Part shown: one piece after another, positions 1-64,000 of the stretch | How the letters are laid out: each line of letters begins with the position of its first letter | Numbering within the stretch: the first letter of the stretch is position 1 | Assembly: GCF_020921035.1 (NCBI RefSeq) | Contig: NC_063158.1 | Location: 4,508,001 to 4,572,000, forward strand | DNA: 64,000 bases | Direction: 5' to 3' | From: Rhodamnia argentea | Taxonomy: Eukaryota > Streptophyta > Magnoliopsida > Myrtales > Myrtaceae | The notes under the pieces: generated by a model | The model's database searches: none | What the model saw: only the letters and a program-made list of their open reading frames with translations | What the model was told of the DNA's origin: nothing | Program-made: the position numbers and the translations under genes

Positions 1-1
1 A

Positions 2-368
2 GGAATTTCTGGACTTTTTGTCTTTGATGAAGAGAAATTTTGGCGTTCACAAAAGAAGTTTCCATGTGTGGCAAATCATCTTAGTAGTATTGATATTGTT
101 GGGTTCAGTTCCGATTGTTTTGGCTTGAAAAATGTGCTTTCCCTGCTTATGTTTCTTCTCGAGGAGACAATTGTGCTAAGAGAAGATGACCATCAACGGT
201 GAGGTGCCCAAAGTTGATCCGGAGGTACCTACAGAAGCAATTAGCTCTTGGATTCTGCTTGGAGTGACCGAACTTTTAGCCTGCCACCCAAAAGCTTCAA
301 AAAAAGCTGAACTTATAGTTAATTATCCTTCCAAGGGAAGCCCTGCCAAAAGCGTATACAAGTTTTGA
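2..368 (+). pseudogene. F-box/FBD/LRR-type protein, 3' part with frame break
   Basis: The window opens inside a coding stretch that resembles the C-terminal FBD domain of plant F-box/FBD/LRR proteins, which are SCF ubiquitin-ligase substrate receptors. Positions 2-181 read in one frame (FWRSQKKFPCVANHLSSIDI, then GLKNVLSLLMFLLEE). Positions 186-368 continue in another frame (MTINGEV, then LLACHPKASKKAELIV), ending at a TGA. FBD domains typically have this order: a helix ending 'LLKNAPVLEKMTI', then a stretch rich in P/S/K/A before a hydrophobic strand. A single-base deletion near 183-186 ('aga ga- aag atg') would explain the frame change. The 5' part lies outside the window, so the F-box and LRRs cannot be checked. 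It is most likely a pseudogene of this large, fast-evolving family. A sequencing error is the alternative. Confidence 0.55.
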
Positions 369-2150
369 GTTCATAGATTTTATTTGGATATGTGCGGCTT
401 GCTGAAGCGACAAATCTGCTTGTTCCTATTCGCTCATTCTTGACAGCACCGGAGCTGTGGGAGTTATGGCGGTATACTCTTATTTGCAAATATGCTTATT
501 TTACCTTTCTTTCTTAAGTTGTCTAGTTGAAATTCTTTGGACCACTTAATTTAAACAGTGTAATATTGCCGTTTCGGGTGATTTAACTTATGAAACGACT
601 TGTCTGACAAATTGTTCTGTGCATCTCATGGCTTAGGTTCGCTCTTATAACAGGAACAATGGTGCATTGCTGGTACCTGCGCTCCTTTCCCGGCGACGCA
701 CCCAGAAAATGTGAGCAAATATAGTGGAATCTGTTTGTGTTTGAAACTAGTAAGTATCTCTCCATTTCCATTCAGTATATGTTTCCCAATCTCTAATAAG
801 CAATCTCTCTTAATCTGTTCTTCTCTCAGCTGAAAATGGGATGCGTTAGCATTTCTAAGTAAGGCTGAGGTGCATTAGTCACTTTGAAGAAAGCAAGGAT
901 GGTGACAACAAGAATCCCCATATTCCTTCTTTTGAGAGAACTATTCGACTAATATTGCACATCCTATTCAGTCCTAAGTTTTTAATTTTATGAATTTAGT
1001 TGTAAATTTTTTTCGTGGTTTTGTTGACATAGCTATCGGGCATCCTAGATGGACGAATTTTGCAATAATTTTTTTTAGTTTTTTGTGATTTCTTACTTTT
1101 CTTTTCTTTTTCTTTTTTCACCGATTCAAAATAATTTGTCAAAATCGCTCACGTTAGCGCCATCAATTGCACGTAGAACGGCTGTTGGCGATGTCAGATT
1201 TTTCTAGCCAAAATTTACTGACAGAACTAGATTGAAAAATTATCAAAAGTTTTTCTTGTGAACAGAATTGTTCGTGGTACAATTAGCTAATGACTTTTAG
1301 GACAAATGTTCCCATTTTGGGGTTGCTCGCAGGAGGTTATAGAAGAGCATGCTCTAAATGCACTTTGCTGGGTCGATTGGCAACTGCATCATGGGAAAAG
1401 CATTAAGTATGTTTTGCATCTTTCACAAATTCTTCACCAATTAAATTAAGTCGGACTCAATCGACTTCAGTGTCACTGATCCAATACCAGAACTATACTG
1501 TATATTTCTCAAAGTTGCGGAATGCTACCTCACAAATTCTGCAGCCGAATCTCCTTAGAGCTTTAGCATCACTTCCCTAAGGTGATATATCCTCTCATCT
1601 AAACACTTTGAGCAGTTGCAGGTTGTATTATTGTTATGAGTCAACTGTGAATCTTATTCCCAGTGATTGCTATGATTAGCACAAGAAACTGATCGGAGGA
1701 ACATGCTGCACACATCTCACTACAATCTGTATCTATATCAAAACCAGCGGGCGATATGCCTTAATTTGGTCAATTGGTTTTGCTGATTGAAGTCAATGAT
1801 GCACCGAAATCAAGTCATATAAGACTATTGAATTGCATCGATTTGTTATTTGGATTCCACATTTCTGACATAGATATATGGTACACTGCCAATATAAAGT
1901 ATTTTTGGCATAAGTAATGATGAAATGGAAACGTTTATCTACTAATGGAATGAACTCATTTTTGAAACTGCTATTTCCCTCAGACAAGAGAATTTGATGC
2001 AGCTGAGGGAAATAGCAGTTTCAAATCATCACCCATGGCTTCATGTTGGTGACCTCCAATAATGTGAGGAACACTCCTGAAAAGAGTGGAGGGAAAGGCA
2101 ATATGAAGTCTGCCAGAAGCATAGATGGCTTTAACATGATGTTTGATACT
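369..2150. other. Intergenic, no gene recognised
   Basis: About 1.8 kb of AT-rich sequence downstream of the FBD fragment, with T-rich tracts near 1065-1120. Only short open frames without family resemblance occur. A short direct repeat is visible: the phrase 'gagggaaatagcagtttca' at 2005-2023 reappears inverted at about 1964-1983, making a small palindrome. I see no RNA gene. Confidence 0.5.
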
Positions 2151-2153
2151 GCT

Positions 2154-2690
2154 TAATAGATCTTAGGTTCAAGGGGCCGAGGTTCACCTGGTGTAACAAG
2201 AAAGAAGGAGCCCTTGTGAATGTCGCTTGGCAGAGTCTGTTCCTCCCTATAACTCAAATACTGCATGATCCTTCTACAGAACAGACCTTTTCGAAAGAAT
2301 AGCTGACTCTGATTATGGAGATAAGATTAATGCAAAGCCATTCAGATTTGAGTGAAGAAATAACTCAAAAGGCATGGAACGTGGAAACTGAAAAAGATCT
2401 TAAACGAGTTGACAAAAAGTCCTACAAAATGGCCAAACTGATCTGAGGTGGTAGATTAGGGGGACTTTCCCTAAAAACTTGAAGAAGATTGAGCAGTTTA
2501 AAGCAGAACTGAAGAGCCAGGCAAGATTGTCAAGATGGAGACAGCCCATCTACTGAAACGGTGGGAAGTCATTGCAGTATCGGAAGAGGTTTGGTTATAA
2601 GAAGCAGGAACAAGACCTTGCAAAGCTAAACAGATGAAGGTGTATGGATTGACAATGAAGATGACAATTTCTGCCGTTTCCAATCTGTAA
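2154..2690 (+). mobile_element. L1-type LINE fragment (endonuclease-domain remnant)
   Basis: Plus-strand translation from 2154 gives IDLRFKGPRFTWCNKKEG, followed by NVAWQSLF. This matches the signature of plant L1 LINE apurinic endonuclease domains ('DLGFxGPxFTWxN...', 'ANxxWxxxFP'). About 150 bases on, AKPFRFE matches the 'kPFRFE' motif that follows the conserved SDH box. Further downstream come remnants of the Lys/Glu-rich linker (KNLKKIEQFKAELKS) that precedes the reverse transcriptase. The reading frame is interrupted several times, and the ERLDR and SDH boxes are missing. No reverse transcriptase or tail is present, although A-rich runs occur at 2777-2808. It is an old truncated insertion. 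Confidence 0.7.
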
Positions 2691-2699
2691 TATCATGAT

Positions 2700-5600
2700 C
2701 TGTTTGTTTAGGTGAAATGGTTCTCTGCCTTCTACTAACATTGTTTTGACATAGAAAATTCGGGAAAATTACCAAAAAAAAAAGTTCCTTAAAAAAAAAA
2801 AAAAAAGCAATGGCCCCATGAACTTTGCTAGGTCTTGCTTTGAAGTAATGAAAGATCTTCTGTGGACTTAAGCTTTAAAAGAAGAGCAAGTGGAAAGGAG
2901 GAATGGTGAATGGTCAAGGCCAACATTTTTCTCATGTTCAGTTTCAGACATTTAGGTCTCCGCCTAGATTTGTGGTTGAATTCAAAGTTTGAACCAACCA
3001 TTCAATCTAAGTAATTGAACTTTCCAGCTGTTGAAAATCTCAACAGAGTTGAAGTAGAAAAGTGTTGAACCAGAGGCATATGTAGCCCATCATCCAAATT
3101 ATGGTCTATGTAATATTCCAAAATAAATGAAAAATGTGAAGTCTCCCGTTTCATTTCGAGGTGGCACAGCTTCTTAGGATCAAATAAAGATAAATCCGAC
3201 TCATGGTGACTATCTCAATCTCGACGTAAACGGCCAATTCTTTACCGTACTTCAATATGCGAGCTTGATCTAGTATGCAATAATCGACTTAGGTTCTTTA
3301 AGAAACTTAATTTTCAAGCCACAAGTATTTTGATCATCTAAATCTTCAAACTCGTTTAATGCGAATTCGACAGCGTTGACGCCCATGTTTATTTCGCGCT
3401 TTGTCATGATTATCTCATAATCATGGCAACGTTCATCGATTAAAGAGCTTCAACCTTTTATAGATTAAATCCGTAATGCGGATAAATCATTGAGGATAAG
3501 GGAAACGAAAGCATTGATTAACATTAATTGATAAATTTAACGCGGATGATGACCCTAGATAGATCCCGACATGTATTATAAGCTGTGACCAAGTTGGCAG
3601 AAAAGTAAGGACAAAAAAAGAAGACAATTTGTAGAAAACGGTCGCGTGTTTTGATTGGAAACCCTTTCAACATCACGACTGTCCAAAGGCAGAAGGAAAT
3701 AATTTAATACACTTCCGTGATCAGACAAAACAAGATAAATAAATGAATAAACAATTTTATTTTTTTATTTTTTTTGTGTGTTTCCAAAGGCAAGAAGGTC
3801 GCAGGAATCATCCTCCTCTTTTGAAAAACGTGCTGGTAATGTCGATTTTTCTTTTTAGCGTGCTTCGAGTCTCGCAGGAGCAAATTATTTCATGGTGGGG
3901 TTCATCTTTTCGTATTGATTTTATATATAAAAAAAAACCCGTTAGTCCGACGGCACTCTTATTATTTCTGACCTTGCGATGTTTCAATTAATGAGTACTT
4001 TATATAAAATACACGGTGATAACGTGTGGATGTATAATAAAAAATAACTGACGATCTGACAAGACTGTCTAAGAAGTATTTTCTTGGGTGTAATGATAGC
4101 GTTGGACTTAGGAACATTAAATTTTTCCCGTGGTGGAGCGCACGTGTCAGGGGCTTGGCTCGTGCGGGGTAGAGTCTAAAGTTGGCGTGAATGTTCTTCG
4201 TCAAAGTCAGGACGGGTGGTAGGCGTTGGAAAAGGAAAATGTAATAGAAGACGATATCAGTGGACTTCGATTCTTGGCTAGTTGTGTACGGCAACTCCAA
4301 GGGGGTATAATACCGTATACCCACCGTATGTTTAATCCGATAAAAGAAACGGGTCTCGACAGCCCCGTTCGATTCGTGACATAACGAATACCTCGAAATA
4401 TTTTTTTTTTTTAGAAACGGTAGTTCGTATCGCTTATAGAAAAGAGTCGATATAAATTACATTCATCGCCTCGCCCACAAAAATATATAGGTAAATTTTT
4501 TTCATCGGTTAATTATCTCGAGCGATGTAAATGTTTAAGTTTTTAAGAAAATGGTTTCGAGGCGAGCGTGCGCAAATGACGTGGCATTCTTTTTCATTTT
4601 TGTGATTTAACCTTAAAGTGGAACACGAGGCAAAAAGGCGAGTGGATTGGGCTTCCTCGAAGGGGGGTGGGTGTTTTGGTGCGGAATAGGGGAAAGGATA
4701 AGGTCGAATTTCGTGACGAGTGGGGTGGGTCACCACATGGCGTGACAACATTTTGAAGTGAAATGGACGGTTGACTTTTGTTCCCCCAGACTTGTCCCTC
4801 GACCTCGACATGTCTAGGATCAATGTACTTTTGGTTTCATCTCTAGGACCTTTCTTTAACACGTGCTTCCTACTGGCCTAGCTAAATTAATGTTAGGCCT
4901 GTCGAGATGGATCTCGAATCAATTCCTTAATCCGTATTTGATATTTGATAAATTGAGTTGATATATGAATTAAGTTGTGTTCGATAAACGGATTGTAAAT
5001 ACGTCGGGAGTTAAAAGAGTTCACAACATGATTAGGTTCAAATTTAACCGGCTTCCGTGATTCTCTCTGCAATCTCTCTCTCTCTCTCGCCTTTACGTGC
5101 TCTCAACTCTGTTTAAACATGAGTTTTCTTATATTATGTTAAATATGGATGTAATTTAGTAAAATAGATCGAGCTTGGTATGGATTACTAGATTTGTATT
5201 GCATTGAAATTAATCAAAACGAGTTAAATGGGTCAATTTGAGTCGGATTATTGCTGAATCCGATCTATTCATTCGACGGGTCTAATTAACACCACCAAAA
5301 TAAGAGAATTCGTGTGTGCTAAAAACATCCAAAAATGAACAAGCTTTGATATGATGGTCCATTTGTACAGCATAAACATGACATTTATCAGTTGAAAAAG
5401 TAACGCTATGCTTACGGAAAAATTCACCAGGACCTTTTTATATTTCCAGCTATAAATGAAAACCGAACTGAATATAATTTCTTTCCCACGTCACACGGAG
5501 CTTGAAAGTTATCACATTGTTCGGTTGGTGATCCTTTTTTTAATATTTCGATCGTATTAGTTACGAATTCGCGATTTGGAAAGCTGAATCCCTAATCGTG

Positions 5601-6120
5601 GAGGATAGCGACGGAGCGAGAAAAGACCAAAACCTACGGACGTATTCAATCCGAAATCGAAATCGAAATCGACACCAAGTAAATCATTTCAATATCATCT
5701 GGACAAAAAAAAAAAATCTATTTATCATAATTTTTTTATGAGAGGGTCCAAAAGTAGTGGTGGGAAAAGAATGAAATGGGGACCCACGGAACAAGTTGTA
5801 GAGGGGGGGAGGCAAAGCAGGCGGTTCACGTTAATAGAGGACAGGGGGGCGGGGGGCGTTGGAAAAGCGACACATCAGGCAAGTGACCAGCAAAACGACA
5901 AAATCCGATGACGTCACCGGTCTTGCCTTTGTAATAAGGGAAAGCCCCCGGAATTTGGAGCACGTGTTTTTTGCGGCCAACGCACCAACTTGCCGCGATT
6001 GCGGAACTTTCAAAGAAGCTGATAATAATAACAACAAAATCCAAATTTAAAAAAAAAAAATGAAATGGGAAAAAGAGGACAAAAAAAAAAAGGGAAAAAG
6101 AAATTTTTTTTTTTCGGCCC
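2700..6120. other. Long intergenic region upstream of the ERF gene
   Basis: About 3.4 kb with no supported gene. It holds A-tracts at 2777-2808, a (CT)n tract at 5071-5088, a strongly purine/pyrimidine-biased stretch at 4620-4760, and near the 3' end the ERF promoter. Open frames at 3962-4324 and 4509-4862 (minus) have no recognisable domain and biased composition, so they are treated as chance. I see no RNA gene. Confidence 0.5.
5909..5966 (+). promoter_or_regulatory. bZIP/bHLH-type motifs in ERF promoter (TGACGTCA, CACGTG)
   Basis: A perfect palindromic TGACGTCA (C-box/CRE, the core of as-1-type TGA-bZIP sites) lies at 5909-5916. A G-box CACGTG lies at 5961-5966. Both sit 200-260 bp upstream of the putative TATA box of the ERF gene. 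In plants such motifs bind TGA/bZIP and bHLH (MYC-type) factors. That agrees with the jasmonate, ethylene and salicylate responsiveness of ERF group IX genes, but occupancy here is inference. Confidence 0.4.
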
Positions 6121-6165
6121 CGAGACCAAATATCGTTTTTGGCCAAGATGCATGCATCTCTCGGG

Positions 6166-6174
6166 CTATATATG
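6166..6174 (+). promoter_or_regulatory. Putative TATA box of the ERF gene
   Basis: The sequence ctatatatg lies about 140 bp upstream of the chosen ATG at 6310. With transcription starting about 30 bp downstream, the ATG at 6139 would lie outside the mRNA, and the ATG at 6310 would be the first in the transcript. This supports the shorter protein. Confidence 0.55.
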
Positions 6175-6309
6175 CTTCGCTACTCTGCGATCTTCAAAAG
6201 TTCCATCGACCTTAGAACTCCTGCCACAAAAAAAAAATCGGATCTTTCCCGTTTTAGCAAACTCTCGAAACCCGAAATCACTGCCAAGAGTAGCACTCGA
6301 GCAGCGATC

Positions 6310-7134
6310 ATGGCGGTGGAGATGTTTCAAGTGCCGGATCTAGCGTTCCTCGACTCCGTCCGGAGTTACCTTTCCGAGGATTCCGAGTGTTGGCCGTGCG
6401 AGCCGCCGGCCCGAAACTGCTACGGCGCTGGAGCCCCGGCGTTCCGCCGGAGCACCAGCTTCAGCAGCCTGGACCCGTGTCTGACTGAGACCTGGGGCGA
6501 ATTGCCACTCAAGGAAGATGACCCCGAAGACATGGTCCTCTACGGGGTCCTCCGCGACGCCGTCACGGTCGGATGGGCGCCGTTTCAGCTGAGCGGGCCG
6601 CCCGATGCCCGCCGTGCCGGGTTGGGGATGACCCAGGTGGTTAAGCAGGAGCTGGCTTCTTCGCCGGATTGCGCCGCCGCAGCTGCAGCCCCTCCGACGG
6701 AGAAGGCGGCCGTGGCGGCGGTCCCGGCGAAGGGGAAGCATTACAGGGGGGTGAGGCAGCGGCCGTGGGGGAAGTTCGCGGCGGAGATTCGCGATCCCGC
6801 TAAAAACGGAGCTCGGGTTTGGCTCGGGACTTACGAGACCGCGGAGGACGCCGCGCTGGCTTACGACTGTGCCGCTTACCGGATGCGCGGCTCGCGGGCG
6901 CTGCTGAATTTCCCGCTGCGAGTCAACTCCGGCGAGCCCCACCCGGTTAGGGTGACTTCGAAGCGGTCGTCGCCAGAGCCGTCGCCATCCTCCTCCTCCT
7001 CCTCCTCCTCCTGCTTATCCTCGCTGTCGTCGGAGAACGAGGCCTCGAAGAGGAGGAAGAAGGCGGTAGGGCCGGCGGGTCGGGCGACGGCCCAAGCCGG
7101 GTCGGAGCAAGTGGGGGGAACGCCGATGCCGTGA
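6310..7134 (+). CDS. Ethylene-responsive transcription factor, ERF group IX (ERF1A/ERF2-like)
   Basis: Intronless gene for a 274-residue nuclear transcription factor. A single AP2/ERF domain spans about residues 145-203 ([46 protein letters not shown]). It has the Ala and Asp positions that mark ERF-type rather than DREB-type domains, which bind the GCC box. The N-terminus carries FLDSVRSYL and the acidic [18 protein letters not shown] motif, both shared with Arabidopsis ERF1A/ERF2 (group IXa). The domain is followed by [10 protein letters not shown] and a basic KRSS segment, then a serine run and KRRKK (likely nuclear localisation). The coding region is GC-rich compared with its surroundings. 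The start at 6310 is chosen because an upstream in-frame ATG (6139) precedes the TATA box. Homologues act as activators in ethylene/jasmonate defence signalling; the exact orthology is not resolved. Confidence 0.93.
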
Positions 7135-8441
7135 ATGGATCTTTGCAATTCGGTGGACGAGTGGCAATGTGGACAAGTGGCGAGCAGCTACTGGTCAGTG
7201 GATGCGGACAATGTGATAAAAGCTCCGGGGACAATGGGCTGTGTCGCGTACGAATGTGAATTCTTTAGAATTTGTTGGGTATGATATTGGGGAAAAATTT
7301 ATTCCAAATATATTTACAGAATGGATGAAAGAGACCATTTTTCCCTTCTTTTTTTTTTTTTTGGTCTTTTCCTTGAATTTGTGAATACGAGAATTGTTAA
7401 TGCATGATTGAGAAATTTCGTGGAAGCCACAGTAAGTATTTGAAGTGTGAAATCTTAACATTCTCACTTGCAAAACATGGTTCTTGCTAAGCATAATGAA
7501 TAGGATGATTAGATGCAAGTACATTAATAATCACGCACTTTCTTTAACCGGTTACGTCTCGAATGTTCATTTTTTTAATGGGTTATTTCACGAATATTCA
7601 AAGATGTTTTAAACGAGATTATAAATATTTACAGCGCGCTCGTTTCGTCAATTGTGATTGCAGAAGAAAACATTGTCCTACCTTTCCCTTCGGAGCTATG
7701 GGGCATAGGTGTTTCACCCGTAGTCGGCGCACAGTTTTTTTTTTTTTTTTTCCTTTTTTTACATGGGATTTTCTTGAATTACTTCAATAATGTTCAACAA
7801 GAATCAGAATTTGCACAAGAGAACCGAAGGATTCATCTCAAGAAAATTGAAAAGCTTTAAAATCTGGAGAAAGAACAGACGCTCCGAAGTTTCGACTTTC
7901 AAAGGATTCACTTCATTAATTTTTTGTTCAGACAGTAGTTCATACCTGTTGCCACCTGTCTCGAATGTGAACACCGAACAGCGAACCAAAGCTCAGACGA
8001 ATAAGAGAAAAAAAACATGAGCACGTGCGCTAAAAGACTAGAATAGAATAAGCCCAACTTCGAATTACTAATCCACATCTTGACTTTTCAAATTTCGACT
8101 GGACTTGTTCGAAGGGAGTTGACGCTCAACTTCACATTCAAAGAAGAGACAGACGCAACATTACGAAAAGCCTCATAGATCTGCTCAGCAGCTTATAAGA
8201 GAAAAAACTTCAATTAGGGTTCATTCAAATCAAAGTTGTACAGTGTCATTTGCACTGCCAGGCAAATTCACAGTGAAGGGGCGTCACAGTTCATTCCCAA
8301 TTGGGTCATCCATTGGTACACCAGCTGGCTGACACGACACTTGCGGCAATCGGATAGATACATGTTTACTTACCACCGCCACAGCTTAAATGAAGCTGAC
8401 ACCAACCGAGATTCGATTCATCCGAAAGCCGCACGCGTCTG
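7135..8441. other. Intergenic between convergent ERF and hydratase genes
   Basis: This holds the 3' untranslated sequence of the ERF gene (+) and of the enoyl-CoA hydratase (-), plus AT-rich spacer with T-runs at 7349-7363 and 7735-7757. I see no supported gene, RNA or repeat. Confidence 0.5.
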
Positions 8442-12277
<3,836 letters not shown>

Positions 12278-12450
12278 TTCTTCTCTTCCGGATCAGTTTC
12301 ACAGAGGGAGAGTCTGCTGTGATGTCAAACGGCTTGTTTGTGGCTTGGATTTGGGGAGCGTTCATTTTCTTCGCTATTTCCTTTGGGGCAGAACTGGTAT
12401 TCGCTTGTCGAGTAATGTACTGAGGAGCAGATCACAAACATAAATTCTTG
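12278..12450 (-). promoter_or_regulatory. 5' leader/promoter region of the hydratase gene
   Basis: This 173-bp sequence lies directly upstream of the hydratase ATG and ends at the transposon insertion at 12451. A diverged copy without the ATG-proximal ~150 bp lies at 15000-15063. No TATA box is evident. The Mutator-like element therefore sits less than 200 bp from the start codon, in the probable promoter. Confidence 0.45.
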
Positions 12451-13164
12451 GAAAATTTTAAATAAAGGTCCGAAGTTTTCTTTTTTTTTTTAAATAAGAA
12501 TTTTAAGTAAATTTTATTTTAAATAAGGGTCTAAAATAATATATCATATTTCAAATAAGGACCTGAAGTGATAATAGCATTTAAAAAAATACATGATTTA
12601 AAGGGTATTTTCGTCATTTTTTCATTTTGATTTTTTTTTTCTGTTAAAAAAACAACCACACAAGTGGGGCTACCGGTGCCTTGGCAAGGGTCTGCTAGCC
12701 CTCTCTTGGTCTTGGATCTGGACAAGGGCCGACGACCCCCGTCCAGGTCCAAGTGGGGATCGCCGGCCCTCCCTTAGTCCAGGCGGGGGGCAGCGACCCT
12801 TGCCAAAATTCGATTTTGGCAAAGGCCTATTGGCCCTCGCTGAGATGTTGGCCTTCCCTCCCCCCTCAACAAAAAAAAGCAGGAGAAGAAGCCCTCTCGC
12901 CTGTGTGTTTGCTCTTTTTAAATAAGAAAATAAAAAAGAAAAGATTAATAAAAAATCAAATAAAGGAAAATGACAAAAATGCCATTGAAATCATGCCCTT
13001 TTTTAGATTCTATGGTCATTTCAAACCTTTATTTGAAACAAGATTCGCTTCATATTCTTGTTTGAGAAAATAAGGACACTTCGTAACCTTATTTAAAATA
13101 AGGTTTATTGTGAACTCTTATTTGAGAAAATAAGAGTACTTCGAACCTTTATTCGAAATTTTTC
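12451..13164. mobile_element. Non-autonomous Mutator-like element (MULE/MITE) with long inverted termini
   Basis: The termini are inverted repeats: the left end gaaaattttaaataaaggtc is mirrored by the right end (reverse complement gaaaaatttcgaataaaggt). Similarity continues inward for about 180 bp through 'catgattt...gtcatttt'. The flanks are an 11-bp near-perfect duplication: ataaattcttg at 12440-12450 and atagattcttg at 13165-13175. The duplicated locus at 15064-15074 holds a single copy of this sequence joined directly to tctagcaattg, which is the empty site. The centre (about 12660-12860) is GC-rich and non-coding. Long inverted termini with a 9-11-bp target duplication are the hallmark of Mutator-like elements. 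No transposase is present, so it would need help in trans. The internal GC-rich block might be captured host DNA, but I do not recognise it. Confidence 0.8.
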
Positions 13165-13194
13165 ATAGATTCTTGTCTAGCAATTGAAAATTAT

Positions 13195-13865
13195 TTTTTC
13201 TCGTTATTAAACCAAATATCTCATATTATTTTTTTTCAATTAGATATCATGCCAATAGCTACACGACCTTGCTGTTGAGGGATGAAGGCGCTAGTATCAT
13301 AGATGCGGGATTCGACCCGCGCTCTATAAAGAGGCTGAGTAAAAGTTTAAGTAAGGAGAGTTAGATATAAGACCGACAAAAAGAAAAGATTTGTACCTTG
13401 CTTTGGGCTATAAAAAAAAATGAATATTATGCAGAATTTCTCAAATCAAAAAAAGGCGGTGCTTAAAGTCTGCAATTCTTCGACCAAAAAAAAAAAAAAC
13501 TCTGCAATTCTTGGCAAATTGGATTGATATAAATAGTAGTTGGCATTTCGTGTCGTTTCCGTCGTGGGACATGCTTCGATTTATTCAGATATAATTCTGG
13601 ATATTCATACAAGGAGAGAGCGAGTGGCCTTCATCAATCCCGTCGGCGAGTTGGTACACCGATTTTTTGTTTTCGATTGCGTTTTTTGTTTCCGTATCTC
13701 GATTGAAATTGATGGAAGGCGAGGTGGACGACGACGACCACGACGACGGCAACGATGACGACGGCGTTGGCCATATCGATCAGCTGTGGACATCGAACAC
13801 TTTTAACCTGCATTCGGTAGGACAAATGCAGCGTCGCAGCCTAAAACCGGCCGGAAGGGAAAACT
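13195..13865. other. Segment present only in the proximal duplication copy
   Basis: About 670 bp separates the two blocks shared with 15.06-15.34 kb and is missing there. It is therefore either an insertion in this copy or a deletion in the other. It contains a phrase gcgggattcgacccgcgctc near 13301 that recalls the T-arm of a tRNA but cannot be folded into one. It also holds a CG-rich run of GAC repeats at 13725-13765. No gene is supported. Confidence 0.45.
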
Positions 13866-14165
13866 TAAAATCCGATTAGATAGATTGCAGAATTACTTTC
13901 GCCATCACGCCGATAAATCTCTCCCTGTTCATTGACCTCCAACGGTAGATACAATACCAACTCTGGCAACTGATCCCAAGCGAGCGATTCACGTCTCAAC
14001 AGCCATGGACGGACCACAGCATCACGCAACATCCGAGTCATCAACCTATTCTTGCTCGGCCGATCGGCCCGTGATGGGCACGTCGCGACAATGGCTAGGC
14101 TTGGTTTTCTTTTCTAATTCCAGTGGATGCGAAGATATAAAGCACCTGGATTGGAGACCGCAGAT
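13866..14165 (-). repeat. Duplicated segment, copy 1 (coding-like, unknown)
   Basis: It is strongly similar to 15097-15340 in the same orientation. Shared phrases include gattagatag-ttgcagaatt, ctctccctgttcattga and tctaattcca-tggatg. On the minus strand both copies encode a related peptide (here LLRRESLAWDQLPEL, LPLEVNEQGEI; there LLRRESHALDQLPELEVRLL, PLEFNEQGEI). That suggests both derive from an exon of a real gene whose family I do not recognise. The frame is not open over the whole copy, so it is probably a gene relic. Confidence 0.55.
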
Positions 14166-14650
14166 TTCGGCTGGCACGACTTAGAGGAGTCCGGCTAGCC
14201 AATTGCCCCGGTGACGCAAATCGGATTGTGGACGGGATCGTGAAGGCCCGTCGCAACAAGACTCCTCCTTGGAAACATTATATTTTACGTGGTGCAACTA
14301 TGAAATCGATTCGTTTCTTCTCGAATCGCTAAAATATATCGCCATCTGTCCCATGTATAATGTATTGAACGAACGTCGACATCTCACTAAGCGTCAAATA
14401 TAATTTGATCACCTCTTTTAGATGAGGGATAACAAGAAAGAAACGCTGGATGAGCCGCTCAAGGGAGAGGATATGAGGAATCCTCCATCTTCGCTCTCGC
14501 CGAAACCGCCTCGCGTTGCCGTAACTCCATAAAAGGCTGGCCAGTCTCCAAGCAAAGCTCCATAGCCATGCACCTTCCTCCTTGTGCAGCTGCCATCACT
14601 TGTGATTTTATCTGATGCCCCTTATCTCGCACCTACTCTGCTAGGAAAGG

Positions 14651-14754
14651 GACCTTCATGGAAGAGTATGATCCTTTCCAAGTTCTCTTGCCGCTTTGAT
14701 ACACGCGAAAAGCCGCGAGAGAACTTGGAAAGGATTCTAATATTTATGAAGGTC
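14651..14754. ncRNA. Near-perfect hairpin, candidate microRNA-like locus or tiny MITE
   Basis: The two arms pair as an inverted repeat. Positions 14651-14659 (gaccttcat) pair with 14746-14754, and an uninterrupted 18-bp block 14671-14688 (atcctttccaagttctct) pairs with 14718-14735. It continues with a few mismatches through gccgc to a loop of about ten bases. The roughly 105-nt stem-loop has the size and arm pairing of plant MIRNA precursors. I cannot match the arms to any known miRNA. It could equally be a young inverted duplication or a very small MITE. Confidence 0.35.
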
Positions 14755-14802
14755 TAATAGAGTGAGTTCGAGATCAAGGGCACCAGATAAAATATGGAGG
14801 AC

Positions 14803-15063
14803 CGGAATCGGAATCGGAATCGGAAAGCCTGTTCTGTTTCACCAACTCCGACGTAGCCGACTCCGAAATGAGGGTCTGCCTGCCGAGTTTGGAGCTGCCA
14901 ATCTCTGGGCACGGAAGTGAAACATTGTGGGAATGTCATCGTTCTCGAGCTCGACGTGAGCTGAAATTTACCGCACGGATTGAAGAGCTCGTTTCAATGA
15001 TCTCGTTTGGGGAAGAACTGGTATTCATTTGTTTACTAATGTACAGATAAGTAAATCACAAAC
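14803..15063 (-). pseudogene. Truncated duplicate of the hydratase exon 1 and leader
   Basis: The minus strand matches hydratase exon 1 from the region encoding PQCFTSVPGDWQLQT to the splice-donor region, and part of the leader. It lacks about 150 bp that include the original ATG and the presequence start. A short insertion relative to the parent (extra bases between 'QTR' and 'TLILES') shifts the frame. No downstream exons follow, so it is a dead fragment made by tandem duplication. It is useful as an outgroup because it keeps the state before the transposon inserted in the parent promoter. Confidence 0.8.
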
Positions 15064-15096
15064 ATAAATTCTTGTCTAGCAATTGAAAATTACTTA

Positions 15097-15340
15097 TAAT
15101 ATCTGATTAGATAGGTTGCAGAATTACTTTTGCCATCGCGCTGTTAAATCTCTCCCTGTTCATTGAACTCCAATGGTAGTAGACGCACTTCCAACTCTGG
15201 CAATTGATCCAAAGCGTGTGATTCGCGTCTCAACAGACATCGACAGACAGCATCGTGCAACATCCGAGTTATCAACCAGGCTTGGTTTTCTCTTCTAATT
15301 CCAATGGATGTGAAGATATAGAGCACTTGGAGTTGATTAT
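15097..15340 (-). repeat. Duplicated segment, copy 2 (coding-like, unknown)
   Basis: This is the partner of 13866-14165. The minus strand has an open frame of 78 codons (15144-15380) that includes LLRRESHALDQLPELEVRLL and ends at EFNEQGEI plus a stop. It directly follows the hydratase-fragment copy, mirroring the order in the proximal copy once the transposon and the 670-bp segment are removed. The parent gene is not identified. Confidence 0.55.
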
Positions 15341-15859
15341 TTTCTGCATTTTTGTGCATATCCATGATAAGGATTTCCATAGCCTGTCATCTGTTCCATG
15401 CAACTTGACTAACTTCTTACAATGTTTGAATGGAAGGTCATGACCCGTAAGGAATTCCTCTTCTTGTCACTCAAATATCAGTCCTTTTACGCCTCACACG
15501 AATTTACGTCGACTCCAGTTCCATGTTTGAACCTGCATTCAACAAACCTGCACAATCCCGTCATTGTTGATTGACTCGAATGTGATTCGGGAGATGCAAG
15601 AGTTGCTTTCGCGGTTGATGGAATGGGGTTGCTGTTGCAGCATGTCATTGATAACTAAAAACGTAGGTTTTATTTCGCTAGGCCAGATCATGATCACCCT
15701 GCTCATGCTTTGTGACTTTACAATTGGCTCTCAACTGTTAGTGTTGTAAGAAAAGGTGCACTTTTCGGTGTTGGCCCTAATCCATAATCTTGCGAGATAG
15801 CTCGTAACTTAGAATAATGCCTTTAATAATAACAGAAATCCTGACATATTGATGACTTG

Positions 15860-16190
15860 TCTTCCAGGAATCCTTGATGAACACTGGAGATGCTAACTTG
15901 TCTAATGAAACAACAAGAGAAGGGTATGGCAGTGCCGATGCTTCAACTTGCATTCACAATGTACATATTTAAGTGCAAGTACTCCCATTCAAATAGAGGA
16001 GATGAAAAGAGTGGTACAGAAACAAATCAACCTGATTTTCATAATAAAGACTTCTCCTTGATGCTTTATATACCACTGTCAACAATTTCGCAGATTCTGA
16101 ATCCGAATACATCACCTCCGTATCAGATGCAACCTCAGAATGCTCCCTACATTTTCAGGGAACTAAGTTCTTGAAGGCTGAAACATTTCT
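15860..16190 (+). pseudogene. Coding-like remnants of unknown gene
   Basis: Plus-strand frames contain protein-like stretches (NTGDANLSNETTREGYGSAD around 15878-15940, and NFADSESEYITSVSDATSEC around 16080-16140, continuing SLHFQGTKFLKAE). They are separated by stops and lie close to the 3' end of the minus-strand gene at 16366. They look like pieces of one decayed gene or of unspliced exons. I do not recognise the family and support is weak. Confidence 0.25.
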
Positions 16191-16365
16191 TACTCACTGA
16201 GGATGAGGAAAAGAGAAGATGGTGCGCTTAAGCTCAAGCATTTCAGAAGGTGGTAATCACTCCAAACAATTCCGATCAGGGTCATACAAATAATAGAACT
16301 CGAAAATGCAAAGCAACGACACATTGAATATGATACTGCTCTTCGCCACTTTATGAATACTGTGT

Positions 16366-18979
16366 TCAGATCCTATTGATCCATCGTTCTAGTCTTAGCT
16401 GCTTCATTGGAGGTCCAAGAATGGGTTTTCTTTTCTGAGGACACTTCCACTTCCCAGCAGACTCCTGCACATCAAAATTGCTCCGGAAATTAGTTATTTC
16501 CGATAGTGGCCTCATCTTGCCTTCGTCCTCTATAGCAGCTGACGAAACATTTCTTTTAGCGTGCGAGCACTGGTGCAAAGCGCTCCGTGGCCCCATCAAT
16601 TCATCACTTGCACTTGTAGTTTCCTTCCTCCTTACGGAAACAAAATCGGTGCTGTCATTATTTCTTCGATTGTTTTCTTTGTCATGATCTCCGTGGGTTG
16701 ATCTTCTCACTGAAGCTTGATCAACTGGAGATAAGCTCAAATTGTCTTCAAGCAGGGTGTGAGCAACTTCCCTACTCTGGGCCTTCACTCCCGAGACCTC
16801 TTCCAATCCACCAATCAACTCCTTACGAGCTTTTCTTTTATCGTTGCTTGAGTTCCAATTGATGTTGGAGTGGAAACAGATAGCTTCTTCAGAATGAAGT
16901 TGCTTCGGCCTCTTACTATTACAATCCTGGTCATTGTCAGGCAATGCTTTAGATTCCATCCTTCCATCAACAATTTCAGGGGAAGGAATCTGAGGTAAAA
17001 GACGTTTGTCCTCTTTAGATTTATTGCCAACCTGGAAACGATTTTCATGGGTTTAGAAACTTAAGTATCTTGGCTTTTTCTTTTAACGGAGAAACTTAAG
17101 TATCTCGTTGTCCAAGAACTATTTGTTCTAAACAGAGAAACACAGAATTGAAACCGCCGATAACTTTGGATGACTACACTAGCCTTTATCAATTGTAAGC
17201 TGTACTTCCTAAACATCCATACTGAAGGAACAAGGGAAACAAACAAAGATCACCTCATCCTGAATTTGCTGATATTCTTGCTTGAGATCTTCATGAGAGC
17301 TGCTACAGAGGGCAGAGTTCAACCGTTCATTGATTCCCATGCCACCATCTATTCTATCACCTGAAGAGTTACGCTGATTGTCTTCTTTTTCTCCAATAGC
17401 CTCTTCAAGAATCAAGTCATCTTTCCCATCCCCACTTTCCTCAACTGGAGATCCTGGGAACATGCTTAATTCTGGAGATTCGTAGACATAGCTTGAGAAC
17501 CAATTTGTTATGTCGGGAGGCTCTGACAACAGGAAACAACTCATTTTAGAACATAATAAATATCTGGATACATCCAACCCACAAAGAGACACACATCACA
17601 CTGATGTTTCAGCTTGCTGGGAGACCTACAAATGAGTAACTGCCAAGTTTCATCACTCATATACAGCCACTTAGAAATCTTAACAGCTTCAAAGAGGTGA
17701 AACATCGGTGCCTTTAATATATGAAAGAAGCTACACCAACCAGAGAGTAGCAAAGGTGGGCTCAGAGAATCTGCTATCTGCACCAGAAGGGGAAAATTAC
17801 GTATCATCAAGAATGAATACTGAGCTTTGAAGTCATATATAGTTGAACAACAACCAGTGAAGAAACACAGAGAGGAAAGCTGATTATAAGAACAAAAGTC
17901 TGTGTTATGGAAGACCCATGGGGATCATTTACCATATGATCACAAAGTGGGTTTTTTTATCAAAACACATAAGCATTACGCCAGACCAATTGCTACAATG
18001 GCAATCTCAATGCATATTCTAACTTGACAGATAGAAAACCCAATTCTAAACACAAAAGAATGTGGATCAATACCTTGGTCAGAAATTGATCTTCACGCTC
18101 TTGATCTATGAATGAGCCAGCACCATTATTCACAAGTCCATTGTTGTGCGGTGCCTCACTGGCACCAGCAACATCACTGTCTTTCACTTTGGTAACTTCC
18201 CCTAAACTCTCATGCTCTTTCTTGCCCTCACCAGAAACAGGCCATTCTTTCTTGCATTCACTTTCTATGGAGACAAACTCTTTGCTGTGTTCACTCAACT
18301 CGGGTGACTCATAAACATAACTCAAAAACCATTCTCTGAGATCGGGAGGTTCTGCATCAATCAAGCAAGAATAAGCATGAGAGCATTAAAGTAGAAATCG
18401 TTTTACCACTTGGAGAAATGGAAAAATCGATTCCGTTCTGCATAATACTGAGAGATTGATAAATCAGAACCTTAGCAAATTAATACATACCTGAAATTTG
18501 CAAAGATGACTCAAAGGATTCTGGAACCTACAAAAGGAGTAATTTTAAAGGGTGTTAGCTTAATCGAAAAGTTTCTTGCCAGAGATAAAAGCACAACATG
18601 AACCCCAACAAAAAGAAGGAACTTTTTGAACGCATGAAGCCTATCAGCGAGCTAGACGAAATTAACTCATTAACTTCAACAGTAACTGTATCCAGCAAAT
18701 CACCTCTGTTGGAGACTCTTCTCCATGCTTATTGCTCCCAAAATTACTGGTGAACTCTAGAGCGCCCACTTGGTCTCTGCCTCTGATACAATTAGAGTTT
18801 TGCGAAGCCGCTTCTTCTTCTCCTCCTTTTTCCCTATCGTCAACACCGAACCCATTGTTCTCGTGTACGCTCTCCTCAAGAGTAGAACCCAGAAAGTCCT
18901 CATTTGGACCCAGTGAAGGTGACTCGTATACGTAGCTAGAGAACCATTTCCTAATATCGGGAGGCTCTGCGCATGACAT
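16366..18979 (-). CDS. Unknown plant protein with three WFxSYVYESP modules and a KEN box
   Basis: Six exons join to 520 codons plus a stop: 18704-18979, 18491-18527, 18074-18351, 17741-17777, 17254-17522 and 16366-17031. All are GT-AG. Three large exons (276, 278 and 269 nt) each begin with the same motif, EPPDI-R/T-x-WFSSYVYESP (Trp12, Trp112, Trp217), and continue with an acidic, Ser/Asn-rich, probably disordered region of about 80 residues. They are separated by two linker exons of exactly 37 nt. The last exon encodes a basic, polar tail containing DKENN (KEN box, residues 417-419), RPLSEITN (473-480) and a C-terminal block WKCPQKRKPI plus LGPPMKQLRLERWI. No signal peptide, membrane span or enzyme domain is visible. 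KEN boxes are APC/C degrons, so a cell-cycle role is possible, but this is inference. I do not recognise the family. Confidence 0.8.
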
Positions 18980-19336
18980 AGCAAGCGGAAAAGATCAGAT
19001 TTTTCCCGTCGATAATCAAGCGCTGATGAAGGGAAAAGAAGGCATGAAAGTGCGATTTCTTAAGCTATGTAAGCGTAGGAAGAGGTGCGAGCAACACCCA
19101 CCAGAGAGGAGCGAGAGCGACCAGGAAGAAGCTGAAATCTGAAAGCCGAATGCTGAGTTAGAAGCTGAAAAACAAAAGTAATAGAGAGAGAGCGAGAGAG
19201 AGAGATTTGGAACAACATAGTAGTTAGCATCTGAAATTGCAGCTAAGACGGTGAAGATGATGCGCAAATTCGTACCTGTGAATCGCGTTCGCTGAAAGGA
19301 GTTTTGGGTTTCATCAGAGTTGGGCTCGTCTCTTTC

Positions 19337-19378
<42 letters not shown>

Positions 19379-19460
19379 CACAACAAGGAGGTGTTCCAGG
19401 AGGAACGTGAGCCCTTCGATGGTAATTGCACATCATGCTTCTGTAAATTAATTGGCGCCA
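18980..19460 (-). promoter_or_regulatory. Leader/promoter of the three-module gene with GA/CT tracts
   Basis: Upstream of the ATG at 18979 the minus strand carries pyrimidine-rich sequence, with a mixed GAGA tract at 19182-19204 and a (CT)n tract at 19347-19375 (GA on the transcript strand). Such tracts are common in plant 5' leaders and can bind GAGA-binding BBR/BPC factors. A non-coding 5' exon may lie here, but I cannot place its splice sites. Confidence 0.35.
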
Positions 19461-20139
19461 AAACTTTAAATTTTTGGTGCCCCTCGATTTCCCTTTTCCT
19501 TTCATTTTGCGGTAAATTAGAGTTATGGCCCTCTAAATAAGACTACTTTGCGATTTGATCCTCTGCAGGGCAATGCCGTTCTCTATATTCCACAATTTAC
19601 GAGTTTGAGTCCTTCCATCATCAACCGTCCCTGCCACTGTCAAATCATTGGAGTGGCAAAATTTCGGACACATGATGCTGTCTTGTGGCGGCCACGAGAG
19701 ATGGTCAATCCCATGACGTCGGTCGTGTTCGAGTAAGCTTGGGAGCGTAGCCTCCTCCTTCGAGGCTTCCATACCTAGTAAGGATGGCCAGATCCGCTTA
19801 TGTCATGAAAAATGAATATTTATAAAATATTGGCCAAATTGTGATCGGTTATGTCGAAAAAGAAAATGTCAGACCCATCGACAAGTAAGGTGACGCTAAA
19901 CTAATTAACCTCGGTGCATACGTCAATGACCGTCAATACAAACGATTGTTGTCGTGGAAAATCATCCTCCGCATTTCTCCGCGCCTCATGAGTTTAACGG
20001 TCTAAGGTCTCTACACGTCAACCCGAATAATTAGCAAATAATACTTAGCTCTATAATCTAAATAGCACTATCGAATAAGGAAATTTCTGAATGTCCCATG
20101 CCTCCTCTTCTACTTTCTTCGACTATCTTTGGCCAAAGT

Positions 20140-20475
20140 ATGAAGGAGGTTTCACCATGGTTCTGTGTAGAATACATGGGACAATGGCCGAGATGCCATT
20201 CATAGCCACTAGCGAAGATCTTGGAAATAGAGGAACATTCAAGAGCCTCTTTGGAGAAATTAAAGATGGGGTCCTGCTAGCACAACAATGTCACAGTATA
20301 AACATTAGAATACTAGCCATAAGATTATAGATGGGTCCTGTCATGATTGCTATATATTTTTTGCCATTCATAACACTTGTGGTTGGGATTGCATAATTAT
20401 ACCGTTAAACCGCCAGTTTCTTAAATTCCTTAAAGATGTAAGTTGAAATCTCCATGTACCGAGAATGACTGCTTA
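20140..20475. repeat. Segment duplicated at 33.59-33.75 kb
   Basis: It shares phrases such as agaatacatgggac-at-gc-gagatgccatt and gag-acg-ctgcttacttaac with 33600-33750, in the same orientation and the same position relative to the lipase sequence that follows. It marks the left end of the tandem segmental duplication. Confidence 0.6.
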
Positions 20476-22189
20476 CTTAACATCCGCCAGATCTTTGGTC
20501 CTTGAAAAAAAGAAGAAAAAAAAAGGAGGAGCAATAACTTGTTGAGCTCTTGACACCAAATCCATCTAAAATAAGGCGCAAAATAGAAACCGAAGTAATT
20601 CATCAATTCGCGGGAAGATGCTCTTGTTCGAGATAACTCAATCTGATACGCACTCGAGCCGCCCATTTGCCACTTCGCCGGACCTCAAGCACCCCTCATG
20701 TCCTTGCATTTCCGCTCATTCTCCGTTTAGCTTCTAGATCATTAATTAGCCCCTAAACCGCTTAAGCGAACATGAAGAAATCACTACCGATCTCTCTTTT
20801 TTCTAGATCCTTCTTAATTAGTCTTAACTATTCGTGTTTTCAATGTCTAGTTAATGTGACTATTCGTGTTTCATATTTTGTCATTTCCCAAGATTCTATC
20901 TCCTTGGAATGCTAGGTAGATTAGTCAGTCATTTGTGAGGCCAGTCAAGAGTCGTGTATTATGTATATATAAAGGCAAGTCTTGTAGTAGTTTCTTTTTT
21001 TTTTTTTTATAACGGAGGTATCCGAACCAGGTTTGACGCACCTCAATTATTCATCAGAAGAGACTATCACAGCAACCCATCGCCATGGCCCCCACCTAAA
21101 TCACAGGTGTTTGGCTGGAGAATCGTACTTGGGACCAGTGCGCTTAACTATACAATCTCAAATGTTCCCTAATCAATGAGCCACTCATGGGTGGGTCAAG
21201 TCTTGTAGTAGTTGAGTAGTGCAATAGGAAATAAAATAGCACGTTCGTCTCCTTCCTTCAATGTTTTCCATGTGTTGAGAGTTACTGACACCCGAATCTT
21301 ATCGGCGATTCTTAAGCTCAAAAGAACGGATAAGCTCAAACGAACCTGTCACGTATCATTTATATGCTAAAGGGACAAGAGAACAAGAACAAAGAGACGA
21401 AACGAAAACAAGTCACGCCTCACCTACGCCGAAGGCGAGCGTGATCCAACGTGATGCTCGTGGTGAGGTCCTCATCTCCGGGTCCAGTGCACGCGTGACG
21501 CGATCGATCACAATCCAAGAAACGATACCAAAGAAAAAGGCCAAAACGTGTCTGCGCTTACTCCCGTTCTAACTAGTCTGTAATTAATGTTCCACGCGTG
21601 TAACCTCGTCTTTCTTAATTCCCTCTTGTCATGCAGCACGGTACACGTTCTTTGCTTTTAACAAAGAGAAGTGCTTCCGACCCCGTGGAGCCAAGCACGA
21701 GCGACCTTGTACCTTAAATAATGCAACGGCTACGTGTTTTCCCATTTCGATCTCAGTCGTCGGACCGTAATATAGTCAACCACAAGCGGACGAGGCGAAC
21801 CAACCACGAATCTCCGAGCAGAAGGATACCCATGTTGGGGCACATCTGAGGAAGAGGAGGACTTCACTTCACCCAACTAACGTCAATTTGTCTCGAGCCG
21901 GGGGGGCAGAATGTTGCCACGATGATCTATGGTGTATGGTTACTTCTCAAACTCTCACGGCATCCAGAATCGATCAGACAGCTAGTGTTAGTGTCCCGGT
22001 TTGCTCGTTCATTCGTTCATTTTTTAAGGTTTATGATGAAAACCCTTTTAGGCGTAGTGACATGTCGATAAAGTTGTTTCTTTATGTCTATTGTTTTCCC
22101 CTATTTTCCCCATCCTTGGGCATAACATGTACCGTCCCTTTCTTAACTCAAAAGCTAACTCAAAAGTTAAGACTTTCTCTCACACTTAT

Positions 22190-22430
22190 AAACCTGGTAT
22201 CAGAGCCCATGTTACCAACAAATCTAGCCCCAACAATCTTACGGGAAAGATACGGGTTGTCGTTGCCTTCAACCCATAGCCTCGATATATGAGGGAGAGA
22301 TTGTTGAGGTTATCCCACATCGGTTGTAGAAGGGGCTGGTGGTCGGTTTATAAGTGTGGAGAAAATTCTCAATTTTTAAGCTTGCTTTTGGGATAAAAAT
22401 GCCCAAAGACCACCCAACAGATCGTTCATT
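22190..22430 (+). mobile_element. LTR-retrotransposon relic (TRIM/copia-like), copy 1
   Basis: The segment has the typical order: a tRNA-Met-type primer site (tggtatcagagcc, from 22197), a short internal part, a purine-rich tract, and then an LTR start (tgttgaggttatcccacatc, from 22302). No coding genes are present. It is clearly related over its whole length to 27221-27440. It is an old, broken fossil; divergence from its partner suggests it is not recent. Confidence 0.6.
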
Positions 22431-24017
22431 GAGCTAGCTTTTGAAATGAAAGAGACCCAAAGATCACCCAACAGATCACTCATCGGGCAATGCAATTCGT
22501 CCACAGTCTTTAGTTGCTCATCCGACGCCATGCACAATGCTCGTAAACCGTTGAGGCCATTCATTCTGGACTCCAAGTCCTCCATACATCTACGATCGTC
22601 GGCCGCTCATGTGTAGACCATGGTGGTCAAGGTTCCGGCCGTTCAATTATGACGACGAAATGATGTCGAAGTAGGCATCACCACCTCCTCCTTTCGTTCA
22701 ATGTCAACATTATGGTTGGAATTAAAATGCCGACTTTGTCCTAGTCGAATTCCCACTTCGGGGTCAACATGTTCCTAAATTCCTATTTCAGTTTATTTTA
22801 GGAGCAACGCAATACATGAGAACCGTGAACATAAGTTGGTCAGTGGGTTGCTTCAGAATTTCGCGTTGGGAGCTTTGGAGAACATGGGAGATGCGGGAAG
22901 AAAAAACATATCCTGTTGTAGCAAACTGATGTTGACGAAAATTGCTCTTAGACCGGAAATATTCCGTCCGAAAACTCGTTCAAATTTCAAGACTTGAAAC
23001 TCGATTTTCCTCTTCCAAGCTTAGGAATAAGCACGATGGACTTTGAAGGGACATGCAATTTTTGGCAGATTGATTCCTGAAGTATGTGTTGGCCTGTTTA
23101 ATCCAAACACTTCATCTCACGGTCGTGGAATGCGTGTACATGGACTCTTCCTTAGTTATATATGTCTTAGACAATCAAATATCACTCAGGGATTGAACCA
23201 ATCAAACTTAGACCGAACTCGGAAAATAATTATCATTGGCTCGAAAGTTACTCGAGATCAATCTATCAATTTGAACACACATCAAGTTCTTAATTTGCTT
23301 GTTAAGATGTATGTGCCGACTATTACGATTAATTCGTTGGATCCGTGAATCGAAAGAATGCATCTGATTAGATATTTACATTACTTTACGATCAATATGG
23401 TCAACTATTTTCCACCCCTTATGCCGATTCCTAATTACACACGGCCAAGCAAATTACTCGGGGAGAGGGTTTTGATTTTTATAGCCCTGTACACATTGTA
23501 CGTCAAAATCAACGTTAGATGGTTGAATAAGATCGACATATAGTTAGCGAAATGTCAACGTAGATTTAAAAAAATTGGAAGTACAGGAAGAACATTTTAA
23601 GCATTAACTTTTGACGACCCATTGTCAACTAACTCGCTGGGGTCCAGTCCAAGAGGAGGAAGAGGTCAGTGCCACGTCATCTCGTGAGATCTCCGTCGGG
23701 GGCATTTCTGTCATATACCAGTATAAAGCCGCGAACAGCGTGTCGTGCTGATCTCTTGCCGCGTCATCTCCTAAGGTCTTTAGTTCGGGGGCATTTATGT
23801 CAAATCGCTATCGAGCCGCGGAAAGGTTGCTCTCTTTGACTTTTTGTAAACGCCATTGCAGATCCTTCCTCGAAGGGGTTAAAGTCGCAATCGCTCTTCC
23901 TATTTTGCCCCTCCTCAACTAAATTACGATTTGGATAACACGTACGTCCCCTTAATATAATTGGGTACAAATCGTAATAATGAGCCAAATGCAGGGTAAA
24001 GAGTTTATGTGGTGGAC

Positions 24018-24025
24018 TATATATA
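24018..24025 (+). promoter_or_regulatory. TATA box of the phospholipase A1 gene
   Basis: The sequence tatatata lies about 105 bp before the ATG. It is followed by a leader containing a (CT)n tract at 24084-24108, a common element of plant 5' leaders. Confidence 0.6.
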
Positions 24026-24128
24026 CGAAACTTCATCCGTTCAACACCACCCGGTTTCAACTTGATCCTCTCTCTCCCACACTTTCTCTCTCTCTCTCTC
24101 TCTCTCTCGAGCTCGTGCAAACGCTTCA

Positions 24129-25733
24129 ATGGCGATCAGTGCTGTCAATCTTCACATGTTTCAGGCTAGTGGTGGTGGAGCTAGTTTCAAGCGTCGCTTC
24201 TCACCGTTAAACCCTTCGGCATCGTCAGCCACCGCCGTCAGACCCATCACCTCCACCGAGTCAACTCGGAGACACCTTGCCAACCTCGACCGCCTCCTCC
24301 AAAACCAGAAGGTATCTCCGCCGACCTTACCGCACCCGCAAGGGCCGCAAGAACCAACTCACCAGGCAGATTTTGGGGTCGACACGTCGTCGTCGTCGTC
24401 GGAGAAAAGGGGCAGAGGACCGTTGGACCTCTTGAACTTGGGTCGAATCTGGCCCGAAATTAAGGCAGCGGCGGAGGAGATGTCCCCACGCCACCTCGGC
24501 CGCCTCCGGCGGCTTTTGTCAAAGACGCCGGAGTATTCCCCGAGGAACAGCCTCGGCAGCCGGTGGCGGCAGTACCATGGCTGCGACGACTGGTTGGGCC
24601 TACTTGATCCGCTTGACGAGAACCTCCGGCGGGAGGTGATCCGGTACGGTGAGCTCATACAGGTGGCCTACCAGGCGTTCCACTCAAACCCCGCCATGCC
24701 AACAGAGGCGGCGCCGAAGCCCCACCACGTGGCGCTGCCGGATAAGTCTTATAATGTGACGAAGAGCCTGTACGCCACTTCCGCGGTCGGCCTCCCCAAA
24801 TGGGTGGATGATGTTGCTCCGGACCTTGGCTGGATGACGCAGCGGTCGAGCTGGATCGGTTACGTAGCGGTATGCGACGACGGGAGGGAGATCCAACGGA
24901 TGGGGCGGAGGGACATCGTGATCGCCCTGCGAGGGACCTCCACCTGTCTCGAGTGGGCCGAGAACTTTCGGACCAAGCTCGCGCCGATCTCGAGCACCGA
25001 AGACCCCAAATCCAAGGTCGGATCCGGGTTCTTGAGCTTGTTCAAGACCCGTGGAGCTCACGTTCCGAGCTTGGCGGAGTCAGTCATCGAGGAAGTTCAG
25101 CGGCTTATGGAACTCTACAAGGGCGAGACACTCAGCATCACGGTGACCGGTCACAGCCTCGGCGCAGCACTAGCATTATTATTGGCCGACGAGCTAACGA
25201 CGCGCGTTTCAGAGCTGCCATCGCTCGCAGTGTTCTCTTTCGGAGGACCTCGGGTCGGGAACAGCGCTTTCGCGGACCGGATCCGCGCAAAGAACGTCAA
25301 GGTCTTGAGGGTCGTGAATGATCAGGACGTGATCACCAGAGTGCCCGGGATGTTCCTAAGCGAAGATTTAGAACAGAGACTCAAAGACGCGGTGGATGGC
25401 GCGCTCAAAAAGGGCAAAATGCCATGGGACTCCTACTCGCACGCGGGGACGGAGCTGCGCCTAGACACGAGGAAGTCGCCGTACTTGAAGCCGGACGCCG
25501 ATGTCGCGTGCTGCCACGACCTGGAGGCGTACCTACACCTGGTGGACGGGTTCATGGCCTCGAACTGCCCCTTCAGAGTGAACGCGAAGCGGAGCTTAGT
25601 GAAGTTGCTAAACGAGCAAAGAACTAACGTGAAGAAGCTGTACACGAGCAAGGCCAATGCCTTGACCTTGAATGTCGAAAGGGGGGCGGTCAGACCTCCC
25701 AACATGGCGGGTTGCTTGCCTAGCCCATCTTAA
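24129..25733 (+). CDS. Plastid phospholipase A1 / DAD1-like lipase (PLA1-I gamma type)
   Basis: Single-exon gene for 534 residues. The N-terminus is rich in Ser/Ala/Arg, with few acidic residues over about 60 positions, as in a chloroplast transit peptide. The class-3 lipase domain follows. It includes [29 protein letters not shown], the nucleophile elbow GHSLG (Ser343), [22 protein letters not shown] (Asp400 as likely acid), and [15 protein letters not shown] (His463). The catalytic triad is therefore complete. Relatives (DAD1, DALL/PLA1-I gamma) release fatty acids from the sn-1 position of plastid glycerolipids. Some start jasmonate synthesis; others act in senescence or stress. The substrate here is not predictable. 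The GC-rich coding region and lack of introns are usual for the family. A decayed second copy lies at 33757-34258, downstream of the first RGGA gene. Confidence 0.93.
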
Positions 25734-27041
25734 CAAAGTTGCCTCTTAATTTTCAGACGGCATTCGTGTTTTCCTAAAAAAGACTAATCACGAAACCTTA
25801 AATTATGTCCACCGATCCGTATGCACCGATCGAAGATGCCATGAAGTGCACTTGGGAGTTCGAGACCTCGTCTCGTCTTACGTGGGACCGTCCGTACCGT
25901 GTGCGTTTCTCTTCGGTCAAGCGCCTGAAGAAAGGGGCAATCGACAACCAAGTCATACAGCTGCCAGCACGCACGGCGGCGAGAGCCGGTTGACGAATTC
26001 AACCTTGGAATTGGGGAGCAGACAGGGAAGCTGACGAGCCAAAAGTAGGCAAGTTGGACAAGTTCTTTGAAGGTTTTCAGGTTTCAAGCAGTTGACAAGT
26101 TCTTAGCCGTTGAAAACTCGAAATGGTATTTACCACGGACCATCGGTGTCACGTATCCTGTCGCTGTTAGATAGTTAAAGCTTGCCTCCAAGGTTCCAGC
26201 CAATTTTGGGGAGGAGTGCACGTATTCTTATCTTACATTTTTTTAGTTCTTTTAAAAAATCCCAATTTCCAAATTCGATGTGATACTTTCAAATGACCAT
26301 AACGCCAAAATCTGATCTTGATGTAGAAAATAATAAAAATAACGCATCATGCATAGTTAACAATTGAAATTCGATATCTTCGGGTGAGTTACGCAAAAAT
26401 TCTCCTATTCATATTCTTATTTCTCCTTGAAATTGACTCGGACGCATCTCAAATCTAACACGTACGCGAGCGAAGGAACTAGTTTTGATTGATTGTAATA
26501 GTTACAATCCAATCGATGAGGCATAACATGAACAAGTTGAATGTCCAAACAAATCGAACCAATATCTAACTTGATTGATTGTTAACTGGATCCCCTACAC
26601 GTGAGATGTACGTGTAGGTACGAGCAGTTTTGTTGTTTTTGCGCAAGATAGACATTATAATTACATGTAGTTCGAGTACAGTCCTCCGGCCATATTTTCA
26701 CTGGAAAATCGATGCCGTGACGGTGTGTCACGTATGACAATTGGCAATGAATGGACTGCTATATTGGCAATGTCCGACCAAAATTGATTGAAATTTGCAT
26801 ATGCACAATAGGATTAAGACTGATTGGGTAATATTTCCATCGTTTGAAAATTTCTTTTGGGGGCTTTGAAACCTTGTCATTTGCCGTGAAACACGTACGA
26901 ATGTCAGAGTTTTGTAATGTCAAAAGAACATCTACTCAAGAGCTTTTGTATTTCAATAAATTATCAAAAAAGAGTGGACCCCATAACAGGTTTTAATTAC
27001 TTTTTTTTTTGTGGCCCAAAGCAGAGCGTTAATCTTACCGT

Positions 27042-27440
27042 TGTTAGAAACGCGAATCTTTGAAGAGAAGAAAAAAGATAAGAAGACAAAATAATTTTTA
27101 CGTGGGAAAACCCCTTCTAAATCAAAAGGGGAAAAAAAACCACAGTGCTATACTAAGCAATCTCTTTACTATCGGTATCAATATCAATATCGGCGTTACA
27201 AGCTTTAGCGTTCTTAATAACCGGTATCAGAGCTCATGTTACCAACAAGTCTGGATGCAATAGTCATACGGGAGAGATACGGGTTATTGCGGCTCTGACC
27301 CAAGGCCCCATGTATTAGGGGAATATTGTTAGAGTTATCCAACATCGGTTATGAAAAGGGTTGTTGGTCAATTTATAAGTACGAGGGAAAACATTATCTT
27401 TCGAGCTAATTTTTAGGATGAGAGATGCCCAATACCAGCC
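27042..27440 (+). mobile_element. LTR-retrotransposon relic (TRIM/copia-like), copy 2
   Basis: An LTR-like stretch starting tgttagaaac (27042) is followed by a primer-binding site (ggtatcagagc, from 27222). A short internal part and a second LTR start (tgttagagttatccaacatc, from 27328) follow. The part from 27221 on is related to the relic at 22190-22430. There are no coding genes. It is a broken, old fossil. Confidence 0.6.
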
Positions 27441-27829
27441 AACAACCGTCACGTAAAGACTGCTACACAGTCAATTGTTTGTTTCAATAGTCCGTGTTGA
27501 GGCATTGCTAGAACTCAACCATATGCCGTTGAGGTTTAGTAGTTGAACGTCACTAGCTTTGCTTATAGAATGAAAACGGCACCGTATTAAGGCTATCCAT
27601 GTCGCTCCCACTTTATTTTTCTTCCTACAGTGAACATATCCAATAGGCTTATGATTGAAAATTACAATGCTGCGCATCAAGATGTTGCGTACGTGCACAT
27701 CTAGCGAAAACGATCGAAGCTCCCGCGCATCGCGCAGATAAACGTCTAGTTGGAATGTGGTGTAAGCGCACGTTCCCCTGTCCGAATATAAATGTATGAA
27801 CTGCTGGAGAGGAAATTACCGTGCAAATT

Positions 27830-27960
27830 TAGTCCTAGTGGAACGAAACTCGGGTGTCGGTGCGCGTGGAAATTGAGGAATAATGGGCCGGCAAAGGTTC
27901 ACGGTCGGCCTGCCCATGATGGGCTCAAGAAAGCACACATCTGAAATAAAGGCTTTAGCT
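27830..27960. repeat. Segment shared with 34311-34430
   Basis: The phrase gg-ccg-caaaggtt-cgggtcggcctgcccat (27888 on) recurs at 34366 in the same orientation, and the flanks are related. In both copies it lies between lipase-derived sequence and a hairpin MITE. It supports a single tandem duplication of the whole block. Confidence 0.6.
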
Positions 27961-28039
27961 CTTACAACGTCAATTTTTTTTTTAAAAAATTCATCCATAC
28001 AATGGAGTTACTAAGCTAGTAATTACTACGGGACATGAT

Positions 28040-28441
28040 GACACAAATCGTCTATCGACTTGGATCCAATGTGTCTAAAATTTTATTTTGACTAATATGG
28101 TCCATAAATTTTAGCCCAATGTGTAATGCGATCCTTAAACTTTTAATTTGATCGATATGATCTTTGAACTTTTGGAACATGTTCTACTTAGTCCATGAAT
28201 AATAAGAAAATATTCAATTTAGTCTTTCGATTAATTTAAGTTCATGGATGACTTTGAATATTTTCTTATAGTTCGGAGATTAAGCTGAACATGTTCAAAA
28301 AGTTTGAGGATCACACTAAGCAAACTAAAAGTTCAAGAGCCGCATTGCATATTGGGTTAAAGTTTAGGGATCATATTAGTTAAATTAAAAGTTCATGGAT
28401 CATAATGCACGTTACGTCAAAATTTATGGACTATTTATGTC
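28040..28441. mobile_element. Hairpin MITE, copy in first duplication unit
   Basis: The 400-bp element is an extended inverted repeat. The left arm (gacacaaatcgtct, tggtccataaattttag, aagaaaatattcaa) is mirrored by the right arm read in reverse (gacataaatagtcc, tgatccatgaactttt, aagaaaatattcaaag). It has no coding capacity. Family members are at 34488-34958 and 53990-54270. It is a non-autonomous DNA element or snapback repeat; the transposase family is not determined. Confidence 0.65.
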
Positions 28442-28867
28442 GGTTTCCCTTATTACGGTAAACAGATATGTGCTTTTCATGGCAACCCGATTAAACTGTT
28501 AATCAGTGTAGTGATTTGAATCCAAATCTGAGTCAAGGACATAGATGTGGAAGCATACATGTGGCCGTGTAGATTGAGGAGGAAGATCGAACAAATGATT
28601 GAAATCATTTGATTAATTAATTTTTTTTTTCCTTTTTCCACGTTTACAATGTTATTCAAATCTTAAAAAAATTGCAAAGAAATCACACATAAAATTACAC
28701 TTCTTAAATCTCTTTGAAAGTGGAAAATAAAACAACGAAATTAGAGTTACAGTGACAAGGCAAGAAAAACATGGGATTGGGCATCACCTCGTCCCGACCA
28801 ATCCGTAAAGCGCACGCATCTCTTTACAATGAACCCGCCCGTGCCCGAACATTCCCCTTCTAGGGCT

Positions 28868-29055
28868 TTTATAACAGCCGACCCTCTGCTGGTGACCTTC
28901 TTTCTCCCCGCCGCCATCGCTAGGGTTTACAGTCATTCACTCGCAAATTCGACATTTCCGGCATCTCTCCCTCTCCCTCTCTCTCTCTTGAGCATCGGCT
29001 TCGGTCCATCTCTAAGTTAAACAGCTCACATGGCTCGCGGCACGCTCTAGGGTTT
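28868..29055 (+). promoter_or_regulatory. Promoter of RGGA-like gene 1: TATA and telo boxes
   Basis: A TATA-like tttataa lies at 28868-28874. Two copies of ctagggttt (telo box, AAACCCTAG on the other strand) lie at 28920-28928 and 29047-29055. Telo boxes are frequent in promoters of plant ribosomal and other translation genes, which suits a ribosome- and RNA-associated protein. The layout is conserved in the second copy. Confidence 0.5.
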
Positions 29056-29122
29056 CGTGGTTGCTGTCGGTTGCGCGGTACGCGAGGTCTGTCTTGTCTC
29101 GAGAGAGAAAGGTGAGAGCTCT

Positions 29123-29124
<2 letters not shown>

Positions 29125-29153
<29 letters not shown>
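29125..29153 (+). repeat. (GA)n tract immediately before the RGGA1 start codon
   Basis: About 14 GA units directly abut the ATG at 29154. The tandem copy at 35.78 kb has only 'ctctgag' in the same place, so the tract expanded after duplication or contracted in the other copy. Confidence 0.85.
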
Positions 29154-29160
<7 letters not shown>

Positions 29161-30308
29161 CCATGAACCCTTTCGACATCCTCGGCGACGACGACAATGA
29201 GGACCCCAGCCAGCTCGTCGCTGCTGCCAAGCTGGTCGAGAAGCCAAAGAAGGCCCAGGCTCAAGCTGCCCCGCCGTCTAAGCCGGCCGCCAAGCTGCCT
29301 TCCAAGCCGCTCCCACCTGCTCAAGCTGGTGAGTGAGCTTTGCTGCAGTCTGTTTCGGTTTTTAGCATTGATTTGTTGCTCTTAGTGGTGTGGGATCTCG
29401 ATAGTTATTACCTGTCTTTCAGTTAATTTCATTGTAATGAATAGAGCGGGTATTTAGACAGTGATTCGAGAAGACGTTCCCGCAAACGAGAAATACGAGG
29501 AAGTTTGGAATGATTCTCTGGTGAATTTCTGGTAAACATGGTTTGACACTCTGAGCGAGAAAGATGGAATGCAATTTCATTTCACTTAATTTTCTGCTGC
29601 ATGTATTGTTCTCTAGCTTCAATGTGTTGGCTCGTACTTTCCTGGTTGGATTAAATACATCTGGATGCATGGTGAGTACCTTCAGTTGAAATTACTGACT
29701 GTCAATGCTGAAGTATGCCCTTTCTGTGTTAAAGCGGATCAGTTTGTGACCATCTTTTTTCTCCACTGAGTTTTATGCTTCAAAGACTAGTAAGTTAGTA
29801 CTTTATTTCTTAGCATCAAAGGTATCTGAGCTTTTGCTTGATTGGTCTGTTACTTGTAAACCCGTCTTTCCTCTTTATTACATAAATCAGTGATAATTTT
29901 TCCCAAAACAATATTTGGAGATTGACCAAGCATATGATGATAATCTATGGTAGTGAGGGAAGCGAAGACTGACACTGGGCGGGGCTATGGCCGTGGCCGT
30001 GGAGGTGGTCGTGGTTATGGCCGTGGCCGCGGAGGTGGTCGAGGATATGACCAAGATTCAGGGAACAACGAGGGACCAGCTGTGAGCAACGATGGTTTTT
30101 CTGGGGGTTATAGACCCTCAGAGGAAGGAGATTCTGGAAAACTATCTGAAAGGGGTGGTCGTGGTTTTTCTCGGGGAGGTCGCCCCGGTGGTTATAACAA
30201 TGGAGAAGCTGGTGAAAGGGAGCGTGCAAGAAGACCATTCGAACGCCACAGTGGCACTGGACGAGGGTCGGTATTGTGGACAAGAATGTTACATCTTAGC
30301 AATTTTAG

Positions 30309-30379
<71 letters not shown>

Positions 30380-32653
30380 AATGCTCTCTCACACACACAC
30401 AGAAGGATGCGTGTTTCCAACGCATGCAAGAAGTTAATCGTACACTCAATTATTCGCCCTCACAAATTGTGCTCACTAGATGCAAACGGTCAACCCACAT
30501 ACATGCCCAAAGTTTTGCTATTAATGCTGATCCAAAATAATTGCTTCAGAAATGAGACTAAACGAGATGGATCTGGTCGTGGAAACTGGGGAACTCCTAC
30601 TGATGAAATTGCTCCGTAAGCACCTTTTTTGCTAACTTTTGATTTCTAACTAGTATTGATTTTTTTCCTCTGGGTGATTCTTTTGATCAATTGATATTGT
30701 TATTTTGTGACGCGCAGAGAGACTGAAGAACCTGTCATTGAAGTCGAGAAAAATGTGGGATCTGAGAAGCAGCTGGCTGGTGAGGATGGTGCAGATGCTA
30801 GCAAGGAGAATCCTGTGAATGAACCAGAAGAAAAAGAGCCTGAAGATAAGGTAAATCTACCGCTTGCTCGTGGATCATCTTTAGGGATCAGTAGGCCTCT
30901 CTGGGCTGCACCCTGTATTCTGTGACTGTGTCATGGTCCAACCCTTTTCTTATGATCACGTCGTTTTGCGTAGTTTTGATAAGCTGTTTCTACTTTCTAG
31001 AACATGATCAATCTATGGAGAGAAGCTCGATTTGGCCAAATGCATATTTTATTCATTTAGTATGGGTTGATTGTTTGGCTTTGTCGTGCGGAGTGTTTTG
31101 ATCTGTTTATCGAGAATACTTGAGAATGCATAGAAAGCTGAAAGTTTCATGGCTGAAAAGCTCGATTGTGGCAATTATACGGCAATAGCGGAAGGAACCT
31201 CTGTTATATTCACATTATTAGAAAAAGCTGAGGCAGTAGTACCACCTGAATAGGGGAAGTATTTCTCTACGCTTAACTTCCCTTAGTTTCTCTCCATTTC
31301 CATCCAGTCTTCTAAGTAATGATCTTGGCTGCGGCTACTTTTCTAAGAAGCAGAATTGTTGCAAGTGCTCAGACTACCTCCCATGCAGCTTGTATTGTTC
31401 TTTTTTTTCTCTGATGCTCATGAATAAGAGAAAATGTCAGGATGATTCTGTGAGGGATGATCCGGAACAGTTTATAGCTTTCCATCTTTCTTTTTTTTTT
31501 GTCCTAAGATGAAAATATATGCTGGCTTGCAAAGGGACTCCTGGCATGCTCTTAGAAGAGGAATGCTTCAAGTCCTTGGAGATTGATATTGTTGGGGTAT
31601 AGGTTGTTGAGATGTTTAGAATTGCAATATCCCATAGTGCTTTGGCTGAGAATTGAAGAATAGTGTTTGCTATTTCTGTATACGAGTATATCAACCAATC
31701 TGCCTTAGGGATGTTGACAAGGTTTCTTTTGTAAGTTGTAGGTGATGTTTGCTTAGCCTGTGGTAAGTAGGGTAGGGAGCTGCATTTGTTACTTTATTGG
31801 TCGAAGTTACATTATTGGCCAGACAGACTGAAAAAGGATTGTTTATTCAAGTTTTGTTGGAAAAAGGTTTTATCCTAGTCTATCTGTTTGATCAGCCACC
31901 CTTTGGATTCGTTTTATAAGATTGTTGTTGACAGCCATTGATGTTTTGACCTATTTGACACTTATTTTTCCAACTTATTTAGGAGATGACATTAGAAGAG
32001 TATGAAAAGGTCCTTGAAGAGAAGAGGAAGGCATTGCTTGCGCTGAAGTCTGAGGAAAGGAAAGTAGAGTTGGACAAAGATTTGAAGTCCATGCAACAAC
32101 TCTCTAGCAAGAAGGGTAACAATGAAATCTTTGTCAAGCTGGTGAGAGTCAAGAATTGCTAGTTGATTCTGTTTAATATTTTAATTATTGCTTGCTGAGA
32201 AATGTCGATACTAAGCAAAGCATTTTTGTAGGGATCCGAGAAGGATAAACGCAAAGAGGCTGCTGAGAAAGAGGAGAAAGCCAAGAAGGTTTGCTTGTCT
32301 GTTATCTTTTTCCTTAAGAAGTTTAGAGATTTGAGATTACTTCATGTTCTTAGATATCTAATTGAAGATACCTCCTTTTCACGTACTCATGTCTCCACAT
32401 AGGAATTGAATGTTGAAAGTGCGACGCTTTATCAGTGGTGTCTCCTCATATGCATGTATTCTTTTGTCTGTAGTCTGTCAGCATAAATGAGTTCCTGAAG
32501 CCTGCTGAAGGGGAGAAATACTACAACCCAGGTGGTCGTGGGCGAGGCCGCGGCCGTGGTTCCAGAGGTGGCTATGGTGGTGGCTATGCTAGAGATGTCT
32601 CTGCTCCTTCGATTGAGGATCCTGGCCAGTTCCCCTCCCTTGGTGGGAAATGA
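29154..32653 (+). CDS. RGG-repeat RNA-binding protein (RGGA/HABP4-SERBP1 family), copy 1
   Basis: Seven exons join to 360 codons plus a stop: 29154-29328, 29954-30266, 30550-30615, 30718-30850, 31983-32141, 32232-32288 and 32474-32653. The N-terminus MNPFDILGDDDNEDPSQLVA is the Stm1/SERBP1-type head, and an Ala/Pro/Lys-rich stretch follows. Exon 2 carries RG/RGG repeats (GRGYGRGRGGGRGYGRGRGG). GRGNWGTPTDE begins the HABP4/PAI-RBP1 domain, with EMTLEEYEKVLEEKRKALL (from residue 230). The C-terminus has a second RGG box and ends in FPSLGGK. Arabidopsis RGGA proteins bind mRNA in the cytoplasm and nucleus and affect drought and salt responses; animal SERBP1 and yeast Stm1 bind ribosomes. The intron 2 donor is GTCGGT (GTAGGT in copy 2), and that intron holds a (CT)n(CA)n microsatellite. 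Confidence 0.93.
30315..30402 (+). repeat. Compound (CT)n(CA)n microsatellite in RGGA1 intron 2
   Basis: A pure CT run is followed by a CA run and then a second short CT/CA block. It lies about 50 bp downstream of the splice donor of intron 2. The paralogous intron at 37353 has only a degenerate pyrimidine-rich stretch at the same place. Confidence 0.9.
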
Positions 32654-33590
32654 GGTTTTACCACCACATACCTCAGGCTGAGATGCTTCATTGCTTGACG
32701 ACGATGTTGTGACCTTCCAGGACAGTCGGGGTATTAACAGGAATGGTATTCTTCCTGTAATAGAAACCTTTGATGTTATTCGTCTTTTTGAGTGTAAAAA
32801 TTTTAGTTTCTCCATGGATTACTTTTTTTTCTTTTTTACTCGAATCAGTTTTGTGTTAGATGAGAATGAATTTAGTCTCCGACGTGTCTCTCTTTTCTTT
32901 CAAGTCGAATTATATTATCGCAATACATGCAATCGCGAAGGAAATGATTTCTGCTCCGTTGCTTCATATCCTGCTTCATTCTGTTTGGCCATTAGTGATC
33001 TGTGATAGCAGGGATGTCTATGAGCAATGAGCATCACGGCTCACGAGGGTGGAAACATTTTGATGATTTGCTTGGGCATTTCGATTTCTCTCGGGTGATT
33101 GTCTTTTCTCACTTGCCCTAGATGTTATACAATCTAGAGGATTAGACACAAAGTGACAGAGAAGTCGAAGCCACTAATTTAGTAGGTGCTACAAGTAATG
33201 ATGAACATGTCGACAGTGTCTCTTCTAATCCGAGCTGTTCTACGGTTGAAGGTTCTCTTTCAGTAAGAGTCCAAGTGTTGTCGTCTAGCTGAGTTTTACA
33301 GATTCGTCATCCTGTCAAGGTCCATGAAAACAGACATGGCTGTTCCCAACGTGTGACACCAGCCTCTGCGGCAGTGGACATAACCACATGGAAAATGAAC
33401 GAGAATAGAGTGACGGTAATGGCCGCATCTGTATATCCAAGGGGGAGGAATTTGACATGTCGGGAGCAATGCCCCTCGGCCTTCCAAAATCAGCACAACG
33501 GGCTTCGGAAGAAGCAGAACAAAATCTGGATTTGGCCGAAAAAGAAGTTAGGCTATGGAGGTTGGAGGTATCCCACGTTTCTTGAATTCA
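32654..33590. other. RGGA1 3' region and duplication junction
   Basis: The 3' flank of RGGA1 is related to that of RGGA2 up to about 33345 (gtcaaggtccatgaaaacag), which matches about 40663. The second unit then begins near 33590 with sequence related to 20150. The junction of the tandem duplication must lie between. I see no gene here. Confidence 0.5.
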
Positions 33591-33594
33591 TGGT

Positions 33595-33750
33595 TACGTG
33601 TAGGATACATGGGACTATAGCTGAGATGCCATTCGTAGCCTCTTGCAAAGATTACAGAAACAACGGAACGACCTGGAGATTCGTTGGAGGCATTGAAGAA
33701 GCAATTAGGCTGAACATTTACATGTAGTGAGAACGACGGCTTACTTAACA
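33595..33750. repeat. Second copy of the 20.14-kb segment
   Basis: It matches 20140-20475 in order and orientation and is immediately followed by the lipase pseudogene. It marks the left boundary of the second duplication unit. Confidence 0.6.
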
Positions 33751-33756
33751 CATATG

Positions 33757-34258
33757 AGGTTTCAAGTGGTCGAAGAGCTTTCGGAACAAGCTGGTGCCGA
33801 TCTCAAGCATCAAAGGCCCAACACCACGGTTGAATCTGGGTTCGAGGAAGCTCAGCGGCTCTAGGAACTCTATGAAGGGCGTGACACTTGCCATCACGGT
33901 CAATGGTCATAGCCTTGGCGTGGCACTAGCTTTATTCGTGGCTGGCGAGCGAAGAAGATGCGTAGCGGAGCAGCCGCCGCCCTCGGCATTCTCCTCTGGG
34001 GGAATTTGGATGAGGGATAGTGCTTTTGCCGACCAAATTCGCACGAAGAATGTCAAAGGTCCTGACTTGAGGATGTGATCCCTAGTGTGCTCAGAGTGTT
34101 CCTAAGCAGAAGATTTAGAACGTTAACTTGACGGGTGCGCTTAAAAAATGGCAGAATGCTGGGGGAATTGCTGCTCGCACGGAACCGCACGTAGACACGT
34201 CGTGAGGACGTCGTCGTGCCTGAAGCCGATTGCCGACGTCGCATGTCGCCATCGATGT
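33757..34258 (+). pseudogene. Decayed phospholipase A1 copy
   Basis: The translation follows the intact lipase from about residue 278 to 463. Matching pieces are SFRNKLVPIS (parent [10 protein letters not shown]), AITVNGHSLGVALALFVAG (parent [19 protein letters not shown]), DSAFADQIRTKNVK (parent [14 protein letters not shown]) and, in another frame, DVACRH. There are several frameshifts, stops and a deletion between the RNKL and EEAQRL parts. The N-terminal half and the C-terminus are absent. The GHSLG elbow survives, but the acid and histidine regions are out of frame, so it is not functional. Confidence 0.88.
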
Positions 34259-34310
34259 TGTGGGTCCCGTGCCTAATACACGTCATCAAAGGCGGCGATC
34301 GGGTTGTCCT

Positions 34311-34430
34311 TGTCCATTTCATGTCAGTGGGCGTGGTCATTGAGTAAAGTGTGTGATTATGTTGGCCGCAAAGGTTGCGGGTCGGCCTGCCCATTGCGGG
34401 CCCCAAGGAGCACAACTCGGAGAGGACCTC
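34311..34430. repeat. Segment shared with 27830-27960
   Basis: This is the second copy of the spacer segment (ggccgcaaaggttgcgggtc, ggcctgcccattgcgggc). It lies between the lipase pseudogene and the MITE remnant, exactly as in the first unit. Confidence 0.6.
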
Positions 34431-34487
34431 CAAAATATAACACGACGATCCAGTCTCGAACTTGTGATCCATTTAACATAGGTACGA

Positions 34488-34958
34488 ACCGCATATGATT
34501 CCTAAATTTTAACTGAATGTGAAATGTCGTTTTAATTTTTTTTTTAATTTAATTCATAAGCTATTGGTAAATATCAATATATAAAAATTCGTCCGCTTGC
34601 TCAAATGACAAATCAAACGTTATTTTTATGACATAAATTATTATTTGTTGAGCTGGATTTTGAAAAATTGATGAGTTAACCTGTTTGTCTTTTTGTCCAT
34701 TTGCCCTTTTTTTGATCAAATTTTATCCATTTACTTGAGATAAGAGAAAAAAATAGGCATTGACATGTTCATCTTTATTTGATTACATGAATTATTATAA
34801 TCCGATTTGAAGCCACATCCGCCAATTTTCTTAACTTGAATTAACGCAAGGGCGATGTGGAACATCACCTATATTTTATGGACCACATTGAATAAATTAA
34901 AATTTTATGAATCACATTACATGTTGGATCAAATTTCATGGATCATTTATGTTATTTT
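34488..34958. mobile_element. Hairpin MITE, degraded copy in second duplication unit
   Basis: The outer arms match the 28040-28441 family: the right arm 'catggatcatttatgttattttg' and 'attaaaattttatgaatcacat' mirrors the left arm 'atgattcctaaattttaactg'. The centre is longer and diverged. Its position in the block equals that of the first copy, which suggests the insertion predates the duplication. Confidence 0.45.
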
Positions 34959-34959
34959 G

Positions 34960-35776
34960 CCAAATAATAATGGAAAGACAAACAATATAGACGTTGATGC
35001 ATACATCAACAGATCGTAGTATTTGTGGTGTTGAGCACATTCCTTCCTAGTTGACTTTCTTTATTCTTCGAAGAACTAATTCACTGTCGGAATCTAATAT
35101 ATTTGAAAGTGCTTTATTTTGAAATCACATGTTCCGTTTGTTTCATGAAAAAATAAATAATTTGAGAAATATGATAGCTTATATCACTTGAAATAATTCA
35201 TCAATGAAAAATATTTTCATTATCAATAGTAATTAATGCCTAAATATAATGACAATTAATATCTAAATAATTTCTTGAATTTTTTTTTATATTTATTCAT
35301 TTCTATAAATGATTTCCGAAAAATTTATTCTTTTAGCCCAAATCCAATTTAAAAGGCACAGTGCGATGGTGAGTGGCATAGTACGAAAAGTAAGCAAATC
35401 GAGCGTCTGCAGATCATTCGTTTCGTCTGACCAATCCAAAAGCGCGCACGTTTCTTTACAGTGAACCCGCCCGTACCTGAACATAACCCTTTTGGGCTTT
35501 TATAAGAGACGAGCCTTTGCCAATGGTTATCCTCTTTCTCTGCCGCATTTGCTAGGGTTTTCAGTCACTCTCTCCACTCCCAGGCTCCTCATTTCCACCA
35601 TTGCCTCTCTCTATCCTTTCCCTTTCCCGTAAGCGTCGGCTTCGATCCGACCCCAAATTTGAAAAAGGCGCTTCCCATGGCTGGCAGCACGTTTTAGGGT
35701 TTCGTGGTTGCTCTCGATAGCACGGTGTTCGAGGTCTTTTTCTTGTCTCGAGAGAAAAAGGTGAGAGCTCTCTGAG
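34960..35776. other. Intergenic and promoter of RGGA-like gene 2
   Basis: AT-rich spacer, then a promoter related to that of copy 1: tttataag at 35498-35506 and a telo box ctagggttt at 35552-35560, about 215 bp before the ATG. Sequence from about 35400 on aligns with the first copy from about 28790. Confidence 0.5.
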
Positions 35777-38700
35777 ATGGCAACCATGAACCCCTTCGAT
35801 ATCCTCGGCGACGACGACAATGAGGACCCCAGCCAGCTCGTCGCTGCTGCTAAGCCGGTCGAGAAGCCGAAGAAGGCTCCGGCTCAAGCTGCCCCGCCGC
35901 CGAAGCCGGCCGCCAAGCTGCCCGCCAAGCCGCTCCCCCCTGCTGAAGCTGGTGAGCGATCTTTGCGCAGCGCGTTTCGTTTTTTTTTTTAAGCATCGGT
36001 TAGCTGTTCTAGTGCTGTGGAATCTTGAAAGTTAATATCTTTCTGCTCATTTGAGGTAAAAAAGAACTCATTAGCTCGCCGAATATGATGCGATGAAATG
36101 AATAGAGCTTGTATGTAGTTAGTGATTTGAGAAGATGTTCGCGCGATTGAGAAATATACTGAGAAATGGAAGAACACTTTTAAAATTTACTGGTAAACAT
36201 GGTTTAACTCTTTGAGCGAGAAATCTGGACTGCAAGTTCATTTCAGTTAGTTTCGGTGCGGCATGTGAAATTGGTTGTCTGCAATGTATTCCTGTAAGGG
36301 TTAGACTTGGTGATTTGTTTGATGATATGGTAGCTGAATCCGCCGGATTTGTGGTTGCAAATCCCAATGAAGAGTTGGTTGAGATTTTTAAGGTACAAAT
36401 TCTCTTTGTTGTATTGAATATGGCTGAAAGTAGACTTGAGTACCTTAAGCTGAATGTTCTCTGTCATCGCGAAAATAGCAACTTTTTGTATTAAGAAACA
36501 TCAGTTTGGACCAGCTGTTGGGTGTCATACGGCACTTGGAATTTTCATTCGTTGCAGCCTCTTATTATCCCTCTCGTAGACAGAGAGGTTTCTGAATTGG
36601 TTAATTCTATTGGTCGTTGTGTGTTTATGAATTTTGCAAATGATTTATGGTTTTCTCGATTTGGTTCTGCCTTAATTACAAAAAATAGGGGGAAAAGAAA
36701 GGGAAGCAATGAAGTGTCATTTTATTCTTGGAGATCTAAGAACTAGTTTCTTCGCAGCAAGTATAAAAACTAGTTTCATCATACTTCATAGTCATATTCT
36801 CAATTGACCCTACTGGGGGCAGTTCTGTGCTTTAAACGCCATTTACTCGAGTTAATACTTAGTTTTCTCTCTAACTTTGCCCTTACCTGGGGTGGTAAAG
36901 AGTATCAGAATCTTTTGGCTCAAACCTTTTGCTATTTTTAAACCTGTCTTTCTGTTTTGTCTTTATGCAATGAAAATTATTTCCGAAATGTGGCATTGGA
37001 AATTGACCGACTACATGTTATCTTTTATACTAGTGAGGGAAGCAAAGAGTGATACTGGGCGTGGGCGTGGCCGTGGAGGCGGCCGTGGTTATGGCCGTGG
37101 TTTTGGCCGTGGAGGCGGTCGAGGATATGACCAAGAGTCAGGGAACAGTGAGGGAGCAGCTGGCAGCAATGATGGTTTTTCTGGGGGTTTTAGAGCCTCA
37201 GAGGAAGGAGATTCTGGAAAACTATCTGAAAGGCGTGGTGGGCCTCGGGGTTCTTTCCGTGGAGGTCGCCGTGGCGGTTTTAACAATGGAGAACCTGGTG
37301 AGGGGGAGCGTCCAAGAAGAGCATTTGAACGCCGCAGTGGCACTGGACGAGGGTAGGTATTGTACACCAAGAATGTTACATTTTAGCTTCTAGTTTCTCT
37401 CTCTACCCTCCCCCCACACTTCTCTCTCTTTCTCTCTCATGTCCACGCTCGCACATACAGGCTCGTCTTTCCAATGCAACCAAGAAATTGATCTCACATT
37501 CAATGCTTGCCCTACCACATTGTGCACGCATGCATGCAAAAGACAACGCACATGCACTGCCCATGTATTTCTTTCGATGCTGATCCAAATATATTGCTTC
37601 AGAAACGAGATTAAGCGAGAAGGAGCTGGTCGTGGAAACTGGGGAACTCCTACTGATGAAATTACTCCGTAAGCATTTTTTTTTTTTTTGGCTAACTTTT
37701 TAATATCTTGCTATTATTGATTTTTTCTCACCATTGGGTGATTTTTTTAATTCATTGATGCTTTTATTTTTCTGTGCTCAGGGAGACTGAAGAACCTGTC
37801 GTTGAGGTTGAGAAAAATGTGGGATCTGAGAAGCAGTTGGTTGATGAGGATGGCACGGATGCAAGCAAGGAGAATCCTGTTAATGAACCCGAGGAAAAAG
37901 AGCCTGAAGATAAGGTAAATTATCTTGTGGTCGTGGGTATTCTTTATGGATCAATAGTCCTCTTCTTGGCTGCACTTTTTATTATGTGACCCAATGAAAA
38001 TCCAACCCTTTTCCTATGATGCCTTATCTCAGGTGTTGTGGTAAAACTGTTTCTACTTTCTAGAACGTACTCGATCAGTTGGTCGAAGCTTAATACTGCC
38101 AAAGAAACATTTTATTCATTACGGGGGATTGAGTGTTTGACTTTGTTGTGCGGAATGTTTCTCTCTATATTTCAAGAATACTTGAGAATGCATAGAAAGC
38201 TGAATGTCGCATGGCTAAAAAGCTCAAGAATGGCAATTATTGGGGCAATATGGAAAGAATCTTTGTTATATTCACTTTTTGGAAAAAAGCTAGGGCAATA
38301 GTGCCACCTGATGAGGGAATTACTTCTCTAGCTTTGAGTTCCCTTAAGTTCTCCACTTCCACCCGGTCAATTGGAGCACTAATGTAGCTACTACTGTTCT
38401 AAGTGTCTAAACTGTTTCCAGTTCCCTGACTAGCTACCATGGGGCTTGTATTTTTCTTTTTTTCTCTGATGCCATGGAGCTTGTATTTCCATTTTTTCTC
38501 TGATGCCCATGATAGGCAAAAACGTCCGAATGATTCCTGGTGATGAATGGTTCTGACATGAAAATTTATGGTTGGCATCGCAAGAAAACTCCCGGCGTGC
38601 ACTTGGAAGGGGAATCCAAGTCCTTGGAGATTCTCTGTTAGAATATAGATTGTTGAGATGTTTAGAACTGCAAGATTGCCTGGTGCTTTGGCCGAGGATT

Positions 38701-39710
38701 GAAGAGTGTCTGCCATTAGTCCATTAACCAATTTGACCAAGGAAAATTGACAACATTTCTTGAAAATTGTAGCCAACATTTGCTTAGCTAGTGGGAAGGT
38801 GGATAGGAAGTATCTGTGTGACCAGCACCTTTGGACCATTGTTTCAAGATCATCATTGACACGCTTTAATGACGAGATTTCTTGAAAAATGTAGCCAATG
38901 TTTGCTTAGCTAGTGGGAAGGTGGATAGGAAGTGTCTGTTTGACCAGGCACCTTTTGGACCAGTGTTTAAGATCGTCATTGACAGGCTTTGATGTTTTGA
39001 CCTATTTGACATGCACCTTTCCAATTTATTGTAGGAGATGACATTAGAAGAGTATGAAAAGGTCCTTGAAGAGAAGAGGAAGGCATTGCTGGCATTGAAG
39101 GCTGAGGAAAGGAAAGTGGAAGTGGACAAAGAGTTGAAGTCCATGCAACAACTCTCTAGCAAGAAGGATAACAATGAAGTATTTGTCAAGCTGGTGAGAG
39201 TCGAAAATTGATAGTTGATTCTGTTTTATATTTTGATTATTGCTTGCTGAGAAACGTCAGTACTGAGCGAACATTTTTGTAGGGATCCGAGAAGGATAAA
39301 CGCAAAGAGGCTGCTGAGAAAGAAGAGAGAGCCAAGAAGGTGCACTTGTCTGCTTTTTCTTTCTCCTTAACTTTTGGAGATTTGTGTCTACTTCATGTTC
39401 TTAGTTGAATAATTGTGATACCTTCTTTTCATGGAGACACGTCTCCACATGAGAAGTGAAGTGTATATGTGCTTGTGCTTCCTCATCGGCGTCTCCTCAT
39501 ATGCATGCGTTCTTTTGTCTGTAGTCTGTCAGCATAAATGAGTTTCTGAAGCCTGCTGAAGGGGAAAAATTCTATAACCCGGGTGGCCGTGGTCGAGGTC
39601 GTGGACGTGGACGTGGATCCACAGGTGGTTACGGTGGTGGCTATGCTAGAGATGTAGCTGCTCCTTCGATTGAGGATCCTGGCCAGTTCCCCTCCCTTGG
39701 TGGGAAATGA
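35777..39710 (+). CDS. RGG-repeat RNA-binding protein (RGGA/HABP4-SERBP1 family), copy 2
   Basis: Seven exons join to 364 codons plus a stop: 35777-35951, 37034-37352, 37603-37668, 37782-37914, 39035-39193, 39283-39339 and 39525-39710. Five exons are identical in length to copy 1; exons 2 and 7 are each 6 nt longer because of extra RG residues. The same domains occur in order: MNPFDILGDDDNEDPSQLVA head, Pro/Ala/Lys stretch, RGG box, GRGNWGTPTDE, EMTLEEYEKVLEEKRKALL, C-terminal RGRGRGRG box and FPSLGGK end. The protein is very similar to copy 1, with conservative changes such as LDKDLKS to VDKELKS. All introns are GT-AG. Both copies look functional, so sub-functionalisation or dosage are both possible. 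Confidence 0.93.
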
Positions 39711-41521
39711 GGTTTTACCACTGCATACTTCAAGCTGAGTTACCTCATGCTTGAAGTTGTTGTGACCTTTCAGGACAAATCGGGTATTAACGGGAATGAT
39801 ATTTTTCCTGTAATAGAAACCTTTGATGTTATTCGTCTTTTTGAGTGTAAATTTTAGTTTCTCCATGGATTACTTTGCTTTTCTTTTGACTCACATCAGT
39901 TTTGATTGTGTTAGAAGATAATGAATTAAGTCTTTCTGAGGTCCCTTGTTTCTTTCAATTTTATTTGTTTGTTCTAATTTAAATCTTTTTGTCATAATAC
40001 GTCCGATTATGAAGGAAATGATAGATGCTCCAGCACTCCATATCCTGCGTCATCACTGATTGCAGATTAGCCTTGTTTTACCGTCATCTGGGGTGCCGGT
40101 GGATGAAGAACTCTTCCCCCAAATAATATCCTATGCTCTGTCTGCTATGATTAATCAAAGCGGATGTCTTTCAATGTGTATTTTACTTTCTAGTCAAGTT
40201 TAGTCATGTAAAGTCTGTATTGTTTTATCAAGTCATAATAACAGATCAATGGTTTTCGAACATGATCACATGGTAGCCGCCCCGCCCTTTAATGGTCTGG
40301 TAGCAGGAAGACGTGTATTAACAGTTTCAGTGACAATGTTAGGTTTGAAGTTTGATGATTTGCTGGGGCATTTCTACTCCTCTCGCGTGGTAAGATGGTT
40401 GTCTTTTCTCACTTGCAAAGCTCGTCGCTGGTGCTGATGAATGATGTTTAAGGGTTTAGAATATAGGAGACGTAACACGAAGAGTGACGGAAAAGTTATT
40501 TGATGCCGCTCACTAGAGTAGTCTTCTGACGGCTAATTAAGTTGGTGCTTCGAGTTGGATGAACCTGTGAACAGTCGTGTTCTCTTCTTAGGCATTCTTT
40601 GCTTTAAGACCCTTTGCATAAGTACTGACATCTTATGACCTTTTATGCCTCGTAACATGTTGTCAAGATCCATCAAATGAGGGTGGCTGTTTCCGCCACT
40701 GGACAGCATCCTGTGTGGTTGGCAGGCGTCGGCATTTCTGCCACATCAATTTCGGCTCAAGCACACCATCACCAATGATGTTTCACCTCTTGTAGTCAAT
40801 AGCATATACAAATTTAACAGTCTTCTTCCAAAGGCAACCCCAGCTTTCAATGCAACCGAGTTTCTTGAATAGAATTTCTTTAGCTTTTAAAGTTCCAGCT
40901 CTTTCCTAAGATAAAAGTGTTAAAAGCATGTTTTTTATAAGATCCAGTACGCGGCATGATTAAACTGTACTTTTGGTTAAACTGTACTCTAGAAATCAAT
41001 TTCAAATGAATTCTTGCTTCAAAAATCACATTACCACTCGAATTTCTGTTACTGAAGCAGAAGTTCTACTTCAAAAAAATTATCATGCGCCCTACGCTAA
41101 CAAGACCCACGTCATTAATGCATCTTCAAAAGCCAAACGACTGACGCAAGCATTTATTGCTCCGCAAAGAGCATGAAATCCAAGAACCTTCAAATTACAA
41201 TACAAAGACAGCTCCTCATCGCCACTCCAGAGGTCGTAGGCATGTCACTGAACATAATAGTAATGGATTGAGAAACTGATAAAGAGGTCAACGAGGCAAA
41301 TACTGCTATTCACCAACATTCCTAATTTGTACAGACGTTTCAGAATCAAATACACATGAGAAAGAATGGAAATCGCAACAAAGTACCAGAATAACCATGA
41401 AATGCATATCTTAATGAACTGTCTTCACAGCAGAGCATCACTTAAAAGATACTAGGTTTACATGCTATAAGCCAAAGAGAACAGATTTTGACATCACAAG
41501 CCCGCCAAGGAAACTTCGACT
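39711..41521. other. Intergenic between RGGA2 and Rab gene (convergent)
   Basis: The 3' flank of RGGA2 is related to 32654-33345 up to about 40700, the right end of the duplication. After that comes AT-rich spacer and the 3' untranslated part of the Rab gene. I see no gene or RNA. Confidence 0.5.
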
Positions 41522-44500
41522 TCAAGAAGAACAGCAGCCAGCCTTTTGGTTGACTGGTTGTCCTCGAATATTCACTGTCGGAGGTCTAGCATTGTTCATT
41601 GCAGGCTGGCTTGCCATCCTGCAGAAAGGAAATATTTAAACGGTCAGATCTGTGGCAATTCAGAAATTCAGGGGGCATTCAGATTTTCACAACAGTAAAA
41701 AAACGTTGAATAAACGAGCAACTACAAAAAATTAACTAGTTTGATTCACAACTATGGGAACTACATGGCACACCTATTCTTGATTGCAGCAGCCATGGCC
41801 ATAAAAGCCTGCTCAACATTGGTGGCATCCTTCGCACTCGTCTCCATGAACGGGATCCCAATCTCATCCGCAAATGCCTACACAATCACTTTCAGCTACT
41901 AAATCGACCTAGGTCAGCATGAAGAGAAACGAGCAACAACTCAACAGTTTTACCTTGGCTGTTTCAGTAGACACGACTTTTTGTGCCGTCAGGTCACATT
42001 TGTTTCCAACCAGAAGCTTGTTCACGTTTTCACTAGCATATCGGTCAATTTCACTTAACCACTGCTTGACATTGTTGAAGCTCTCCTGGTCTGTGACATC
42101 ATATACAACCTGCAACACATCATCAACATATTAGTAACAAATCATGTAAGAGGTAACTCAAGCACACAACATTTCTATATTTAATGTAAGAGGAGTTTGG
42201 GACTCACAATAATTCCATGGGCACCACGATAGTAACTGCTGGTGATAGTTCTGAAACGTTCCTGTCCAGCTGTATCCCACTGAATCCATAGAAAGAAAGA
42301 AGAGAAAAGTTATAACAATAAGAAGCAACTTAAAGAGGGTTGTACTATATATGGTTTACCGTATAAACAAAACACAAACGCACAAATTTTTCTTCACTGA
42401 AGGTTATAGAACATCCAATGGCCAATTTGGGTCTAAAAAAATCTAGATATTACGTGGCCCTGTTGATGTTTAGCAGTCACTGCCCACAAAAAAACAAGTT
42501 TTCTAGTTCCTCATTAAGGAAATTTTAACTATCATTGCCGGGACCACATTAAAATCAGATTAAGTACAAAGAACAAGAGATCGGACAAAAACATACGATC
42601 TGTAGTTTAATTGTCTTCCCATCTTGTTCCACCGTGCGGATTTTCTGCATAATCATGCAAATGAAAGAAAAGTTAGGACTGCACACATAAATACCAAAGT
42701 AAACAGACTTAATTGTTAGATATTCGGTGGCTTACAAAGTCGACGCCGATGGTACTAATGTAGCTCTCCAGATACGAGTCATCCTGGTTGGGATAAAAAT
42801 AATGTTAATTTCAACAGCAATGAGGCTCTGGAATGACAAGATTAAACCACATAGACCAGCATGCAACTTTTGGTATCTCCATGTGATGGCATTCAACTTT
42901 CAAGCATGTTGTCTAGACTGATGAGGCTCTGGCATGACAAGATTAAACCACATAGACGAGCATGCAACTTTTGGAATATCCATGAGACGGCATTCAAATT
43001 TCAAGCATGTCATCTAGACTTGATATGATCAACAATTATACTTAGATAATGTGGAAAAGTTCCAAACCTTAGAGGACAGGAATTATATTTTTAAGGGGAA
43101 AAAAAGAACTTATCAGAAGCTTATACAAGCTACTAATAGTTTTTTGTATGCATGGTGAGATCCTCAAACGTTGTGCTCAAATGAATATATCCAGACCGCA
43201 TATATGCTAGAATCATATGGTCAATTTGGTGGAGCAGGCAAAATGTATAAATGTTTCTCAAACAAGTACAATAAACATGAGGAAGGGCAGGCAACAAACA
43301 AACAAATAGGGTTATGAACTTACAGCAAACCTCAGAAGGAGACATGATTTACCAACACCAGAGTCCCCGATGAGCAAAAGCTTAAATAGGTAGTCGCTGC
43401 ACATTACATCATGGAACAGTTATGGCATTTGAGAGTGGTAGTTTGGATTTAAAACATGTGATCGCATGAGGAAAGATAATACTATCATGACGAGGCATGA
43501 ATTTATGAGCTAAACCCAACATGCTCTCATATTAGACTTAAACACGTCAATTTCAACAAAGCCGATCAGGCCTCATAGCAATCTCCACTGTTGATTAACA
43601 AGCAAATCACCAAATGTTGTGGAAAGGAATCAAGTAGTTATTAGATATAATTGATGCGCCCATGACATGCTGAATTTCATAAAGACTTGAAGATATCGAC
43701 ATTATTATTGACAAATTCAGCTTACATTCATGGATAGCAGGGTAGAAAAAAAGGAATTAAAGAAGCCATTTTTACGAAGTAGGACATACAAAAGCAAGAA
43801 TAGTATTAATCTTGATTCCAGGCATTCGTTTAATCAACCTTCCCATTTTCTCAGTCTCCTATTGGAACAAATTCTAACTTGAGAATAAATATCCAACTGC
43901 TTCAATACCTTAAAGTTTTAAGCATATGACAGTCTACATGGCCATCGGGGAAATAACTATCCAACTGCTTCAATAGCTTAAAGTTTTAAGCATATGACAA
44001 TCTACATAGCCATCGGGGAACCTGTATGTGAAAAATGACACCACTTCTCTATGACATGGGTAACAGTCTCACAGGACCACTTAGAGTCCCCTCTCCAGGA
44101 TTTATTTTCCCTGGGGAATTCATTAATGCATCCGCACGTTATCTCCATTAGAAATAGCAACCGATGAAGACCATGCACCTTAATCCAGTTCCTAAACAAA
44201 AACTCGACAGACTATCACGGTGCACAAATATTACCAGAGAATGGACAATACACGATCCTACAGCACACAATTCACAAAAAGCAACACCCCCCAAAAAAAA
44301 AAAAAAAAATCAACTTTAAAGTCTACAAGAACTCGCGAACGGATCTGAACCAAAGAACTCGCCTGGATCTCAATCATAGCCCTCTAAGAACTAAACTCCC
44401 CGAAAGCGCCACGCAAAAACCATCCGAACAAGCTACATCCTAATAACCCTCAATACACACGCGAAACACGACCACGCCGCTCGCACACATACAAAAGTAG

Positions 44501-44633
44501 CGAAAATTGAACAGATCCAGCAGCAATTGAGCGGCGAAGCGCGAGATCGAGGCGAGATTTACAACCTAAAAAGCACAATTAAGGGTTTTAAGCAAATAGG
44601 GAGATGAACGGAAGCTCACTATTCGGGATTCAT
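41522..44633 (-). CDS. Small GTPase RABD2 / Rab1 (ARA5-like)
   Basis: Eight exons join to 203 codons plus a stop: 44620-44633, 43324-43396, 42736-42783, 42597-42644, 42208-42279, 41954-42109, 41774-41877 and 41522-41618. All are GT-AG. The first exon codes for only MNPE plus part of Tyr5. G-motifs are complete: GDSGVGKS (15-22), effector YISTIGVDF (37-45), WDTAGQE (62-68, Gln67), NKCD (121-124) and ETSAK (149-153). The C-terminus is GCCSS, a double-cysteine geranylgeranylation signal. The length equals Arabidopsis RABD2a (203). Rab1/RABD2 proteins control ER-to-Golgi vesicle traffic. The leader upstream contains GA-rich tracts (44755-44815). It looks like an ordinary functional housekeeping gene. 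Confidence 0.96.
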
Positions 44634-44639
44634 GGCTCC

Positions 44640-46850
44640 GAGATGCTGAGATCGGGGAATCGACGGACGAGGGCTCGTAAAGGTGGACGGAAGTCGTTGT
44701 CCGGCGAGTATTTGACCGGTATTTTGGGATCGTCGCCGGAGAGATGGAGAGAAGGAGAGAGAGAGTTCTAATGGAGACGAAAGGTGTGGGAGGGAGAGAG
44801 AGAGAGGCGTGATTTTAAAGGACCCAAATTCTTCGCGACTACGTTGTTTTTCTCTTTCTGGCTAAAAGTATTTTTAATCGAATAAATTTTAATTTGATGC
44901 AGTTGGGGAAGGAAGGCGGCGTATAGATAATTGACACGTGTCCCATTAATTTGTTTTCCACACGATCAGGCCCGATGGGCTTTGCTGGATTTTGAGGCCG
45001 AGTTTGTACTCTTTTGGAATCAGGAGAGTTCATTCAGCTTCCAAGTCGGCAGCGGATCCGGGTGCGGGTGCGGATCCGAATCCTCTTGTTCTGAATTTCC
45101 CCCCCTCCCCCTCTTTTTTTTTTTTGGGGATAAGCTACTGCCATGCATCTTTTGTTTCGATAACGACATTACATGTACTTTTTCGACACATACGATAACT
45201 TATTAGAACACATTTAATTCCTAGGAAATCAATATGAGCTATGATCGTCGTAGCATAGTTGGAGCCTGTGTGCATGATTTTTTTTTTTTTTTTGCTCTGT
45301 GAAAATTTTACAGTGAATGTATTTTAACTCTTTTTTTTATTTGAAACAGTCGGAATTTTTATAATATATAGAATTTCGGCTCACAAATTCGGGTATAATA
45401 TATTCATAATTTTTTGAAAGGTACGTGACATGTTCTATTTAGTGAGACAGGTAAAAAAAAATCGATTTTTTTTTTTGCTTTTTTCGAAAGCATAAACAAG
45501 CTAACTTCCCATGAAAATCTCTTAAGACGCTAACCTAACCCGTTTGGACACAACGAAATTCGAGTGGGGTTTTTTTTTTCTCAAAATTTTCTGTCGGTAA
45601 ATCTTAATTCAATCACTAATTGGCTAATCGTATAAGATATGATTGATGCGAGACACATGATGGGAGAAAGTAAAGAGAAAAAGGAAAGCCAGTTGTCGGG
45701 TTGCTTCGTACTGGAGCCCTGACGTGTTGGCCACCGCATCGGACCGCACGCACGTACGGTCCAATGAACTTTCTCGGGTCAACTTTTTTCTTTGTCATCA
45801 CCCCATGCGCAGCCTCTTGATTTTTCTAATTTAGTTTTAAATTTTTATTGGAATTTTTTTTGGCCTAGTACTTTTGTTCGAAACTTCAATATAGGTTTTT
45901 CTGATGAGTTTTTACCCATTTTTTTATGTGCTAATCCAATTATCGCTGACCGTCTTATGTGACAAAATGCCACATAAGCAATTTTCGATAAAAAAATGGC
46001 TCAAAGAATAATATCGAAATTTCTTGTAAGAATTTTAAACTAAATTGACAAAATTGAAACGTTTTATACTGAATTAACAGCCGTATGATAGATTTATGCT
46101 ATTTCCTTTTAACTTCGTGAAGAAAAATTAATGTTATCACCTTAATTAAACCACATATTTAGTGCAAACCGAGCAATTAAGCTTGAATGGGAGTTAGTTG
46201 TTGGGAATCTAGCTTGACTTATGGCACTGATTCTCGTTTTAAAGAACCGCGAGGGGCTTTACTTGTATCATAACCTTTTTGCACGTCGTTTTGTATGGCG
46301 ATGACGTGGTCTCTTTGGTCGACTTTGAGCATCATGTCAGCAGACCATCTCAGTTACTTTTCTACATTCTTACCTCCGAGCACCTGCGCTAAACAAGAAT
46401 TTAACCTGAGGCTGCTTCAGGAGGCGCGAAATTTCGGTTCTTTTCGCGTCGAAGCTAATATGGTTTCGAGTTCGCTAAAATGCCGGATGCCAACTCGGCA
46501 CCCCAATATATTGTGTAACAAGACACTCATAAAACCATACGTGCCAGAAATAGTATAGAGGAAATCCCGTCATTCTCAACTCTCGAGCTGCAAGCTCGCT
46601 CTCTCTCGCAACAAAAAATGACATTCATAGTGACAGCTCGAGAATCAGACTGAAGGAAGGAATTTTCCTCTGTACGTTTGATTTGTCCGTGATATGCAGG
46701 TACATCAACATGTAAAACATACAAGGTACTTACATAAGTTGTAACCCAAAATGAGTGGAAACGCCTGCGATCACTTGAAAATAGAGAGCAACTCCGAGGA
46801 TGACTCCTGAAAACGGCTTGCCTGGTATAGCATGAGCAACTTTCCCCCTT
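44640..46850. other. Intergenic upstream of the Rab gene
   Basis: Rab leader and promoter with GA tracts, then AT-rich spacer with several T-runs. A diffuse inverted repeat spans about 45825-46085 (atttagttttaaatttttat on one side, ttaaactaaattgacaaaa on the other), perhaps a degraded MITE. The 3' part (46560-46850) holds the 3' untranslated region of the monooxygenase gene. No gene is supported. Confidence 0.45.
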
Positions 46851-49482
46851 CTATAGACGCTCACAGGCGAAATTCGTGTGTTCTAGCATAGGTCCAATCC
46901 TAACCAGCTTAGGTATGACCACATTGTTCCGAACAGAACAAACAACTGGATTTTCCCACTGCAGAAGTGAGCCGACCAGGTTTGCCCTTACTGTCAAAGG
47001 GAAGATACGAGGCCACCTCTCACTCTCGTACGATTTTAGTGCGCTTTCAACTGACCCATTCCCAGAATTAATCGCGTTTGCGAGTTTTCTAGACAGAACA
47101 ACTGCATCCTCCAGTGCACAGCACGCGCCTTGCCCAAGATTTGGTGTCATTGGGTGCCACGCATCCCCTACCAGAACAACACTACCAGATGAAGCAGAAG
47201 GGCTTACCATAGGCCACAACCACCGATCAACCAGCGGAGTCCTAATGATTGTGTCCCTTGGAGTACGATCGATGATGTTCAATAGCTCTGAAGGCCAGTT
47301 TCGAACTAGTTCTCGTGATTGATTCTTCAATATGGATGGATCAGTGATCTTCGGACCTGTAATAAGACATGCTCATTCATTTCTAATTCTTCCGTTCACT
47401 TATCAGTACATAGAGAGATGCATTCCAGGGGAGCCTACTCTATTATGCTAGCTCTTAGGATAAGCAGGACTTGTGCCAAACTATACATGGAAATCTTAAA
47501 GAAAGTGATGGAGCCAACATTTTAAGCTCGATTTTACATGTCTAGCTACTTGAACGCGATTAGGAGCGAGATTAACCTGGAGAAGGGCTGTTGAAGCAGA
47601 CAAACCAGTAAACTTTAGTTGGAGATATAGGGACATATCCGGCACGCAACCCTCTACCGTAGGTGTAAGTCACCCGTGGTTCACATGGTTGACCATCAGG
47701 ATAAAATCCTAGTCCACGGAAAGCACAATAGCCAACATACTTAGGCTCGGAGAAGCCCAGCCATTTAGCTACTGGAGATCGAACACCATCACAACCAATC
47801 ACAATCTGTTGATTGACAGGAAAGTGACTAAGGTCATAGGCCATTTATTAACCATACGAAAGCTGGAACATGTTAGAAAGAAAAAATGCAATGCCCTTTA
47901 TCGAGATTAATGTTTTTGTCCCAGATCCTAAAATTTGCATTCCTACGATGTTTCAGTGAATAGCTCAAATGAAAGGGTAAGCATATTGACCTTTGCAGAT
48001 AGACGAGTCCCATCCACAAGTTCCAACAGAGTTTCTCCATTTTCACTTCTGCCAATCTTTGCTAGCTTTGATGAAAACCGGATAGCCTCAGGTGGTAGCT
48101 GATCAGCAAAAGTCCCCAAAAGTATGCTCCTCTCCACTGCACGGACCTCTTGGCTACGCGACGTTGATTCATGCAAAAGTACCCAGAGTTGGTCGATAAA
48201 ATACCATACATCAATTGAAGAGAAAACATGAAGTTCTTGAATTTCTCTTAGCTGCCGTACCTGTCATCCTCATCCTTGAACCTAAATGAACGCAGCTCCC
48301 TCCCATCTTCTGATTTTACTACCATCCTGCACAGCTGGTACAATGAATAAGGTTAGAAAAGAATAAGAATCATCAGCAGCCATTTTTTTAGATGAATTCT
48401 AAATTCCAATAATCAACAGCGGTTCCCTGAAAGTTGTTCAGACTTACAAACATCTCTGTATGAAGGTCACTGGACAAACTTGAGCATAAATAGCTTCCGT
48501 CATCGACCTTACTAGGAGAACAATATGCTGGGTTTATTGAGAAGACCCAACAATACAAAATCCCAATATCGCGTGCTTGACTTAATTATCTAGTATCCAA
48601 CTTAACTTAACCCCAAGTTTATCAATTTGGTGAAAAAATTCATGAATGGTCTGGAAGTTCCTGCCCCGGTGAGCTCAGTACCAGACTCCAACACAAGTAC
48701 TATGTACACCAAGCGTGCTGTATCGGAAGGGGCAACAACCCGGAAAACCGAACTTGAACATCTGGTAATCGAAGAACTGATATATCAACAATCAACCACA
48801 AGGTTATCCACATAACACACGCACAGCAATGTGTAGGCAGTTTATAATTTTTACCAAACACCAGGACAACAGCGCTTGTAGCTTGGTTAAAGAAAACATA
48901 CCCTTGGATTTCCAGAAATTGAGTCCGGAGTTCACTCCCAACCCCAATCGCATCCAGTACTCGCCACCCATTCTTGAACAGAGTGAGTGAGGTCCCGCCA
49001 GTCCTGAGCGACTCCGCCTGCTCAAGCACCAGGGACTTGACTCCAAGCCTGCGCGTATTCCAAATTCAGACGTCAGCGACCTCACCCAATCTCACAATAC
49101 GCAACGTCGTCAGCACTAGATGAATCCGATCAACAGAAAACCAAGCGCGCCGAAAGCCCAAAGCCTAACGACAACAAAATCGACGTAACTGAGATGGAAT
49201 GAGTAGTAATTTGAATGACCTGTGAAGCGACAGCGAGGTGGCGAGACCCGCGATGCCAGCTCCGACGATGACGATGTCCTCCTTCAAAACCTCGGCCTCA
49301 GCCTTCACGGAGAGCGCGCGAGGAAGTTCGTTTCTGTTCCCGCTGCGAAGTAGAAACAAGCGCCGGATCCGCCGAGACGCGTAGGTTCGCAATGAACAGG
49401 AAGAAGAAGAAGAAGAAGTGGCCGATGCGACGGAGCTCGAGCTCGAGCTCCAGCGAAGAAGGCATGGAGAGACTGAGGCCAT
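46851..49482 (-). CDS. FAD-dependent monooxygenase, plastid-targeted (zeaxanthin-epoxidase-like group)
   Basis: Six exons join to 457 codons plus a stop: 49220-49482, 48902-49048, 48326-48261, 47991-48153, 47577-47805 and 46851-47356. The third exon is 66 nt. The first ~60 residues are Ser/Arg-rich without acidic residues, as in a plastid transit peptide. The FAD Rossmann motif DIVIVGAGIAGLATSLSLH follows (GAGIAG at 74-79). Next come VIGCDGVRSPVAKWLG, the DG motif of class A flavin monooxygenases, and VLVGDAWHPMTPNLGQGA (GD motif, 353-366) with CALEDA. Class A enzymes hydroxylate or epoxidise aromatic or isoprenoid substrates with NAD(P)H and O2. The closest plant relatives are the MO1/At5g05320-type proteins, whose substrates are not established. 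All key motifs are intact. Confidence 0.9.
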
Positions 49483-51083
49483 GGAGGTTCAATTGGTGCT
49501 TGTAACGAGCGATTCCTAGGGAGTAACCATGGAGTTTGGAGACGTGCGCTTCGTGCGTGTACTCGAGCGAGCGAGCAAGCGAGAGGGATGGCATAGGTGG
49601 CGATTCGTCGGCCATGGAAGCAACGAGTGGTGGGAAGTTGATCCGATTGATTTCGCGGGAAGATACAGTGCCGTACGGAGGAGGACCATTTGGGCCTTGA
49701 CCCAGAATGCCAATTGGGCCCGTGCCCGAACCCAGGCAAGCCATCTTGATTCTCCAACCGGCCTGGTCAATTTTGCAAAGGGAAATTTTTGCTGCAATAG
49801 CGCCCCGCAACATTGTAAAATTACATATTGACCCCACGGACATCAGCATTCAGCAGTCGGCACCATTGAGTTGTGAAAATTGAAGTTTGGAGCATAACTC
49901 GTAACTTTTCAAAGTTTGCCTTCGCTGGTGATTACGAAATAGTCCTAAAATTCAAGAGAGTAATATGTAATTTTGTACTTGTCTAACTAACTTATAAACT
50001 CATTTATAACCTATTTATGATCGACCTGGCAATCATATCATGTCTAAACAGATTTATTGCCATTGAATAACTCATATAATAACTTAGCCCATCATATACG
50101 CGTTGAAAACGTTGCAGCGGGATGGAAATAAGAGGGGTCCTGAGCAATAGAATTCGGTACTTGTTGGCAGGTGAGGTCATAAATTGCACGGTGAGACCTA
50201 TGCCTGTCCAATTGGACCAAATTGGCCCCTGCAGCTCATGACACCCCAAGGTCAACCCGTTGACCGTACGGTGCAATAATCAGCAGGGCCCCATCTGCAT
50301 CAACGGACAACGCTGCAAATTGAAAATTTTCTCAACTGCCGGCCCTCATTTCCCAGTTGGAACGCGCAATGGCATTTATTTTTTTTCAGCGAATCTTGCT
50401 CAGACCACACCCATGATGTCTACTGCCCTCTTTAGCTTTAAGACTAGATTCTACCCACTTCCGACCCAACACTGTCTCAAAATGGTCTCTGTCCTGTCTC
50501 AATTTTAGTTTGGTTTTTAGTCTATGCCAGGTGAAACGAGAGTGTAGGAACTGGGAAGTTAGCTTTACCTTCTCCACAGAGCAACTCTGGTTGATACTGC
50601 CTTAAAAATTCCTCGCGTCTTGATCACAGACCCATGAATTATTCGGTTCATCGTGAACGACTCAGTTCGGGTATATTGATACCGGTTCATTGGAATTTCC
50701 CTCACGAGGCAAGCGTCCACGACGCAGTTGGCTTGCCGATACGACGGAGCTGAAGAAAGGTTTTCGGGGGGTGCCTTCGATACTTCGTTTGAGAATCGTC
50801 GCTCTGCTTTGATGTTGCCACATGCTTAACTAATAATCATTGGCAAAGAAGACAGCCTGATGAGTACGTAGTTAGTATTTCTTGATTCTTGAAATTGTAA
50901 TTAGGTGGAGAACACAATGACAGATACGTAGTTATACCAAAACTGCAGTCTCCAATAGGCAAAATATTGGGGGTCAGATGCTACACTTGGGAAAAAGTTC
51001 AATACTTTACCCAATCCCCAGACAAACTCCTTGGCTGAAAATGGGCCAATCCGCACTTGATTTCCCAAAATTATCCTTCATCT

Positions 51084-51548
51084 CTACCAATGTCCTAGGC
51101 TGCTAGCTCTAGCGTCTGATTCCGGTATGCATTCCAGTAGTGCCGTATCGTTTCTCTTGCCATGTATCGTCGTCGACTCACAGCACGGGTCTCTTTTGTG
51201 ATCCATGGAATGGTGAGGATCTACGTTGATTGAAACTGGCAAAGTGTTCGTCTTGTGGTACATCCTTTTCACTGGACTTAACATCTCATCCTTACAGTGA
51301 AAAGTCGGTGCCGGAGGCTCCACAGACATCCGACCTTTCGCCGGATTTTCTCGCCTCGGAAAGGGAGGAGAAACTTGTGCGATAGGAAAATAGAAGGAGT
51401 AGCTCCAATTTGATGACCAAATCATGTAGAAGATAAGGTTCATTTCCCATTTGTAAAATCTCCTTTTAAGTACTGTTAGGTGTAGCAGCATACCAATCCC
51501 CCCTTCCAGGATGCAAACAGTCATAACCCACTGCTCTTCCAAAGCCAA
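51084..51548 (-). CDS. Uncertain open frame, 154 codons, no recognised domain
   Basis: This uninterrupted frame starts 180 bp from the ATG of the divergent BAHD-like gene. The N-terminal part is hydrophobic and aromatic (LIFYMIWSSNWSYSFYFPI). The C-terminal part is polar with several His, Cys and Pro residues (HHSMDHKRDPCCESTTIHGK). I recognise no family, and no splice partners are apparent. It may be chance, an orphan gene, or an exon of a decayed gene. Confidence 0.25.
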   Translation of the reverse strand: MALEEQWVMTVCILEGGIGMLLHLTVLKRRFYKWEMNLIFYMIWSSNWSYSFYFPIAQVSPPFPRRENPAKGRMSVEPPAPTFHCKDEMLSPVKRMYHKTNTLPVSINVDPHHSMDHKRDPCCESTTIHGKRNDTALLECIPESDARASSLGHW

Positions 51549-51680
51549 TCCTCACTCAACAGCCAACACCTCAATCAATGACCATGTCCAAGGACCCAGG
51601 AGTTGACAAAGGGCAAGCAATCTCTTTTAATACTTTCTCAGATGAACTGTTTTCCAGAACATGTTCAATAATGTCTGTGA

Positions 51681-51690
51681 CTATAAATAG
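51681..51690 (+). promoter_or_regulatory. TATA box of the BAHD-like gene
   Basis: The sequence ctataaatag is an excellent plant TATA box, 39-48 bp upstream of the ATG at 51729. It implies a very short 5' leader if the ATG choice is right. Confidence 0.6.
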
Positions 51691-51728
51691 CCCACGGAAA
51701 CCACTAGGAACTGTCCCAACAGCCAACG

Positions 51729-53044
51729 ATGATGACAACTACTGATGGCACAACCACCGGGTCTTCCGGAGTCGACTATGAGGCCATCCAGACTGTCACC
51801 GCCTTCACGGTGACTGAGCCGCGCCTGACCCAGCCCGTCTCGGCCGCTGACCCTGCCGGCACCTGGATTTTCCAGAAATGCTTCAACGTGGTTCTGTACT
51901 ACAGAACGATGGTGGAGGGCGACACCGGCTGGGCCTTCTCCGGGTGGGTCAAGGACTCGCTGGGGAGAGCTTTCACCGAGCGGCCACTCCTCTGTGGGCG
52001 GCTCCGGAGAGGCGAGGGTGGCTGCGGAGGAGAGCTGGAGATCGTGTCAAACGACAGCGGTGCCAGGCTCATCGAGGCTAGGATTGGCGTGACTCTGGAT
52101 GAGTTCCTCGGCTCTGAGAGGAGGGCAGATGGTGAGGCTGAGCTAGTGCATTGGAAGGACATCGACATGCAAGATCCTCAGTTCTGCCCACTCTTTTACA
52201 TCCAGGTAAAATTGAGTAGTCCTAGACTGCTTCGGTCTCCTAAACTCATCCTAGACACGAATCATGGTCACCTGGGTCTCGTGTAAGTATCCGATTTTGC
52301 TGTCCTAGGACACTTCAATCAGTGGAGGAGGACAGGAGAGTTTATTAGAACTACCTTAGCAGATGAAGGTTGTGATCTTTCTCCCACCCTCATTCTGTTT
52401 GTGGTTTTCTTTTCCAGGTGACAAACTTTCAGTGTGGTGGGTATTCAATTGGGATAAGCTGTAGCCTGTTGTTGGCAGACCCAATCTCTATAATTAGTTT
52501 CATCAGCAGATGGGCCACCATCCATAATGATCTGAATCTGATTCCTGGAGACAGTGCACCCAAGAAACCCATCTTCTATCTCTCGAACATCAAACGTCCT
52601 GACTCACCATTAACCTTTCTCACCCCTAGTCCTTGCCCAAAGACCGTCCAGACATTGGTCTTCAAAGTCAATGCCGTTGGCGCGAAGCCCGGCGGGGAAC
52701 TGAGCAAGGCGGTCACGCTGCTGTGCACCGAGGAGGCGGAGAAGAAGCTGAAGAACAAGCTGGGGTCGAAATTCGCCTTGCTGGTGAAAGAAGAATCGGG
52801 AAATGTTAAGGCAGAGAGCGTTGAGAAAGGTGGAGCTGTTCAGGTCGAGACCGAGATGGTCACAAGTGAAGTAAGTTTGGAGAGTTTGGGCTTGAGCGGT
52901 GTGGCGTTCAGGAGAGGAAACGAGCCTGCTCTGGTCTCACATTGGGTTGCATCGGGTGATGGCTTCGTGATGGTGGCGCAGTGCGGCGGCGACGACGACG
53001 GCATGTTGGGATTTAATGTCTTCGTCACAATTCCTAGAGCGTGA
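51729..53044 (+). CDS. BAHD acyltransferase-like protein lacking the catalytic His and DFGWG motif
   Basis: Two exons (51729-52205 and 52418-53044, GT-AG, phase 0) join to 367 codons plus a stop. The overall layout follows BAHD/HXXXD acyltransferases: an N-terminal VTEPRLTQPV strand, a GRLRRGEGGCGGELEI region with EFLG, then CGGYSIGISCSLLLADPISI followed by WATIH. In the family this last segment reads 'GG..IG...SHxxADGxS..xF...WA'. Here the catalytic His is replaced by Leu176 although the Asp (180) remains, and the following Gly is Pro. Near the C-terminus the usual DFGWG is replaced by AFRRGN before EPALVSHW. At 367 residues it is also shorter than typical BAHDs (~430-460). It should not acylate by the usual mechanism. 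CER2-type proteins are a precedent for non-catalytic BAHD-like partners, but membership in that group is not shown. Confidence 0.85.
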
Positions 53045-53985
53045 TTACATTTATCATAAGTTGCACCTATTTGCCATTTTGGCTTCTATATTGATTATCT
53101 AACATATTGTCTAGTTTCTTTCCTTCTTGAGTTCGATGATCGCCTGTTCTTTTTCTGCTTAAAATTCAATGATCGCTTAAATGAATCAAGATCCTACATT
53201 TTCCGCGTAAAAAGTCAACCTCGAGCGCGAGCTCATTCACGCTTCAAATCAGATGCTCTCGCTGGTTCGTGAGCCGAAACTTTCAATGCCTTTTAGGATT
53301 CACAATATATAATCGAACGAAATAACTCGTCTCGAGCTTGTCGATCATCTGTAAAGCTCCTATGTTCGTGGAGCCTGAGCAAGAGTCCACTCCTCCTTTA
53401 TTCAAACCCTGACACCCTCAAGCAGCTGTTTCTTGCTCTTTTGCTCTTTCCGCAACGATTGGTCCGGAGGTTTATCGGACAAACCAACCGAGTTTGACAA
53501 AGAAGCCTTATTAGCTGGAAACGAACCGAGTCGACTAATTACTTCGCGACCCGCCATTAGTTCGCACGTTGGGGTGAATGAATGGCCACTGAGAAGAGAT
53601 AGCTTCTCGCAACGAGGCTCCCAAGAGTGAAGCTTGTCAGGAAACGGAAAAACTAGTGGATTACAGCTGCTCTTTATCGTGTCTTGTTCACGTGGGAGTG
53701 ACAAGTAGGGTCAACCTCAGTTCATATCAGAGACACCCATGAGATCTGGCTCTTCTCTGCGAAGCCTCCTTTTACTTCATGATCAACCCCAAGGGTGCTG
53801 CTGTCTGAAGAAACGTCTGCATATGTTTCCTGAATGCTCTGATATTCGTTCCAGCTGGCTTAAGCCTGATCGAGCTCATAAAACAATGAGAAAACAACCA
53901 AGTTTTGTTTCTTTATAGGCTAATCCTAATACCATTTAGTGCACACCAAGGAGCATGGGTAGTTGGTTAAAAAAAAAAAAAAGAA
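53045..53985. other. Intergenic downstream of the BAHD-like gene
   Basis: 3' flank and spacer. A minus-strand frame of 100 codons (53402-53704: LHSWEPRCEKLSLLSGHSFT, then LMAGREVISRLGSFP) is mildly protein-like but matches no family I know and has no clear splice context. I see nothing else. Confidence 0.4.
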
Positions 53986-53989
53986 TAAT

Positions 53990-54270
53990 GACACAAATGA
54001 TCATTGAACTTTGGCCTAATGAGTAATACCGTCTATGAAATTTTAATTTATTTAACGTGATTCCTGAACTTTTGACTCATGTTAAATTTAGTTCTTGGAC
54101 TATGTGAAAATATCCAATGTTGTCCATGAAATTGAATCTATGGAAGGATTACACTAGATGTGTAATGACGTCGAATGTTGGACTAAAGTTCGGAGATCGC
54201 ATTAAACAAATTAAAAATTTAGGGATAACGTTGCATATTGAGCCAAAGTTCGGGGAATATTGATATAATT
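53990..54270. mobile_element. Hairpin MITE, third family copy
   Basis: The inverted arms (gacacaaatgatcattgaac and ctttggcctaat on the left; reverse of the right arm: atcaatattccccgaac and tttggctcaat) and internal phrases (aatttatttaacgtgattcc, gaaaatatccaatgt) match the 28040-28441 element. It is shorter (about 280 bp), with no coding capacity. It lies 30 bp from the unrelated Mutator-like element at 54301. Confidence 0.6.
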
Positions 54271-54300
54271 ATCCCTAAAAAAATCTTGGGTTAAAATTGG

Positions 54301-55041
54301 GCAAAAGTACGTAATGAGTGTCAATAGTTGTATACGGCGTTCCCTTTAGTGCCAATTTGTTTGAAAAACAATTAATCCAATGCCAACTCCGGTGAGCATC
54401 ACCGGAAAACATATGTGGCGTCTACATGGCTCATCGGAGCATCCTAGTTAGCAAAAAAAAAAAAATCAATAAAAAAATCCACTTAATATTAAAAAAAGTA
54501 AAAATAAACTAAAAAGCTAAAAATAAGCTACAAAATTTTTTTAAAAAAAAAATCTAATGTTGCAGCTGCAGGCCCGAGTGCCTAGCGAGGCCTCACCTGG
54601 GGTCGATGAGGCCCCGCCATGGCTGGTAGAGGCCTCGCAGGCCCTTGGCGATGTGAGCCCTTGTTGCTGCAAAGGCAAGATTTTTTTATTTTTTATTTTG
54701 AATTTATTTTTTGTTTACTTTTAATTTAAAAAAAATTGACTTTATTTTTAGGTCCACATAGCATCTATGTGGATTGAACTTCAAAAGAAAAATTGCCACG
54801 TGAATACCATGTGGACAAACTTTTTTTAAAAAAATTCCACATAACAAGAAGAAATTAATAAAAAAAAATGCCACGTGTCTTGTTTGATCGGAATTAGCAC
54901 TTAAGTAATCATTTTTTGTCGGAATTGATATTTAATTGATCATTTTTTCTTCGATTTGGCACTTAAGTGATCCAAAAAAAAATATTGGCACTAAAATAGG
55001 TACCGTATATAAATATTGACACTCCTGCTGTACTTTTGCCT
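54301..55041. mobile_element. Second Mutator-like non-autonomous element with 10-bp target duplication
   Basis: The terminal inverted repeats are clear: the left gcaaaagtac...gagtgtcaata...tatacgg...ttagtgccaat is mirrored at the right end in the same spacing (reverse complement ggcaaaagtac...gagtgtcaata...tatacgg...ttagtgccaat). The flanks are identical: ttaaaattgg at 54291-54300 and at 55042-55051, a perfect 10-bp target duplication (9 bp if the first G belongs to the element). The inner part is A/T-rich around a GC-rich core (about 54565-54660). There is no transposase. Its architecture equals that of the 12451-13164 element, but the termini differ, so it belongs to another subfamily. Confidence 0.82.
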
Positions 55042-55464
55042 TTAAAATTGGCTAAGTGGTCGAGGCATGTATGGGCTTTGGATTAGCCGCACCAGGACGT
55101 TGGCAAAACAATGCTCATCGGAGCAACAGAACGCGATCTTATTTGGGCTTAACTCACTCACCGACCCAAGCCACCAAAAGGGCCCAATCATCGTCTAGGC
55201 TGAGAAGACGCTGTGTCTGCGAGCAGACACCTCTCTCATCCGACTGCGAAGTCCTCGTTTTGATGTTTGGTTAGCAACGGACTTCTTAGGTGAGAAACCA
55301 TCGTCAAGAACACGAAAGACCCAGCTTCATCATCGTCTTCTAGAACCGGTTTATCCCCTAATTCATTCTCTAGTTACGAATTCTGCATCTCGTTGCTGCT
55401 TCAGCACAAGGAAAGAAAGCTTTGCACCCACTTCTTCAGCTCACGGAAAGGAGCAGAAAGGGAT

Positions 55465-55468
<4 letters not shown>

Positions 55469-55498
<30 letters not shown>
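55469..55498 (+). repeat. (GA)n tract in the leader of the glycine-zipper gene
   Basis: About 15 GA units lie about 100 bp before the ATG at 55597, within the probable 5' leader, and a shorter GA run follows at 55529-55541. Confidence 0.85.
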
Positions 55499-55500
<2 letters not shown>

Positions 55501-55596
55501 TGAAGGAAAGAAAGGTATATCCGCGAGCAGAGAGAGAGAGAGATTGTTCTTTGGCTTCTGAAGAGGCGTTAAAGTCAGAGAGTGGCTTGTTGAAGA

Positions 55597-58500
55597 ATGG
55601 AGAACAATGTCAGCAACAGTAAAAGTATAAGTAGCAGTGGCAATAACATAGCTTTGAGCCATCAGAAGAAGCCCTTTCAGGGTATACGGGTACAGAATCC
55701 CTTTACTTTCAAAGTGGGTCAAGTATTCACTGGCTTCGGCATTGGTTGTGGTCTTGGTATCGGCGTTGGTCGCCCTATAAATCTGGGTACATTCTCTCTC
55801 CATCTCTATAAACTATTTCATGAATTTAAAATCATGGATTTCAGAGGAATTTTCAAGTCCAATGGTGCCAAGAAGCAATGTACTTTTTCTGCTTGAAGAG
55901 TTATATTTGTGTGTGTGCGTTTGATTTTGAGTTTTTGAGTTGCTAAGCTGTAAGGTTAGTAAGCATTGCATTTTTTGAATGAAATTTCCTGAATAATTAC
56001 TGCGATATGTTGGGGATGTCTACCAGGTGCAATACCAGTGGTGAACCAAGTTATGAGTGCCACCAGTGGTGCAACTTATGCATTATCTGGTGTCACAAGG
56101 CATATCAACGACGGGGTGAGTCGAATTGCAGTTATTCTACTTCCTTAATGTAACTTGAAGTCTTTGCGATATTTGGTCTCTTGTTCATTGATTTTCAGCT
56201 GAGGAAACTTGGAGCGAAAAATGTCGAAGCTGGTATTGGATGCGGAGTAGGCTTTGGCCATGGATTTGGCGTTGGTATGTCATTGTTCGTGATCCTAGAG
56301 GAAAAATTAACTTCTTTGTATTCCATGAATACATGTCTTGAAATTTGAGTTCACTTTGGTTGCATTATGAGATCCATTTGCCTTGAAAAAAGGACAAGTG
56401 TTATGCAGTCTATGTGACAGTTTCTAATGCATTTGGTAATGCCTAAAATTGTCTCAAAATGGTAGATGTAAGATGCGACATGGTTGTTGCAACTTGAAGT
56501 CAATGGTATGCAAATGTTTGTGTCAATTCTATTTCTTGCAAGCATCTCGGAGGGGGGATGAATGTGGGAGACTATATTGTAGAGGGATTCTTCAATCTTC
56601 AAGTGCCTGTATTGGCATACAGAAAGAAAGCCCTGCCTTTAAATTTGCATAGATGATTAAAAGCTAAAAAGCTGACTGTCTGTAAGCATTAGGAAAGAGT
56701 AGTCATTCCCAGAGTATGTTTCAATATCCGAATTAACAGAAGAAAAATGTCATGATGGGATCACATATTATGGATTTTGCTGATCAGCTGACTGTTTCAG
56801 AAAGTATGGGTGTGGTGCTCTCTTATATTAAGCCAGAATATTGTTGGCAGTGATTGCCTCTAAGAGAGATCGTGGATGTTTTATTTTTACTTGTAACTAC
56901 ATGAAAATTATCATATTTGGTAAATGCGGATGTATTTTAAAAAAAGTTGGGGCTTTTTTTAAGTAGATGGTTTTTCAATATAGTGGCAGTCTTTTGATTC
57001 TCTAGCAATATATGTTTTGTTTTGCTGTATAATCCAAATACCTCTATTTCTTCTATAGATTTATTCTGGAAACTAACCATCAATATTGTTTCCTCTCTCT
57101 CACACACACTGTGTAAGCTCACAGTTTACACTGCCCTGCCCTCTGTATTTCAATACTGAACAATGCATGCTTACTTCAACAGGACTTGCACTGAAGCCTG
57201 GAGTGATGAATCAGATACAATTTAGTGTACTAGTATGTATTAACTTCTTGATGTCTTCTGTGTTTTTTGTCATGTTGACTTCAGTCAGTCATCTGAATGC
57301 CAACTCTGAATTTGGCAGCAACTCATGACAAAGGTGATGACAAAATTTGGGATGGCTCCCAATATATCCATTGGGCAGGGAGCCTTTCCAGCTTCTCTTC
57401 AAGCGGGCTTGAACATGACAAACATGCCCTCAAATGCAAACCAAATAGGAAATCCTATGCAGCTTACTCCCAAGTTATCTGGGAGCATATCACCAGGACT
57501 CCCAGAAATGGGAACTACGGGCTTGGGTTCTTCACATGAAAGTTTTTCAGCCACGACCTTTCCAGAGGACCCGTCCATTACCAGTCAAACAGAGAAGGTT
57601 ATAAACAACTTCTTGCAAAATCCTGTTCTGAAGCAAGAGGACAGCAAATTAAATGATCTGGTATGTGGTGGATTTAGAACATCACAAACTTCATATTCCT
57701 CGTAAGAATTTGTCTGGTAATTCTAATATTGAGAGATTTTGATAGTTTTATTTTGCCTTCTATTTATCATGCCTCATTCTTAACTCCTTTTGCTTTTTTC
57801 CTATTTTGGTTCAGCTATTTTCTGATTGCATGAATTGCTAGTCAGAACAAAATTGTCAAGTTATATGTTGGAATGATGTCCTGTTTCTTGTGTTGATTTA
57901 GTTGATAAGGGGCAATGGAACCGTTGCTATGGCTAACTGTAATTGCTGCAGTAATTTTCTTGGCTGCTGGTAGGTTTTTGTTTTCTTCATATGGGTGGGA
58001 CTGCTGTTAAGTTCATTTCATTGTGGCAGTTGAATTCAATATGCGGTAACACTGTTTCATCTGTCTGCAATGTTAACTTCAGAGGATAAGATCACTCAGG
58101 AACAAACAATCTTCAGAGTGAAATCGTTTATGTTTTCTGGTTTCTTATTGAAGAAAATCGTTAGGGTGGAAGAATATCCTGAAGAGATTTGTATTATATG
58201 CATCTGCACTATAATATTTTGGATCTGGAATCATAGATGGAACTGTGTTTGGGAACCACGCAACCTTTGACGACATTATCCTTTAGTTCTTGAGCAACCA
58301 CAAACATAGTTGAGGATAAGAGCACAAGTTTCTCCCGGTGATTTCTAACTAACTTAATTGCTGCATCCCTTTTAGAAGATTGCTGATTGTTATCATTATT
58401 CAAATAAGGAAAACAATCCGGTGCAAGTAGTTTCAAGGCCGAGAATCTTGTTTCACTTGAACTGCTATTTACGAACCGTAGCATCACTTCGTTTTTCATT

Positions 58501-59236
58501 AAATACTGGTTGGGGTATCTGCCATATGTCAGCGAGAGATATGTTTTCCCTTATCTTTTCATGGATGCAGCTGACTCAGTAGGCAAAAGCTTGTTGCTGT
58601 CATGATGCTTTTATCTTGGACAATTTCTTTGCCAAGAGTTTTCATGCTTTACTGTGGCATATGACTTAGTTCATGTGATTTTGCATTTATAGGTAGGACG
58701 CTTGCGGTCAGAGAATAACTTGCTTCAAACGGTAACTTTTACCAATATTTGCACCCTGTGTGCATTGGTTTATGTGGGGTGTCTGAGTTTGCATCTGTCC
58801 TTCTCGGGAGATCTTAAAGTTGACTTGCTTACTGCATTCGAGAAACCTGGTCATCCCCAAAAAATTTCCGTATCTTTGGTTAAGAGACCATGGGTTCTTA
58901 AAAATAGTCTTTAGAGGTGTTTGGCCTCCACAGTCAGCACATTTCGCATTGATATCTGTACCACTTAGCTGCTTATCTTCAATGGGGTGCAAGTTAACAC
59001 GTCATCTGTTTGGCTGATTGGTGGCCCATTCATTTAGTTCAATTTCTCTATTTATTTAGGTATTAAAGCATCAGCAAGTCATCGAGGAGCTCATGGAGGA
59101 GAATGAAAAGCTGCGCCAGATACTGGTCGAAGACTTAAAAGTATCTCCGAGCAAGATAAAAGGCACGTTCTCTAGTAGAAGTAATTCTCCATGCGACGAT
59201 TGTTTTGAGTGTCGAAGGAAACAAAGAAGAAACTAA
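55597..59236 (+). CDS. Glycine-zipper protein with C-terminal coiled coil (At4g08230-like glycine-rich protein)
   Basis: Seven exons join to 320 codons plus a stop: 55597-55786, 56027-56115, 56199-56274, 57183-57232, 57319-57660, 58693-58731 and 59060-59236. All are GT-AG. Residues ~40-65 read PFTFKVGQVFTGFGIGCGLG, then IGVGRPINLG. A second zipper is AGIGCGVGFGHGFGVGLALK (~105-125). Such GxxxG-rich segments usually pack as paired membrane helices. Between them is AIPVVNQVMSATSGATYALS, and after them MNQIQFSVLQLMTKVMTKFG. A disordered Ser/Pro/Asn-rich middle follows. The C-terminus is a predicted coiled coil (RSENNLLQTVLKHQQVIEEL, MEENEKLRQILVEDLK) ending in a Cys/Arg-rich tail (CDDCFECRRKQRRN). 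I recall a plant glycine-rich protein with the same zipper region, but no function is established. A membrane-remodelling or tethering role is inference. Confidence 0.85.
58209..58499 (-). pseudogene. Antisense coding-like frame inside intron 5 of the glycine-zipper gene
   Basis: A 96-codon frame, MKNEVMLRFVNSSSSETRFS followed by ALKLLAPDCFPYLNN and later KDNVVKGCVVPKHSSIYD, lies wholly in the intron on the opposite strand. Composition (Leu/Val/Ser/Lys helices) suggests a piece of an ARM/HEAT-type protein. It may be a retrocopied or transposed exon of another gene. No neighbouring exons are visible and the parent is not identified. Confidence 0.3.
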
Positions 59237-62024
59237 AATGAAATACAATAATTTCCTGTGCAATTATCAAAAGTACTACATTAAACATCATGCTTGACCA
59301 GAGAAGCTGCTGCCTTTTTTCTTGTCTTGAGCTTACCCTGTTGAGTTGCCTCTGAAACTTAAAAGGAGCATGATCATCGTGGGCGATCTGTTAGAGCAAC
59401 AGGCAGCTGACTAAAGTTGGGGTTTCCTCACAATTTTATTTTAAATTAGGAAGCAATAAGTGCGCCACAGCTTGGAGGAGTAATTAACACAGATTTTTGG
59501 ATGTGCATAAGCATTCTATCTTGAGAGATAAACTGTGTGTTTATTATCGGACTTGCTTTTTGAGAAAGGAAAGAAAGATTGATTTGATTTGAGGAGGAAT
59601 GTTCTCTTGTCTTCGCAGTCTTATGTTACTCCTTTAGCGCATACATGCTTACTATTTTCTCCTCTTGATTGGAGTGCAAGAATGAAAATTAGTATATCTA
59701 GAACTCATGCAAAGAAAAATTGCCACTTTTCCGAACCTCGTCCAAATAAGTTGGGGAGGATGTCGGCTTTGAGCATGAAACATAGGGAGGTCTAGCTACT
59801 CCAACTTGGGGTATTAACCAGGTCATATTGGCAACTGTAATCTTGCACTTCGGAAAGTGTGAAATCTCAATAGTCGCGCCAGGGTAGTTAAGTATCTCCT
59901 AAGTATGGATGCACCACTGTGAAATTATGGAAGTCTGCCTCTATTTGCCACAGCCATGTGTTTTGGTTTCAATGTGCGCTCTGTGGTTTAGCAATAGTAG
60001 CTGCACTAGCTCGAAAAGCCTTCTGAGAGTGCCCAGTTTATATGCAGCAAATGAAAGTCAATCAAGCTATTGTATCCTCCAAACGACCTTGAATAATGGC
60101 CAAAAGGCCTGAGGAAGATGATTTGCATGCCTGACAAAGGCCTTCTTTTTTTTTCTGGATTTTGTGTCGACGTGAGTGCTTTTCTGATCTGATCTGTGCG
60201 TAACAGTTCGCGTCTATTGATGATAGAGTCAAATCAAGTGTATAGAAAATATTGCTTCCACGTTCTTATACTTGGATTCAATATCGCTCTCTCTGTTTCT
60301 TCGAGCGTGAGTTGCTTGGTTCATTGAGATGAGTTTGATCTAATATTTCTCCATTTAAGTGCTAATATGTACATTGCCTGCGATTGCATCGGTGAAACAT
60401 TGAGCTAAAGAACTCTAGGTAAAGGTTATGGAAAGGCTGCTTCAGTATCATGTTCTTTAGGGAAAGAATGCAAAGTTGAAAGAAAAAGGCATGATCCTCA
60501 CTCATTTTACTTTCTAGATGGAATCCAATGCTCACACTTGGCTTTTTTTCCTGTGGAAACATTAACCCCTTTATATTATCCTAAGAATCTGATTTCCTTT
60601 CTCCTTCCAGAACAGGAGAGATTCTCTATGACTTGGCTTAATTTTTCTCTACAGTATGTGAAGCTTTTTGGATCACTTCTACTCTTCTGCACTAGATTAC
60701 TACCACAATCCGCAACTCACTGCACAATGCTATCCTCTCTAACCTGAAATGGAACCTGAGATGATTTGGTTGCGATGGTGGCGTTGTGCCTGCTATGTTA
60801 CTTGGCAACAACACACACGTACCGGGTTCTTAGCGCGTAAATTTCCCTATCTGTGTGAACTTGCGGACTTTCCAGCACCATCCGTTGCCCGAATCTTAGT
60901 AATTTCTCGTGGAACAGATGTAAAACTTAGGAAATGTACGCTAACCTCCAACTTCCTTTCCTCCCACCTCTCTCTCAAACACACGCACGCATAGACTGGT
61001 ACAAAATGTGGGGTTGACGCGCCATGTGAACATCACTTTCCTACGATCATTGCTCCTCTGTCATAAAGCTATGGCTCAGCCCCACCATCGCCAATTGCCA
61101 ACCAATCTTGCCCACTAGAACTCTCAGGAAAGCCACATTCCTCCCATAATATCTCTCCCACAGTCCCACTTCACATCCCCCCAAAATAATAATAATAATA
61201 CAGGACAATAGTGTACCCTCCACATTTTCCCATTGCCAAAAGGAACCCAGGTTCTTTCTTCCTCATAATTCTACCTACAACAGCTTGCACCACCTAACTT
61301 TATGTTCATTCCCCACCACAACCAAGTATCTCCCCCATCCTTCCTTCTCCATCTACCCTCCCAAAAAGCCATCTAGGTTTAGGAAAATCTAATTGGGGTG
61401 TTTTCTCGAGTGGGTTCTTCAGACATGTTTTGACTAATAAAAGGATATCATTAGAGTTTTTCTTTGCCAAAAAAAGCAGAGCATAACTTGGAGTACTCCA
61501 AGCTACAAAGCTTGGACCTTTGCATGATCCATAACAGAAGGTAACCCAAAAAGAGTTGTATGGCTTAGAGTATTAGCAAAAATTGACGATAACATAAGAA
61601 GCAAGATAGGCCAATGTAGCTTTTTAAAGATGAGCAAGTTGAGCTTGGACAGTAACAGCTTTGGATGAATGACCCATCTGTCTGTTTTGTGCTACTAGTT
61701 CAGGAGAAAGAAGAAAATGCTAAGATGGGTCTTACCAGGAGTGAAACACAAACCAGACAACATCCATCTTATTCAGCTACACTGTCATAATGCTACAAAG
61801 TGCTGTAAGCCTGTAACATCTCTCGAGAATCCTCACAAATCTTCACCTATATATGATAGGTAGGTACCCCAAGAATCGGAGAAGTTAAACAAGGGAAGGA
61901 ACAAAAACCATGACTAAATATGAAAAAGATGAAGAAGAGGACAAACAAAGGACAAAAGAATTACGGTGAAACGAAATCTTATTCTACACCAAATTCAAAC
62001 AAATGGACCCTGTGTAATAACTAT
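59237..62024. other. Intergenic between the glycine-zipper gene and the AGP gene
   Basis: About 2.8 kb: 3' untranslated regions of the two convergent genes and AT-rich spacer, with an (AAT)n run at 61185-61200 and pyrimidine-rich tracts. Short frames (for example 60538-60747 and 60749-60994, plus) have no recognisable domain. I see no RNA gene or transposon end. Confidence 0.5.
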
Positions 62025-62513
62025 TTAGAGCAGTAATGCAACTGCTGCAGATAGAACCATCAAAGCCAAGCTATTCCCATGAGCAAAAGCAATATTGCCT
62101 GGCGTGGAGGCCACCGGTGCCATGGAGGGGCTCTTTCCTGGAGGCGAGGGAGGAGAGGGCGGTGTCGAAGGTTCCATCATGGGTGGAGGTGAGCTCATGG
62201 CAGGGCCGGGGCTCGTCGTAGGGGTGGAAGCCGGAGGAGACATCATCGGCGGAGGTGACGAGACAGGGGTGGCTGCAGGGGCCGGGGTCATGGTGGTCGG
62301 TGGAGGCGACGAGACAGGGGTGGCCGTGGGGGGCGGGGTCATGGTGGTCGGCGGCGGAGCCATCACGGTGGTGGGAGGGGTGGCAATGGAGGAGGGTGGC
62401 ATTGTCATGGGGGTGGTTGAAGGGGTCGGGGAAGGAGCTTGAGCAAGTGCTGATGGGGCTAGAAGAGAGGACACGAGGAGGATTGAGCAAAGCATGACAC
62501 TGTGGAGGGCCAT
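62025..62513 (-). CDS. Classical arabinogalactan protein (AGP), GPI-anchored
   Basis: Intronless gene for 162 residues. A signal peptide is evident (MALHSVMLCSILLVSSLLAP then SALA, cleavage likely after Ala24). The mature part is almost entirely Pro, Ala, Ser and Thr with AP/SP/TP and SPPP repeats (ATPVSSPPPTTM and ATPVSSPPPM). These motifs direct prolyl hydroxylation and arabinogalactan addition. The C-terminus is a short hydrophilic spacer plus hydrophobic tail (SLALMVLSAAVALLL), a GPI-anchor signal. Met is unusually common between the Pro blocks. Such proteins sit at the plasma membrane and wall and act in cell growth and signalling. The reverse strand shows long open frames only because of the repetitive composition. 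The gene looks complete and functional. Confidence 0.9.
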   Translation of the reverse strand: MALHSVMLCSILLVSSLLAPSALAQAPSPTPSTTPMTMPPSSIATPPTTVMAPPPTTMTPPPTATPVSSPPPTTMTPAPAATPVSSPPPMMSPPASTPTTSPGPAMSSPPPMMEPSTPPSPPSPPGKSPSMAPVASTPGNIAFAHGNSLALMVLSAAVALLL

Positions 62514-62573
62514 GCTTGTGCTTGTGGGAAGTGAACTGGTTTGGCAAGGTGGGAAATAATAGGGGTGAGGTTG

Positions 62574-62581
62574 CTATATAG
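62574..62581 (-). promoter_or_regulatory. TATA box of the AGP gene
   Basis: On the minus strand ctatatagc lies about 62 bp upstream of the ATG at 62513, giving a short leader of roughly 30 nt. Confidence 0.6.
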
Positions 62582-62599
62582 AGCCCGAGGGCAAACAAT

Positions 62600-64000
62600 G
62601 GCTGGAAGGGCTGTGACTTTAGATAGTTTTACCCTGGAGTGTATGGACATTGCATGCAATCTGTGGAGCCACTAACCAAGCAAAAAGTGACATTTCATCT
62701 CTCTTTTTTTTTTTATGAATTTATTTTGAGTTCAGTTCATAAATTAATTGCATCACTCTTGTTCCAACTCCATAATTAAGGAAAGTTACCCGATCAGTCC
62801 TAAACTCATTGTAGGGCTGCCAATTCAATTGTAAATTTGTCAATTTAGCCAATATAGTCTTAAAGCTTTGTGCGATACAGTCTTTCCAGTCAATTGCTGC
62901 CGAAAACGTGGGACGGCCGGAGATGATTGAATGCTCACGTAAGACCACAATCGCATAACCCCGGGAATTCAGGGATTAATCCGCAGTTTTTGTCTTTAAC
63001 TATGTTAGTGTAATAAAGGTGTGAGGTGTGTGTTGTGTTGTGGCAAAGTATGGTCTCAACCAAGTGGCATGAAACCTTCATGCACCCCTTTTATGCCAGA
63101 GAAGCATTGATTTTGACGGAATTAAGGTTGTCCGATTCAATGTTGTGGTGGAGATTGGCTTTCATTTGTCCCCCTTGACCCGTTTTAATCAATCTCTTCA
63201 AGTCAAGTCTTCTTCTTCTTCTTTTACTTTCTTTTGTTACCCTCACACGAGCCAATTGAGCAATAATGGCCGTAAGCTCTTTGCAGCACAAAAATTGAAA
63301 AAAAAAAAATTTGCTTGTTCACGCCCTTGTTCCTTTGTTCTACTAGAATGTTTATCAACACGTGGAATTGCGACCTTTTACACGAGAATCGCAGTGTGAA
63401 TTGCAGAAAGCCGAAGGATCAATCTAGATTAGCAGTTCTAGTTCTTAAATGTATGTACTTAGTAAAAATCTCGGAGAATTCGGAGGTAGGACAACCGTGG
63501 TTAGATCAGACTTTAGCTCCGTATGTTTCGCGAAAAATAACTTTCAAGAAAATATTTTCGGGATTTTGTGACGTTCGTTCACAGAAAATGTAAGAAAAAC
63601 ATTTTCCGTTTTTGAAAAGATGAAGTCGTTTTTCCTCCTCTTCCGTCCTCCATAGACTCCTTTACGGTCTTTTCTTTTTACTTTTGTTTCTTTTCTTCGG
63701 TTTTTTTTTTCTTTTTTTGCCTCCTTTCCTTCCGTCTTCTTCCTCCGCTTGCCGCGGGTCTTGTCGACGACAGACATCCCGGCAACCGGCCATGACGTGG
63801 ACCGGCCATGGACGTGGGCCGGCGTGATAGTAGTGTCCAAGTTCTTGCTTTTCGATTTACGGGATCGGCGGCCAATAGCAAGATAGATCAACGTAGCGGA
63901 TGCAGACAGGACCCGCAAAGACGCCATTTGATGTTTCAGCAGGATGCAGACGCATCGCGTTCTTGAGAGCCGCTCTTTTCCCTGGCTCCTCGGATAGCCC
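62600..64000. other. Terminal intergenic region
   Basis: AGP upstream sequence and spacer. A repeat-like phrase at 62775-62870 (caattgtaaatttgtcaatt, atagtcttaaag) resembles the degenerate MITE/retroelement spacer found widely in plant genomes. The minus-strand frame 63544-63927 starts MASLRVLSASATLIYLAIGR but continues as Lys/Arg/Glu low-complexity sequence. It could be the first exon of a gene lying beyond the window but is not supported enough to call. Confidence 0.4.

Follow-up and report, generated by a model that had tools for sequence, protein, structure and literature searches.

We predict a minus-strand gene of eight exons in a 64,000-nt stretch of Rhodamnia argentea DNA (the window), and on balance we favor the reading that it encodes an uncharacterised, largely disordered plant protein, with three acidic docking modules that arose by duplication of an exon pair, followed by a basic C-terminal part. 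The N-terminal three fifths of the protein would have been made by duplicating one pair of exons, of 37 nt and about 270 nt, and each pair would encode a module of 100-105 residues that is acidic, for the most part disordered, and carries a conserved stretch of ~20 residues near its start. In this stretch, the pattern D-[IL]-x-x-W-F-x-x-Y would align Ile/Leu, Trp, Phe, and Tyr along a single face of a short helix (i, i+3, i+4, and i+7), and then runs into YVYESP. We infer that the three copies dock on a folded partner, or on more than one copy of this partner, much as PhixxPhiPhi motifs do when they fold upon binding, which would make the protein multivalent, and that the basic C-terminal exon gives a second contact, possibly together with nuclear entry and turnover in the cell cycle (KEN). 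The exon pairs, their phases, the motif, its retention against synonymous change, and its uniqueness in the genome are evident at the sequence level.

Gene model and the repeated exon pairs

The predicted gene runs from 19314 to 16366, and its exons measure 39, 37, 263, 37, 278, 37, 269, and 666 nt in the order of transcription, giving a stop-free spliced frame of 541 amino acids. All of the exon borders are predicted from sequence (Table 1); the seven introns, of 135-296 nt each, are all GT-AG. The preliminary description had placed the gene at 16366..18979, a span outside which the first 37-nt exon and the start exon fall. The true start may be an in-frame ATG at 19341, 27 nt upstream of the start exon. 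A (TC)23 array with 86% matches, reading GA on the gene strand, adjoins the start codon of the gene, and the alternative ATG sits inside the edge of this array.

Table 1. Predicted exons of the gene, with neighboring features of the window (phases are given as entry to exit)
Feature	Position in window	Strand	Length and phase	Sequence or remark
Start exon	19276..19314	-	39 nt, phase 0	MKPKTPFSERDSQ; donor CAG/gtacga
Module 1, 37-nt exon	19102..19138	-	37 nt, phase 0 to 1	ISASSWSLSLLS(E); predicted
Module 1, large exon	18704..18966	-	263 nt, phase 1 to 0	(E)PPDIRKWFSSYVYESPSL...
Module 2, 37-nt exon	18491..18527	-	37 nt, phase 0 to 1	VPESFESSLQIS(E); predicted
Module 2, large exon	18074..18351	-	278 nt, phase 1 to 0	(E)PPDLREWFLSYVYESPEL...
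Module 3, 37-nt exon	17741..17777	-	37 nt, phase 0 to 1	IADSLSPPLLLS(E); predicted
Module 3, large exon	17254..17522	-	269 nt, phase 1 to 0	(E)PPDITNWFSSYVYESPEL...
Last exon	16366..17031	-	666 nt incl. stop	net charge +6; KEN; end QLRLERWINRI
(TC)23 array	19329-19375			
AP2/ERF factor	6064-7134	+		Pfam
Class 3 lipase	24066-25733	+		Pfam
RGG-rich frame	29944-30540	+		no Pfam match
RGG-rich frame	36856-37356	+		no Pfam match
FAD-binding monooxygenase piece	46851-47372	-		Pfam
BAHD-type transferase pieces	51708-53044	+		Pfam

The repeat unit is a pair of exons, a 37-nt exon (phase 0 to 1) and a large exon of 263-278 nt (phase 1 to 0), present three times. The preliminary description had reported three large exons sharing one motif at identical phase, and this is confirmed, as all of them enter in phase 1, leave in phase 0, and open with EPPDIRKWFSSYVYESP, EPPDLREWFLSYVYESP, and EPPDITNWFSSYVYESP, respectively. 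Its proposal of exon duplication is likewise supported, but the unit is the exon pair, in three copies. Inside each pair, an intron splits the glutamate codon of EPPD, the G of which is the final base of the 37-nt exon, and the 37-nt exons 1, 2, and 3 end with LLS, QIS, and LLS just before this split glutamate. Since the conserved stretch straddles the intron and begins in the 37-nt exon, these exons are the heads of the modules; their earlier description as linkers was right in the length of exactly 37 nt, but not in the role, nor in the number, which is three instead of two. The repeated exons have the equal phases and the similar coding sequence expected of exon duplication, with the similarity resting on the motif part.

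Because each preceding exon ends in phase 0 and each large exon starts in phase 1, an exon of 3n+1 nt is required at all three junctions. Dropping one 37-nt exon in silico leads to a premature stop after 82, 122, or 222 residues, and dropping a whole exon pair keeps the frame to the end, with 441, 436, or 439 residues. Candidates for the 37-nt exons were filtered as stop-free, frame-legal AG...GT segments with a pyrimidine-rich acceptor and at least 60 bases from the gap ends, and exactly one such candidate was found in each of the three gaps preceding the large exons (the three 37-nt exons of Table 1). At least one filtered candidate occurred in a share of 0.043, 0.073, and 0.170 of 300 dinucleotide-preserving shuffles of gaps 1, 2, and 3, and the gap preceding the last exon, where none is needed, contains no filtered candidate (expected share 0.053). 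A second 37-nt candidate appears in gap 2 when the acceptor filter is removed, and a looser scan, allowing GC donors and gap edges, gives 3, 3, and 1 candidates in gaps 1, 2, and 3. When the ending L(x)[LI]SE was demanded too, 0 of 300 shuffles passed in each of the three gaps, a figure that favors the model because this ending was picked after the peptides had been seen; with exon lengths of 22-61 in steps of three, the shuffle means for the same ending were 0, 0.0067, and 0.0067. As whole peptides, the products of the 37-nt exons show no excess of similarity over shuffles (507, 479, and 196 of 1000 score at least as high), and they are tied by length, phase, position, and last residues, not by significant overall similarity.

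In the MEPDB article, plant microexons are those of 51 nt or less, and an ultra-short class of 1-15 nt is stressed (PMC12409088). The three predicted 37-nt exons resemble these microexons in lying within the 51-nt limit, in a length that is not a multiple of three, and in breaking the frame when skipped, but they are longer than the ultra-short class (PMC12409088).

Conservation and uniqueness of the motif

The conserved stretch reads [LI]SEPPD[IL]xxWFxSYVYESPxL across the three modules. Copy 2 departs from the string first described, EPPDI-x-x-WFSSYVYESP, in having Leu for Ile and Leu for Ser. The motif tryptophans are W33, W133, and W238 of the 541-aa protein, and they lie 100 and 105 residues apart, as do the Trp12, Trp112, and Trp217 given earlier. 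The module pairs 1-2, 1-3, and 2-3 have 15, 16, and 15 of the 19 motif positions in common, and the third positions of their comparable shared motif codons agree in 6 of 14, 7 of 15, and 4 of 15 cases. For the same pairs, dN is 0.13, 0.09, and 0.12, and dS is not estimable, which we read as saturation. The local score of the spacers is reached by 437, 38, and 301 of 1000 shuffles; spacer similarity is hence unsupported for pairs 1-2 and 2-3, with a borderline trace in pair 1-3. Similarity between the introns of the modules is not supported either, only words of 9-11 bases being in common, and a tblastn alignment of module 1 with module 3 (97 columns, 44%) is carried mainly by the motif. Given the low dN beside an inestimable dS, and the spacer and intron comparisons, the duplications look old, and the motif, which appears to be under selection, was held as most of each module was free to change. 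The earlier picture of a conserved aromatic motif with diverging spacers is supported, apart from the trace in pair 1-3 (38 of 1000 shuffles).

The DNA pattern for WFxxYxYExP matches three times in the window versus 0 matches in 100 shuffles, which makes the motif of the large exons certain. In the whole genome (346,658,060 bases in 74 contigs), it matches four times, namely three times in the gene and once in a fragment, and EPPD.xxWF matches three times, always in the eight-exon gene; the backwards control gave 0 for both patterns. These genome searches were exact and would overlook intron-split or more diverged copies. At the protein level, a genome search with E up to 10 returned five places, of which four belong to the eight-exon gene and one is the same fragment, on C4. 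Within the same genome, the C-terminal end also gave two weak matches (E 2.18 and 2.56), which were rejected, as tblastn on both loci did not uphold them and returned a single unrelated match of 17 residues (E 5.2) in an opposite-strand frame.

A search of the genome DNA with the gene found three places, namely the gene itself, a piece on C4, and a piece on C8. The C4 piece (16044730-16045057, 85% identity) comprises the closing bases of the first 37-nt exon together with its intron and the beginning of module 1. Its ~330 matching bases sit in a 389-base interval flanked by inverted repeats, within an element of ~1 kb (about 16044400-16045422) with six inverted-repeat pairs of 27-150 nt that are 74-88% complementary; no target-site duplication around the element was made out by eye. 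This element looks like a transposon with a captured gene fragment, and the retained intron suggests capture from DNA. The C8 piece (20321767-20321848) has 82 bases, extends from the final part of exon 7 into its intron, and is 89% identical.

Protein properties and searches for relatives

The modules 1, 2, and 3 have net charges of -12, -13, and -17, and the last exon has +6. By the charge-hydropathy line, all five protein parts tested are classed as disordered, and the content of order-promoting residues in the modules is low (0.24-0.27). Together with the confidence values of AlphaFold2, these predictions support the disordered spacers proposed earlier. The AlphaFold2 model of module 1, made with the three modules aligned, shows a helix only at residues 5-10 (IRKWFS); the mean pLDDT is 77 for the first ten residues and drops to 50-67 in the later blocks. 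It is a weak model (mean pLDDT 56.8 and pTM 0.16, from an alignment of three sequences). In copies 1 and 3, the motif has a moderate helical moment (best 0.48 and 0.43); that of copy 2 is low (best 0.30), and there the beta-type moment exceeds the helical one in five of six windows. Helix formation by the motif is thus a weakly supported prediction.

The last exon, modelled alone, has a mean pLDDT of 49.6 and two helices at exon residues 62-80 and 87-97. Its C-terminal QLRLERWINRI is amphipathic and has the highest helical moment of the whole protein. The KEN (in HDKENN) is at residue 438 of the 541-aa protein, and the exon also contains basic runs; the KEN, the basic runs, and the QLRLERWINRI end are each a weak hint. 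Each module has an ESP site (S41, S141, and S246), among nine S/T-P sites in total. Two RxxL strings are located at residues 389 and 469, and the D-box RxxLxxxxN is absent, neither string having Asn at the ninth place.

The spliced 541-aa protein has no match in Pfam or in NCBIfam, a prokaryote-oriented set, and the full protein has none in the PDB, in agreement with the preliminary description, which could assign no family. Among four exon frames, one gave a single Pfam match below the threshold (12.4 versus 27 bits), and no DNA-binding domain was found by Pfam in the exon frames or the spliced protein. The motif profile, searched against the PDB up to E 10, gave seven weak short matches, of which six are to bleomycin hydrolase (E 4.5-4.9), a folded enzyme that holds EWFSEYVYE; neither p53 nor another activator is among the seven. 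In a prokaryote-oriented contig collection, 30 and 71 stretches fit a pattern and, in a viral contig collection, 2 and 1 did; none was confirmed in either, and both results have no bearing on conservation in plants. The alignment behind the first prokaryotic and the first viral search (30 and 2 stretches) overran the exon ends slightly into the introns. Exact peptide strings did not find the protein in 5.39 million open papers, a collection that leaves figures, supplements, and most subscription journals outside.

Orthologues in other plants are expected, perhaps as unnamed proteins. Five of the ten neighboring frames scanned have a Pfam match (Table 1), and the two RGG-rich frames, ~7 kb apart, look like a tandem gene pair for RGG-type RNA-binding proteins. 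The neighbors (AP2, class 3 lipase, FAD-binding, BAHD transferase, and RGG-rich frames) may resemble the gene order of At4g15760-At4g17500, and At4g17000 of Arabidopsis is a possible orthologue by position. At4g17000 is named as a flank of the RLM3 locus and reportedly has premature stops in six accessions (PMC4232680), which would argue against strong constraint on it.

Competing explanations and significance

Proteins with multiple short linear motifs that grew by exon duplication are a known kind, and the protein described here is a member that is unnamed in the texts searched. It resembles them in the repeated short motif, the diverging spacers, and the introns of equal phase, but differs in that the unit is an exon pair, a phase-1 intron splits the motif, and a 37-nt exon always leads. 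The closest point of comparison for the motif itself is p53 TAD2, in which Ile50, Trp53, and Phe54 form a PhixxPhiPhi pattern on an amphipathic helix and face MED25; I50A and F54A nearly abolish the binding of MED25, and W53A only weakens it slightly (PMC6222444). The two are alike in the I/L-x-x-W-F spacing, the acidic disordered surroundings, and the short helix predicted for module 1. In contrast to p53 TAD2, the present protein carries its motif three times, with EPPD and SYVYESP invariant, and Pfam found no DNA-binding domain in it; no homology was detected, and the resemblance is an analogy, not kinship.

This resemblance raises the explanation that the protein is of the coactivator type, with modules acting as p53 TAD2-like acidic activation domains that contact MED25, TFIIH, or a TAZ-domain acetyltransferase. 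It would account for [IL]-x-x-W-F in all three modules, for net charges from -12 to -17, and for the helix predicted in module 1, with the equal spacing of Ile50, Trp53, and Phe54 in p53 TAD2 (PMC6222444), but PhixxPhiPhi is a loose pattern, and EPPD and SYVYESP, both invariant, are left unexplained. The invariant Trp of the modules also fits poorly with the slight effect of W53A on MED25 binding in p53 (PMC6222444), and both the negative Pfam search for a DNA-binding domain and the seven weak PDB matches, none to p53, speak against it. We consider it unlikely as such; it is a special case of docking, and the chances given to the two overlap. Also compatible with docking is a cell-cycle regulated substrate of the APC/C, in which the modules would be sites of docking or phosphorylation that are recognised during mitosis or meiosis. 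The KEN of HDKENN at residue 438 and the ESP of every module among the nine S/T-P sites are in its favor, but a three-residue KEN can arise by chance, the RxxL strings at 389 and 469 are not extended to RxxLxxxxN, and no relative was found in Pfam, NCBIfam, or the PDB; this, too, we hold to be rather improbable.

The invariance of YVYESP exceeds what fuzzy acidic motifs need and weakens the docking reading; furthermore, the motif need not be a docking helix, because the similar EWFSEYVYE occurs in folded bleomycin hydrolase. The repeats might instead fold into a small domain or associate among themselves, as about twenty conserved residues including Trp, Phe, and two Tyr, and the match within a folded enzyme (E 4.5-4.9), would allow; the low-confidence model of module 1, the scarcity of order-promoting residues (0.24-0.27), and the spacers, which retain at most a borderline common pattern, make this quite unlikely. 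A decayed gene or a transposon-derived repeat is very improbable: two gene fragments lie elsewhere in the genome, one of them between inverted repeats, but the frame is open across eight exons, the motif is kept though synonymous change is not estimable, and its exact pattern outside the gene occurs only in the captured fragment.

A more specific form of the interaction reading is possible, though we doubt it. The motif would be an unnamed plant interaction motif, split by an intron and headed by 37 nt, the duplication of the pair would have produced a trivalent scaffold for a dedicated partner domain, and splicing of the pairs would tune the valency. The general reading that we favor, in which an uncharacterised, largely disordered protein has three docking modules ahead of a basic C-terminal part, would, if right, illustrate clearly how multivalent disordered proteins can grow: a pair of exons with the same phase at both ends is copied, and the motif stays constant as the remainder diverges. 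As a pair can be removed without loss of frame, a change of valency by splicing becomes directly testable, and the motif, present in 347 Mb only in the gene and one captured fragment, is specific enough to act as bait in a search for the partner. Exons of ~37 nt must be located before such proteins can be read correctly.
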